Shown in pieces: positions 1 through 64,000 of a stretch of DNA of 64,000 bases. The notes under the pieces were generated by a model. That model did no database searches and was not told where the DNA came from. It saw nothing but the letters and a program-made list of their open reading frames with translations. The translations under genes and the position numbers were made by a program. How positions within the stretch are numbered: position 1 is the stretch's first letter; every line of letters begins with the position of its first letter. Source of the stretch: Selaginella tamariscina (lineage: Eukaryota > Streptophyta > Lycopodiopsida > Selaginellales > Selaginellaceae); contig PUQB01000174.1 in assembly GCA_003024785.1 (NCBI GenBank), positions 307,985-371,984 on the forward strand, in the 5' to 3' direction.

Positions 1-2
1 AT

Positions 3-338
3 GTTTGTGAGAATGTCTTCAACAAAGTTGGCTCTCAACCACAATTTGAAAGAACTTATGATGGTGGCCAGTTTATTTTAGCTATTGGGAACATGAACCA
101 TATGGCAGAGTTGAAGATAATAGGGAATGTATCTATACCATCAAAACACAGGAGGCAAGAATGCATTTGGTCAAAGTTGGAGGAGGATTTTTGTGGACAT
201 AATGTTGAGCTTTGCAATTTACGAGATTATAGTGGAGTAGAGATAGATGAGGAGCTCATTCAAGCACTGAAAAGGGGCTTGGTTATAGCACAAGAGAAGT
301 GTGAAACTCTTGGTATGAAATCAACAAATGCATGGTGA
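3..338 (+). CDS. Unrecognised partial ORF at the left window edge
   Basis: An open frame runs in from the window edge to a stop at 336-338, about 111 codons, with an internal Met at 93. It is rich in charged and aromatic residues (for example QFERTYDGGQFILAIGN near the start and LCNLRDYSGVEIDEELI in the middle), which looks like real protein. I do not recognise the family. The next 250 bases hold in-frame stops in all readings that would extend it, so this is either the last exon of a gene starting outside the window or a degraded fragment. The AT-rich downstream sequence gives no further support. Confidence 0.35.
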   Translation, partial: VCENVFNKVGSQPQFERTYDGGQFILAIGNMNHMAELKIIGNVSIPSKHRRQECIWSKLEEDFCGHNVELCNLRDYSGVEIDEELIQALKRGLVIAQEKCETLGMKSTNAW

Positions 339-597
339 GATGCACCTTGTTGAATGAGGACTTAAACTAAAGTGTCCAAGGAAGTTATTGTTAATGTTGG
401 TGATGAAGTTGATAATCAAAATTAAGATAGTGATGACATTATAAATTCAAATGAGCTTTAAGCTTAAGAAGAACAAGCAGTTGCAACGGAATTTTACGGG
501 CATTTTCTAATGAGGAAGAGTCACATGAAGATGGACATGAGCATGAAAAGATTAGCACTTTTGTTCTTGTTGTAGAAAGCAGGTTTTCAAGAGTACT

Positions 598-804
598 TTG
601 GTGAGTAAGTTGAATGACAATGCTTTTCTGAGCAAAGACAAGCTTACCAAGATTCGAGCTTCCAAATATCTAAAAGAAACAATTATTTCCAATAATACAA
701 GTCATAACATTTCTATTGGTAGTGATGTGGGGTACTTTATGAAATTAAACAACCTCAACAATGTAACAACAATACAAAATGAAGATGGTGGCTTAGTTGA
801 ATAA
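598..804 (+). CDS. Short unrecognised ORF, possible decayed coding remnant
   Basis: A 68-residue frame containing VSKLNDNAFLSKDKLTKIRASK. Its start codon is preceded by an in-frame stop (LW-stop-VSKLN) in a readable upstream context, so it may be one piece of the same decayed gene as the ORF at the left edge. No domain was recognised. A further 124-codon frame that begins where it ends (804-1178) has unconvincing composition and is not listed as a gene. Confidence 0.2.
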   Translation: MVSKLNDNAFLSKDKLTKIRASKYLKETIISNNTSHNISIGSDVGYFMKLNNLNNVTTIQNEDGGLVE

Positions 805-1178
805 TGAAAATCAACAATAAAAAATCAAGTCACCACAAAGGCTTTATTAACTTCAACAACAAGCCAACAAATACAAGAGTCTACCTCATTTGGTATCGTG
901 AAGTTGAAGCAACCATCTATTATTATGACCTTCATGATTATAAAGCAGTGGACCTTGATTCCATTATCACACAAGTTTGTCTGACTTTGATTCAACAACA
1001 AAACAATGAGCTAAATGCAATATTTATTTTTCCTCACATATTTTGTTCTAGGTACTTTTACACAAAGGTGATAGACCAGAGTTGGACACTTTTTGTATAT
1101 CTTTTCAAAAGTCACAAGAACCTCCTATCAGCCAACAAAAGAAAAGATAATTCACATAAAAGGTTAATCTCTTTTTAA

Positions 1179-2872
1179 ACACATTTTATAAATATGCCAC
1201 TTAAAAGGGTATTATTGGCATTTTTTTTCATTATCATATATTACACAAGAGGTTTGAACAAATTTTATTTTTTTTCATGTATACAAGGGTTAACTTTGCC
1301 TTTTTCTTGCGTATACACCTGCGCAAGTGTTTCCAACTTGATATAAAGAGTGAAGTCCTTGTGTCTGCTTCCCGTGGCAAGTGCCATTAGCACAAATCCC
1401 TAAATACACTTACCTTAATTATATTTTTGTATTTGATTCTAGGTATATTTTAGTATTTAATATTTAAAGGACATTTAAGGGTATTTATGTAAATACAAAA
1501 CTTCTTTGAGGATAACAATGCAATTTTTAAGATTTCAAGAGTAATTGTGCAGTATTATTAAAGTTCAAGTGTATTTATGCAATTTGCCTTATTTTAAATT
1601 ACCCATTTAAAAACTAAGTGTGTGGTAATTCTTAAACGAAAGAAAATGACTATGTACATAATTGTTTTAAAACTTTGTGTTCACTTTATACTCCTTATGT
1701 TTGATTTATTATAGAAGAATGAATTCTTTTTATTTAAAGACTTACAAAATTTAATATTCAACTAAGAAAAGAAGAAAAGTAAAGAAAATTCTACAATGGA
1801 ATTAAATATAATAGTGAGGATTGAGTAACCAGTCAAAAGTATTGTAATTAATATAAATAATTATCTTTATAATATGTTGATTTCACATCACTTACTTTAT
1901 ATATGTAATAAATCCAAATCTTTGTCTTTAATCCTTCATCATTATATATAATGTTGATTTTGTTTTTTCTTTCTTGACTTAGATATCTTTTTTAATTTTA
2001 TTTTCTTCCATATAAAACTCAACATAAAGTAGTTTAACATGTTATCTTATGTGAATAATTTTATATTCAAAGAATTTAAGACTTTATGTATAAAATGGAT
2101 ACAAAAAATTTAAAATAATTAAATACACAACTTCTTTCCTCCCTTTAACGCATAACATTCACTTTTCCTTTTCCTTATGAAAAAGAGTAATTTGAAACAT
2201 AACACATACCTTAAAAAATAGAGAATACCAACTATTGTGGAATTTAACTTATCACAATAAAAAATAAGATGATAAATTAATAAATTTAAGAAGAATAAAA
2301 CATGAATGATTTTTTTAATAAGTTAAAAAGCATAAGAAGTAATATGATTGTCATTACTTTACTAGTATGTTGGGTGTTAAAAAGGTTTTAAGACTCTTGA
2401 ATCACTTGTACGTAGGTTAAACAATATTTTAAAAGTTGACAAACATGTATACTTCAACATTGGGGTAATTGAAAAAGAATATTAGTGGTGAATATAATGA
2501 ATTCATCTTATATATGTAAGATGTGCTTAATATAATGAATTATTTATGAAAGTTGTTTAATCAATTGTAACAAAAAGATCAACACAATATAACAAATTTA
2601 ACATTTTTTCTCATTGCTCGGCCACTCCATCCCGTCACTTGTTCGTGTCGGCTAACGATTTAACAGTGGTCAAACCACTGTCAAGCAATGCATTTACCAG
2701 ATTATGTAAGTAACAAATTAAATTATTCATCTTTTAATTGGCAACAACATAAAATTCAAAGACAAGAAGAAAAAAAAATATTAAGCATTTTGTGAAATCA
2801 TCTTAAGAGTTCAACCTTTTAATCTTTATATTATAAGTGCTTGTGTGGATTTTTGGAGTGCTTACATGCATA
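1179..2872. other. AT-rich non-coding stretch
   Basis: No coding frame of plausible composition and no RNA gene could be seen. It consists of A/T-rich sequence with short direct repeats and no GC-rich islands. Confidence 0.6.
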
Positions 2873-3428
2873 TGTTAGAAGGCAAAAGCTGATTTAATAG
2901 TACGATACGAGACTGACAAACTGTCATGTAGCGCTTAACCCAGACATAAATCCGATCGTCCGAATCAACTACCAAGGTACCCGGGACAATAGGCATATAA
3001 ATGTTACATGCAAGACGTTGTCACATGGCGGTAGACCAATGGGAGTGTGCCACATGTACTTAGGGTCTAGTACTAGTTGACCCACCATATAAGCCGGAAG
3101 ACTTGGTAGTGGGTCGGGTCGTTTGAGTCGTCTTCTTCTTTGTATCTTGCTCCACCTTTTTTAAGGCAGCTTTGTACTTGGACATGCAATATATGTATAT
3201 TTACTACTTCTATTCACCACCTTCTCCGAGTATTCTCCTCTTTCCCCGCTCCTAGTCCAACAACATACAATCAAGAAGGGAACCATTGCGCGTGGTGGAA
3301 CTGCTCCTCACCTGTAGATGGACCCTTGCATTGTCCGGGTAGAGGCCATCTCAGCCCCAATGCTCCCAAGGTAAATCCAACTCACCCAGGTGGCCCCCAA
3401 GATTGGACGCTACCAAAATGTTCTAACA
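2873..3428. mobile_element. Candidate solo LTR (TGTTAGAA ... TTCTAACA)
   Basis: A 556-bp block of much higher GC than its flanks. It begins TGTTAGAA and ends TTCTAACA, the TG...CA inverted termini expected of a plant LTR. A TATA-like CATATAAG lies mid-block, followed by a pyrimidine-rich stretch as in an R/U5 region. No second copy, primer-binding site or polypurine tract is adjacent, so it would be a solo LTR. The 5-bp flanks (GCATA and ACCAG) do not match, so no target duplication supports it. The 98-codon frame at 3140-3436 inside it looks like a chance ORF. Confidence 0.4.
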
Positions 3429-6400
3429 ACCAGTGAGACTTCATAAAACCACCACATGTGGCCTACGGAGTCCCCGAGCACCATGCATAAGGTTAAACAC
3501 ATGTTTATTAATTAATTATCCTAATAAGAATGTAAAACATACAAGTAGAGTATATATCTTATTATATCCAAGATAAAACCACATTACATAAATCAAAATA
3601 TATAAAACAATCCACACATGCACATACACACGGGCACATAATGAACATATATGTATTCCTTGTGTTTATAATGTGTTATGTTTAATATTATACACACACA
3701 ATTAATGTACATTTTAATCCTTATTAACTTAAAGTAATGTTATATTTTTCCTTTTCATGAACATGTATTAATTAGCTTTTCTCTTTAAAGATTTATAAAG
3801 TTTATGTCTAAATCCATGATGAAAATAAATATTAATGTAACTTTTGTTTTATAATGTGGTAAATATAATTTAACTCTTGATTTATATTCATATATAATGT
3901 CTTATTTTTTCATAAATCTTATTCTAATACAACAATTTAAATGTTAGATATATGATAAAGTTAACTTCAACATATTACTTTAAAAAAGTCATTTTCATTA
4001 AGGAAAATTATAATTTAAAAAGGAGAAAAGTTAAAATTAAAATTAACCTTATTGTGTACTAAAATGAAATATATGAAAAATAATTAAGACATCAAAAATT
4101 AAGACCTTATGAAATAAAATGTTATATTAATATTTATTCTTCATTTGCATTTAAACATAAACTTTATGAATCTTTTAAAGAACTTTATCCTTTTATATAA
4201 AGACTCAACATAAAAGAAATTTCATTCTGTCATTTTATCTTACATCCCAACTTATATTTAAAATACTTAAAAGTTCTTTCATGTTAAATACACAACTTCT
4301 TTTCTCCCCTTAAGAACTTATACTATGAACGTAATGTGATGAATTTAACTTTCTTTTTTTAAATTTTTTTAATTATTTATAAAGTAAGTGTTATGTTCAC
4401 TACTCTTCTTTATAAAAAAGAAGAGAAATGAGTATGAGTTCTTAAATGGGCAGCAAAATTTTTATAAAAAAAATTAAAAAATATCTTATATTTGATTGAA
4501 CAACCTTTATTAATATTTTATTTTATCAAGCATATCTCAACACAAAACACAAATTTACATACATATTCAAGATGCATCCATTTTATTTATTATTAACAAT
4601 GTTGTTCAATTATTTGATAATGTTAAATAGATATGTTCATCAACTTTAAAAATGTTATTTAACATACTTGTTAAAAAGAGAAATAAACATAAAAATATTA
4701 ATCGTTCAATAATTAAGATATTGAACGATTAATATTTAAGTGGTTCAAGAATTTTAAAACCTTCTTAAATATATTAATTTATTAATGAATTTCTTAAGGA
4801 TCATTACTAGATTATATAAATGACTTAAAAGTTTTAAACATTTTTAATACCCAACAAACTAACAAAGTAGTGAATTATATATTTATTAAGTTATTCAACT
4901 TGTCATTTATGTTGTATTACTTCTTAAATTCATTAATTTATTAAAAACATCATTTATGTTATATTACTTCTTAAATTTATTAACTTATTAAAGACACCAT
5001 TTATGTTATTCTTTATCGATGATATATTAAATTTCAAAATAATATTAAAATTGAATTCATAAAAATGTTTTCATAAAATATTTAATGTTACTTTGTTATT
5101 TTATTTTAAAATTTATGTTACTACTAATTAAAAAATGAACATTCTTATTTGTTTATTATATATTCTGAGAGACACATGTCCGTTCACTTAAAACATTTAA
5201 TACACATAAATAAAGTATATATGAATTACCTATCATATTTGAGATATAACCATATTACATATACCAAATATACAAAATAATCCACACATGAGCAACCATT
5301 CATGCACATAGGTGGACATATAGTATTTATAATGTATTGTGTAAATGTACATTTTTAATTTTTATTAATTCAAAACAATGTTACATTTTTATTTTTATTA
5401 AATATGTATTAATTAACTTCTCTTTTTAAAAGATTCATAAATTTATGTATAGATGCATAATAAAAAATAAAGTTTTATAAGGTGGTAAATATGACTTAAC
5501 TCTAGGTTTATATTGGTATATAATCTCTTATTTAATTAAGTTTTTGCATAAATGTTATTTTAGTACAACAACTTATATGTGTTAGAGATATAATAAGGTT
5601 AACTTTAACATATCTTAACTTTATATATAACTTATATGTGCTAAAGAAAAAAAGTTAACCTTATCATATTTCTAACACATATAAATTGTTGTATTAAAAT
5701 GAGATTTACAAAAACACTTAATTAAGTAATACATTATATGGAAATACAAATCAAAAGTTAATTCATTTTTACTACCTTACAAAATAAAATGTTACATTGA
5801 TATTTATTTTTCATCATGCATAAAAACATAAACTTTAAAGAGAAAATTTAACTAACACATGTTTAAAAATTTAAAATTATATATAATATTACTTTAAGTT
5901 AATAAAGATTAAAAATGTACTACATTAATTGTGTGTGCGTATAATATTAAATACAACATAATTAAATACAAAGAATGCATATGTGTACTATAGATATGAT
6001 AAAGTTTTAGAAGTGAATTATATCAAGAATATTTTTAATATATAAGAAAAGGTATTCTTGTTCATTATAAATTGCATATTGATTTTACTAATTAACTTTT
6101 TGTTAATTTATATTGATTTCATTAATTAACTTTTTGTTAATTGTTTATTTTTTATATGTTCTTTCTAATTCATAAATAAAATTTGATATTGCATTCTATT
6201 TTTTTGTTAGTGGGAGTTTGAAATAAAATCCCTTATATACAAAATTATAATTATTATATATAATAAGAGTATAACTTTATGCAAATATTATTCTTTTTTC
6301 TTAATTAAAAAAATAAAGTAAAAGGTCAACTGGTGTTATAAAAAGGTCTTGTGTATTATTTAATTAAATGATATATAATTTATTTAATTGATTCTCACTA

Positions 6401-7370
6401 AATTAAAATTATAACAATCTATATATTTAATTTATATGTGTAATAACAAGTTTTTATATGTGTCCATTTGGTTATCCATGGATGAATGTATAATAATTAC
6501 TTTTAAATTACTAATCCAATATTTACTACTTCAACATGATAATAATAAATTCTTCAACATGGATGAATATATAATAATCACTTTTAAATGACTAGTCCAT
6601 ATATTTGCCACTTCAACATGATAATAATAAATTCCTCAACATAATCAACTCCAATTTAATGTTACATGCTTTGATAATTATGATTTAATTAATGATTATA
6701 TACTTTAATAATTATAACACACTATTGAATTAAAAGAATGATGTAATATATAATAAGCATATTGTAAAAAAATGTTTTACCAAATTCTTTAAATAAATAT
6801 TTATTTGAGTTTTTTTATTATAAAATAATGTGAATAATGCATGATGAATCTTATTTGTGAATCACAATTAATAATAACAAGATAAATAGGCATTACACAG
6901 GTTTGGAGAAGAATAATTTTTAAGTACAGTAAAGTACATAAGTATGGATTACATATTTAGTTTCGTACAAAAGAAAATTATAATTAAAACTTTCAAATTT
7001 GATGACATTGATAAGACTATTAAATGATTGAATTCCTTAAAATTTTAAATATAAAATTTAAGTAGGATAGAGTACACTTTATAAACAATGTTTAAACGAT
7101 AATTTACTGACAAAATAATATCAAGTCACCATTTGTAAATCATAATGTTCAATTTACTGATTTTCTTAACTTACGATCATTTTGACAGTTATAATGTCTT
7201 TACAATTGTGATAAACAATTTAAATGACACACACCAGAATAAAAAGAAATAACTATTGCTAAGACAAAGGCTAACGATGTTTGACAAAGATAAAATAATT
7301 CCTAAATTACATAGTAATTTAATTTAAAAAGGTGTGTTATTAAACGGCTAAGATGAAGCGGTGTTGTTAA
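3429..7370. other. AT-rich gene-free stretch with interspersed fold-back repeats
   Basis: No coding sequence could be seen. Parts of 3,520-4,260 resemble 5,180-5,560 in direct orientation and 5,640-5,990 in inverted orientation, sharing motifs such as TTAATTAACTTCTCTTT and GATATAACCATATTACAT. A further related piece lies at 21,330-21,420. This indicates an old interspersed repeat family, not unique sequence. Confidence 0.45.
5180..5990. repeat. Fold-back (inverted) repeat of an interspersed family
   Basis: The left arm (about 5,500-5,625; contains TGTGTTAGAGATATAATAAG) is followed by an inverted right arm (5,640-5,770; contains CTTATCATATTTCTAACACA). The inverted similarity extends outward to about 5,300 and 5,980. 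A direct relative lies at about 3,520-3,980. It looks like a non-autonomous fold-back element; exact ends were not determined. Confidence 0.4.
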
Positions 7371-7812
7371 ACCTAATACAAAAAATTTAAATGTACTGTG
7401 GCTGTCCTAATACAAAAAATTTAAATGTACCGTGGCTGTCCTAATACAAAAAATTTAAATGTACCGTGGCTGTCCTAATACAAAAATTTAAATGTACCAT
7501 GACCTATCTTAATACAAAAAATTTAAATGTGCCATGGCTGTCCTAATACAAAAAATTTAAATGTATCGTGGTTGTCCTAATACAAAAAATTTAAATGTAC
7601 CGTGAATGTCCTAATACAAAAAATTTAAATGTACCATGGCCTATCTTAATACAAAAAATTTAAATGTACCGTGGCCTATCTTAATACAAAAAATTTAAAT
7701 GTACCGTGGCTGTCCTAATACAAAAAATTTAAATGTACCATAGTCTGTTGTAATACCAAAAGTTTAAATGTACCGTGGCTATCCTAATATAAAAAAATTT
7801 AAATGTACCATG
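7371..7812 (+). repeat. 34-bp tandem repeat, about 13 copies
   Basis: Head-to-tail copies of a unit built around AATACAAAAAATTTAAATGT followed by ACCGTGGCTGTCCT. Variants read GGCCTATCTT or GGTTGTCC in the second half. Unit length is 33-35 bp and copies differ at a few positions, so it is a moderately aged minisatellite in otherwise AT-rich non-coding DNA. Confidence 0.9.
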
Positions 7813-8322
7813 GGACTAAGTTTCCGTTTATTTACTAAATTCAAAAAGATTATCTTTTTAGTAATTTTGGGATTATTTTAATATAAAATATTCTTTAAAA
7901 TACTATTTTAGATAGTTTAATAATTTCACAATATACATACTCCAAATATATAACCAATAAAGGATGTTGGCACTCTGGCGGGGAATATTTAACAAAAGTC
8001 CCCAAATCAAATAATGTCAAATATAATAAGTTTTAACAGTATCCTTTGTTATATATATAGAGAGAGACACATATCTACCCATACAAAATATATTAGGAGT
8101 ATATTATCAATCTGCACATTACAGTGCCTAAGGACCCCACACACATGATGAAAGAAAAAACCAGCGGACGTAAATCGAAGCAAGAAACAGCATTCGAGGT
8201 AGAAGCAGAGCGACTGAAGTCCGTTATAACAATTATTATGTGTGAGAGAGATTTACTTCATCTTCCACGTGTCCAATGATGTTGGCTTTGCCCATGCACG
8301 AGAGTCTAGAATAGTGAAGGTG

Positions 8323-8357
<35 letters not shown>

Positions 8358-8421
8358 CTCGCTAGTATTATGTCCATGTCAAATCCTTGTCATGCTGTTG
8401 ACTGCCTATGAATCTCCATAC
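7813..8421. other. Non-coding stretch with (TA)n microsatellite
   Basis: No gene could be seen. A (TA)n tract of about 30 bp lies at 8,324-8,354, and a short GA tract at 8,061-8,066. Confidence 0.5.
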
Positions 8422-9180
8422 CTCCAATATGACTAGCCAAGGTTGCACAAGCTTTTTAAGTGCAGCTGCGTATGACATGATACTCTCCACCATTCTGCAC
8501 GAGAACCTCGGTAACATCTGCAGGGTGTATCCTCAATGAGTCCATACCAGAACTTTGAAGGCTAGTATACTCGTGAGAGATGAACCTTCACACCCATCCT
8601 TTCGGGCCGTAGTAATGCAGGGTCAAAGTGTTTTACATGGTTGGTAATAAATATTACAATCCTCTCGTTTGCATATTCCTTTTAGTTCCGGTTTCTTTAG
8701 CGACCTGACTTTGATTCTTAATCTCAATGACTACGTTCTAACCTCATTAGAAGCTTCTTCAGCTGCCCGTTGCTCTCAACCTCGGTCAGCGTACCTGAGG
8801 GTCCATACAGCATGCTTTGCCAGCTCGCCTGTATGTGTGTGTAATTTAAGTTCTAGTTCTACAATATATGCATGATAATTGTATTAATCTTAGCTTCCAT
8901 GGATAGCTAGCTGATATTTGTTATATATAAGGCATCGTCCTCCTACTTCATCTGACACAGTCCCGGGGAGATCTGCGTGATCTGTCAACAGAGACATAGA
9001 GACCCACAGAGTTCTAAGCTCATATATACTGGTGATCTTTGTGTGTGCGTGTGTATGTGATATACATACGGATATATATTGTCTTGCCTGGAGAACGCCT
9101 CAGAGTTCATGAGGTCACCTTCTTTGAGCTCAGGTTCTATAGCCATGCTCTCAAATGTAATATTCACTCGTATTACATGA
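8422..9180 (-). CDS. Possible unrecognised multi-exon gene
   Basis: This sequence is GC-richer than its surroundings and holds exon-like blocks on the minus strand. 8,422-8,517 is preceded by CCCTGCAG and followed by GTATGG, and is exactly 32 codons of plausible composition (LPRFSCRMVESIMSYAAALK...). 8,743-8,828 is preceded by ACATACAG, followed by GTTAGA, and contains QSMLYGPSGTLTEVESNG. A further open block near 9,090-9,180 contains ESMAIEPELKEGDLMNSEAF and is followed by GCAAG, which would be a GC donor. The phases of the first two blocks do not join directly, so an exon is missing or the gene is decayed. The family is not recognised. Confidence 0.3.
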
Positions 9181-10497
9181 AACTACTCTTACCGATAATA
9201 ACCCCGTAAACTCTCATGCATGGAAATTCTCCAGTAATTACCCATTAGAGAGAGAGGGGGGGGACATATGGTGCATCACCTGATGTTCAAAAGTGTCTAA
9301 AATTATTTCAGCATTTGGCTTGCGTACTGATTCGAACAGCAACGATGTCATGTAAGTTTCTATCACGCAGAGAACTCCCTACGTCAGAGCATAAGTCATC
9401 TTAAATCTAGGTTTTTTAAATTGTATATTTAAAACCCTAATGTATTTAAAGTTTATTAAAACTTTAAGAGTATAAAACTTCAAAAGATTATGATAAAAAT
9501 AAAAAACCTTATACTTAATACTGTTAAATTTCGTTAATATTTTAAATTGAGTTTTGAATTACTTTCTACATATTTAAGACAAATTTTTCTATAAAATTTA
9601 CAAATAAATATTTATATATATTTAAAAAATCTGTATAGTTTATATTCTTCTGCCTTAGTGGTTAATAAATAACACAAGGAACATTAATTAACATAAAAAA
9701 AATTAGAGTTAAAATAAAAGTAATAAAAGAGTGTAACGGATAAAATCAATAATAACAAATTCACGACACATTAATCTTAAATGTAAATTCTTAAATTTAA
9801 TAATTTTAATGTTTAATTCAGTAGTGTTTAAAGATGAAATCTCCAAAAAAAAAATTCAAAATGAGCAATATGATTTTAATAAATTTTAATTTGTAATATG
9901 TTTGTACAATTTAATATATAAAATAATAATTTAAATTAAATATCTATGATTTAAATATAAAGAAAGTATTTCTTAAGATTACATATTATATAAAAATTGC
10001 GATAGGATTAGAATATATTATATTCAGTTTTATATTTAACTGATTTGAATCAGTTGAAAGGCATATCTAAACATTAAGTTATTGTTATATATTAAAGAAA
10101 TGTGTCCCGAGGCTCAAACAAGGAATACATCATATAGCTTATATGTGTGTGTGTGTGTGCTTCTCTCTTTATGTGCATATGTATATAGAAGAGAAGCACT
10201 GTGTGTATATACAAAACACTTGTAAAATTACTTGAGAAGGAATTAATACTTATGACTTTAACTTAAAGGTGAAATATATTTCCTTGAAAACTATGAAGCT
10301 GTTCCTGTGTTGTATGATACATACATAGATATATAGCGAGACTAGTGTTTTGACATAATGCATAGAAGCATAAGAGTTTGTATAATAATAGTAACTTATG
10401 AGAAAATAATACATGCTTTATTACATGTGACTATATGTATCACTAACTAAACCTAGTGCCGAACAAGGAACTACATTATATATCTTTTATAAGAAAG
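9181..10497. other. AT-rich intergenic, nothing recognised
   Basis: A short poly-G/GA tract occurs near 9,250 and a (GT)n tract near 10,145. No credible coding frame or RNA gene was found. Confidence 0.5.
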
Positions 10498-11416
10498 TTA
10501 GGCCTAGCGGGTGGTTAATTACTTCAACTACTAAAATTTAAATTTTTTTAATTCTATCATTATTTGTTAGTTATTTATTATTTATAATCTATACGAGACT
10601 TATGTAATACCTATTTGCTCTTTTGATGGTAGCTAAATAATCAGGCAATTTTGCCCGGTTGTATGATTATTAAGCATAATTTAATAATCATCTTATTTTA
10701 TATAAAGAACATTAACAAATGCATAATATGGATAATATGCATAGTTTTTTCAGAATTTCTTGTATATATAACATTGACACATAAATATGTGTCTCTCTTT
10801 ATATATAATTAATATTATTTTATTTAGACTTACCATGTCTTATTAAAAAAAACATGAGTTTTATAAAAATTAATAAAAATATGCATAATGTTATATTTAT
10901 ATACATATACATGTATAACATTACTTTACATATGTATGTGTATATAAATCTATATATTCATATATATATTATAATATACACACACAACTATAATTATATA
11001 TGTATATTATATATATAATATCATAAGTAAAGTATGTAATAATTAAAAGATCTTTCTCTCTCTACACATTTGTATATATTGTCATATATATATATATAGA
11101 GAGAGAAACATTAGTAAATTATAATTAATAATTCTATATAAGAAAATAACAATGAAGTCACTAAAGAATTAGGGATTTAATATATATTTTCAATTAAACA
11201 TATTGAATAGGTGCACCTTTATTATATACATTATGTGTAACATACATTTGTAAAACCCTGTTAGTAACTAGTTAAATAAAAATTATGCATTATAATTTTA
11301 AAAAAAATTAATTAACCACTTAGTGAAAAAGCATAGTGGTAATAATAATTAATTACATGACATTGTTTTAATTTATCGAGGGTCAAATAACCACCCGTTA
11401 ATAAAAATGAGCCTTA
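10498..11416. mobile_element. Non-autonomous transposon with inverted termini, copy 1
   Basis: The left end reads TTAGGCCTAGCGGGTGGTTA. The reverse complement of the right end reads TTAAGGCTCATTTTTATTAA then CGGGTGGTTA, giving inverted termini around CGGGTGGTTA. Internally the sequence matches, mostly in inverse orientation, the element at 45,897-47,019 (for example the ATTGTTATTTTCTTATATAG segment, here reversed at about 11,130-11,155). It has no coding capacity, is about 920 bp long, and has an AT-rich interior with (TA)n tracts. The superfamily is not assigned. Confidence 0.55.
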
Positions 11417-12485
11417 AATGGGATGAATAATAAAGTTAGTTATGTGAATTATAATTTTATAATTAATTAATAGGATAAAGCAAATAATATAGACCATAGA
11501 AGAAAAGTAAAAAACTATCACATCTAAGTTTGAAATAGCTTAAAGAACGATTCATAATCAATATTAAATTGTAAAAAGTAAATAAATTGCATAAGTTAGA
11601 GTGGAGTGTAAGATACCTTACATAAGAATGGTAAATTATGACATAAATAGTAAAAAGTAAATTTAAATTTATGCTTAAAATAATAAGATAGAGCAAAGAT
11701 TGACTTAATTTATATAAAAACAATAAACCGTTATGGAAAAAAAGTCAACTTAAAAAAGAAAAATGTAAGAAATGTGATTAGAAGTTGTTACGAAATAGGG
11801 TCAATTGCTGCTGAAGGAAAATTACAAGGAAGGGTTTGAAAGATAACAAAGAAGGTTGTTTAATCAAAATAATTACTATAACAAAGGATTAAAATGTAAA
11901 CATTAATACATCGTGGTTAAAATGAAGACAGAAATACAAATAGAAAGTTAATTCACTCTATATATCTATGATATAAATAAACCTGTTCCTTTATAATTTT
12001 ATTATTAAGTATTATTAATTAATTAATTATTACAGAACAGTTGTTTAAATTTTCTTATGACATCAAACCGAGTCACAATAATAACCATTCATATAACACC
12101 AGTAATATACAATTTTATGTAATGGTTAATTAAATTTGAAAAAATAATTTTTTTGATAAAACAATCTTAAATATTAATGACATGACAAGAGTAATTTATT
12201 TGCATAGACAAATAAAAATATTCATTAGAAATCCAAATAACTGCAAATGACGTGGAGGGAGCTCGTTGTAGCGGTGGAATGGATAACGATTTGCTTTCGG
12301 TGATATAAAATACATCTTTTTTATTTTCTACTAGTCCTGCAATTCAAATGTTTAAATTGGATTTGAAGGTTAGAATCTTACAAAAGCCTTCTGAATTCAT
12401 CCGAATGCCCCATTAGAGGCATATCCTACAATGACTTATGAGCGAGAAATATGGCCTTGTTGCCTTGTTTAGGGCGGCATCGATG
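11417..12485. other. AT-rich intergenic, downstream of the transporter gene
   Basis: The 86-codon minus frame at 11,463-11,723 is low-complexity L/Y/I/N-rich sequence expected by chance in AT-rich DNA. Nothing else was recognised. Confidence 0.5.
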
Positions 12486-14070
12486 TTAAAAGGACTGTTG
12501 CCTCACCACATTCTTGTAAAATTTTCTGGTCCGCACGGTCAAGAGTGAGCTCGAAAGGCACCCGAGAACGCAAGCACCACTCATGACGAAGAAGGTGTTG
12601 CGGTAACAGTGAGACCCAAAGCACGTCTTGGCACCAAAATGCCCGCTGCCGCTCGACTCCCTCTTGGCCTCGTGGTCGTACAACAAGCCCGCCAGCTTCA
12701 CCGATAGGAAGTAGATCCCAACGCCTTTCGCAATGGTTGGAATGTTCTGCAATGTTGCGTAGTTCTTGAGGCCGAAATCTCCGCAATGATGGTAAACAGA
12801 ACTGCCCACTGAGCTCCAAGCGAGATACCCACCAGAATGGATCCCATAAACAGTGCACCAGGAATGGCAAGGGCAATCACAAGATTTCCAAGTCCAAGAA
12901 TCGCCAGCGCCAGTGCAAAGAATGCCGGCCTCGGAACTCCCCATCTTTGAAGAAGAATATCAGACAAGAAGCCGGTTGCAACTCCGCCAAAAAAGTCCCA
13001 GATGTTGAGCAATGCAACAAACGTATTGGTGTGGACTTGGGAGTAGCCAAGAGAGAGACCAATTTGCCCCAAGTTGTTGTTCACTGTCAAGGCTGCCCCA
13101 ACTCCACATGTAGTTGCAATGATAATTAGCCATAAATCCAAGCTCTTAACTGCCTGGATTATGTTGAAATCATCCCCATATCCAGGCTCCTTGCTGATGG
13201 AGATGGTATCCACTTGTTCTATGTCAGCTCCCTCCACATTTAAACTCTGGAGGTTACTTGTCGTTTCAAATTCCTCCTCTACATCTCTTCTGGATGCTCT
13301 GGATTCTGAGGTTAAGATGACTGGGATTGGGAGCAAATGAATCAGGAGCATCCCTCCAAACAGACCCTTGATGAGGCCTGGTGCCAAGGTGAGGCCATGT
13401 TGGAGCAAGATAACAAGCATGAGGTAGAGAGCTAACAACACTGTGAAGAAGAGGAACAAGTACATGTTCTTGAGGTCATTGGAATGTGCCCCGTTATTGG
13501 GAAGCTGCCTCACCAGTCCCAAGAGTGCAAGAATCACGGCCGAAACCAGCCGAGAAGGAGAACAAAGGAACTGGCATTGGCACTTGTTCTGGAGAAGAAA
13601 GCTTGGAACATAAGTGTAAAAATGGCCACTGCCAAGCCGTTTGTGCTATCCAAGAGGCTCAAGATCATTCCTTGATTCTTGGTGAAGTTGTTCGCACAGG
13701 GTACGAGCACGGACGTGATGGTAAATGCAGCAGAGGCTCCAATGAGGCAAATGTAGAAGCAAACTTGCCATACTTCGGGGTGTGGAATTCTGCCCGTCAA
13801 GCAAAGCCATATGACGAAGTAGCCAATGAAATTGAGCAAGGAGCTTATGAGAAGCACGAGCCATGCACCTGAGATTGTAGAGGAGACCCGAGAGTATGCC
13901 AATTGAAGTGCCCATCTCCTTGAAAAAACTGATTGTGTTGATGGATTCTTGGTCATACCCTAGCGTGTCCCTCATGTGCTGTGAGAAAAGACTGAACGTG
14001 TTGAGAGAGCCACAAGAAACGATCATCACGTAAAGCTGGCCAGTGTAGCCATCCATCTTGTAATCGCCAT
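12486..14070 (-). pseudogene. NFD4-like major facilitator (nodulin-like) gene, frame-disrupted
   Basis: This is a membrane transporter of the plant nodulin-like / NUCLEAR FUSION DEFECTIVE 4-like MFS family; the substrate is unknown. The likely start is the ATG at 14,070 (MAITRWMATLASF), in an apparently intronless locus. After that come the family's N-terminal block (QHMRDTLGYDQESINTISFF), hydrophobic spans such as LVLLISSLLNFIGYFVIWLC, a charged central loop (13,200-13,290), and a C-terminal MFS half with NNNLGQIGLSLGY and IWDFFGGVATGFLSD. It ends with a Cys-bearing tail and stop at 12,486. The protein is spread over several frames, with slips near 14,035, 13,870, 13,537 and 12,780. No nonsense codon is seen within each correct frame. 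Recent pseudogene or assembly indels are both possible. Confidence 0.8.
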
Positions 14071-14589
14071 TGTTGTTGAAAGAACCTAGCGGAACCTTTT
14101 CTATTTGAAACTATTAAATGAGTCAATTGAAGAGTCAACCAAAATATGCTTGCATTAAAGAGTCAATCAAAGTATGTATGTATGTCTTTCTTATGATCCT
14201 TCGTTCATGTCAAATTTTGGCAAAGGTGAACTTTGGACCAATAAGAATTTCTTCAATGACAATCGCATTAGATCACTTGTTAAAGAGAGATTCCCAAACA
14301 TTGAACACGTTTCTAAAAGAAGCCAATCATGACACGTCAGTGTTACATCTTGATATAAATACTAACTTGGGGAGGCAAGAGGATCAACCAACGTTGCATT
14401 GCAGTTGAGTGTTTTACATTTTTCTCATTGATTATACAACTCTCTCACTCTCTTGCTAAGTGAGTCTCTTATAACTTGTCATCATGCCTTCTGCTGTAGT
14501 GAATAAGAATAATGGTGCACTTGTTTCGTTTCTTCAATTATTAATTGTAAACTAGATGGCATGAATGATATGATAGGTCAACTTTTAAA

Positions 14590-15726
14590 GGCATAAAAAC
14601 AAAGACAGTGGAACTTCAAAGGTTCCATATAAGTTTATGATGCCTAACAAAGCTTCAGATGTGTCAGTTTATGCTGAGTTACCACTGGATATGAAAAGTC
14701 CCACTTTAGTGGATGATTTGTCTAACGCTTGTAAAATAAGTGGCATTTTCTACGTAAGTTTACTCGTTTTATTTTATGATTTTTCTAATACATTTTCTTG
14801 TTATTTAGGTGGTGAATCACGACGTAGAGACTAAACTTATCATGGACTGTGCGTTAGAGTTCTTCAAATTACCTGATGAAATAAAGATGAAACTGTGGAC
14901 CGAGAGGTTATTTGATCCGATCCGATATTGCACGAGTATGACACCTTCCTTAGAAAAACGTCTCGAATGGCATGATCATTGCAAATGTGGTTTCCTGAAC
15001 ATAATCTCGATGACTTTCAATGGCTAAGCAAGCCCCAACAATTCAAGTAAGCTAATTTATTCTTTTTATTTTGCATAAAGAGATGTTCAACTTTATTTCT
15101 TGAACAGGGATGTTGATCTCAATATGTGAAGGGACTCTTATCACTCGGTAATACATTGTTATCTCTTATGTCAAGAGGTTTGGGTTTACATGAAACTAGT
15201 ATGAAGGAGGCATATGGAAAAACATCTCTTCTTATGAGAGCAAATTACTATCCACCATGTCCTAATCCAAGACTTGCACTTGGAATGGACGGTCACACAG
15301 ATAGCGGGGGTATTACACTCCTTCTCCAAGATGATGTAGAAGGCTTGCAAATTAAACAAGGAGACGATGGTTTTAATGTCAAATGCATTCAAGGTTCTTT
15401 TGTTGTCAATATGGGAGATCAAATAGAGGTAAACATATCTATGTGCAAAATTTATTTTCATAATGACTTACTAAATTTCTTAATAATGACAGAAATTAAC
15501 CAATGGTATGTACAAGAGTGTGTTACACCGTGTGATGGTGAACCACAATCGTCATCGCTTATCTATCGCTTCCTTTGTTAGTCCTGCTCCAGATGCTGGC
15601 ATTGACATTGCTCCTATTAAAGAACTGATCAATGAACAAAATCCAGCACAGTACATAAACATGCCGTACAAAGACTACATTAACGAGGTGTACACTAAGC
15701 ATTTTGCCGGCAAAAATGTACATTAA
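14590..15726 (+). pseudogene. 2-oxoglutarate/Fe(II)-dependent dioxygenase (DOXC class), frame-disrupted
   Basis: This is a plant specialised-metabolism or hormone-type dioxygenase; the substrate cannot be told. Four exon blocks are seen: about 14,590-14,753, 14,809-15,046, 15,108-15,428 and 15,493-15,726, with GTAAG/GTAAA donors and TTAG/ACAG acceptors. Family hallmarks are the N-terminal KISGIFYVVNHDV, the 2OG-core NYYPPCPNPRLALGMDGHTD carrying the HxD iron ligands, the distal His in SVLHRVMVN, and the RLS (RxS) 2-oxoglutarate anchor. The exon 1/2 and 3/4 junctions are in frame. Slips occur before VPYKFM (about 14,618), near 14,985 (the expected WFPEHNLDDF lies in another frame) and near 15,115, so no full protein is encoded as written. 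The C-terminal half is intact. Confidence 0.8.
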
Positions 15727-17418
15727 GCCTATAAATTTTTTTTAATTCTTTTAGATAAGGCTGCGGAAGGCCGCATATTGAAATTTAATTAAACAAAACA
15801 GCATTATCCGTGGAATTTATGCAGTAGCATCCGTTCAGTTTGTTAATGTAATTACTCAACGAGATTAATAAGCATTTAAATATGATACATGTTGTTAAGT
15901 ATTATGAATAATAATTAACAAAAGTGATTTATACATGTGCATGTATGCATTATATTATATATAATACAATGTTATCTTTTGCAGATTTATTTTCTTAATT
16001 GTGTAAAACCTACGCATTTTTTGCATACATCTTGCAGTTTCGAAACCTTTTTACTTTAAATTTAAACAGAATTCCTGCTTGTGATATCTGTATCGAGGGC
16101 GGATCATTCAATCGGTCTTTGTTTAAAGGTGAAAATAAAATTATAGGTGTTCACACATGAGTAAATACGATTGTAAATCTTTATTAAAAGAAATATAAAA
16201 TTTTCCTCATATTGTGATATTAAAATTTTGATTGATGAATATATTTTTCTGAGATCACATTTAAAAAAAAAAAAACAGATAAGCTGCTGATTTTAATATA
16301 TGTTTGATACAAGATGTTTCGCTTTTGAAGTTATCAGATTTGTGTCGGATCAGTAACATGGACTGACGTGACGACTTTAAGTATAACTATTAGATAATAT
16401 GAACTTTTTCACGGTGCAGAGAATAATATTAGTATGTAATGTAAAGAACGTTTTGCGAGGCATAATATATTAATTATTTATAATAATATATAAAATAAAT
16501 TGAAAATACAAATACTGCAGTGTTATGGAATACTTTATACGATAGACAGTACCCAACCATTATCACTATTTAAACTCATAAGTTTACACTCACAAATACA
16601 CCAACCATCAAGGTAGGCAGGCAATCACATTGAAATAAGACGCACATCACTTCCGACCGTGTTTTATATATGTATGTATGTAAGTATGTAGTTACATCCT
16701 TGTTGAGTAAAAATAAACATTTTAATTTTTGGGGCTTAGTCTGGAATGGTATTCATCAAGTATATTATTTTCTTATTGTTCTTCACTTCATAGAATTTTT
16801 AACACAGATTTCACACTCATTTAGTCTCCAGATCATGTTCACTTTACATAGCTTAATAATTCTTTGAATTTTATTTTTTTTCAAACTCTGTTTGAAAGTA
16901 TCAATGTGGATATGAAGTCATTATGCCGGCAATGTCACTGCATATTATTAAATTAACGTCTATAGTATTTGATTATTTAATTACTGTCTTGTGTGATTTT
17001 TCAGTTTAATTTTGAAAAATAAGAAACAAAATGTTTCTGGAGAGCCATATTTTACAAACTATTATAAATCTAGTTTGTTAACTGATAATTCATTGCCGTT
17101 AAATAATAAAGTTTAACCAAATTAGTTTAGTTTATGCTGGTTCCAAAAATATACAATAGCTTGCAAAAGTTACTATAAATATTAACTGAAAAATTACACA
17201 AACAGTAATTAAATAAACAAATAATACTACTATAGGTATTAACTTAATAATATGAATGCCAGTACACTGAGTTTAATCTTAAAATTTTAGAAAATGAAAG
17301 CATGTAACTCATATGTGGAGCTAAAAGTGCTTCTATACAATCTTTAAATCTGTCCTATCGTCCCCACTAGAATGTATGCTGCCAATGTCACTGCATATTA
17401 TTAAGTTAACATTTAAGT

Positions 17419-17549
17419 CAGTGATTAAATCCGTAGTCCAAAAATACTACAGAAATATTTTAATTACTAATTTAATTATTAGTTTACTAATTATTAATCT
17501 AATTTAATTATTAATCCGTAACATTCTTTTACTACGGCATATATCACTG
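17419..17549. mobile_element. MITE copy 1, CAGTGAT...CCGTAGT termini
   Basis: A 131-bp element that starts CAGTGATTAAATCCGTAGT and ends with the inverted ACTACGGCATATATCACTG. The interior is ATTAAT-rich. It sits inside one copy of a local duplication whose other copy (16,925-17,065) lacks it, giving a natural empty-site comparison. It has no coding capacity. Confidence 0.75.
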
Positions 17550-18443
17550 TTTAATTACAGTGGTATTATTAATAACTGTTTTGTGTGATTTTTCAGTTTA
17601 GTTCTGAAAAATAAGAAATAAAATGTTTCTGGAGAGCCATATATTTACAAACTATTGGTATATTCCAATGGAATTGGAAAGGAATTTTTTATGGTTTGAT
17701 CCTAATTCTATTCTTTGGAACCAGAAGTTAAGCTTTATTATTTGCAATAATATATCAATTTAAGAACCTGGTAAAAATATCTTAACTATTTCGTCTCTTC
17801 AAGTTTTATATAATGTTAATTTAACTCAAACATATCGGTATTGTTATTCATTATGATAATAATATTTTTTAAACTAATCTTTATCAGCAATAACATAAGT
17901 GTCTTTAGTAAGGACTTGTAAGTTTTACTATAAGTTCTAAGTTATTACTACGTCATATTAATTAAGTATCATGTTGTTTCTAAGTTATCTAGATGAAGGT
18001 GTTTATCACATATCTAAGTCATTTATAAATGCGTGCCTTTCTTTTTTTTTTTTACTCACATGATAATAATAATATTTTCAATTAAACTTAAATGACAACA
18101 TACATACATACATATATATATATATATATTACTCTGTTCATACAAGAAGTTATTATAAATAGTATATATAGTTTTTTTCTTTCCATTTTGCCGAGGTTCC
18201 AATTAGAATAATGAAAATAAAAAAGTGGCATGCATTTTCAAGTGTTTGGCATAGATATCAATGGGTCACTAGTACTGGCTCCATTTGTGGCTTTACACGC
18301 ATGTGAATTGGAAGGTCACAGTAACACTATAACAGCAGCAGTAACGGTGATGCATACTCTTAATAAAAATCATGTTCTCAAGACCATTGATTTGGAAACT
18401 GTACAATGACGAAGAATGATGGCCTATGCATATGGCCGGGTAA

Positions 18444-18515
<72 letters not shown>
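18444..18515 (+). repeat. (GT)n(GA)n compound microsatellite
   Basis: About 9 GT units run straight into about 27 GA units. Confidence 0.95.
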
Positions 18516-18519
<4 letters not shown>

Positions 18520-19091
18520 AAAGAAGCGGAAGAGGTGCACTGAATATATTTTATTTACATTTAAGCTTGCGTTCAGAATTTATGATCTACGGTACATCCA
18601 ATGAGCGCTATTTTTAACATACACGCAGGTATGTGGTGTTTTGTTTGCTTGATTAAGGACTCAGTTAAAAGAATACAAACATGGGCATATCAGAGTTGCA
18701 ATTTTCTTAGGAGTTGCCGAAAAAGACAGCCCATCAATATAAGTTAATAAATTAGCAGGCTTCCCCCCAGCGATTCACTCTCTTTCACCTGCCGGAATCA
18801 GAATTGTGTTTCGGTGGCAACTCTCTCTAATGCAGGTCCCCGGATATGTGGGATTGTGGCAGTCGATTCTTGAATGGAGCTGATACAAACATGAAGTTAC
18901 CTTCAGAATGTCCCAGTGCTGATTATGGAGAAGTTTTCAAATCTGTGAACAGCTGCGGTGCAAGCTAATAAAAAATGTTTCATTGAGTTTGACTGGAGAA
19001 GTCGAGAATGGTGGCATCATGAGCGGACATGAATAAGGAAAGCAGATCTCTTTGTTTGAATTTCTAAAATCTTGTATAAGTTAAAAGAGGC

Positions 19092-19207
19092 CAATGAAAT
19101 ACACCGTAATCAAAAAATGCTAAAAATTAATAATTAATAAATTTAATAATAAAATAATTAACAATTAATATTTTCGTATCATTTTTCAACTACGGCATAT
19201 TTCACTG
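19092..19207. mobile_element. MITE copy 2, diverged
   Basis: Same family: the left end CAATGAAATACACCGTAATC and the right end ACTACGGCATATTTCACTG are imperfect inverted termini around an ATTAAT-rich core. It is more diverged than the other two copies. Confidence 0.55.
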
Positions 19208-19762
19208 CAACTTTGGGCTGTACTTAACTTTGACGGATGTTAATAAAGAAAAAACATCTTGAAAAACATCTTAAAAGTAAGGTTTACGACTTTAGTGAAG
19301 TAAAGTAGGATTTAAAAATGGTAATATGAATCTACATGTCTCCCTCTACTGGCGATAAATATTATACGATGATATCAACCATGTTTCTAGGTATGTCTCA
19401 AGTTCTTCTAAATACATTACCTTCTTGTAAGCTTATGCTGTCGACAGAATTACTGTTTATAAAAGTCTGCCCCAAGTGTGTGCGTGAGAGACAGTGTGAA
19501 TGATAATCTTCAATACCCATGAGCACACGAACATAGCCATTTCTGGACATGAGAGCTCGTGAGTCTCTAAGAGTGTGATCTGGAATAGACTTTAATGAAT
19601 CTAGCGAGTTAATATTGTCGTAATTGCAATAAGAAATTCGATTATAAAAATTTTATATAATTCGATTATAAAAAATTTATACGTAAATAATGTACCCATC
19701 GATGTCATTCTTATTGCATGAGTGTATATATTTTATTCATCTTTCGTCTCTTCAAGAGCACC

Positions 19763-19881
19763 TAGTGATTAAATCCGTAGTTAAAAAATACTACGGAAAT
19801 ATTTAATTATTAATTTATTAATTATTAATCTAATTTAATTATTAATCCGTAGCATTTTTTTTACTACGGCATATATCACTG
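19763..19881. mobile_element. MITE copy 3
   Basis: A 119-bp copy with termini TAGTGATTAAATCCGTAGTT and ACTACGGCATATATCACTG, closely similar to copy 1 across the core but about 12 bp shorter in the AATTATTAGT region. No target duplication could be recognised. Confidence 0.75.
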
Positions 19882-21763
19882 TTCATAACTATAAGAGCTG
19901 TCTCAAATTGTAAGTCTTTAAAATTTCACGTTCGAACAATCGCTAACTTATTATTTAAAATAAATTTATATAAATAAATTTTTTTAAGTTATTATTTATA
20001 GCAAACTTCTTGACATTTATAAAAATATTTTCCGAAAAGAATACTTAGATTTATAACGATTCATGAATAATACATATTAACGTCCATATTCATCACATGG
20101 AAAATATGTTTTTTAGAAAATAAATTTTTGCAGAATCACCTATTTAGCACTTGGTAACTGAATGATGGGGGCAGTCTTTGTTAATGATACGTGTTTCATA
20201 ATTAATTTTTTTTAAGAAAGGAAAGAAAATTGAAACACATAGGATTTTTCATTAATTAACTTTAAAATTTATATTCGCTTAATAAGAACACATACAAACA
20301 CAATCGCACTCAATCTCATAGATATGATTTTTTGATATAAGAAAGATTAAAGGCCGAACTCACTAGTTTCCTAATTACATAAACATGATTTTTACAAATG
20401 CACTCTTTTTTTTTTTCTTGTCTTTAAATTATATATTAATACAATCACAAGACGAATAATTTATTTATTTCCTCCATAATCTTAAATATGCATAAAAATG
20501 AACACATGTTTATTTATTATAACATCTTAATGAAACTATGAATATTAAACTTAATATAAACTTGTTTCTCAATCCATTTACATTTTTTATTCACTTGCAA
20601 CATTAAACATTATTTATAATATTTATATAAAAAATTCATAATTTGCATTGAATGTTAAACATATTTAAATAAGAGTTGTATCATAATTTATTTTTAAAAA
20701 CTATTGTATTATCTTTAGTTGAATTTGTTTATAGATTAAAATTTAGTTGAAAGAGGTAATTACTTAATGATACCCAATTTAAAATGATGTAATAATATCA
20801 ATTTGTGTGTATATTACATTTAAAAATGTAAAAAAACTTAATTGTTTTTTGTTTTAAAATGAAAATAAGTGACATGAACACTTTCAAGATAATTATTATT
20901 TATAAATCATATCATCCTTGTGTGAAAGAAAAACTTTTATATTTCTATGATATAAAACATTTACAAAGTAATTTTATATCATCTTTATAAAATAAATATT
21001 GTGTCTTCATAAAACTTTGGTGACCAAGTTATATTCACACTATTTAATATAACTAAGAAAATAGTACTTTAGAAGTACTTGAATCATATATGTTAATATG
21101 CAAAGTTTGTATCGACTACTATAAAAATATATATTTATTGTAAATAGTCCCATTTAAATATGAAGAGTATAACTAGTGAAACGTACTTAACTTGAATCAC
21201 ACAAACGTTTTCCCATATGCTAGTGGGTCATGAATGAAACTCAAGGTAAAACAAACTTAAGAGTGACCTTAATTAAATTAAACACATAATTTTATATGTG
21301 CACTGTGATGCATGTAAATATATAATACACACATAAAATATATACGAGTTACTTATTATATTCAAGATATAACCATATTACATAAACCAACACATACAAA
21401 AGAGTCTTACACATGTGTATATGTACATGCACAAAGATGAATATATATGTTTGTGCAATTTTAGATGTAACTAAACAAAAATGTTAACGATGAACAAATT
21501 AATAAATATATGTTTTAAAATGAGATGTGCTTGATATAATAAAGCATTAATAAAGGTTTATAAATACAAGAGAATGAATAAAATATGACAAATTCATTCT
21601 TAATTTTCTCCATTGCTAATAGGATATATCCTTGTTTTAAAAATTCCTATATTCACGACACAAGAATATTCTAAGAATGTTTTGGGAACTAGAATATTCT
21701 CGGTATGTTTTACAACCTTTTAAGGTTGTTATTTAAGTGAGGGTTACTGGTTTAGGGTTGAAG

Positions 21764-23125
21764 ATGGTGCTCCAAGAGATTGGTACTAAGCTTTTACAAG
21801 CTCTAGATCGAGTTAAGAATGCTAACAGAGTCGACGATGCTGTGTTTACAAGGTGTATATCAGACATTTCAAACACTTTACTGCAGGCAGACGTGAACAT
21901 AAAACAGGTGATAACTCTTCGCGAGGGCATCAAGCGAGTGGTGGACTTCAGTAACATACCATCCGCTCACAACAAGTACAAAGTCATCCGGAAGGCTGTC
22001 TTTACCGAGCTATGCAACCTGCTGGACGTGCCTCAGTCGCCGTATACATTGCAGAAGAGAAAGACGAACGTGGTTATGTTCGTGGGTCTTCAAGGCTCCG
22101 GTAAGACTACTACGTGTTGTAAGTATGCTTACCATTATAAGAACAAGGGATTCAAACCTGCACTCGTCTGTGCCGACACATTCAGGGCCGGTGCGTTCGA
22201 CCAGATGAAGCAGAATGCAACGAGGATCGGTGTCCCGTTTTACGGAAGCTACAGTGAAAGTGACCCTGTGGAGATTGCTGTGAAGGGTATAAAGACATTC
22301 AAGGAGACGATCCACGACTTGATCATAGTCGACACGAGCGGCAGACACATGCAGGAAGCTGCCCTTTTTGAGGAGATGAGGCAGCTTGCAGGTGCTGTCT
22401 CTCCGGACTTGGTTGTGTTTGTGATGGACAGCAGCATAGGACAGGCAGCCGCCAGCCAGGCATGGGCCTTCAGCGAGGCTGCATCAGTGGGTGCGGTGAT
22501 CATCACAAAGATGGACGGACAAGGGAAGGGCGGTGGAGCTCTGGCAGCCGTCAAGGAGACGAACAGCCCGGTCATTTTCATAGGTACCGGAGAGCACATG
22601 GAGAATCTTCAACCGTTTGAAGTGAACAGGTTTGTGACGAGGCTTATGGGCAGTGGTGATATCCAAGGATTGGTGGAGTCTGTGAATGAGTCAGTGCCTC
22701 TTGATCAGCAGGAGGAGATGATAGAGAAGCTGTCACAGGGGAAGTTTACTATGAACATGATGGTGAGTATTCTCTCTATGACTGAGGGAGGCATAGAGTC
22801 CCTTCTCTCCAAGAAACTGTTACCACCTGGGAGAACGCAGGAGACGGCGTTACGGAAGAGGAAATTTAAGGTGATGGCGTGCTCGATGACTGATGAAGAG
22901 CTTGATAATCCCAGTGTGAAGTTTGATTCTTCGAGAGTAATGAGGATTGCGAGGGGATCTGGGAGAAGAATAGAGGATGTGTATGAGATGATTGATACGT
23001 ATAAGAGTATGAGCAAGACTTCACTCAAGGACTTTGCAAAGTGTGGGTCGAACTTGAATCAAGCCAAGAAGATGTTGAAGTCTCGTGGTTTTGATGTGAA
23101 CCAAGTTATGAGAATGTTAACGTGA
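21764..23125 (+). CDS. SRP54-like signal recognition particle GTPase, intronless and divergent
   Basis: A paralogue of the 54-kDa SRP subunit, which binds signal sequences and 7S RNA and docks ribosomes to the ER through its GTPase. The ORF is a single uninterrupted exon of 453 aa from the ATG at 21,764 (an in-frame ATG at 21,737 would add nine residues unlike the family's MVLxxxG start). The N domain covers about 1-90. The G domain has GLQGSGKTTT at 108-117, DTFRAGAFDQ at 138-147, DTSGRH at 190-195, TKMDG at 248-252 and GTGEHM at 274-279. The M domain keeps the RNA-binding RIARGSGR at 394-401. Compared with usual plant SRP54 (roughly 490-500 aa, from memory) it is shorter, and the methionine-rich finger-loop part of the M domain is replaced by a short divergent stretch. 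It looks like an old retrocopy with a maintained frame. Upstream lies GAATATTCT-rich sequence (21,665-21,700). Confidence 0.9.
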   Translation: MVLQEIGTKLLQALDRVKNANRVDDAVFTRCISDISNTLLQADVNIKQVITLREGIKRVVDFSNIPSAHNKYKVIRKAVFTELCNLLDVPQSPYTLQKRKTNVVMFVGLQGSGKTTTCCKYAYHYKNKGFKPALVCADTFRAGAFDQMKQNATRIGVPFYGSYSESDPVEIAVKGIKTFKETIHDLIIVDTSGRHMQEAALFEEMRQLAGAVSPDLVVFVMDSSIGQAAASQAWAFSEAASVGAVIITKMDGQGKGGGALAAVKETNSPVIFIGTGEHMENLQPFEVNRFVTRLMGSGDIQGLVESVNESVPLDQQEEMIEKLSQGKFTMNMMVSILSMTEGGIESLLSKKLLPPGRTQETALRKRKFKVMACSMTDEELDNPSVKFDSSRVMRIARGSGRRIEDVYEMIDTYKSMSKTSLKDFAKCGSNLNQAKKMLKSRGFDVNQVMRMLT

Positions 23126-23220
23126 TCCTTGTATATTATATGTGTGTGTGTTTCTTGATAACAAACTTGGTGCTTAAATGTTGGCACTCACGATATATAT
23201 ATATAATATATATATATATA

Positions 23221-23260
<40 letters not shown>

Positions 23261-23318
23261 TTGTATTTATATGTGTGTACACCTATGCATGCATTTGACT
23301 ATATGCGTGGTATGAGTT
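23126..23318. repeat. (TA)n-rich spacer between SRP54-like and SERK-like genes
   Basis: The 3' flank of the SRP54-like gene, with TA tracts at about 23,193-23,257. No gene is present. Confidence 0.8.
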
Positions 23319-23360
23319 CACGTGTTGACACACGTGTCAACATCACGTGCCCTATAAATA
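23319..23360 (+). promoter_or_regulatory. Three G-boxes and a TATA box upstream of the SERK-like gene
   Basis: CACGTG occurs at 23,319-23,324, 23,331-23,336 and 23,344-23,349; the middle one lies in a near-palindrome flanked by TTGAC/GTCAA. TATAAATA follows at 23,353-23,360, 28 bases before the ATG, so the 5' UTR is very short or initiation is internal to this block. CACGTG is the core site of plant bHLH and bZIP (ABF/GBF, PIF) factors, which suggests light, ABA or clock-type control; that is an inference. Confidence 0.7.
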
Positions 23361-23387
23361 AAAGCCATTAGGGATCCACACGGTGCA

Positions 23388-23469
23388 ATGGCGATTATCC
23401 TTATCCTTCTTTCAATTGTTCTGGGGCCGTTTGTTTCCATATATGCCTTCACCAATCCCAATCCTGAAG

Positions 23470-23524
<55 letters not shown>

Positions 23525-24398
23525 GACACACACGCACACACACACCCCTTTGTTTTCAGTAAATGCATTGACGGCCTTGAAGTCCTCCGTCCAAGACCCC
23601 CAAGGTGCATTAGTAACTTGGGATGATATAGCACTCAGTCCTTGTGTTTTTGCACACGTGGAGTGTGAAAATGGTCTCGAGGAGGGTATCACCGGATTGT
23701 AAGCACATGTTATTTTATTTAGTAATTACGTATTTATAAACTTTGTTTTCTTTCTAAGATATCTTGGAGGATATGGGCTTTCTGGAACTATACCTCCTGA
23801 GTTAGGAAGCCTTCAAAACTTAGAGCGCTTGTAAGTATAATTATTTAATTACAGTTGTTTTTTTGGTAATTTAACATGTATTAATATTCATATAACAGGC
23901 AGTTGTATAAGAATGTTCTAACTGGACCTATTCCATCCAGTTTAGGAGAGCTATCAAACCTCCAACAACTGTAAGTGTGTTACATGCCCAGGAATATAAT
24001 TAAGTTATATATAACACACAACATGGAGTCACATATGCCTGTACATATTGTATGTATAACCTTACAAAACACTATAATACACACATATATAACAACGTAC
24101 GCATTCATCCACACACACACACAACCGTTTCTGTTCACACAGGGAACTCTCTGATAACAAGCTTTTCGGAGCAATCCCAACAGCTTTGACTGAACTTTCA
24201 AACTTGAAACTCTTGTAAGTTACAATCTTTTTTTGATAAAGTTATGATTATTTCTTTATGTTTATTTTATATATATTTATATTTATATATCTTATATATG
24301 TAGTTAATGGTTATATGCTGCAGCAATATTTCAAACAACAACTTGTCTGGACCAATTCCCATCAAGGGTCGGTTTGATCAATTTCCAATGTCAAGGTA

Positions 24399-24464
<66 letters not shown>

Positions 24465-24547
24465 TTTGTTTTTGCAGTTTTTCAGGGAATCCGGGATTGT
24501 GCGGAACGCAGGTGAATTTACCATGCCCGAGCCCCAGTTTCGTTTGA
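23388..24547 (+). CDS. Secreted SERK-like LRR protein lacking a kinase
   Basis: Seven exons: 23388-23469, 23560-23698, 23759-23830, 23899-23970, 24143-24214, 24324-24395 and 24478-24547. All have GT/AG borders and join in frame to 192 aa. Residues 1-20 form a hydrophobic signal peptide (AIILILLSIVLGPFVSIYAF). Next comes an LRRNT-type cap (VNALTALKSSVQDPQGAL ... W ... C) with a Cys pair, then four LRRs, each encoded by an exon of exactly 72 nt as in SERK genes, and an end cap (SGNPGLCGTQVNLPCPS). It stops where SERK proteins would continue into a Pro-rich hinge, membrane span and kinase. SERK ectodomains have about five LRRs, so one is missing. The short first and last introns are filled with (CT)n(CA)n. 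A likely role is an apoplastic co-receptor-like or decoy LRR protein, similar to small plant LRR proteins. The frame is intact. Confidence 0.88.
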
Positions 24548-24631
24548 TAATTGTTCATTAAATATTATTAAATTAACTTAACAAACTTGGGTGTAGAGAG
24601 AGAGAATGCTTGTATAGTATACATATGAGTG
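24548..24631. other. 3' flank of the SERK-like gene
   Basis: A short AT-rich tail with a GA tract. No gene is present. Confidence 0.5.
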
Positions 24632-24700
24632 CACTACAACACAAGGGGGTTTCCGTAGATTGAAAAATTTAAATAGTGTCGGAGCAAATCGAGAATAGAC
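24632..24700 (+). mobile_element. CACTA-type transposon terminus (one end only)
   Basis: The sequence CACTACAACACAAGGGGG followed by TTTCCG matches the usual start of plant CACTA (En/Spm) terminal repeats. A reverse-complement partner (CCTTGTGTTGTAGTG) was not found before 27,500, so the far end is lost, diverged or further away. The 3-bp target site cannot be checked without it. Confidence 0.4.
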
Positions 24701-26451
24701 GAAGCATATGCTTGAATATTTTAGTCGAGCACTTAGGCAGATGTCGGCGTTCTATGCTAGGTATGTCTTATTATTATTGCTCGTGTGTTTGTGTGGTGGT
24801 AGTTCGCCATCCTCCAGTAGCGGGCGCTTCTGACGTTCCTCCGGGTATGTTATTCTACTACTGGATCTTGATTAATGTCGTTTAGTTATGCAGGCCTGTT
24901 GGAAGATATTCTGTCTGGATTCTGGATCAGAGTGACCAAGGTACTACATGACATGCGTAGACGAGTTCAAGGAGAAATATGCTCTCAGCAAGGCTCCTAT
25001 TTGCCAGTTTGGTCACAGGCAGCCTTCCTTGGGACTGTCCGAGCTGCCGCACCCAACCTTGTCGTTGTTTATGATGTGGAAAGACGCGTACTTTGTACGA
25101 GATTGCAGTGCAGCAGCCTTGTTAGGGGGGTGCCCGATGAAGGCTCTGGAGACCTGCTGGTCATAAGAGATGCCTTGGCACGGGTCTACCCGATAGGTGA
25201 AATCCCGGTATCGTCTCTCTCTACTTGCCTGAAGGTCTTAGGTTGTTTATCCACATGGACAACTTGACCTTTCTCTTCAACCAAGCGATGCATCGGCATC
25301 TTAAGTACCCCCAGTCGGACCCGTGGGCCTATCTAACGAGGAGTATCCTGAGGTTAGCAACTACACATGCCGAGCTAGAAAAGCTGAACGAGAGTGTTGG
25401 TGCCCCGCCTCAACACTATAGTTGGAATGGTTATCTTGGACGAGTGCCAAGAGCTGAGGACGTACTTAGCGGACAGGTTTACATCAGGAATTGAACGGCT
25501 CAACAAATCGATGTTGGACAAGTTTGTGATTGCACCGGTTTCGTAAATAACACCATATATTTTTCTGGGATGGAAATGTATAATCGCTTGTCTCAAGGTA
25601 TGTATGTTTTGAGCTTTCCATTTTCCTAACTGACACTATTGTTTCTTCAGAACAACAAGACTCTGAGGAATTACGTTCCCATCATGGGAGGATTTGAGGA
25701 TTCTCAGGCACTTGAGCACTTTTCTGCTCGCATACTGGACGATTGTAGTATGTTAGAGTTTGATAGGTTGGAGCTGTTGTCTCGAGGGAGGTATGGACCA
25801 TATGTTAGTGCGTTAGAGCACTATATCATAGATAATCCAACGGCATCTAAGTCTACCCAGTACTTAATAGATTTCGGTCTGGCCATTGCCACACGGAGAG
25901 AGGCCAACAGGATGGTGTGTACAGGTTCTTTGAAGGTGTCCCCAGCACTGAGGTAGAGGCGGCAAAGGCTTTGGTCCAAACCGTGGTGATGAACATGTGT
26001 TTTGGGACGGGGAAGATGGTCGCGCTCAACCCCACTTTGTCATTGGTAGAATTTGGACTTGCCAGACAGGGCAACGACACCCGGAACGAGTAGTCCAGTG
26101 GATTCAGGACGGAAAAGATGGGATTGTTGGTGACGGAGATAAGCCCTGGTTTGTGGAGATTTGGGAACCGCTCGTGTTAATGGCATTGTGGCAGTATTAC
26201 AAGGAGCAATCTTGCATCAAAAAGACATGCAACGTAAACATTTTTTAGATGCAGCAGAAATGAGTCGCTGTAGGCTTGATGGTGAACGTCTTGCAGACTA
26301 CTTCTCGTCGTGGAACACGGGGATCCCGGAGATCTATAGCAAGAAAGCCCACTTGGTTAGGCCGGCCTTGGATCTTAGTGTGTCATTTGGGGTCGAGACG
26401 GATGAGTTTGGGTTATTAGACTGTCTAGAACACCAAGCAAGCCTCGCTTGA
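24676..26451 (+). pseudogene. Unrecognised multi-exon gene, frame-disrupted
   Basis: A GC-rich block with protein-like frames that change register several times. Examples are DEFKEKYALSKAPICQFG, then MHRHLKYPQSDPWAYLTRSI, then LRTYLADRFTSGIERLNKSM, then LRNYVPIMGGFEDSQALEHF, and finally MSRCRLDGERLADYFSSWN. Plausible introns include 25,598-25,650 (GTATGT ... TTCTTCAG) and one ending TTATGCAG at about 24,893. Base composition contrasts with the AT-rich surroundings. I recognise no domain and found no transposase, kinase or enzyme signature. It lies just inside a CACTA-like end and could be cargo or an ancient mobile-element gene. Confidence 0.4.
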
Positions 26452-26857
26452 CTTCATCTTCTTGCTGAACTCTCCGCCTCTTCGCTGGATGGACTTGGGT
26501 AGCATCCGGTTTCAAGCCTGTGAAATCCATGTAGTCTGTGATCACCACTAACTTCAGAAAGTGCAGAAAATTCTGTACAAATCTCGCAGCTTCCCCATCC
26601 TTGGGCCTCTTGATAACTTTCCTGTATCCATTCTTTTTGTGAAGAAAGAGGTTGTTGAAATCTAAAGAATCCTTTGCTCCTCCAAACTCTTCGTTTGAGC
26701 TGCACAGAGGATCAACTCCACCTCCTCGTCTTCGTTGTCTGCCAAGGTAAGGAAAGAACCACATATCTGGTCCACAGCTATGATTGTTAGCCGTCGAGAA
26801 AGAATGTGTAAAAATCCTCCCCATTCTGCACGCTATCAATCCAGTACGAATATTCAT
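26375..26857 (-). CDS. Unrecognised basic ORF convergent with the preceding gene
   Basis: A 160-codon open frame whose middle is typical of real protein (KDGEAARFVQNFLHFLKLVV, then YMDFTGLKPDATQVHPAKRR). An acidic/basic tail follows. It overlaps the end of the plus-strand frames, so only one strand may be coding here. No family was recognised. The first 40 codons are less convincing, so the true start may lie further in or be supplied by an upstream exon. Confidence 0.35.
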   Translation of the reverse strand: MNIRTGLIACRMGRIFTHSFSTANNHSCGPDMWFFPYLGRQRRRGGGVDPLCSSNEEFGGAKDSLDFNNLFLHKKNGYRKVIKRPKDGEAARFVQNFLHFLKLVVITDYMDFTGLKPDATQVHPAKRRRVQQEDEVKRGLLGVLDSLITQTHPSRPQMTH

Positions 26858-26869
26858 CTATTTGTGGAG

Positions 26870-27043
26870 TCTTGGCTGTTCGAGAATGTTGCTATTAATT
26901 AATGGTCTCTGCCTGAATGAAGTTTTTAGCAGCTACATTAGAAAAAAAATTGTTTTTTAAATTAATTTTTTTTTCAATTATAATGTTTATTAGATTTTTA
27001 CTTAAAAGACTCCTTGACAATCAAGATTTTAGGTATATTTATA

Positions 27044-27088
<45 letters not shown>

Positions 27089-27522
27089 TATAAAATAGGA
27101 TAACATATTTAACTTACATTATACTTTGGGACATTCCCTATATATATTCATATACAGGTATATATTTAAAACATACAGATTATACATTATGCAGGAGATT
27201 AAGGTTGATAATCAAATTTGTTAAATATGAACCATGCAAGGGGCTGAAAAACCAACAGAAAACTAAAAAAACTTACCAAATTTATTATGATATTAACAAT
27301 TTCAAGTTTAAAATGTAAGTTTATAAATTTAATTAATTTTTTAATTTTAAAATGTTTAAATCAGCAGTGGGCTGATTTTAAAATAAAAATAAAAATATTT
27401 AAAATCTGTAGTCTATAAATTTAATTTTAAAATCAGCAATGTGATTTTTAATACAATGTAATATATAAAATATAATGTATTTAATATAATAATAAAAATT
27501 AAATAAATGTAATATATGGTTT
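26870..27522. other. AT-rich intergenic with (TA)n tract
   Basis: A (TA)n tract lies at about 27,051-27,085. No gene could be seen. Confidence 0.6.
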
Positions 27523-27684
27523 TGTGAGAGCTCGGAATATAGAAATGTGTATATCCATTAGTTCAGAAACCCTAACTTATATACAAGAGCGAGTGGTCCA
27601 GATTGAATCCAATCCGACGGCTATTAAAAATCCACTACGCTAATAATAGTATGTGCACATGCAGCCGTACACGTGGATCTTACA
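27523..27684 (-). repeat. 3' LTR of the gypsy element
   Basis: A 162-bp LTR on the left side of the window, which is 3' for this minus-strand element. It is bounded by TG/CA termini and preceded on its sense strand by the polypurine tract. Confidence 0.93.
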
Positions 27685-27716
27685 TCATCCCCTCCTCTCG
27701 GAAGGGTGTAAGTTGG

Positions 27717-28280
27717 TTAGGGTTCTCTTGTAGACGGGCCCGGATCAGGAGGAGGTACTGGTGGATTGTAGGCGGCACAACTTGTTCCCGTTGCACAAAA
27801 TGCTTCAACCGTTGCACATGTACAATCTGGAGGATCGGGTTGAATGTCGTGCCGAACCTCATAAACCTGTGGCCCTACTTGCCGTAGCACTCGATACGGT
27901 CCTTTCCACTGAGGAAGGAGACTCTTAGCTAAACCACGTACCGTAAGCTTGGGAAAACGAACCAACACCAGTTCATCAACCTTGTACTCCAGGAGGACGA
28001 TGATGCGAGTTGTAGCGTTGTTGTTGTCCTACTTGTACGCGGCCCAAGTGTTCTGCTGACTCCGCACGAACCAATGGAAGAATGCTCGTCAGATACCGAT
28101 CCCACAACCTAGCATCAGCAGCTCGCGGTAACCGAGAAGGCAAACCCAACTCCGTTGGCAACACCGGGTCATGACCATAAAGCTTATATGGGGAAGTACC
28201 AATGGAACTTTGAACTCCAGTGACATAAGCATATCGGAGAGACGGCAGATAACCATCCCAATCGAATGTTGAAAGTTCAC
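27717..28280 (-). pseudogene. Gypsy integrase C-terminal region, out of frame with pol
   Basis: This continues integrase in shifted frames: the family block around YKLYGHDPVLPTELGLP, then a C-terminal SH3-like segment near 27,860-27,960 (LVLVRFPKLTVRGL ... WKGPYRVL). No chromodomain was noticed. The slips separate it from the main pol frame that ends at 28,277. Confidence 0.75.
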
Positions 28281-30316
28281 ATATTTGCGATCATCCCCTT
28301 GAAGGTTCTGACGAGCCGTTCCACTAAACCATCTGTCTGAGGATGATAAGCACTTGTGAAAGTGTGGCGTATCCCTAGTCGAGATGTCAAAACATGAAAT
28401 GCCTCAGCCATAAATGCAGGACCATTATCCGAGAGAATTCGCTCCGGACAAGAATGCTGAAACACGACCCGATTAAGGAGAAACTGACCAACAGCAGAAG
28501 CAGTCGCACTAGCAAGAGCACCAACTTCTACCCAACGAGTTAGGTAATCAGAAGCAATAATAACGTACTCGTTACCAGCAGTTGACCGCGGAAAAGGTCC
28601 CATCAAATCAAATGCCACCAATTCAAATGGACGAGAAACTGCAATTGACTCCAACCGTCCTTCCGAAGCACATGGGGGAGTATTGCGAGCTTGGCACCAC
28701 ACACAACTACGCACATACCGAATCACATCTCCTCGCAACTCCGGCCAATAGAAAGATCTGCGCAGCTTCTCCATCACCCGACGATGTCCCATGTGCCCGC
28801 CAAGAATAGGAGAGTCATGGTAAGCATGGAGGAAGCGTGGAATGAAGATTGAAGGCACCACCAACCGCAAAGGATCATCTGGATCAGTCCCCACAAAATA
28901 AAGAAGGTCATCCTGAAGGCGATACTGTGAATGTAAATGCCTGAAAGGCAAGTCATCAGCAAGTGATGCAGGATTCTCAAACCCATCACGAAGCCTTCGA
29001 ATCCACGGCTCAACCTTTTGAGCTTCCCGAACCTCATCCAAAGACGGCAAATCTAACTCTGCATTCTGCGGACACTGAACGTCAAGCACAGCAACTGCTG
29101 ATGGTACGGAATCTTCATCCAAAAAGTCCACTGAAGCTGGAACAACTGGTTCCTCTGGGGCAACAGAAGAGAGAGAAGGTGGAAGAGGAGCCCGAGAAAG
29201 AGCATCAGCATCAGCCATGGAACTCCCTGGACGATGAACAACTTCAAAGTCGTAAATTTGAAGTTTCAAGGCCCACCGAGCAGTACGACCAATCAAATTC
29301 TTCCGCTTCAACAACGAAGTGACTGCTGCATGATCGCCTTCCAACAACGTCCGCGAACCATGCAAGTAGGCATGGAGCTTCTCAAAACCCCAAACTGCTG
29401 CTAGACACTCCTTTTTGTCGTGGAGTAATTCACCTCTGCTGGCTGCAATGTACGGCTGATGTACGCAATGGGATGTCGTTGGCCAGGAACACTCGTACTC
29501 TCCTGCATCAATACCCCCGAGGCCGATGTCAGAAGCATCTACACGCAAGATGAAAGGACGGGTGTAATCCGGGTACGCCAAAACTGGAGGAGTCGTCAAC
29601 AACTCTTTGAGATCTGCAAATGCCTGCTTGCAATCCTTAGACCAAACAAAAGAAGTCATTGACGATTTCAACAACGCGCGCAACGGTGCAGTACGATCTG
29701 AAAGATGATCCACAAAACGACCCAGATATTGTACCTTGCCAAGAAAGCGTTGCACATCATTCACACACTTTGGCGTAGGGAACTTCAAAACTGCAACTAG
29801 TTTGTCAGGATCGACTTGCAAACCTTCACGTGAAATGCGATAACCCAGATAAGTGGTGTCCTTTGATCCAAACACACACTTAGATGGCTTCAACTTCAAA
29901 CCAACTTCCCGCAGCCGATCCAAAACCTTACGTACATCACCGACATGCTCCTCCCACGTTCCATCCGAATGGATCAAAACATCATCGATGAAATCGGCAG
30001 TCACCTCCGGCATGTCGCAAAGAACCTCGTCCATCATACGTTGGAAAGTTGCTGGAGCATTGCTCAAACCGAAAGGCATCACCAAGAACTCGTACAGGCC
30101 AAATGGTGTCCGAAAAGCAGTCTTGGGAATGTCCATGTCAGCCATCGGAACTTGCCAATATCCAGATGCGAGATCTAACTTGGTGAACCAACGGCTCCGC
30201 CCCAGTCGATCCAAAAGGTCTGCAGTATGAGGAAGTGGGTACACATCTGAGACGGTTACCTCATTTAATGGGCGATAGTCAATGCAGAATCGAACGCTCC
30301 CATCAGGCTTCGTCAC
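28277..30316 (-). CDS. Gypsy pol: reverse transcriptase, RNase H, integrase core
   Basis: A 679-codon frame. RT begins near KPDGSVRFCIDYRPLN and holds the catalytic box as FIDDVL (usual YIDDIL). The palm/thumb and RNase H follow (RPFILRVDASDIGLGGI for the first Asp). The integrase zinc finger is present (GHMGHRR ... CVWCQAR). The DDE core has FDLMGPFPRS, LSDNGPAFMAE and the Glu in VERLVRTFKG. The start is not a true initiator: the protease-RT junction is a frame slip at about 30,313. Confidence 0.92.
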   Translation of the reverse strand: MTKPDGSVRFCIDYRPLNEVTVSDVYPLPHTADLLDRLGRSRWFTKLDLASGYWQVPMADMDIPKTAFRTPFGLYEFLVMPFGLSNAPATFQRMMDEVLCDMPEVTADFIDDVLIHSDGTWEEHVGDVRKVLDRLREVGLKLKPSKCVFGSKDTTYLGYRISREGLQVDPDKLVAVLKFPTPKCVNDVQRFLGKVQYLGRFVDHLSDRTAPLRALLKSSMTSFVWSKDCKQAFADLKELLTTPPVLAYPDYTRPFILRVDASDIGLGGIDAGEYECSWPTTSHCVHQPYIAASRGELLHDKKECLAAVWGFEKLHAYLHGSRTLLEGDHAAVTSLLKRKNLIGRTARWALKLQIYDFEVVHRPGSSMADADALSRAPLPPSLSSVAPEEPVVPASVDFLDEDSVPSAVAVLDVQCPQNAELDLPSLDEVREAQKVEPWIRRLRDGFENPASLADDLPFRHLHSQYRLQDDLLYFVGTDPDDPLRLVVPSIFIPRFLHAYHDSPILGGHMGHRRVMEKLRRSFYWPELRGDVIRYVRSCVWCQARNTPPCASEGRLESIAVSRPFELVAFDLMGPFPRSTAGNEYVIIASDYLTRWVEVGALASATASAVGQFLLNRVVFQHSCPERILSDNGPAFMAEAFHVLTSRLGIRHTFTSAYHPQTDGLVERLVRTFKGMIANM

Positions 30317-31113
30317 AAGGTGAGGTTCGCACGCCCAAGGACTTCGAGATTTCGGATAACACCCTTCTCCAACATCTCTTTGACATTCGCTCGTAAGATC
30401 TTGAGCTCCTTTGGTGACCGACGCCGAACAGGTACCTTGATTGGCCTAGCATCTCCAGTTGGAATAGGGTGGCGTGTCGCAATCTTGGCCCCAGATGACA
30501 AGTCGAAGTTGAAAAGATCAGCATACTCCTTCTTGAGTTGATCAACAACTACAGCACGACGATCATCTGATGGATCCAGAGAAGGAAAGGAAGAGCATGA
30601 AGGAAAATGGTTGGAAAAGGGTGAGACAAAAGTGATGGAAGCAGAGGTGGAAGCAGATGGACGAAGTGGAATAGAAGTAAGAGGAATGGAAGAAAGACGA
30701 GGGAGAGTCAAACAAGGGGGAGACTTTTCAAAGTCACACTTGGCATGATTGCGAGTTAACCAATCCATACCAAGAATAAGGTGAAAAGCTTGACTCGGCA
30801 CCACCCGCAAAGATTGAAGCTCGAGCTCACGATCATCCACACGAACAACAATGTCCACTTCATCCGCGAACAAGCATGAGTATGTCCGTTGCCGTACAGA
30901 ATGAAGACTGGTTCTCCGCACGACGCAAATGAAGGCTGCAACGTGTAGCAACAGATTGAGAAAAGAGGACAAACTTGAACCTGTATCCACCAACACTGAA
31001 AGGAAAACAGGACGTGGCGTGTGATTAAAACGAGCTTGAAAAGTGAAAACCGGATGATTTGGTGCCGAGTGAACCCCTTGATGATACTCCCGAAAGAAAG
31101 ATGGAGGGGTCAC
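30313..31113 (-). CDS. Gypsy aspartic protease and start of RT
   Basis: A 266-codon frame. The retropepsin active site VDTGSS occurs early, and the C-terminal flap-side motif LILGMDWL about 90 codons later. A linker rich in Ser/Pro follows, then the N-terminal RT region (GDARPIKVPVRRRSPKEL). It probably derives from a gag-pro-pol polyprotein now split by indels. Confidence 0.85.
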   Translation of the reverse strand: MTPPSFFREYHQGVHSAPNHPVFTFQARFNHTPRPVFLSVLVDTGSSLSSFLNLLLHVAAFICVVRRTSLHSVRQRTYSCLFADEVDIVVRVDDRELELQSLRVVPSQAFHLILGMDWLTRNHAKCDFEKSPPCLTLPRLSSIPLTSIPLRPSASTSASITFVSPFSNHFPSCSSFPSLDPSDDRRAVVVDQLKKEYADLFNFDLSSGAKIATRHPIPTGDARPIKVPVRRRSPKELKILRANVKEMLEKGVIRNLEVLGRANLTL

Positions 31114-31379
31114 TAATTTATTCGCACGAGGACCCTCCTCTACTCGTGCGATTCGTCGTTTCCCGGAAGATCCACTGCATCACAACCTTCCACTGCAGCA
31201 GCACCAACCGGACGCTGTTGATGCCATGGCCTCCATCCTGGAAATGGGGGACGCCAATCGGGAAACCGTTGACAGCGCCGATACGTGTGTCCAACCTCAT
31301 CACACGCCCAACAACGAACTGCACGTCCACGTCCTCGTCCACGGGCCCACCTTGTGCTGGTACACGAGCGGCAACAGCC

Positions 31380-32099
31380 TCAACCTCCATCGGAGCAGGT
31401 CCATCCCCAACATGAAGTGGAACAAGAGCACGTGAAGGCGCAAAGTGGGAGAGGTGACGACTCATATCGTTGTGCCAGCCTCAAAGCATCGTCAAGAGTC
31501 ACTGGAGCTAGTGCATGCACAAGCCCCACAAGGTCTTGACGAAGTGCTGGCCACAACATACCTAACTTGATGCGTTCCGACATGTTAGGTTCTGCACGCA
31601 GCAAAAGGCTTCGAAAGCGAACACCAAACTGCATCACCGACTCAGATGGCTCCTGACGAATACGATGCAACTGCTGAAAAGCATCATCACAGTCGTCCGC
31701 ATGCCCAAATGCACGTTTGAAGATCTCTGGAAGAATATTCCAATCTCCACGAGTTGCAACGTCCAGACCATTGTACCACTGCAACGCCGTCCCTTGAAGA
31801 CAAGTAGGAAACTCGCGCAAACACTGAGCACCGTCCCACGAATGATATGTGGCAACCACAATGAAGTGGTCAAACCAATGGTACACATCATCTCCAGGAT
31901 TTCCGCAAAAGAAATCCGGCCGGACACGGGGGTTTGCAACATGAGTAGGAGGAGTACCCTGGACTGTGAATGCTGCCATCAACTGAGAATGATTGTTCAG
32001 TTGCACACGCATGGCATCCAACAATTGCATGAGTAACTGCTCCACAGACAAGGGATTTGCCTGTTGTGGATTCATGGACGAAGAAGAGACAAAATCCAC
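31380..32099 (-). CDS. Gypsy gag (capsid)
   Basis: A 239-codon frame that starts near the primer-binding region. It carries the gypsy gag core (HWFDHFIVVATYHSWDGAQ ... LQGTALQWYNGL ... DDAFQQLHRIRQ). The zinc knuckle CX2CX4HX4C (CWACDEVGHTYRRC) lies just beyond it at about 31,277-31,318 in another frame, so a slip separates capsid from nucleocapsid. Confidence 0.88.
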   Translation of the reverse strand: MDFVSSSSMNPQQANPLSVEQLLMQLLDAMRVQLNNHSQLMAAFTVQGTPPTHVANPRVRPDFFCGNPGDDVYHWFDHFIVVATYHSWDGAQCLREFPTCLQGTALQWYNGLDVATRGDWNILPEIFKRAFGHADDCDDAFQQLHRIRQEPSESVMQFGVRFRSLLLRAEPNMSERIKLGMLWPALRQDLVGLVHALAPVTLDDALRLAQRYESSPLPLCAFTCSCSTSCWGWTCSDGG

Positions 32100-32220
32100 A
32101 AAAAAAGAATAGATCTAGACAATGGAAAAGCTAGACCTAAGAAGACAAAGAAAATTGATAAAAAGACACAAATCCGAGCACTCCGTAGGGACAATTAGAG
32201 GTGCCCCTCACCTCCACCAA

Positions 32221-32382
32221 TGTGAGAGCTCGGAATATAGAAATGTGTATATCCATTAGTTCAGAAACCCTAACTTATATACAAGAGCGAGTGGTCCAGA
32301 TTGAATCCAATCCGACGGTTATCAAAAATCCACTACGCTAATAATAGTATGTGCACATGCAGCCGTACACGTGGATCTTACA
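32221..32382 (-). repeat. 5' LTR of the gypsy element
   Basis: A 162-bp LTR differing from its partner at two positions. The sense-strand sequence immediately after it, TTGGTGGAGGTGAGGGGCAC, is where the primer-binding site must lie. It starts TGG after one or two bases but does not resemble the common initiator-Met site TGGTATCAGAG. Confidence 0.93.
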
Positions 32383-32792
32383 GTTTAAAAATAGAAAAGA
32401 ACATTCTCTTTTTAAGTTTAAGATTGCATGTGTAAAAATACCATAAAGTTAGAGTTAATAATACTTCTTATCTGAGTGCGTGTGTGTGTGTGTACACGTT
32501 ATATGTATAATTATATATATAAACCATTTTGATTATTATTCTAATAATTACCAGCCGACCAAACATCAAAGCTCGGTAACCAAATCCTTGTTTTGCAGCT
32601 TCTTGTCTTTGAGCATCAGATTAGTTTAATTAAGTTATATATGATATATACACTAAAGAAATTAGTATAAATGTATACATATATACACACAGTTATATAT
32701 TCGATTGTGTATATATATATACCCAGGAATTCCGAAACACCGCCAATTCCAGCAAGTTTCATTGGTTGAGGGCCTTCACGCTCTAAATCCTG

Positions 32793-32794
<2 letters not shown>

Positions 32795-32861
<67 letters not shown>
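32795..32861. repeat. (TA)n tract in a rhodanese intron
   Basis: About 33 TA units within the 114-bp intron between the FWLNGGFD and KLAGIGG exons. Confidence 0.95.
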
Positions 32862-32862
<1 letters not shown>

Positions 32863-33827
32863 CATGCATTAATATATATAATGCGTGAATATATATAATA
32901 TACCCCTTCTTCTGCAGCATCGAAACCACCATTTAGCCAGAAAATGTTTCTGTAACCTGCCTTATACATTTGCTCACAAGCTGCAAGAGATCTGAATACA
33001 AAAGCAAATATATGCATATATAAACCACACACACACACACACATCACACAAAGCAATATAAACTTTGCAATAATAAAAACAAAAATGTGGAATGATTAAA
33101 AAATAGTATTGATCGATGCACAAGAGATTTCATTGATATTAATATTGAGTGTGTCATCTCCGCTGATGTTTACCTGCTACAATCTTCTGCATATGTATAC
33201 GTACATGCATCCGCATGTGTGTGTGTGTGTGTGCGTGTGTGTGATTTAAACGTCAAGAAATGCTGACCTCAGTCCCTTTTGGCAAGCAACAATAACGTTC
33301 GAACTTTTTGGTATACTTGCTACTACCTCTGGCATAAATCTCCTGCAAAACATGTTGTCTAAATGACTTGATTATTTTAAACATAAACATAATTACTTTT
33401 ATATATATTTACTTAAACAGCCAGTTTGGATTAATACACTTACTCGTTGTATTTCATCAAAGCCAAACCACTCCACCAACCACCTAAAATAAACTTAAAC
33501 AATTACGATAAATTACTATGTAATGTGTGTGTGTGTGTGTGTGAGTGAGAGAGAGAGAGAGAGAGAGAGATGTATAGATCATTAATGTAATAATACCCAT
33601 GGCAAAACTCGAAAGCTTTTTCAGCAGTGACCCTGGATCGATGCTTTCATCTACGTCATATACAGGTATCCACATGCTCCCTTTTACCCATGCCTGCAGA
33701 GATACATTTAATTAATGCATCATTTTACTTGTTTAGTCATAGATAAATTAAGCAATACATTTATTAAAAAGTTAAAAGATTGTAAAAGAGCATCTCTCAG
33801 CTGAAGGACGAACATCCAGTAATGTAT

Positions 33828-33836
33828 ACTTCGAAA
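33828..33836. repeat. Target-site duplication, left copy
   Basis: ACTTCGAAA, identical to the copy at 41,706-41,714. Nine bp is the hallmark length for Mutator-superfamily insertions. It lies in rhodanese coding sequence. Confidence 0.9.
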
Positions 33837-34043
33837 GAGTCCCCACAAAAAGAGGGCTTCCGGGCTTCCGGGCTTGGACCCGGAATATTCTAAAGAATCT
33901 ACCAGAATATTCTTAGAATATTCCTAAATATTCTTAGAATTTAGGATTTTGGCTCAGTCGGCAATTAACAACAAAAAATATTTAATCATAGCCATGTTTA
34001 TACTGTATTATTAAAGTTTTATTTCAACACCAAAGAGTACAAT

Positions 34044-37000
34044 TCAACACTTGTCACTTCTTCTTACGATTGAGCAATGTGCAATTCGTGAACCACCAGT
34101 CCTACTTGACGTCGCTATTGGTTGGGTTGGGATTTCCTCTGGCTGGATGTTCTCTTTAATCCTGTTCATAGCAATTCTCCCGAGCTCAGGGTTCTTCTCA
34201 GTCCCAACAATGTTTCTCCCCAGCTCGATAGCTGCAAGCATTGAGGACCCCGTACCACTGCCTATATCCCAGATAAGATCACCTGGCCGGGTGAGTCGTT
34301 CTATCACGAGCTGCATCAATCGAGTGCTCTTCGGTTGGTAGTCCATCCTGCATGTGAAGATAATGGTAAATACTTAAATTGTTGAAATGAAATGCCTACC
34401 ATGGTTCTTGGAACCGCTCAGGATTATCAACAAGAATTGTTGATGACAAACGCAGCGGATTATCGCGCAATCCTCTAGATGCATCTTGGAAGACAAGGAG
34501 CAGGATGCTCTCCTGTTAAAACATCAAAAATCATTAATGAACTTCATGAATAAAGAAAAAAGTACCTTCATCTTGTTGCGGTAGCCCCAACCACGCCCTC
34601 TGTAGATGTAGTACGTTGCAGCAAGTTGAAGGTCCACCACACTTGCAGCTCGGACAACTTGATCCCAGGTGTTTGCTGCAGCAAACACAACCAACCAACC
34701 ATTTGCAGCCATATGCATACCTGCAAACTGGAGTGCTTCATCGAACTTCACTGGATCAAGGTAGAGGTATGGCGTATCACTCGTTGTATTTCCTGGCAAG
34801 GTCCCATTTGGAAGGTCGAAGATCACCAAGTTGAAACCATATTCTCCCGCAATATGCTGGTAGCGAGTCTGGCTGTCAGCTGTATGGTACCTGGCCACCT
34901 GTGTCTGAACTTTTCTATAAGGAACCAGTCTAGCGTCAGGAACCTCCTCTTCCTTCTCATCCGTGAGCACGGCCTGTTGCATCTCCTCGATGTCATCAAT
35001 CGCCAAGAAATTATCACCTCGAGTTGTAGCAAGTGAAGGGACGAATGTGACCAAGTCATCCTTGATGTCCATGGTTCCCTGCGATGGTAGCACTTCAGAT
35101 AAATTGAAGAAGGCAGCTGGATCGCGAGTAGTGGAGGTGCCAGCTACTGTATCTGAGGTCTTCTTTGACTGCTGCACAGGCTGACGCCGCTTTGCCTTGG
35201 CCTTTGTCTTCTTAATGAAGTCGACCTCTGCCGGATCCCATGAGATGCATGGGAGATCTTTTGAGTGTTCATTGTAGAGATCCTTCTCCCATGTTGGTGG
35301 TTGCCCAGGTGGATAATCAAGCCAGAACGGTACGTGTACACGTCGAACTCTGTCAGGCCAGATCTTGTCTTCGACCACATGTGTGGTGCTTCCATGTAAT
35401 CTGACCAGAATACCATAGTCTGTGTGTGAGGCACCTTTCTCGCTGCGACATACCTGTAATGAACATATAGTAGTGTCAGAATGTAACAATGTCAAGAAGA
35501 TCATCCTTACCTCCAAATCATCCTTCTTGCTGTCTCTTCGTGTTCGAGGAACTCTTTCGGCTCTATGGAGTAAGTGAACTTCACACACTCATGGAATGGC
35601 TGGAACATCACGTTCTTGCATTTTACCCGCACTTCATCGTACCAAGTCGTGAAATCTGTAACCGGCCTGCTCCACTCGCCATCCTCGATGAGTCCCGTGA
35701 GAATCTGTACTGCCTCCTCTCTGATCGCCGCCAATACAAATCGATAGTAAACCACCTTATCCACTCCTTATCCTGAACACCCGGCAATCCAAGTGTCTCT
35801 TGCTCTCTCTTCAGATCGAGACGTACCAGTTTATTGAAGTACATGATTCTCGTCTCGTTTGGAATTCTCGCCCTTGAAAGCGCGTACAGCTTTTCCAACC
35901 CCATCCATCTGCATTGTTTCCATGTGATTTGGGTCACCTTGTCGAACCACTCTTCACCCAATGCAGGATCGATGATGGCTAAGATCTTCATCATGCGCTT
36001 GTCATGCTTAATGTAGACCTGTTGTTGCTCCTGGTATTTGTTGCCTTTGGATGCCCTTGCAGCCTTCTCAAGATCATCCTCAATCTCACTCTGTAATTCA
36101 CAGACGTAATCAACTAAGTAATATAAGTGTGAGACGTGGTACCTCAAAAAAATCTTTGCACAGATCAAATTCGGAAGTGGATGCCAAGCTTGTTGTCCAG
36201 TGCGCTTTCCTTCCACTTTCTTATGTCATCTCGTTCCTTGTCACTGAGCCTGGCCAAGATCTTCGCTGTGCCCTCCTCACTGGTGCAACATGTCTTCACA
36301 GATAGCAGAAGATGTGGCAGTGTGGTTTGCACTGCCGTTGCGGAGGAACTGCATATTTGAAAATCTCGAAGTTAGTTAATCCTATGATCTAGAGGTCACT
36401 ATGTTTACCTATTAATTTGCTGAAACATTGTCACAAGCTGAAGATTATCCATGACCCCAGCACGGATGAAGCCTGAACGCACTCTCACTGCCCACTGATT
36501 CTTATCTTCCGTGTCTTCTATGTACAGCTTCTGAAGCACCTTTAGCCTGTGATTACCATCCCAACAGATGAACTTCTTCATCGAAAGCATTGGTGCCCAT
36601 TGCCGGAACATGTCAGACTGAAGCTCCTCCTCAAAAGCCAAATGCTGAGCATACATCGCTTCATCGCTTCTCAATGCTGCCAGATCTGCATCTGTCATGG
36701 GGTCCCCAACTTGAAGGATGAACTGAGTGGTGTTGCGCAAATAACCAACTGCCTTCTTGAAACTCCTAGTCAAAGATTCCAGATCCGCTGGATTGACTCT
36801 CCGCACCTTCATTTCCCAGAATTCGGCAAATAGGGACATCCGGTGCCTCTCCATATTCTCGGATTGTGATCTTCGCGAGAAGACGCACTGCACTCTCCGA
36901 ATGCATGCTGGCTGCAATGTTGTAAACTTCCTCATTATCTGGCACTTCTGCTTTCCCCTTCTTCTTCTTCTTAGCAGCCTCTGAATCTCCAGCAGCTTTG

Positions 37001-37937
37001 CGTCGTCTCTTCTTGTTCTTGGGTTCATCCTCTTCGTCACTCGACAAAGTCACTGCGCATGAGGCTTGTGTGCCTTCTGTCTGCTCCTGTGTCTCCTGTG
37101 GTAAGACATCATCCTCAACTTCTTCAACAAAGTCTGATTGTTCTTGTTGGGGTTGAACTACATCCTCTTGCTCTCCTGACCAGTCCTGCTGGCTTGCCTG
37201 TTCAACTGGAGCATCACTTGAAGGTCCTTGTTCCTGAACCACAGCCAGCTTCCTACTTCCTCTCCCACGACCCCGACGCCCTCTCTGAATTGCAGCTCTA
37301 GCTTCTGCTTCTCTCTCAGTAGGCTCCTTCATCTTCTTTTCTTGTAAACGTTGTGAAGAGCGCATCTACAAAAGCAATAAGGTTTAACAAAAAACTGTAA
37401 TAAATGTTCAAAGATGTTTAATAAAAATTAAAAAAACATACTAGCCCTCACAGTCGGCGTGCCGACTGAGAGAGCAGTTGCTGTAAGTCCCAGTCGGCAT
37501 GCCGACTGGGACTGGCAACAAAGGGAGGCCCAGTCGGCATGCCGACTGGGACTGGCATCAAAGGGGTCCCAGTCGGCATGCCGACTGGGCCTGGCAACAA
37601 AGGGAGCCCAGTCGGCATGCCGACTGGGACTGGCAACAAAGGGAGGCCCAGTCTGGGACTGGGAACGAAGCAAGGCCCAGTCAAAATGCTAGGTGGGACT
37701 AGAACAGTCAACCCTAGTCAAAATGCTGACTGGGGCTGGAACAGTCAACCCCGGTCAAAATGTTGACTGGATCTGGAACAGTCCACCCCAGTCGGCCTGC
37801 CGACTGGGACGGACAACGAAGTCAGTCCGAGTCGGCAGGCCGACTCGGATTTCTTGCAACTGTGAAGAGATGTAAAAAGATGAACAGATCATGAAAAGAT
37901 CATGAGCAGATCATGAAGAAATCAGAAAATACTCACC
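34044..37937 (-). pseudogene. ParB-like / beta-class DNA methyltransferase cargo gene, frame-disrupted
   Basis: Likely a 5' UTR exon ends at 37,937 (GTGAGT donor). Coding begins after TTTGTAG at 37,365 (MRSSQRLQEKK). A basic, nuclear-signal-like region follows (KNKKRRRKAA, AAKKKKKGK). Next is a ParB/sulfiredoxin-type box, ICWDGNHRLKVLQ, at about 36,570. A helical region follows (about 35,830-36,360). The methyltransferase has motif IV as DLPNG (usual DPPY), motif V region GMHMAANGWLVVFAA, motif X/I region PGDLIWDIGSGTGSSMLAA, and motif II GRNIVGTEKNPELG. That order (IV before I) is the beta class of N4-cytosine/N6-adenine enzymes. Introns 35454-35510, 34513-34565 and 34348-34399 are 52-57 bp and canonical; the last two join in frame. 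Others lie near 36,361-36,410 and 36,070-36,145. Slips lie near 36,830, 36,172, 35,765 and 35,370. Confidence 0.78.
37443..37860. repeat. Palindrome-bearing tandem array inside the MULE
   Basis: About 11 units of 36-39 bp. Four central units carry the perfect 18-bp palindrome CAGTCGGCATGCCGACTG followed by GGACTGGCAACAAAGGGAG; outer units are degenerate (CAGTCAAAATGCTGACTG and similar). The array lies between the divergent genes, in the presumed first intron of the methyltransferase gene. The half-site AGTCGGCA recurs at 33,955-33,963 and at 41,513, 41,532 and 41,565 near the element ends. Likely roles are binding sites for the transposase or the ParB-like protein, or a bidirectional promoter; this is inferred. 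Confidence 0.85.
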
Positions 37938-38337
37938 CCCTCAATGGAAGCCTATTGTGATTAATCCCTGGAGCCACACTTGCTCCACGCTATGCCCCCA
38001 AATGCGCCCCTGCTCCACGAAAACCTAGCCGCCCTAGCTGCCCTAGCCGCCCTAATTGCAAAACCCTAGCCGCCCTAAATCAATTAAAAACCAACCTAAT
38101 TTCTGTAAACATATTGCATGCATGATCGCCACTTGTACATAGTAAAACTTTTTAATTTACAAAAAACCTACCCAGACGCAGTAAATTAATTTCACTCTTC
38201 TACCCAGACGCACGCAATTAATATTATTTTTAATATTTGTCAATGAAATGATTGCCTCACGACTAACAAACACATTAACCATCGTGTGTAATATGTTCAT
38301 TGTCTTTGAATTTTAACTTTTGTTTGTTCCATTTTTG

Positions 38338-41300
38338 CTACATGGCAAGAATCAGCTCAATGGTGTTGACAAGGACTTCCCTGCAGATGAAGATGGTATT
38401 GCATTTGTCTTTGAAACAGATCTCAGGTCTGCATTTGACATTCCACCTTGGCAATCTTTTAAAGTGCTGCATTTGATGTCTGTTGTTGGTGGAGATGCTG
38501 CGAATGTTGAGGTAGAACCAGAAGGGGCAAGAGCTAGCAGTTTTGTGTATTACACACTTCTTCCTTCCAAAGGACCGCTATTCCGGTTGGAGACAACAGA
38601 TCGGGACAATTCTATGGTAACAATACTTCGCAATAGTCAGAGATGTAGGATTGGGAAGCAACTGGTGGTCTCGTCATCGATTCAGCAAGTTGCTGAGGTC
38701 CCAGAAGATTGCAACGGAAATGTGATTTACGAGTTGCCAGCACACGAAACAATGAAGGACAAGTACAAAGGGATGAATAGGAAGGATGGGTGTGATTACT
38801 GGACTCAACGCTGCACAACACATTGGAATGTTCCAGCTCGTGTTAGTCGCAGTTCATGTATTGGCCACATGAAATGCGTAAAGGAAACATGTCCGTTCAT
38901 CAGCTTCAGTAAGAAAGCAAATGACTGCCAATTTAAGGGCACCATTGATAAAGTCCAGTTATCTTCAGATGGTAGAGTGCTTGGAATGAAGTGTGTGCAT
39001 TGCAACAATGAGCCCCTTCTAGTGCAGACATGCTCCGTTGTTGCATATTACATAATTCCAGATGATATCACATGCACGAGGCTTTTCATCCATCTTGGAG
39101 AACATCAACACCCACGTAGACCACCCGAATCCATGGTCTCTAAAGACAGAGCTAAGGAGACAATCAACAAAGCAGTCGCTGCAACCCCAAGAACTAATCA
39201 ACGTGTCATAGAGTTTCAAGCAGCACGCAATATAATTTTGGAAAAACTGGTAACAGATTCTGGAGATGTATCATACGACAAGGTTCTGTCAGATCTACTA
39301 CCACTCACAAATCACCGCCGGTAAGCAAAAAAATTATTATTTCCTTTTGGAGATGCTTAACCTTTCCACTGTAGAACAAGAGAATGGATATCTCAGGCTA
39401 GAACAAGAGACACTCGTTTCAAAGAAGGTTACGAAGGACTTCTGCAGTTAAAGAAGAAGCTATCAATCCCATTCATACATGTTATCCACATACCCGGAAT
39501 GGACCTCAACGGAGCTGAAGAGCAGCCTTTAATCTTCAAAATGACGGTTGCCGGCCCAGGATCCGGAATAGACTACATTAGAAGGTGTCAATCTGGAGGT
39601 GATCTCGAACAGCAGTGGGTGGTGCTAGACCACACATATCGTATTGATGATTGGTGTACACTGGGAATACATCTCTATGATCCATTGTAAGTATTAACAT
39701 ATCTATGTTTTAAAATACTTACTAATATAATGCACTTATGTTTGTGTAGTTTAAGGTCGATGGTGACACTTGCTTATGGTGACATGATCAGGGAGGATAG
39801 TGTGGCGGTGATCAAATTTTTGAACACTATGCTTCAAGTGTGCAGCAAGCAAGGACTTCATAATGTGAACTTTGCGGGGTTCATGTCAGATGAGTCAGGT
39901 GCAATTTGGTTAGCATTGCGTCAAGTTTTCAACAATGGGTCAAAGATGAGAGGAAGAGAAAGGAGTTGTTTGTTCCATTACATGCAGTCAGTGCGTCAAG
40001 TTACAAAGAAGTGGATACTTGAGGAACACAGGGAGGAGCACATGAACCTTGCACGCTCATGGCCTGCAGCACTAACCAACCAAGATAAGTTGGAACGACG
40101 AGTAATGTTGGAGTCATTTTGGGAAGGCAGGTCCAGTAACGTTAGCGCTTTGCAAACATGGCTGTCATGGTGGGCAAGACATGAAGATCATATTTCCATG
40201 ACAGAGATAATTGACTTGACAGAAGATGGTGTTGCGAATGTGCCTACCACTAACAACTCCGAAGTTGTTCATGCAAGAGCACGAAGAGCAAGGCTGACGA
40301 AGCGTGTTCCTTTGTTGGAGGCAACAATGTTAGATTTAACAGATGCTGTTTTCCAAAGTGCAAAGGTCAAGGCATCATTTGAAGGGAGATATTCAGGCAC
40401 AGGTCCTTCCATGGAAACTCTTCTGAAACGTGCACAGCAGAAACTTTCAGCGGGAAAATCAGTGTCTCCAACAACTTTTGCAAATCTTGTTAGTGATGAA
40501 GAGCATCTTGCAAGTCCAGAGTTTGCCTCTACAACAAATGTTCGTGTTCGAACCGTTCGTCAACCGTCAACTGGGGACCATGGGATTGATGCACTTCGTA
40601 CACATAGACATGACACACAATATGCAGAACAAGTCATCCCAAATGCACGCAGGAAAAAACTCAAGTTTCAAGATGTCAATGTCACTGAAAGAGAGACGTT
40701 GATGACTCAGTGGGCCATCAGACGCATTGGGGAGGCAAGTCAGGTGAAATGTCTAGGTCTCACTCAGGACGGTAACAGCAAGTGTGGCAGACCCATAGGA
40801 TATCCACATCGTGTACCGGCACCAGGATTTCACGGTAGACGGCAATATACAAATGCATTTGGGAACATTGAGTTCACTCATCAGATGTATGGTTCTGCCC
40901 ACGCGATTCGTTGCTTCAGACGACCATATGCAGGGATTCCTCCTGAGAGTATTCCAGAAGTTCCAGAGGTTTGGCCAGTTCAAAAAGGAACAAACTTGAA
41001 TGCAAATGAGGTTGAAGCTCTTCTGAAAGCAGGATTCAAGTTGGAGGGATTTGAAGAAATGGTAGACGACAGTAGTAGCCGAATGGATCGAACACCATCA
41101 CCACCAAGAGGAGAGGGAGCACATAGAGTACCAACATACCATGGACGGAGTGTGCGAACACCAACAAGAATGTCCAAGGAACATGAGAAACATTACAACC
41201 AGGCAAAGATTCTTCAAGGTCGGATCAACAACGTGGAGGTGGTTCAAAGAGGGAAGACTGAGGCCTTCATTGTCTCTGCAGGCATGCAATCTGCTAAGGT

Positions 41301-41583
41301 AACAATTTCTACTGTTCCGTCATGCACTTGTGCAACTTTTCAGAAAGCCAAGAACTGGAGCCCCTGCCAACACATGTATTTTGTGTACACTCATGTTCTT
41401 GGATTGACCCAACGATTACTTACTTCTTACAGAGGCGGACCCTTACTCCAGCAGAAGTGCATCGGTTATTGGTTGATTGCAAGCGCAATGTCGAACCTGC
41501 GACTTTTAAGTCCAGTCGGTATAGTAAAGTCTAGTCGGCAAATAATTAGCGTTTTTCACTTGTTGGTCGGCATTTTATATTGA
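38338..41583 (+). pseudogene. Mutator-like transposase (FLYWCH-like, DDE, SWIM)
   Basis: Exons: about 38,338-39,320, 39,375-39,686 and 39,750-41,583. Introns of 54 and 63 bp have GT/AG borders and both joins are in frame. An N-terminal region with Cys/His spacing follows (HMKCVKETCPF ... GMKCVHCNNE ... GEHQHP), like the FLYWCH/WRKY-type DNA-binding part of MULE transposases. The DDE core has VVLDHTYRI, GFMSDESGAIWLALRQVF and the family C-x2-H box CLFHYMQSV. A SWIM finger follows (CTCATFQKAKNWSPCQH, CxCxnCxH). No in-frame ATG opens the first exon, so an upstream exon is missing or unrecognised. A slip near 41,404 moves the tail (DPTITYFLQRRTLTPAEVHR) into another frame. Confidence 0.88.
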
Positions 41584-41705
41584 AAGTTAAAGATAATCTA
41601 CTTGGCAAATATTCTAGAATATTCCCGTTTATTTGACAGAATATTCCTGGATATTCGGGAATATGCGAAAAGCCCGTTGTACGAAGCCCGGTTTTGCTAA
41701 TCCTC

Positions 41706-41714
41706 ACTTCGAAA
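41706..41714. repeat. Target-site duplication, right copy
   Basis: ACTTCGAAA, the perfect partner of 33,828-33,836. On the minus strand it encodes part of QLSK in the interrupted rhodanese exon. Confidence 0.9.
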
Positions 41715-42488
41715 GCTGAACAGCATATCCAGCATGCCTCTCACTGCACAGGTGAGTGCGTGCGTGTGTGTGTGTGTGTATGTGTGTGTGTGTGTGAGAG
41801 AGAGAGAGTCAGTCTCTGCCAGATATTCAAGCTTCAATCTCCACTGTCTTAGAAGTCTCTATATCTGACGGATGTATATATCTATATGTACTAGTATTAT
41901 ATATTGGTATGCACACACATATTTACATATTGGTACACACACGGTAATGTATACACACACGTAGTGTGCGTGGTGTGCATGCCTGCATAACAGAAACTCA
42001 TCCACGGCCTTAACAGATTATACACGCACAAAGCATATTATGTATACACTCACCCACATAGATGTGTGTATGTAGTGTGTCTTTTGTGCATTTTAAAAAT
42101 TATATTGATTTGGATACACAGTGATATTACATATATAATACAAATACACATAAATATGTAAATGTGCATGTATCATACACTATATATATATAAATATTCA
42201 TCACTACTTTATATATATAACATTTATACGTATATATATATTGTGTGTGTGTGTCTAAACAAGAATACCTGCTTTTCCCAACGTTTTTGTGCTGCTGACA
42301 TCTCCCTCATTTGCTCTAGTTCTGTAGAGGAGCGTATCCGCAACTGCATCATATCAAAATGTATATATACTCGTATTTATAGGTATATATTGTATATACA
42401 TTATATATACATATATTTCTTGTTTGTTTTTTTTAAATGAATAAGAAAGAGGTATTTTTAGTATAAATTAAAAATAGTTATATTTAAT

Positions 42489-42821
42489 GAAATTATTAAA
42501 TTGACCCTCTAGTTTTATATAATTCCAAATTGTCTAGGTAGTTTTGATAATGCCCAAATTAACCTTGAATAAATTTATTATTAATTAGCTTAATAACACA
42601 CTCACACACACCCACACACACACATGCAATGTTACATATTTTAACTCTAAACAATATATTTGCTATTTGTGTTGTATATTTTAGCTTTAAACAATATGTT
42701 GCATGTGTGTGTAGGTATGTTATTAAGCCGATTAATGACTCAAGGGCAATTTGGGCATTTTTAAAACTACCTGGATAATTTGGGAATTATATAAAACTAG
42801 AGGGTCAGTTTGATAATTCCC
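42489..42821. mobile_element. Fold-back MITE between rhodanese and nitrobindin genes
   Basis: Two arms of about 150 bp are imperfect inverted repeats. The left arm holds GACCCTCTAGTTTTATATAA; the right arm holds its complement TTATATAAAACTAGAGGGTC. Both arms continue through matching CCCAAATT and TTAGCTTAATAAC / GTTATTAAGCCG blocks into CACACA / TGTGTG tracts and a short TTTAACTCTAAACAATAT / TTTAGCTTTAAACAATAT pair in the middle. It occupies the short intergenic region between two head-to-head genes, where promoters or the missing rhodanese first exon should be. Confidence 0.8.
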
Positions 42822-42887
42822 CTCAATCTTATACAAAACTTAAATAAAATATAGAAATATATATCATTAGGTTTGAACTGTTACTGA

Positions 42888-43027
42888 ATGGGTTCGTCTT
42901 TGCATCCGGGCCTTGCTCCATTGGCGTTCCTGTTGGGCACATGGCGTGGAATTGGTGAAGGTGGATTTCCTACAATTAAGTCCTTCAGTTATGGTGAAGA
43001 AATTCGTCTGTGGCACACTGGCAAGGT

Positions 43028-43100
<73 letters not shown>

Positions 43101-43425
43101 ACAATATATATATACATATAAACACATACAGAAGCATCATATGTGTGTTTTTGTGTATTTAATTAGAATATATTACACACACACACACACACAGACAGCA
43201 ACTATGCTGTGACTAACTTAATTGTTGCAGTTTAGGAGTAACTTTAGTTTTTAAATTAGCCTGTAATGGCATACACACAGAAGACATGGAATGCCTCTTC
43301 TGGAGAGCCAATGCATGCGGAGAGTGGCTACTGGCGACCAAAGCCTGATGGTTCTATTGAGGTCGTCATTGCGCAGAGCACTGGTCTTGCAGAAGTCCAG
43401 GTAATGTATGTACCAGTATATATAA

Positions 43426-43457
<32 letters not shown>

Positions 43458-43643
43458 CGTGCGTGCGTGTGTGTGTTAAATATTATATGTATATGTATAT
43501 ATAATATGTACGAGTGTTTATGTAGAAAGGTACTTATGATGCGGAGAAGAAATATAACACTGGAGTCCTCTCTCGTTGGGAATGCTAGTAAGGTATATAT
43601 CAGTATAGATATAACGCTTTAGGTGTTGTGTGTGTGTGTGAAC

Positions 43644-43679
<36 letters not shown>

Positions 43680-43823
43680 ATACATCACTTTCTCCAGGTG
43701 ACTAAAATTCTAAGAAGATTCCAAGTGACTGGCGATGAGCTTACCTACGATGTGGACATGGCTACGACTAGCCAGCAATTACAGTCGCATCTCCGAGCTG
43801 TTCTTAAAAAGATTGAAGAATAA
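42888..43823 (+). CDS. Nitrobindin-like heme protein
   Basis: A homologue of plant nitrobindin (THAP4-C/DUF1794 family), a ten-stranded beta-barrel that binds heme b and reacts with NO. Exons: 42,888-43,025 ([21 protein letters not shown]), 43,260-43,400 (VMAYTQKTW ... [20 protein letters not shown]), 43,526-43,592 (KGTYDAEKK ... LVGNASK) and 43,698-43,823. Splice borders are GT/AG and the 1/2 and 2/3 joins are in frame. The GTWRGxGEG strand and the SxxxVGNASKV segment are family signatures. Exon 3 has a one-base slip between AEKK and [11 protein letters not shown], the only defect. Introns 1 and 3 are packed with (CT)n(CA)n and (GT)n(GA)n. Head-to-head with the rhodanese gene. Confidence 0.88.
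43031..43103 (+). repeat. (CT)n(CA)n tract in nitrobindin intron 1
   Basis: A compound microsatellite starting six bases after the donor. Confidence 0.95.
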
Positions 43824-43858
43824 TTTAAATGTGTAAGCACTAAGTATTAACCTTATAC

Positions 43859-43932
<74 letters not shown>

Positions 43933-44959
43933 TACAAAACAATTGATACAATTAATAATATAATAGACTATTTAAGACGATTAATATATGCTTTAACTGT
44001 TCCTATTAAACAAGTTAAGTCCTATTAAACTGTGTTATATATACATATAGTGTTTTTACTTACAGATATATATGAATGTATGTGTATAAATATGTAAGTC
44101 TGTTATATGTTTTTAAAAACAGTAAACAAATGTGTATGTGTCTGCACACATGTAAACAGTTTTATACATTTGCAATTTTGTATTTAAATAATTTTTATTA
44201 AATTATAAATTATAAATAAACTATATAATACATTTCTGCATGATGTATATTACATTGCAGAACAGCAAATAGATAAATATAATGTATTATAAATAGAATA
44301 TAATATTTATGAAGTAGTATGTATAATCAGTGTATATTAATGGTATATTAATACCTACACATACATGTTTATTTATACTAATACAATTATTTTTGTATGT
44401 ATAACTAAAACATATGTATACTAATAGCTACTGATACGTGTATAATTAATAACTACTTACACACTATATGATTAACTTAATCTGTTTATTGTCGTCTGTC
44501 ATGGTAAATATTCTGAAGAGCAGAGAGCGTTAAATTAATTCATGTGCAAGCTTCACACACGCACACACATAAATGCCGTTCCTCATGTATGTGTATGTGT
44601 GTATATGTGCATGCATATCTGTGGTGAAGTTGAGCTATATATATAAATACAAAATCGCACATATTTTTATTGTTTATTTACATGTTGTCATGCTTAATAT
44701 AATATTAAAAGATCACTAATCTCAAAAAGAACTCCACTTTATAACAAGATATGCTATTATAAATTTAATATTTATTTTAATATGTTTTAAAATTCATTCT
44801 TATCCAAATTTAGCATTTTAATAATTTCTTAATAATGTTATGGATTCTAAGATCAATTAGTAATAACCATAGCTTGCTGTTTATTTCGTGTTTTAATCAA
44901 AAGATTCTTTTTTTTAAAAAACTTTTTCGTATATTTTATATTAATTTATGAATATAATT
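43824..44959. other. AT-rich intergenic with (GT)n(GA)n at 43,860-43,930
   Basis: The 3' flank of nitrobindin, then AT-rich sequence without a gene. Confidence 0.6.
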
Positions 44960-45896
44960 TTCTTTGTTTGCATACAACATTAATTACTTGTATGCTAGAT
45001 TAAACTTCTAATTAAAGTGATTAAAAAATGATAAAATAAATATATATATTTTAAAAATTATTAAATATAAGATTTAAAATGTTTTTTAATATTAAAATTT
45101 CATAAATGAAAACACGTATGAATTACTTAAAAACTAAATCTTTACAACGTAGCCATAAACACACCATGGACACATACGCGTGCATAGGACATACATAAGC
45201 ACGCACACGGGAGGGCATTTTGCACGTATAAGTAATTAAACTTCAATATGATGCGTGTACATCAATTAATTAATTAATTTGATTAATCTGCGACACATAA
45301 TCCCTACAAAGTTCAGTCATTACCTTTTTATAAACTATTTTAACTTTAAATATTTAAGAACTAATAATTATATAAAAATAGTCGTGGATAGCTTTATAAT
45401 TGAATGACAATTTAAATATATTTATTGTTGTATTTAAAAACAAATCAATATAATTAACGTTGTGTGCGTTTGTAAGAGGGATTATATAAGAGGTAGTTAA
45501 GTAATTTAAAACATTGGTAATAAATTGTTTAGTAATCTTTGCGTAGATAATACAGATATTGTATATAATAGTATATAATAGTTATAAATATAATTGTATA
45601 TAATGTGTATATATTTAGATATATATTCTAATTTTAATATATGCTTAATAATATATACTTGTTTATTATCAGCCTGTACTATGGCATCCTCATAGCGTAT
45701 AATATGGTATATATAAATGTACTATTTATGAACGTATATACATACAAACTATATATACTGTTTTAAACCGTAAATGATAAATGTTACTTTACTTTAAACT
45801 CACATCCGACACAAGGATAGCAATTGAGTTAATTCACAAAATTAAGGATAACAATTAAATTAAGGGTTCAACTAACTTAGAAATAAACTTACTAAG

Positions 45897-47019
45897 TTAG
45901 GCTCATTTTTCACTAGCGGGTGGTTATTTAGTCGGTGGTAAATTAAATAATACTATGTCATTAATTATTATTACTAGTGTGCTTTTTTCATTAGAGTGGT
46001 TATTAAATTAAAAAATAAATTAGTAATGCACAATTTTCATTTAATCAGTTATTATAAAGAGGGTTTATTACACATACATATGTAATAAATGTGGACCTAC
46101 TCAGTATTTTTAATGAAAAAAATATATTAAAACTTTAACTCTTCATTGTTATTTTCTTATATAGAATTATTAATTATAGTTTACTAGTGTCTCTCTTTAT
46201 ATATATTATATATATATATATATATTACACACACAAATGTGAGTGTGTTGAGAGAGAGAGATCTTTTAGTTATTACATACTCCATATATAATATATTATA
46301 TGTATAAATATAATACATATATATATAATTATATACTCACGTACATATATGTATGCTTATTTATACATAAGAATTGTTTATTTTAATTATTTATTGATTA
46401 TACTTATAAAGAAATCTCTCATTCATATATATATATAATATATAGACCACACACATGTATAACATTAGTTTATATATGTGAAAAAATTCTATATATTATT
46501 GTGCATTCTTACAATACTTATGTCATTTATATTGAGTATAAATGAAACAATATTATAGAAAGAAAGACACACACATCTGTGTTTAAAAAAAGTCTTCGGA
46601 AATGTGCAATAACTTATGTTTTTTATGTAAAATAAGTATATGTGTGTGTTTATATATATATGTATAGTATAATATTCTTACATGTAAATGAGTGATATTT
46701 TACTGAATTTATGTTTGCTTTTTATTTTAAAGTTTTAATTTATTCGTTTTTCATTGATTTTTTTGAAAGGTAAAAAAATCAAAATTTAATTCATTAATCT
46801 TGATACATGTGTCATTCAATTATGCTCGGTAACTATATAACTAAGCAAAATTATCAAAAAAGCCATGTAGGCACCACATAGGTGCCACGTAGGTGCAATG
46901 TATATTATAAATTATAAATAACAGTAAGTAGAAAACTAAACCTATGGTAAAATAAATAATTTTTTTTATTTTAATTGGTTAAGGTAATTAACCACCTGTT
47001 AGTAGAAAGTGGATCTTAA
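45897..47019. mobile_element. Non-autonomous transposon with inverted termini, copy 2
   Basis: The left end reads TTAGGCTCATTTTTCACTAG then CGGGTGGTTA. The right end, reversed, reads TTAAGATCCACTTTCTACTA then ACAGGTGGTTA. It matches the element at 10,498-11,416. It is absent from the equivalent place in block B, so it entered block A after the duplication or was lost from B. No coding capacity. Confidence 0.6.
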
Positions 47020-47539
47020 GAGTCATTAAATAATTAAGTTCAAATTAAGAATAAAAATTGAGTTAAGAGTCTAATTTAGAAATAAACTTACTAAGTTAAA
47101 AATAATAGTTAAGTTAGATAAATTCATTAGGTTAAAGATAACAATTAAATTAAATAATTAAGTACGAGTAAGGAGCTCCGAGGATAAACTCACCAAGTTA
47201 AAAATAATAACTAAGTTAAAGGTCTAACTTAAGGATAAATTCACTAGGTTAAGAATAATAATTAAGTTAAAGGTTTAACTTAAAAGAATAAATTTATAAG
47301 GTTAAGGATAACAAAATTCATTAAATAATTAATTATTATTAAATAATTAAGCCAGGATACAATTATTAATTTAATTTGATTTAATTATTGAGCTTTTAAT
47401 CCTTTACAACAAAACTAGAAAATTATTTTTATTATGTACATTCCTGTTGTTTATATCTTGTGTTGGAGTATAAAACACAGTGAAAAAGACTACAAGAGCT
47501 GATCAGGATTAATCACTAGATATGCCCAACCAATTATAT

Positions 47540-47800
47540 GGGGTATGATTTCATCCCATGTCTATATATGCAGTGCCATTTGCTGTCTCTTATCTTCCAT
47601 GGGACATGATTTCATCCCTTGTTTATAGCTGTGAGCTCACTTGGTGTCCTTTGCTATTTTTATCTCCCACTGGACATGATTTCATGTTATGTCTACAGCT
47701 GTGGGCTTGCTTGATGCCGTTGGTATCTCTTATCTCTCACAGGGCATGGTTTTATCCCATGTTTACAGTCACGTGCCCTTTGTTGTCCCTTATTGCCTTC
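47540..47800 (+). repeat. Four-copy degenerate repeat, unit about 62-72 bp
   Basis: Units begin at about 47,540, 47,601, 47,669 and 47,741. Each reads roughly GGACATGATTTCATCCCATG then TTTATAGCTGTG ... TTGCTGTCTCTTATCTCCCA. The apparent 122-codon ORF here arises from the repeat. Confidence 0.75.
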
Positions 47801-48163
47801 TCTAGCTCCTTTAGAGCAATTGCATTTATGCAGCACATAATGCGTATTAGTGCCTGGGTACATGTTCCACCTCATTCCATAATCTATCCACATACCTTTC
47901 ATATCGCTGCCATCTATCATCACTGATCTGCCATCCACCACCATCTACCTCCACAATTTGTTGCCAATAGATATATAACGAAGTAAAAAACAAACTGTAA
48001 TGTGCCCCGACGGACGGTTGCAAGTTTAATCGTATAAATATATACGTGTGTGTGTGTGTGTGATATGCAATGCATATATAGATAAGTTCAGTTTGTGTTA
48101 TGTGGAAGTGTCTTAAACATCTAAAATGTTATTTATTAGATCAATAAAGCATATGAACAAGCT

Positions 48164-50111
48164 TTAATACAGTTCCATTGGCAGTCTCGGTGTAGCAAAT
48201 GCCTTCAATGGGAACTTCCTTCTCATAGTCAATCCATACACTTCTTCCATGCTAAGCTCTTGCTCTTTCACTCTCCACTCAAATGCATGCACCAGGTGAG
48301 CCAGTGCTATCTCAAAAGATCTTAAACCAAGTGACATACCAGGGCACATTCTTCTCCCTGACCCAAATGGTATCAGCTCAAAGTCCCTCCCTTTAACGTC
48401 AATGGGTCTCTCACTAACCTGTCGGGGTTAAATACCTCTGGTGACTCCCACGCACTTGCATAGCAATACAAAGTTAGTATGTTACATATTATTACATGTT
48501 ATATGTGCTGTGTGTGTAAGATGCCTACTTTGGATCTCTTCCAATGGACCAAACATTCACGTAAACGGTTGATTTGTTGGGTATCTTATAACCATTGACT
48601 ACGCAGTCCTTGGTGGACTCTTTTATCAACAAAGGCACCGGTGGATGTAAAACGCAATGTCTCTTTAACAACAGCATGAAGATAGTTAATCTTGTCAAGA
48701 TCTGCTTCAGTTACCATCCGATTAGGACCAACTACACCATCGATTTCCTCACGAAGTTTCTGCATATACTTGGGATTCTTTATGAGCTCAGAGAGCGCCC
48801 ACTCCGTTGCTACCGAGGACGTATCCGATCCTGCTAAGAAGAGATCCTGCAGAGAAAAGATCAGTGTTCACTATGTTGCACAGGAAATACATGTAATCAC
48901 ACACGCAGCACTCAAGCGCATGCACCCACGCACGCGCGCGCGCGCTTGCATTTAAACCCGACATCAACACCACGCACCTTTATCCTCAACGACCAACTTA
49001 CCAAGGCCATAGATTTAACATCATTGTCCTTGAACTCTTGTGAGAAGGAGCACATCTACGACATCGCTTACACTATTTGACATCTTGTGTTCGTCAACAA
49101 TCCTCTGCAGGGTTCCGTTGAGCTTGTTATGCAAAGACTTCATCCTCCCAATACTTTTATAATCCAGCCACCATAGGAAAGGAATATAGTCCCCTACTAC
49201 AAAAGCCCCAAGCAAGTCTAGCACTTGTAGGAAATACTGCAAGAAATCCTCAAGAGAAGACCCTCGAATCAACTTCTTGTGAAATGCCATCATACTAATG
49301 ACATTATTGCTAACCACTTTTAATTTGGTGCCAATGTTAAGTGCAACTCTACCATTTTGACCCTCTTCGACTATGGATTTCAGAAAGCTGGATATCTCTT
49401 CCGATCTTATCTTTTGCGATTCCTCTAACCTCTTCGGTGTGAACAGCTCTTCCGTACATATCTTCTTCAGCATCATCCAGTGTGGCCCATACTCTGCAAA
49501 CGCCATACCCCTTGCCTTATACAATAGGAGCTGCGAAGCTGCGTGCTTTGGTCTAGAAGAATTATGTTATTATAATTTTTATATATTGAGCTACTTTTTG
49601 CTATTAATTAAAAATCACCAACCATAAAATCTTCATTAAGTATGTCAGCTTATTTTGAAAATAACGTAAGAAACACGTAAGCCTACTGAAAATATTAAAA
49701 GTGGTATAATAATTCTTGATTTTGTTAATGCTATTGTTATGGACATCAACTAAACATGTATGTAATACTATAATTATGCTATATTGTTTATATTACGTAC
49801 AAATAAATGATATTATATACTGCACCTGGATGCAAACACAATCGTGTGTATAGAGAGCCTCTCTTGCAACTGCAGCAGAAGAAAGCACAATTGTCGGGAC
49901 CAAACCAAGTTTAAGCATCATAATGGGACCATATTTTTTCGATAGATTGAAGAATGTCTGATGAGGTAAAGCTCCCATTTGATGCAAGTTTCCGATAATT
50001 GGGAAACCCGGTGGACCTGGCGGAAACATACTCCTTTTACTTCGCATTGTTTTGTGAAGCCATATTGTAATCAAGAAAAAAAATTGCTATTGCTAAAATT
50101 ATGGCTTCCAT
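48164..50111 (-). pseudogene. Cytochrome P450 (CYP71-clan A-type), frame-disrupted
   Basis: An ER-anchored monooxygenase; the substrate is not inferable. The start is probably the ATG at 50,111 (MEAIILAIAIFF, membrane anchor). The frame slips in a T homopolymer before ITIWLHK. Motifs include the hinge PPGPPGFPIIGNLHQMG, a C-helix region (YGPHWMMLKKIC), I-helix LFLAGSDTSS at about 48,830, ExxR in KETLR, and heme loop FGSGRRMCPG at about 48,340. The stop is at 48,164. The intron before the I-helix exon is canonical at its donor (GTAAGT at 48,999). An AT-rich 260-bp insert lies between THDCVCIQ and RPKHAASQ (donor GTGCAG, acceptor CTAG, out of phase). Further slips are near 48,645 (LRF/HPPVPLL) and 48,419, the latter corrected in block B. 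Confidence 0.85.
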
Positions 50112-50565
50112 AGTTTGATGAATCATGTTCCAAGTGTCAAAACAATCTGTATTTAAAGGAATATTATTTATTTATATATAATAAATAGTTTGTTTATTTG
50201 GACAAGTAAGCTCCCTTTTATAGACTTCAAAAGCACCGGGATGGGCTCCGGGGTGATTTAAAATACAATTTTTACGTTCCTTGAAATTATATTAATTGGT
50301 TAACGTCTGTACCAGTTCAATAACAATATATTATTTGATTTAATTATAAAATAAATTAAGATGACTGCACGGAGCGATTTGATTTACCAGTCATTTAATT
50401 TAATTATATAATAAATTAAGATTGAGTGCTGTACAATTACGAAGCGACTTGATTTGAGCGGTAAAAGAGAGTTCTACAGAATTTGGTACGAAAATTCCTC
50501 TCTCCCTTCTAGATTCACCAGACTATGATTGATTGGTATATTTTGAGATATATACTCTGTGCGTG

Positions 50566-50620
<55 letters not shown>

Positions 50621-50861
50621 CAGTTCATATGTTTATTTATTTGTAAGGACCACCCATCGGCCTATGATTTAATAGAACACATTAAATGGTTAAAATATAT
50701 ATGTATGTACAAGATATATAAAGAAGCCGAAATAATAAACAGTGGATCATTGGGGAATTAAAAACTTACAAGTGGATTAAACAACGTGTTAAATATTCTT
50801 GAATATGCTTTTATTGTTACCCTACATTTAAAATGAGACTTTTAAAGAATCTAATCACACC

Positions 50862-53271
50862 GTCTTATATAACAAGTTTACTGCATGTGTGTATTTGTCA
50901 TGAACGGCCGCGTGGCCCCCATTTGACAACCACCCCCTAAATCCTAAACAGGGGTGGCCCCATTTGACTTGATATTTTATAATATATTAAGGTAAATTTA
51001 AAAACTTAAGAGTGTGTGTATGTGTTTCTATTTTGAATGTACAGTTCTATATATGGCTGTACATATATATTAATGAAAAAGTATATGTATATAAAAATTA
51101 TGTGTGTAAGAGAGTAAGACATATATGTATATTGATTTATTATGTAAATAAATATGCCACAAAGGAAGAAAGAAGAGACCGCACATGAGCGTAAGTCAAG
51201 ATTTGTGCCTTAAAAAAGGTATTACCGCTAGCAAGAAGACAAAAATACAAAAGCAATAAGAGAATAAATTAAAAAAAACACATGAAATATTAAAGAAAAT
51301 AACAAGAGATAGAAATGTAAAAGCAACAAGAGGTTAAATTAAAAAAGCAAAAGAAATATAAAAAAAAACAGCAAGAAGTAAAAACATAATAACAACAAAA
51401 GACCAAATTAAAAAATAAAGACAATATTAAAAAAAATTAATAAATTGAGCTTACTGTATTGCAATTAAAAAGAATAAGAGATTATAAATACGGAAAGATA
51501 ATATCGAAGAAAAATAATAAGAAATGACAAGAAATGTTGGACGCTATTTCTCCTCTAAAAATACTCTTATTAAGGCCTTAATCTTAAGGTGTGTGCATGT
51601 GCATGTGTGTGATAGAGAGAGAGAGATGTATTGTTATATATAGATGATTAAATAGCTGTGTATATGTGTGTGTGTGTGCAACATAGAGAGCATATATCAC
51701 ATTCCCGAGAGAGAGAGAACAAGTAACACTGTACAAAAATATTGATAGGAAAGTCAGAATGATTAGACAACTTTGTGTGTATATGAAAAGAGAAACAGTA
51801 TCACACTACTTAACATGTGTGTGTGTGTGTGAGAGAGAGAACAAGTAACACTAAACAGTAACACTAAACAATAATACTAATAGGAGGGTTAGGATGATTA
51901 AACAACTGTGTGTGTGTGTAAAAGCGAGAAAGAGAGAGTAGAATGTATCACATTGCATAATAGTGGACATATATGTAAGTACATGTATTATATATTGAGG
52001 ACGTGACAAGGGATAGCCTAGGAGCTTAATTAAGAATAAACTCATTAAGTTAAAAATAATAACTAAGTTAAAGAGTCTATTAAATATTAAATCATTATTA
52101 AATAGTTAAGCTTGTCAACAATGGGCATGTGTATTAATTTTAATAAAATATATTAATATTTAATATAAAACTAGTACACATGCATACTACTTAACTATTT
52201 AATAATAATTTAAAATATAACTTAATTATTATTTTAATTTAGTGAATTTATCCCTAATTAAGTTCCTAGGGTATCCCTTGTCACATCCTCAATATATGAT
52301 ACATGTAACTACATGTATGTACGTTATTATGCAATGTGATACATCTTACTCTTTCTCTTTCTTACACACACATAATTGTTTAATCATCTTGACCTTCCTA
52401 TTAACATTGTTGTACAGTGTTACTTGTCCCCTCTCTCTGGGAGTGTGACACATCTTACATGCTCTCTCTCTCTCACACACACACATATACACAGTTGTTT
52501 AATCATTTATATGTAATAATACATCTCTCTCACACACATATATACACAGATGTTTAATTATCTATATATAATAATACACACACACACAATTGTATAATCA
52601 TCATGACCTTCCTATTAACGTTCTTAATATCTCTCTCAATCACACACACACACACCTCTTAAGATTAAGGCCTTAATAGTAGTATTTTCAAAAACAAAAT
52701 AACATTCAATATTTATTATCGTTCTTCTTTGATTTCATTTTTCCATATTTGTAACCTTTTATTCTTCTCAATTGTAATACAGTAAGCTCAACTCATCATT
52801 TTTTATATTATTCCTTTTACTTTTTTAAATTAACTTTTGTTGCTTTTATGTTTCTGTCTTTTGTTATTTTTCTTTAATATTCCCTTTGCTTTTTTAATTT
52901 GGCCTCTTGTGTTTTATATTTCTGCTTTTTATTATTTTCTTTACTTTTCTAATTTATTCTCTCATTACTCTTGCTTTTCTGCTTTTTACTATTGATAATA
53001 CTTTACTTTTGAGGTGCAAATCTTTGCTCATGCTCATGTGTAATTTCTTTTATCTTTCTTTGTAACATATTTACCTATATAATAAATTAGCATACATATC
53101 TCTCTCTCATACACACACAGTTTCTCATAAGCTCTTAAATTTGCCTTAATATGTACATAATATCAATTGTCAAATGAGGCCACTTGGGTTTAGGATTGAG
53201 GGGTGACCGTCGGATGGGCCACAAAAGTGTTTACGACAGACACACACAATAAACTTATTATATAAGATAAA
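50862..53271. mobile_element. Giant fold-back element, copy A
   Basis: Two arms of about 1.1-1.2 kb, inverted around 52,130. Matching points include CTTATATAACAAGTTTACTG (50,865) with TAAACTTATTATATAAG (53,251), CACATGAGCG (51,182) with GCTCATGTG (53,032), AAGGCCTTAATCTTAAG (51,573) with CTTAAGATTAAGGCCTTAA (52,656), and GATAGCCTAGGAGCTTAATT (52,012) with AATTAAGTTCCTAGGGTATC (52,256). The arms are internally GA/GT-rich on the left and CT/CA-rich on the right. No protein coding was seen. A (TA)n tract lies just outside at 50,568-50,617. Confidence 0.8.
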
Positions 53272-53355
53272 TTAAAAGCATGGAAAATGTATCTAGTTCG
53301 AAGCATATACGCATTCAAAGCATCAAGGGATCACAGGTGCATGAAGCATAAGGAT

Positions 53356-54237
53356 ACATACACATAATACACAGAGCATAGATACACATATGACGTCAAC
53401 CTGCGAACACAGATATAAATTAAGGTGTTTTAGCTTTTTAATTCATTCCAAAGTTTTATGAAAACGTTTACCATCCTTATAAGTTTTTAGGACATTTTTA
53501 AGTAATATATGAGACAGCATCACAAGTACTATTACTAATATTCGAATTCATTCAACAGAGCAAGCATGGTGGCACACTACATATTATTCTCACTGAAGTT
53601 TTGACGGTTGGTAAACAAAGCTGCGCGTGTATCTAAAAGTACCAATAAAGTAATTCATTTTAAATACATTACTGGTAACTTATGCTTTCAAATGTATGTA
53701 CCTGAACTCTGTATTTGGGGATTTGCTTGCCAAACTGTGTTTAATTAAGTCTTTATACCACTGATGAATATGGGTTGTGACTTATATCCCATGCTACTAC
53801 TACTAGTACCAGATAAATACTCAAAGATTATGGACTCACAATACTCAAATCTTTTTGGACGCAATTAACTGGACATTTCCATAATTCTCAACTTTCCAAA
53901 CCCCTTAAATATCCAGTACAAATGTGCTTTTAGCTCGTGGGAGAAAGCTACTCTGCTGGCGTGAAAGCTTTAAAATGCACTTTTGTAGAGTTAGGAATAT
54001 TGAACCAGCAATTGTTTTCGACACATCATATATACGAGGATAGCTCCACGGTGCACGAGTTATAGTTGGGACATCCAAGACAAGCTTGGCAGCGAACTAG
54101 CATCTAAGCACGTCACTGCGATGTCTCAGATGAGCCCCAGGTTGCTGAAGTTGGATCTAGCGGTGCCAAGATACAGCACTCTCGACATAATGTTCAACAA
54201 CACAGCAATACTACATGGTATATTAGCAACCCGTCTT
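53356..54237. other. Unique spacer between duplication blocks
   Basis: Locally less AT-rich around 54,000-54,230, but no frame of convincing composition or recognisable domain was found. Confidence 0.45.
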
Positions 54238-55733
54238 TATAATTGTTTTTTTTGCATACAACATTTAAATTAATTGTATGTTAGATTAAACTTTAAAATG
54301 AGAAAAAAAAAATGATATATAATTTTAAAAATCATTAAATTTAAGATTTCAAATGTTTTTTTAATAAAAATCTCTTGATATTAATTTTTCATAAATGAAA
54401 ACACGTATGAATTACTTAAAAACTAATTCTTTACAACGTACGCCATAAACACACCATGCAGACATACGCGTGCATAGGACATACATACGGGAGGGCATTT
54501 GGCGCGTATAAGTAATTAAACTTCAATTTGATGAGTGTACATCAATTAATTTGATTAATCTGCGACACATAATCCCTAAAAAATTCATTACCTTTTTATA
54601 ACTATTTTAACTTTAAATTATATTTAAGAACTAATAATTATATAAATATAGCTTTATATAAGTGAACGATAATTTAATAGTATTTATTGTTGTATTTAAA
54701 AACAAATCAATATAATTTTAATTTCTGTCATTGCTTGTCTTAACGTTGTGTGCGTTTATAAGAGGATTGAGAATCGTTAATGATGGTACACACACACACA
54801 CACACATATAAGGGGTAGTTAAATAATTTAAAACATTGGTAATAAATTGTTTAGTAATCTTTGTGTAGATAATACAGATATTGTATATAATAGTATATAT
54901 AATAGTTATGAATATAATTGTATATAATGTGTATATATTTAGATAAATATTCTAATTTTAATATATATCTTAACCAGTTTAATAATATATACTTGTTTAT
55001 TGTCAACCTGTACTATGGCATCTTAGTTATATTCTTATATAGCGTATAATATGGTATATATGAACGTACTATATTATGAACATATATACATGCAAATTAC
55101 ATATACTGCTTTTTAAACTGTAAATGATAAATGTTACTTTAATGTATTGCTTTGATTTAACAATATAATTATTAATTTGATTTGATTGACATTATTGAGC
55201 TTTTAATCCTTTTACAGCAAAACTAGAAAAACTATTTTTATTTTGATTATGTATGCATGTACAGTCGGCCTTCTAATTTATATCATTGGTGGATAAAAAT
55301 TATATAATATTATAGAAATATAAAGTATTGAACTCTTTAATATCTTATATTTAAAAAGTATATAAGCCCAATATAAGTTATTAAAAAACATGAGATGTAC
55401 AGTATATATATATATTATTCAAGTATTAACTTTATATTTATTTAAATTTAAAATTAATTAAAGTTTTAATAATAATAATATAACACTCTCGCATACACAA
55501 GGTCTTTATATTTATGTTTTACAATATTTTACATGATCAATCTCCCCTACTTTTAAAAAATTTATGCAAGTTTAATAGTATAAAATATACGTGTGTGTGT
55601 TTTATATGCAATGCATATATAGATAAGTTCAGTTTTATGTGTTATGTAGAAGTTTCTAAACATCTAAAATGTTGTGCAACTTGTAAATAATGTATAAAAT
55701 TTGATTAGATCAATAAAAGCATATGAACAAGCT

Positions 55734-56216
55734 TTAATACAGTTCCATTGTCAGTCTCGGTGTAGCAAATGCCTTCAATGGGAACTTCCTTCTCATAGTC
55801 AATCCATACACTTCTTCCATGCTAAGCTCTTGCTCTTTCACTCTCCACTCAAATGCATGCACCAGGTGAGCCAGTGCTATCTCAAAAGATCTTAAACCAA
55901 GTGACATACCAGGGCACATTCTTCTCCCTGACCCAAATGGTATCAGCTCAAAGTCCCTCCCTTTAACGTCAATGGGTCTCTCACTAAACCTGTCGGGGTT
56001 AAATACCTCTGGTGACTCCCACGCACTTGCATACAAATACAAAGTTAGTATGTTACATATTATTACATGTTATATGTGCTGTGTGTGTAAGATGCCTACT
56101 TTGGATCTCTTCCAATGGACCAAACATTCACGTAAACGGTTGATTTGTTGGGTATCTTATACCCATTGACTACGCAGTCCTTGGTCGACTCTTTTATCAA
56201 CAAAGGCACCGGTGGA
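55734..56216 (-). pseudogene. P450 fragment: last two exons only
   Basis: A near-identical copy of the 3' end of the block A P450. It reads [19 protein letters not shown], then a 56-60 bp intron (GTAGGC donor near 56,096, acceptor at about 56,029), then AWESPEVFNPDRFSERPIDV, the heme loop FGSGRRMCPG and the stop at 55,734. Unlike copy A, this stretch has no frame slip. At 56,216 it jumps directly to sequence that in block A lies just upstream of the P450 start (CCAAGTGTCAAAACAATCTG), so an internal deletion of about 1.48 kb removed the anchor, I-helix and ExxR. It cannot encode a working enzyme. Confidence 0.9.
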
Positions 56217-56629
56217 TCCAAGTGTCAAAACAATCTGTATTTAAAGGAAGGAGAAATAAATAAATAAATAAATAATTTGGACAAGTACGACCCAGAAAGC
56301 CCCCTTATATAGACTTCAAAAGCACAGAAAGCCCCCTTTTATAGACTTCAAAAGCACCGGATGGGCTCCGGGGTGATTTAAAATACAATTTTTACGTTCA
56401 TTATTAATTGGTTAACGTCCGTACCAGTCCAATAACAATATATTATTTCATTTAATTATATAATAAAATTAAGATTGACTGCTGTATAATTAATAAAAAG
56501 AGAGTTCTATAGAATTTGGTGCGAATTAAAAGTGGATTAAACCACATGTTAATATTCTTGAATATGCTTTTATTGTTACCCTATATTTAAAATGAGATTT
56601 TAAAGAATCTAATCACACGGCCGAATAAA

Positions 56630-57885
56630 CCGTCTTATATCATAAGTTACTGCGTGTGTGTGTCTATCATGAACACCCTATGGCCCCATTCGACCATTGT
56701 TATTCTATATATATTAAAGTAAATTTAAGAACTTAGAAGTGTGTGTATGTTTTTCTATTTTGAATGTATAGTTCTATACATAGTTGTACACTATATATTA
56801 ATGAAAAAACATGTGTATTAAAAACTTGTGTGTGTTAAGAGAGTGAGAAAGATATGTATGCTCGTTTATTATATAAGTAAATATGCCATGAAGGAAGAAG
56901 GAAGAGACTGCACATGAGCGTATGTAAAGATTTGTATTTTAAAGAGCAAAGTATTACCAATTCCAAGAGACAAAAATGCAGAAAACAAATTAAAAAAAAC
57001 AAAGGGAATATAAAGGAAAATGATAAGAGGCAAAATTGCAAGAGCAACAAGAGATTAAATTAAAAAAGCAAAGGGAATATTAAAAAATATAACAAGAAAA
57101 ACATAAGAACAACGAGAGGCTATATTAAAAAAACAAAAGGAATACTAAAAAAATTAATAAGCTAAGTTTATTGTATTGCAATTAAGAAGGATAGGAAGTT
57201 ACAAATACAAAAATGATAAAAAATATTGGACACTATTTCTTTTTTAAAAATATTGTTATTAACGCCTTAATCTTAAGGCATGTGTGTGTGTGTGAGAGAG
57301 AGAGAGTGCGAGAGAGAGAGAGAGATGTATTATTACATATAAATGATTAAACAATTGTGTATATGTGTGTGTGAGAGAGAGAAGAGCATGTAGGATGTAT
57401 CACACTCCCCAGAGAGGGAGCAACACTATACAATAATATTGATAAGAGAGTCAGGATGATTAAACAACTGTGTGTGTGAAAGAGAAAGAATAGGATATAT
57501 CACATTGCATAATAGCGTACATACATGTAAGTACATGTATTATATATTAAGGACATGGCAAGGGATAGCCTAGGAACTTCAAGTTAAAAATAATAATTAA
57601 GTTAAGGGTTCATTAAATATTAAATTATTATTAAATAATTAAGCCCACCAATAATCGGCATGTGTACTAATTTTAATAAAATATGTATTACTATTTAATA
57701 TAAAACTAGTACACATGCCCTTAATTATTTAATAATAATTTAATATTTATTTGACCCTTAATTATTATTCTTAATCTAGTGAGTTTATCCTTAATAAAGC
57801 TTCTAGGATGTGCCTTGCCATATCCTCAATATATGATACATGTACCTACATGTATGTACATTATTATGCAATATGATACATCATA

Positions 57886-57923
<38 letters not shown>

Positions 57924-58925
57924 ATTGTTTAATTATCCTAACCCTCCTATTAACATTATTATTCAATGTTACTTGCTCTTTCTTTCTCTCACATACACAT
58001 ATGTTAACCAGTGTGATACTATCTCACACAAACACACACAGAGTTGTTTAATCATCCTAACCCTCCTATCAACATTGTTTTACAGTCTTACTTGCTTCCT
58101 CTTTCTCTTTGGGGAGTGTGATACATCCTACATGCTTTTTCTCACACACACATATATACAGCTGTTTAATCATCTATATGTAATAATCTCTCTCTCTCTC
58201 TCACACACACACCTCTTAAGATTAAGGCCTTAATAGTAATACTTTCAAAAAAGAAATAACATTATCATTCTTCCTTGATCTCATTTTCACGGATTTATAA
58301 TTTGTTATCCTTTTCAATTGCAATACAATAAGTTAAACTCATTGTTTTTTTTTTTATTCCTTTTCTTTTTCTAATTTGGCCTTTGTTACTTTTATATTTT
58401 TGCCTTTTGTCATTTTTTTTTTTTTTGGTATTTTTTTTGTTTTTCTAATATGGGCTCTTATTGTTTTGTGTTTTTGTTTTTCGTCATTTTCTTTAATATT
58501 GCTTTTACTTTTTAAATTTATTCTCTCATTACTTTTGCATTTTTACCTCTTGCTGTTGGTAACACCTTGTTTTTTAAGGCGCAAGTCTTTGTTCACGCTC
58601 ATGTGTAGTCTTTTCCTTCTTCCTTCATGGCATATTTACTTACATAATAAATTAGCATACATATCTCTCTCACTCTCTCACACACACACACGATTTTATA
58701 TACACATGTTTTTTCAGTAATATATAGTGTAATAGCCATGTATAGAACTATATATTCAAAATAGAAACACACACACTCCTAAGTTCTTAAATTTACCCTA
58801 ATATATACAAATATCAATCGTCAAATGGGCCACGTGGGTTTAGGATTTAGGGGGTGGCCATCGGATGGGGCCATGTGGGTGTTCATGACAGACAAACACA
58901 CACACAATAAACTTATTATATAAGA
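56630..58925. mobile_element. Giant fold-back element, copy B
   Basis: The same palindromic structure as copy A, centred near 57,690. Inverted pairs include AAGGAAGAAGGAAGAGACTG (56,892) with CTTTTCCTTCTTCCTTCATG (58,612) and GCCTTAATCTTAAGGC (57,264) with CTTAAGATTAAGGCCTTAA (58,214). CT/CA and GT/GA tracts lie in the same relative places. Collinearity with A shows it was duplicated with the block, not inserted twice. Confidence 0.78.
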
Positions 58926-59033
58926 TAAATTAAAAGCATGGAGAATGTAGTTGGGTGCTGTGTAAGCGTGGAGAATGTATCTAGTTTGAAGCATATATGC
59001 ATTCAAAGCATCAAGGGATCACACACGTGCATG

Positions 59034-59273
59034 TGTCAAGGGCCAAGGCCTAAAACAGAATTAAATTAAAAATTTAACAATTCCTTTAAATTAAGAAGAA
59101 AAAAGAAAAGAATAATGAGAATTGCCTAACAACTGGTGTTGAACCAGAATACCTAGACCCTACCCTAGCTTTTCTTAAATACTCCTTGCTTGAAATATTC
59201 TTTAACATCCAATGTTTTAGAATCTTTTAAAATAAGATTAGAATATCCTGGTATATTCTAGTAATTCATGACA
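59034..59273 (-). repeat. 3' LTR of the decayed gypsy element
   Basis: On the sense strand it starts TGTCATGAATTACTAG and ends GGCCTTGGCCCTTGACA. The purine tract AAAGAGGGGGATGG sits directly upstream. About 240 bp. Confidence 0.75.
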
Positions 59274-59833
59274 CCATCCCCCTCTTTGACAACAAGTTTC
59301 ATGAGTTGCACTATGAGCTTGTCAAGGCTTGTTAGGGTACTAACGATGAAAAATAATTACAACTTCTTAAGCATGAGCAAGGTTTTCCACATGCTTTTAA
59401 GTACAATCAAGGAGAGTAACCAGCCCAATCCACCAGATAGTAGAACTTACCTTGAATTCGCTTTGAATCCAAGACAATAGCTACCTCGTACTCTAGCTTA
59501 CCATCAAGTTTCACAGGTGGTGGTGGTGGTCGTGCCATGCAATGAGGAATAATATTGGGGACATAAGGCTTTAAAATAAACACATAGAAAATTGGGTCAA
59601 TCCTTATGGAGATTGAAAGTTGAAGTCGAAAAGTGACCTCATTAATCTTATTGATAATAATAGAAGGACCAAGACACTGATAATCAAGCTTATTACAAGG
59701 TCAAGTGGTCCGTAAGTTGCATCTGAGGAGCCATACCCGGTCTCCAACTTAAAAAGTAGAAATAGGATTACAATAATAATCTGCTGCTACCTTGTGTGTA
59801 TCGCTAGCACGATGGAGATGATGAATTAACTCC

Positions 59834-60403
59834 TCATGAATATGTTGAAGATGAGCAAGGCGATTCTCCACAATAGGATTGATTGGAGTCTTCAATGAGG
59901 ATGTTAACTTGTGATGGTGAAAAATGGTGTCTAATATGTAGAAGCATGTACTGAGTTGTTGTATGCAAATTCCGCAAGAGGCAAGAGTTCAACCCAATTG
60001 TCTTACTGGTAATTAATGAAACAAAGTATTGTTCTAAGGTTTGAATGGTACACTTCATATGTCCATCGGTTTGTGGATGATACTCAAATAACAATTTGCA
60101 GTTGATGTTCAAAAGCTCAAACAACCGTCTCCAAAACTTGGCAGCAAACTAAGGTCCTCGATCACTCACGATATCCTCTGGAAGACCATGAATCTCGAAA
60201 CACCACTCACTCGTGATAAACTTGGTGCATGGAAGAAAATGTGCCATCTTTGAAAATCTATCCATTATAACCAATCCAGCATTAAAACTTTTGAATTGTG
60301 GAAGATTAGGGATGAAGTTCATGGAAATTGACCTCCAAGGACCATTGGGAATTGGTAAAGGTTGGAGCAAGCCATGGAGATGATGGCGAGGAATCTTGGA
60401 CAT
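59834..60403 (-). pseudogene. Gypsy integrase remnant
   Basis: Frames contain PNGPWRSISMNFIPNLP (first catalytic Asp replaced by Asn in the usual MDFI), IVSDRGP with the second Asp, and YHPQTDGHMKCTIQTLEQYF, where the usual third-residue Glu (DGQTER) is lost. At least two of the three DDE residues are changed, so it is inactive. Confidence 0.8.
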
Positions 60404-61078
60404 GCAACATATATCACAAGTGCAAACAAAATCTACAACATTGCTATGAACTTCTGGCTACTAATAAGCTCATGTAACCAATTCAAGAGTTTTATGAGTA
60501 CCAAAATGACATGTTGTAGGAGTATCATGGCAGAACTACAAAACTTAAAGATAACAAAGACCATCCAAAACATAAACAAGGCCATTATAAAACAACAATC
60601 CATCCTGGAACTTGAATAGCTCGAAATTTGTATGGCAATACTTGGATTTAGAACTGGAGGCATGACCTTGAAAAATGTGATTCAAGACATCATGACCAAA
60701 GGGATTCATAAGTAAAGTTATATGATTTGCTACAAGAAAACTCGAGTTCTCTAGGGCTGTTAATAGTTCTGCAACTATAATCTTCAACTAGTTTGAGCCC
60801 AAAAGAACATGCCATTGTTGATCAAATGCTGGATCATCAAGTCAAAAAGCTAAGTATGAATGTCAGGAGAAGGGCATCTGCCTTACCCTATTGTGAACAT
60901 TGATGATACACGATGACAAAGTTTAACCGTGTTAAGAATTGAGCCCACCAAAACTGTTGACGAGATAAAACAAGTGCACTTTGGAAGTACATAAGATTCT
61001 TATGATCGTTGTATACTATTACCTGATGTGGTGATCCCTCCAAGAAATGTCTCTATTCCTCAAATAAATCCACGATAA

Positions 61079-61860
61079 CTAGCAATTTTTTATCATGTAC
61101 CTCATAATTGATTTCAGGTGGTAGGAACTTACGAGAATAAAAAACAACTGGATGAAGTTGACCATCATCACCAACTTGAAAAGTATATTACTCAATGCAA
61201 AATCTGACACATTAGTTTCAATGATGAAGGGCTTCTCCAAGTCTTGATGTGCTAGGATTGAAGCAGATGTGAAAGCTTGCTTCAAAGTGTGAAATGCTGC
61301 CTTTGCTTCTAGACTCCACTCAAAGGACTTATCCTTTTGGGTCAACTTGGTAAGTGACAATATAATTTTAGAGTAGTCCTTAATGAATTTGCGGTAGAAG
61401 TTGGCAAACCCAAGAAAATATTGCACATCGCTTTTGCATAAAGGCCATGATCCCGCAGCTTTTGTAAAACTTATCAAACATGTCTCTCATGCTCTTCCAA
61501 AGTCTTTGAGTATATCAAAATATTACCAAGATAAATGATGATAAATAGGTCCAGAAACTCATGAAAGATGTCGTTGGCCATGTGTTAAAAAACGGCTAGT
61601 GCATTGCGAAGATCAAACGACATCACTATATACTCAAAATGCCTATGTCTCATACAAAATGCAGTTTTTCATTCATCTCCTGGGTGAATCCTAACTAGGT
61701 TGTACACACTTCACAAGTCGATCTTGGTAAAGTACTTAGCTCTAGCAAGTCGCTCTAACAAACTAGATATCAATGGTAAAGAATACATGTTATGAATAAT
61801 GACCTTGTTAAGGCCACGATAATCCACCACCAAACGCAATAATCCATCTTTGTTTTTTTA
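61079..61860 (-). pseudogene. Gypsy reverse transcriptase / RNase H remnant
   Basis: The RT palm is recognisable upstream of 61,480 through frames with the DYRGLN and FTKIDL blocks and a changed catalytic box (about 61,530). The connection region VQYFLGFANFYRKFIKDYSK is at 61,430 and the RNase H start near [17 protein letters not shown] (usual VETDAS). Interrupted by stops. Confidence 0.75.
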
Positions 61861-62616
61861 CAAAAAAGATTGGTACACTAGTTGAAAACTTAGAATGTTA
61901 AATAAACCCAGTGAAAAAGTTCTCCTCAATGTACTTTCTAAGGGCTTCGAGCTTTGCCGAGAAAAGACCATAAATGGGTCCCCAAGGAGGTTGGACTTCT
62001 TCAATAAGATCAATAGGACAGTGAAAGATGCAAATATGGGCACTGCTTCTGAGTATATAAGTAAGGGTTTAACCTTGTGTGTATCTCTCTTGGTTAATAC
62101 TAAGCCCTTTTCATTGGTGGAGAAGTTGGGTATTTCCTCTTTCTTCTTTCTTCTCCTTTTCATTTTGTGTGTGCTTGTTGATGGCCACCATCAATGGCCA
62201 TGGCAATGGAGCAACTTTTGAAAGCAAAGCAACAGATGTAGACACAATAGTTGCTTGGGGTGTTAACGCAACGACAACAGCCTCTCAATGGTTACAATTC
62301 TCACCTTCGTTCGGACTCTTTCTATAGTCATAGAAGATGCCCATGCCTAGGTTGAACACTTTTGAATGGTTGCAGAGTACCATCAATAGGATCATGATCA
62401 TCAGCTTTGCAAGTTGCCTCCTTGCCTTTGTGGACCTACCATTGTGATTTCAACACTTGGCTCTAGCAGCAAAAGCCACAATTGATTTGCCACTATCTGC
62501 TTTGACGATTGCTTTTGGATGTCATGTAGATGCAATAGTGTCACTCGATGAAGTTTTATGCATGCATTGGAACACTGGTGAGACGGCTACTCAGTTTGGC
62601 GTACGTTTTAAGAACC

Positions 62617-64000
62617 TGTTAGAGTAGTGCTTAGGCATCATAAAATTTCTAAGTTTACACATGTTTCATTAGGAAAGTATAATGGGAAAAATACCAAAAC
62701 AGTATATATAGTGAAAATACGAGAGTTAGAGAAGAACATAGAATTACGGAATGCGGCAGTTCTAGAGGGAACCGGAATACGTCAATGCCAGAGGGAACCG
62801 GAATACGGCAGTTCCAGGTATCATCGTATTACGTCTACGGGAGTAGTTATCATAACGACATTAAGGAAGTTACGCAACCAAATGGATAAGATTCAAAAGA
62901 AGTTACGATAACTGAATGTAAGTGTGGGTATAAATAGATGAAGTTAGGGGTAGGAAAGCATCCCGGGGTATACTGAATATTGTACTATGTTTTGACAATA
63001 TATACTCTCCTCTTACTCTCACTCTTCGATATCTTACTTGATTTCTACTTCTCATTTCTACTGCGTTCGGGATCCGCAATACTACTTGCTATATCTATTC
63101 TCTTATTACTTTCTCTACAGTGTCTTACTTGATTCCTTGATTTCTACTTCTCATTTCTAATGCGTTGAGATCTGCAGTACTACTTGCTATTTCTTTTCTC
63201 TTCTCACTCCCGTTTGACCATCTAAGGATTGGTTTCTAGCCTTGTTGTGGGTCTGTCTGTTTGTCTATCACCCTTATTACGGGTTTGTCTATCACCCTTA
63301 TTACGGTTTGTCTGTGAGTCTGTCACCCTTATTACGGGTTTGTCTGTGAGTCTGTCACCCTTATTACGGGTTTGTTTGTGAGTATGTCACCCTTATTACG
63401 GGTTTGTTTGTGAGTCTGCCACCCTTATTACGGGTTTGTCTGTGAGTCTGTCACCCTTATTACGGGTTTGTCTGTGAGTTTGTCACCCTTCTTACGGGTT
63501 TGTTTGTGAGTCTATAACCCTTATTACGGTTTGTCTGTGAGTCTGTCACCCTTATTACGGGTTTGTTTGTGAGTCTATAACCCTTATTACGGGTTTGTTT
63601 GTGAGTCTGTCACCCTTATTACGGGTTTGTCTGTGAGTCTGTTGCCCTTATTACGGGTTTGTTTGTGAGTTTATAACCCTTATTACGGGTCTGTTTGTGA
63701 GTCTATAACCCTTATTACGGGTATGTGTTAGTGCTATACCCATATTACATGTTATCTTAGTCTTTTCCTTTTATTTCTATTGAGATGGGATCCGTAGTTC
63801 TACATGCTACATACCTTGCCATCCTTACTCTTTCCCGACCTTCTGAAGTCTGATCTATACTCTATATATGTTCTTTCATATTCCGATAAACTCTTAATAC
63901 GGGTTTGTCGGTGGCGACCACTACTACGTTTTAGAATGTAGGATTTTCTTGCTCAACAGAACCATCTTGCTTAAGTGGATCCAAACATGTCTGAGGTTGT
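62617..64000 (+). mobile_element. LTR-like sequence of another element, incomplete
   Basis: Starts TGTTAGAGTAGTGC where the preceding gypsy element ends. It contains a promoter-like TATAAATAG at about 62,930 and a CT-rich leader with two similar copies of a TTGATTTCTACTTCTCATTT block (63,039 and 63,142). It runs into a minisatellite and then to the window edge. No coding or second LTR was seen. Class assignment is tentative. Confidence 0.35.
63262..63725 (+). repeat. 32-bp minisatellite, about 15 copies
   Basis: The unit is CACCCTTATTACGGGTTTGT followed by CTGTGAGTCTGT, with variants ATAACCC for GTCACCC. The copies are very uniform, so it is young or homogenised. Confidence 0.95.

Follow-up and report, generated by a model that had tools for sequence, protein, structure and literature searches.

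A Mutator-like transposon of Selaginella tamariscina with a gene for a predicted bacterial-type amino-methyltransferase fold and element-concentrated palindromes

Introduction

Does a DNA transposon of a plant carry a methyltransferase gene of bacterial type as a standing part of itself, and what might such a gene do for the element? The question is raised by a stretch of 64,000 nucleotides of Selaginella tamariscina (contig PUQB01000174.1), referred to here as the window. An earlier note, made from its letters alone, had proposed that a prokaryote-like methyltransferase (MTase) was captured by a Mutator-like element (MULE). Transposon-borne DNA methyltransferases have already been published for retroelements (PMC5890265). 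Judged on titles and the beginnings of abstracts, none of the open-licence PMC papers listed in literature searches dealt with a DNA methyltransferase in a MULE.

Results

The element and its transposase

The element belongs to the Mutator-like (MULE-type) transposons and lacks long inverted ends (Table 1). Its terminal inversion comprises about 3 bp only (GAG...CTC); the long terminal inverted repeats of the TIR-MULE subgroup did not appear among the best 25 of 51 pairs of an inverted-repeat search, in which the two ends paired only through subterminal arms of 74-78%. MULEs typically duplicate 8-10 bp of their target, mostly 9. The bounding 9-bp duplications described in the earlier note were confirmed: the pair in the window is identical and, with the boundary held fixed instead of a search with free shifts, an exact 9-bp duplication was found in 10 of the 15 copies with both ends locatable (21 copies examined, the window copy included; 6 not locatable). 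The 5 others mismatched at 3-8 of the 9 positions. If shifts are left free, copy L036, which fails the fixed-boundary test, has an exact 9-bp pair and copy L037 a pair with one mismatch; neither was counted.

Table 1. Features of the element, in window coordinates
Feature	Coordinates	Strand	Remarks
Whole MULE-type element	33837..41705	.	7,869 bp; 5' GAGTCCC, 3' CCTC
Left 9-bp target-site duplication ACTTCGAAA	33828..33836	.	exactly equal to 41706-41714
Right 9-bp target-site duplication ACTTCGAAA	41706..41714	.	matches left duplication
Left subterminal half-site AGTCGGC	33956..33962	.	
MTase gene, exon 5	34054..34347	-	motif X; SAM-binding motif I DIGSGTG 34248-34268; stop in frame common to most copies
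MTase gene, exon 4	34400..34512	-	from comparison of copies
MTase gene, exon 3	34566..35453	-	motif IV as DLPN (FDLPNG 34803-34820)
MTase gene, exon 2	35511..36348	-	one exon
MTase gene, exon 1	36409..37365	-	acidic/lysine-rich start, then conserved domain with CWDGNHR 36546-36566
Spacer array	37452..37845	.	palindrome AGTCGGCNNGCCGACT seven times, mainly with a 39-bp period; degenerate units as well
Transposase exon	38350..39320	+	upstream first exon probable; start not placed
Transposase exon with first D	39375..39686	+	VVLDHT 39619-39636
Transposase last exon	39750..41534	+	second D 39880-39897; CLFHY 39967-39981; E in NNSEVV 40252-40269; SWIM-like CxC 41323-41340
Right subterminal half-sites	41514..41571	.	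AGTCGG 41514, AGTCGGC 41533, GTCGGC 41566

MULE transposases are marked by a DDE core, a CxxH motif between the second D and the E, and a C-terminal SWIM finger. By motif, all of these are present in the rightward gene, as had been noticed from the letters: in the spliced model the catalytic core reads D-65-D-123-E (D 413, D 479, E 603), with CLFH (CxxH) from residue 505 and a SWIM-like CxC from residue 957. By profile the SWIM finger was found only weakly (E 0.018, 15.0 bits, below the cut-off of 19.6), and the MULE profile PF10551 gave no match in the spliced transposase, hmmscan at E<=10 returning SWIM only, though its fast filters can miss weak matches. A copy from a sister family has retained the segments with both D residues, the CxxH and the E in its transposase; the sister stretch compared ends before the CxC. 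Since small indels differ between copies, the end of the last transposase exon is approximate.

A divergent spliced gene with a predicted methyltransferase domain

The divergent spliced gene reported beside the transposase was borne out. It runs leftward, has GT-AG introns and encodes about 1,030 aa, with the methyltransferase domain at the C-terminal end. A model with six exons and four breaks was dropped for five exons after comparison of copies; an intron at 36091-36142 is unsupported, the frame running through in the form that most copies have in common and in sister copy C516, unlike sister copy C50, which has a break at the equivalent position. Frame-breaking indels are found in many copies of the assembly, the window copy among them; its gene has several small indels, and those of other copies lie largely elsewhere in the gene. 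They may reflect sequencing error or decay. Under a gene model later corrected, the whole gene was open in no copy examined. In the indel alignment of one exon, 252 private gap columns were excluded from use: the rows of that exon are all 565-581 long, so one row was misaligned.

The search against PF01555 matched the last exon at 8.2e-10 (39.4 bits, above the cut-off of 26.7), covering profile positions 165-220 only, and the sister protein scored 40.2 bits. When the whole domain was compared by hhalign, motif IV included, phage and plasmid relatives were aligned over 189 columns (18-216) with 99.1% probability and an E of 7.6e-19; the domain is far diverged from them (24% over the 189 columns). 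The SAM half resembles the solved relatives MboIIA, CcrM and DpnA by sequence. As the earlier note had read it, motif IV (FDLPNG) comes before motifs X-I (DIGSGTG), an order borne out by hhalign. The C-terminal part of the product is thus predicted to have a bacterial-type beta-class N6/N4 amino-methyltransferase fold.

All 19 family A copies that have the exon, and all 8 divergent loci scanned, read DLPN instead of DPPY at motif IV, a change not remarked on in the earlier note. The catalytic motif [D/N/S]PP[Y/F/W] is therefore not formed: DLPN has only one of its two prolines and no aromatic residue. The SAM motif DIGSGTGSS is retained by 6 of these 8 divergent loci. The rotifer enzyme N4CMT lost its activity when Ala was put in place of the Ser and Tyr of its SPPY motif (PMC8885841). 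To judge from the sequence, the change from DPPY to DLPN speaks against simple catalysis, and its presence in both families makes methyltransferase activity uncertain.

The conserved domain of exon 1

The letters DGNHR, from which a ParB-type box had been read, are present in both families. PF02195 (ParB) had no match at E<=10 in the corrected frames of either family and no place across the whole assembly, 11 of 14 control genomes giving matches. Against five phage ParB proteins, hhalign aligned 34 columns that leave out the DGNHR box, at a probability of 34% (E 4.3e-4). Searches of the DGNHR exon against Pfam, PHROGs, NCBIfam and PDB and by tblastn, some with query stretches in the wrong frame, returned nothing useful; its AlphaFold models had mean pLDDT of 35.5 and 49.8 and were unusable. 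No ParB-MTase fusion occurred among the phage MTases examined, on 4 of which Pfam was run. The domain is ParB-like in the DGNHR letters only, and this part of the initial reading was not supported. Among the protein-database candidates scored (8000, 8000 and 1156), no relative was found at E<=0.001; one query was partly in the wrong frame, and in the third (1156 candidates) the scored part was correct save for the last residues. Viral contigs contained no relatives, and a single related bacterial locus was found, weak and over 34 residues.

Copies, linkage and selection

Copies were scored within the 300.7-Mb assembly, and the comparison spans two families only. All 40 transposase places scored had 99-100% identity (762 candidates) and all 40 MTase places 98-100% (690 candidates); all 150 PF01555 places scored, on many contigs, exceeded the cut-off (739 candidates from the two families combined). 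From the near-identity of the copies we infer recent mobility. The earlier note had named two refuting outcomes: a lack of profile matches to the methyltransferase or ParB families, of which the methyltransferase profile matched and the ParB profile did not, and copies lacking the gene at the same place. The MTase gene is present in 18 of 20 copies picked by transposase; the two exceptions, L029 and L032, also miss the recognisable left end and look truncated. Sister copy C50 has the same head-to-head gene order, with segment identities of 54-73% for the transposase and 40-60% for the MTase protein (not counting a 16-residue piece at 75%).

Because synonymous sites are saturated, Ka/Ks was rejected and pN/pS is given. 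For the MTase gene it was 0.21 in the SAM half (74 codons), 0.30 in exon 1 (174 codons) and 0.38 in the motif IV half (178 codons), and for the transposase 0.14 (122 codons) and 0.27 (207 codons), these being the two trials used of six frame trials; the other four (9-31 codons) were wrong frames. The MTase gene is a standing part of the element. Of the capture proposed at the outset, the spliced gene of bacterial N6/N4 type within a MULE was supported, in 18/20 copies and in the sister family, and the ParB part was not.

A palindrome concentrated in the element

The spacer that separates the genes contains an array of a palindrome, AGTCGGC-NN-GCCGACT, whose half-sites recur close to either end of the element. 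Each of 20 copies has 4-14 palindromes. At the left end, GTCGG[C/T] (a looser form) or its complement was found within 260 bp in 17/18 full-length copies; at the right end, three sites with constant spacing (19 and 31-32 bp) were found in 18/18. In the window element, GTCGGC occurs 16 times in 1,698 noncoding bp versus 0 times in 6,170 coding bp, the Markov mean being 0.23 (maximum 3 of 500). One further GTCGGC spans the point at which the transposase exon was taken to end. The sister spacer, otherwise different, keeps the palindrome core unchanged and has 16 GTCGGC in 1,661 bp (Markov mean 0.33, maximum 2). Over 20 elements, AGTCGGC was counted 335 times in 149,818 bp, versus 3 times in 23,748 bp of flanks. 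This concentration in the element makes marking of the ends or escape from silencing, both suggested in the earlier note, more plausible; with a methylase gene and palindrome arrays of its own, the element might label its DNA or shield it.

Discussion

The explanation that we favour, at slightly less than even confidence, is that of an autonomous MULE, present in high copy number, whose transposase is accompanied by a methyltransferase-fold accessory protein that would form an element-specific module for recognition and self-marking or anti-silencing. One of its two divergent genes encodes the DDE/SWIM transposase, and the other the accessory protein, with its predicted C-terminal amino-methyltransferase fold. 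The AGTCGGC sites would be bound by the transposase or else by the conserved N-terminal and middle region of the accessory protein; the accessory protein would then modify these CpG-containing sites, or merely occupy them as a SAM-binding protein. Promoters and ends might thereby be kept from host silencing, or be marked for transposition, in a mode likened to the anti-silencing of VANDAL MULEs by VANC with a different protein. A further-reading form, which we consider unlikely, makes this the first known DDE transposon with its own DNA-marking enzyme of bacterial origin and its own address: the accessory protein would read AGTCGGC and write 6mA/4mC or block 5mC, self-recognition of this kind would keep the element active, and DLPN would be a new catalytic variant.

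The palindrome may instead be a simple transposase site. If AGTCGGC at the ends and in the spacer were bound by a transposase that is also an autoregulator, the MTase-like protein could be a catalytically dead SAM-fold cofactor of transposition. Half-sites near both ends, where a transposase must act, and the DLPN of both families agree with this doubtful but serious alternative; against it, sites are densest between the genes, 3.6-3.9 kb away from the ends, site number varies among copies as in VANC target arrays, and a dead cofactor fits poorly with the DIGSGTGSS kept in 6/8 divergent loci and the pN/pS of 0.21 in the SAM half. We regard as improbable that the methyltransferase curbs the element or flags it to the host, or that it targets RNA or protein rather than element DNA. 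Self-limitation and RNA substrates have been discussed for retrotransposon DNMTs (PMC5890265), and rotifer N4CMT, an enzyme with a link to transposon silencing, puts 4mC on transposons (PMC8885841); nevertheless, many near-identical copies do not suggest restraint, and a DNA motif concentrated in the element suggests a DNA target.

Gene capture and amplification by DNA transposons are published (PMC6710886), and so, as cited there, are rice pack-MULE products under purifying selection; this would allow a passenger of Pack-MULE style without function in the element. This reading is disfavoured and very unlikely, given retention of the gene in 18/20 copies, its presence in the sister family beside that family's own transposase, and the low pN/pS. 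As for a bacterial gene placed in a plant contig by contamination or assembly, the lack of protein-database relatives at E<=0.001 among the scored candidates leaves the gene without plant annotation support there. The copies refute this reading, to which we give practically no credence: the gene has introns, the 150 scored PF01555 places lie on many contigs, target duplications are found in 10 of 15 locatable copies, and the neighbouring genes are of plant type.

VANDAL elements generally lack long inverted ends. The Arabidopsis VANDAL/VANC system is alike in joining a MULE-type element with an accessory gene and noncoding tandem arrays of a short motif whose number varies between copies; the VANC21 motif YAGTATTAY, however, is non-palindromic and arrayed in one orientation (PMC5735166, PMC10398659), whereas the AGTCGGC motif is palindromic. 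The accessory protein here also differs in its predicted methyltransferase fold. Retrotransposons with DNMTs (Symbiodinium, Klebsormidium) and DIRS elements with adenine methyltransferases are likewise mobile elements carrying a DNA methyltransferase, and purifying selection is reported for the retrotransposon DNMT cases (PMC5890265). Those cases are retroelements, the DNMT ones with C5 enzymes, whereas here a DDE transposon has a gene apart from its transposase, divergently placed, for a predicted bacterial-type beta-class amino-MTase fold. Rotifer N4CMT is similarly a bacterial N6_N4_MTase domain taken up by a eukaryote in a gene with introns, but it belongs to the host, carries SPPY and a chromodomain, and is linked to transposon silencing (PMC8885841), whereas the present gene is transposon-borne and has DLPN. 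CcrM, MboIIA and DpnA differ in having DPPY, and nearly 800 residues precede the domain here.

If the protein acts on the palindromes, plants would harbour a self-marking transposon, and transposon escape from silencing would become directly testable in this species. If it is catalytically dead, it would still exemplify the recruitment of a bacterial enzyme by a transposon and its retention there under selection.

Results

Structure and copies of the element

The earlier note had described 9-bp duplications around a transposon, and these were found to be exact (Table). The boundary was fixed so that the element begins with GAGTCCC and ends with CCTC. Of 21 copies, that in the window among them, 15 had two locatable ends; identical 9-bp flanks were present in 10 of these and absent at this boundary from the other 5. 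Terminal inversion extends over about 3 bp at the very ends, and an inverted-repeat search between the two ends yielded, among the matches listed, only subterminal inverted arms (74-78%). We infer that the element is a recently mobile MULE-type transposon.

Table. Features of the element and of the surrounding DNA (window positions)
Feature	Position	Strand or location	Remarks
MULE-type element	33837-41705		7,869 bp; bounded on both sides by ACTTCGAAA
9-bp target duplications ACTTCGAAA	33828-33836 and 41706-41714		identical
METHYLTRANSFERASE gene (methyltransferase gene)	from 37365	minus	five exons, protein of ~1,030 aa
Seven AGTCGGCNNGCCGACT palindromes	37452-37845	intergenic spacer	most within a 39-bp tandem array
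AATATTC / GAATATTC repeated blocks	33884-33940 and 41606-41665	inside both element termini
SRP54 GTPase gene	21737-23125	plus	one long open frame, 461 aa scanned, no visible intron
Gypsy-type retrotransposon (our label)	28277-32114	minus	RT, RNase H and integrase domains, several frames
Long (TA)n, (TC)n, (CA)n microsatellites	32616-33095 and 42877-43212		read as open frames

The flanks resemble plant nuclear DNA in Pfam searches: SRP54 and cytochrome P450 exceeded their cut-offs, a retroelement polyprotein was matched, and a Nodulin-like/NFD4 match fell just below the cut-offs. Dinucleotide repeats, the two microsatellite regions among them, are frequent in this stretch. The observed/expected CpG ratio is 0.82 in the Gypsy-type retrotransposon vs 0.59 in the MULE.

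The assembly (300.7 Mb, 1,391 contigs) was searched for further copies, the numbers of places being lower bounds. The last transposase exon matched across its entire length, with 99-100% identity, at at least 40 places, window included (40 scored, 762 candidates). The methyltransferase region was found with 98-100% identity at at least 40 places, 39 of which covered the full query (40 scored, 690 candidates), and the PF01555 profile at at least 150 places, all above cut-off (150 scored, 739 candidates). Apart from the window, 39 transposase places were scored, and the best 20 of them were fetched. The earlier note had named copies without the methyltransferase gene as evidence against its view; 18 of the 20 contain the methyltransferase half, but two, L029 and L032, do not, and both are also without a recognisable left end. 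L029 retains the first 22 residues of this half.

The two genes of the element

Three transposase exons were placed in a model that has no start and from which the first exon is probably missing. D413, D479, a CLFH at 505, E603 and a CxC at 957 were identified in the spliced model, giving the spacing D-65-D-123-E. Pfam returned a weak SWIM match (E 0.018, below cut-off) and no MULE profile match at E<=10, so membership among the MULEs is based on motifs, spacing and the target duplication; the MULE transposase of the earlier note thus held for D-D-E, CxxH and CxC by motif, but not at the level of profiles.

The first model of the leftward methyltransferase gene, with six exons and four breaks, was replaced by five exons after the copies had been compared. 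These differ by small indels, mostly private to single copies in exon 1 (50 private and 7 shared columns in 19 copies, longer single-copy deletions counted), and fewer and more mixed in the other exons (for example 1 private and 2 shared, or 5 and 6). These indels may represent either uncorrected long-read errors in the assembly or decay. Five of 19 copies (L034, L039, L042, L044 and L045) have an open exon 1, and none of the 19 had every exon open when scored under the superseded six-exon model.

The C-terminal part of the product is a predicted methyltransferase. PHROG DNA methyltransferases matched it with E down to 8.8e-13; solved relatives matched less strongly (MboIIA 1.2e-4, CcrM 2.6e-4, DpnA 7.3e-4), with L11 methyltransferases at a level similar to these. 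Single-sequence profile searches matched the SAM half only. The N4/N6 methyltransferase previously proposed withstood the profile check, with PF01555 matching the last exon at 8.2e-10 and a two-family profile matching 13 phage/plasmid methyltransferases at 99.1% probability (E 7.6e-19) over 189 columns, in which the motif IV form DLPN faces DPPY. DLPN is present in 19/19 window-family copies holding the exon and in 8/8 divergent loci scanned, and the SAM-binding motif DIGSGTGSS in 6 of these 8. Motif IV retains its first residue but has lost its aromatic one, and the SAM motif is kept.

A ParB domain had also been proposed, from a DGNHR box. The letters CWDGNHR in exon 1 are conserved across both families of the element, but the domain was not established by Pfam in corrected frames of both families, nor by PHROGs, PDB (sequence or profile) or phage/plasmid tblastn, and PF02195 was found at 0 places across the whole assembly with a profile that matched 11 of 14 controls. 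Alignment by hhalign to five phage ParB proteins (34%, E 4.3e-4) covered 34 columns with DGNHR outside them, which weakly suggests that a ParB-like stretch exists but does not support the box. The adjoining RRVNP..L..S.KKA.GYLRN looks by eye like a ParB N-terminus. Two structure models were too poor and were given no weight. The exon 1 region is best described as a conserved domain containing a box that resembles that of ParB.

A sister family and selection on both proteins

A second family was reached through divergent PF01555 hits. Its copy C50 (loci L067 and L056) carries both genes head-to-head in the same order as the window family, with amino-acid identities by segment of 54-73% for the transposase and 40-60% for the methyltransferase protein. 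In its transposase, the segments around both D residues, CxxH and E are kept, the fetched stretch stopping before CxC. A further copy, C516 (L066, 1-6001), is rearranged with breakpoints within both genes, the transposase C-terminal part and parts of methyltransferase exon 1 being in swapped orientation.

Eight further loci, several of them decayed, all resemble the second family in their exon 1 stretches, and the selection comparison is therefore based on two families only. Between them, pN/pS was 0.30 for exon 1 (174 codons; 0.267/0.884), 0.38 for the motif IV half (178 codons; 0.328/0.871), 0.21 for the SAM half (74 codons), and 0.14 (122 codons) and 0.27 (207 codons) for two transposase parts. 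With pS saturated at 0.81-0.88, these values of 0.14-0.38 indicate that purifying selection acts on both proteins.

Palindromes in the noncoding DNA

The element contains 17 instances of the core GTCGGC, and the remaining 56,132 bp of the window contain 5. Within the element, 16 lie in 1,698 bp of noncoding DNA and 0 in 6,170 bp of coding DNA, and one further straddles the placed end of a transposase exon (500 first-order Markov simulations gave a mean of 0.23 and a maximum of 3). Near the termini, there are single sites about 120 bp inside the left end and no more than 200 bp inside the right end. Over 20 copies, AGTCGGC was counted 335 times in 149,818 bp of element parts vs 3 times in 23,748 bp of flanks. 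L041 has 14 palindromes and the remaining 19 fetched copies have 4-10 each; the array thus grows and contracts.

The sister-family spacer consists of a different 137-bp repeat, its best match to the window-family spacer being 42 bp at 76%. It contains 16 GTCGGC in 1,661 bp (expected mean 0.33, maximum 2); a further two are located about 95 and 115 bp in from the apparent end of the sister element, and the C516 spacer holds the core too. Because the core is kept while the surrounding spacer sequence changes, it is suggested to be a candidate binding site. The terminal AATATTC / GAATATTC blocks, also seen in sister-family copies, are possibly a second one.

The palindrome contains two CpGs, which could be targets of host 5mC. 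At 37670-37785, three spacer units of the AGTCAAAATGCTGACT type have lost their GGC core. Some of the substitutions, several in number, are C-to-T or G-to-A transitions and might be a trace of old cytosine methylation.

Discussion

Two readings of the palindromes lead. The accessory methyltransferase-like protein might read them and then modify or shield them, or the transposase might bind the sites, the SAM-fold protein helping in another way. Since site density is highest in the spacer of the two divergent genes and the number of sites varies, we favour reading by the accessory protein, tentatively and at somewhat less than an even chance; binding by the transposase is the less favoured. Reading of palindromes by the accessory protein would resemble the action of VANC, encoded by VANDAL elements of Arabidopsis, which is described as binding arrayed short noncoding motifs and causing loss of silencing marks (PMC5735166, PMC10398659).

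DNA methyltransferases carried by mobile elements have been published for retroelements, and DIRS elements from other lineages are described as encoding adenine methyltransferases (PMC5890265). For rotifers, use of a bacterial N6_N4 methyltransferase by a eukaryote is reported, a change of SPPY to APPA abolishing activity (PMC8885841). Amplification of a fungal DNMT gene to more than 20 copies, all inactivated, is thought to result from transcript capture and exchange among telomeres, as described in PMC6710886, a process different from that of the MULE-borne gene here. No MULE with such a methyltransferase gene appeared among the matches listed for open-licence PMC papers, in titles and abstract beginnings. 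A transposon with a methyltransferase and a MULE with an accessory gene are already known, and the element of Selaginella tamariscina may be a step beyond.
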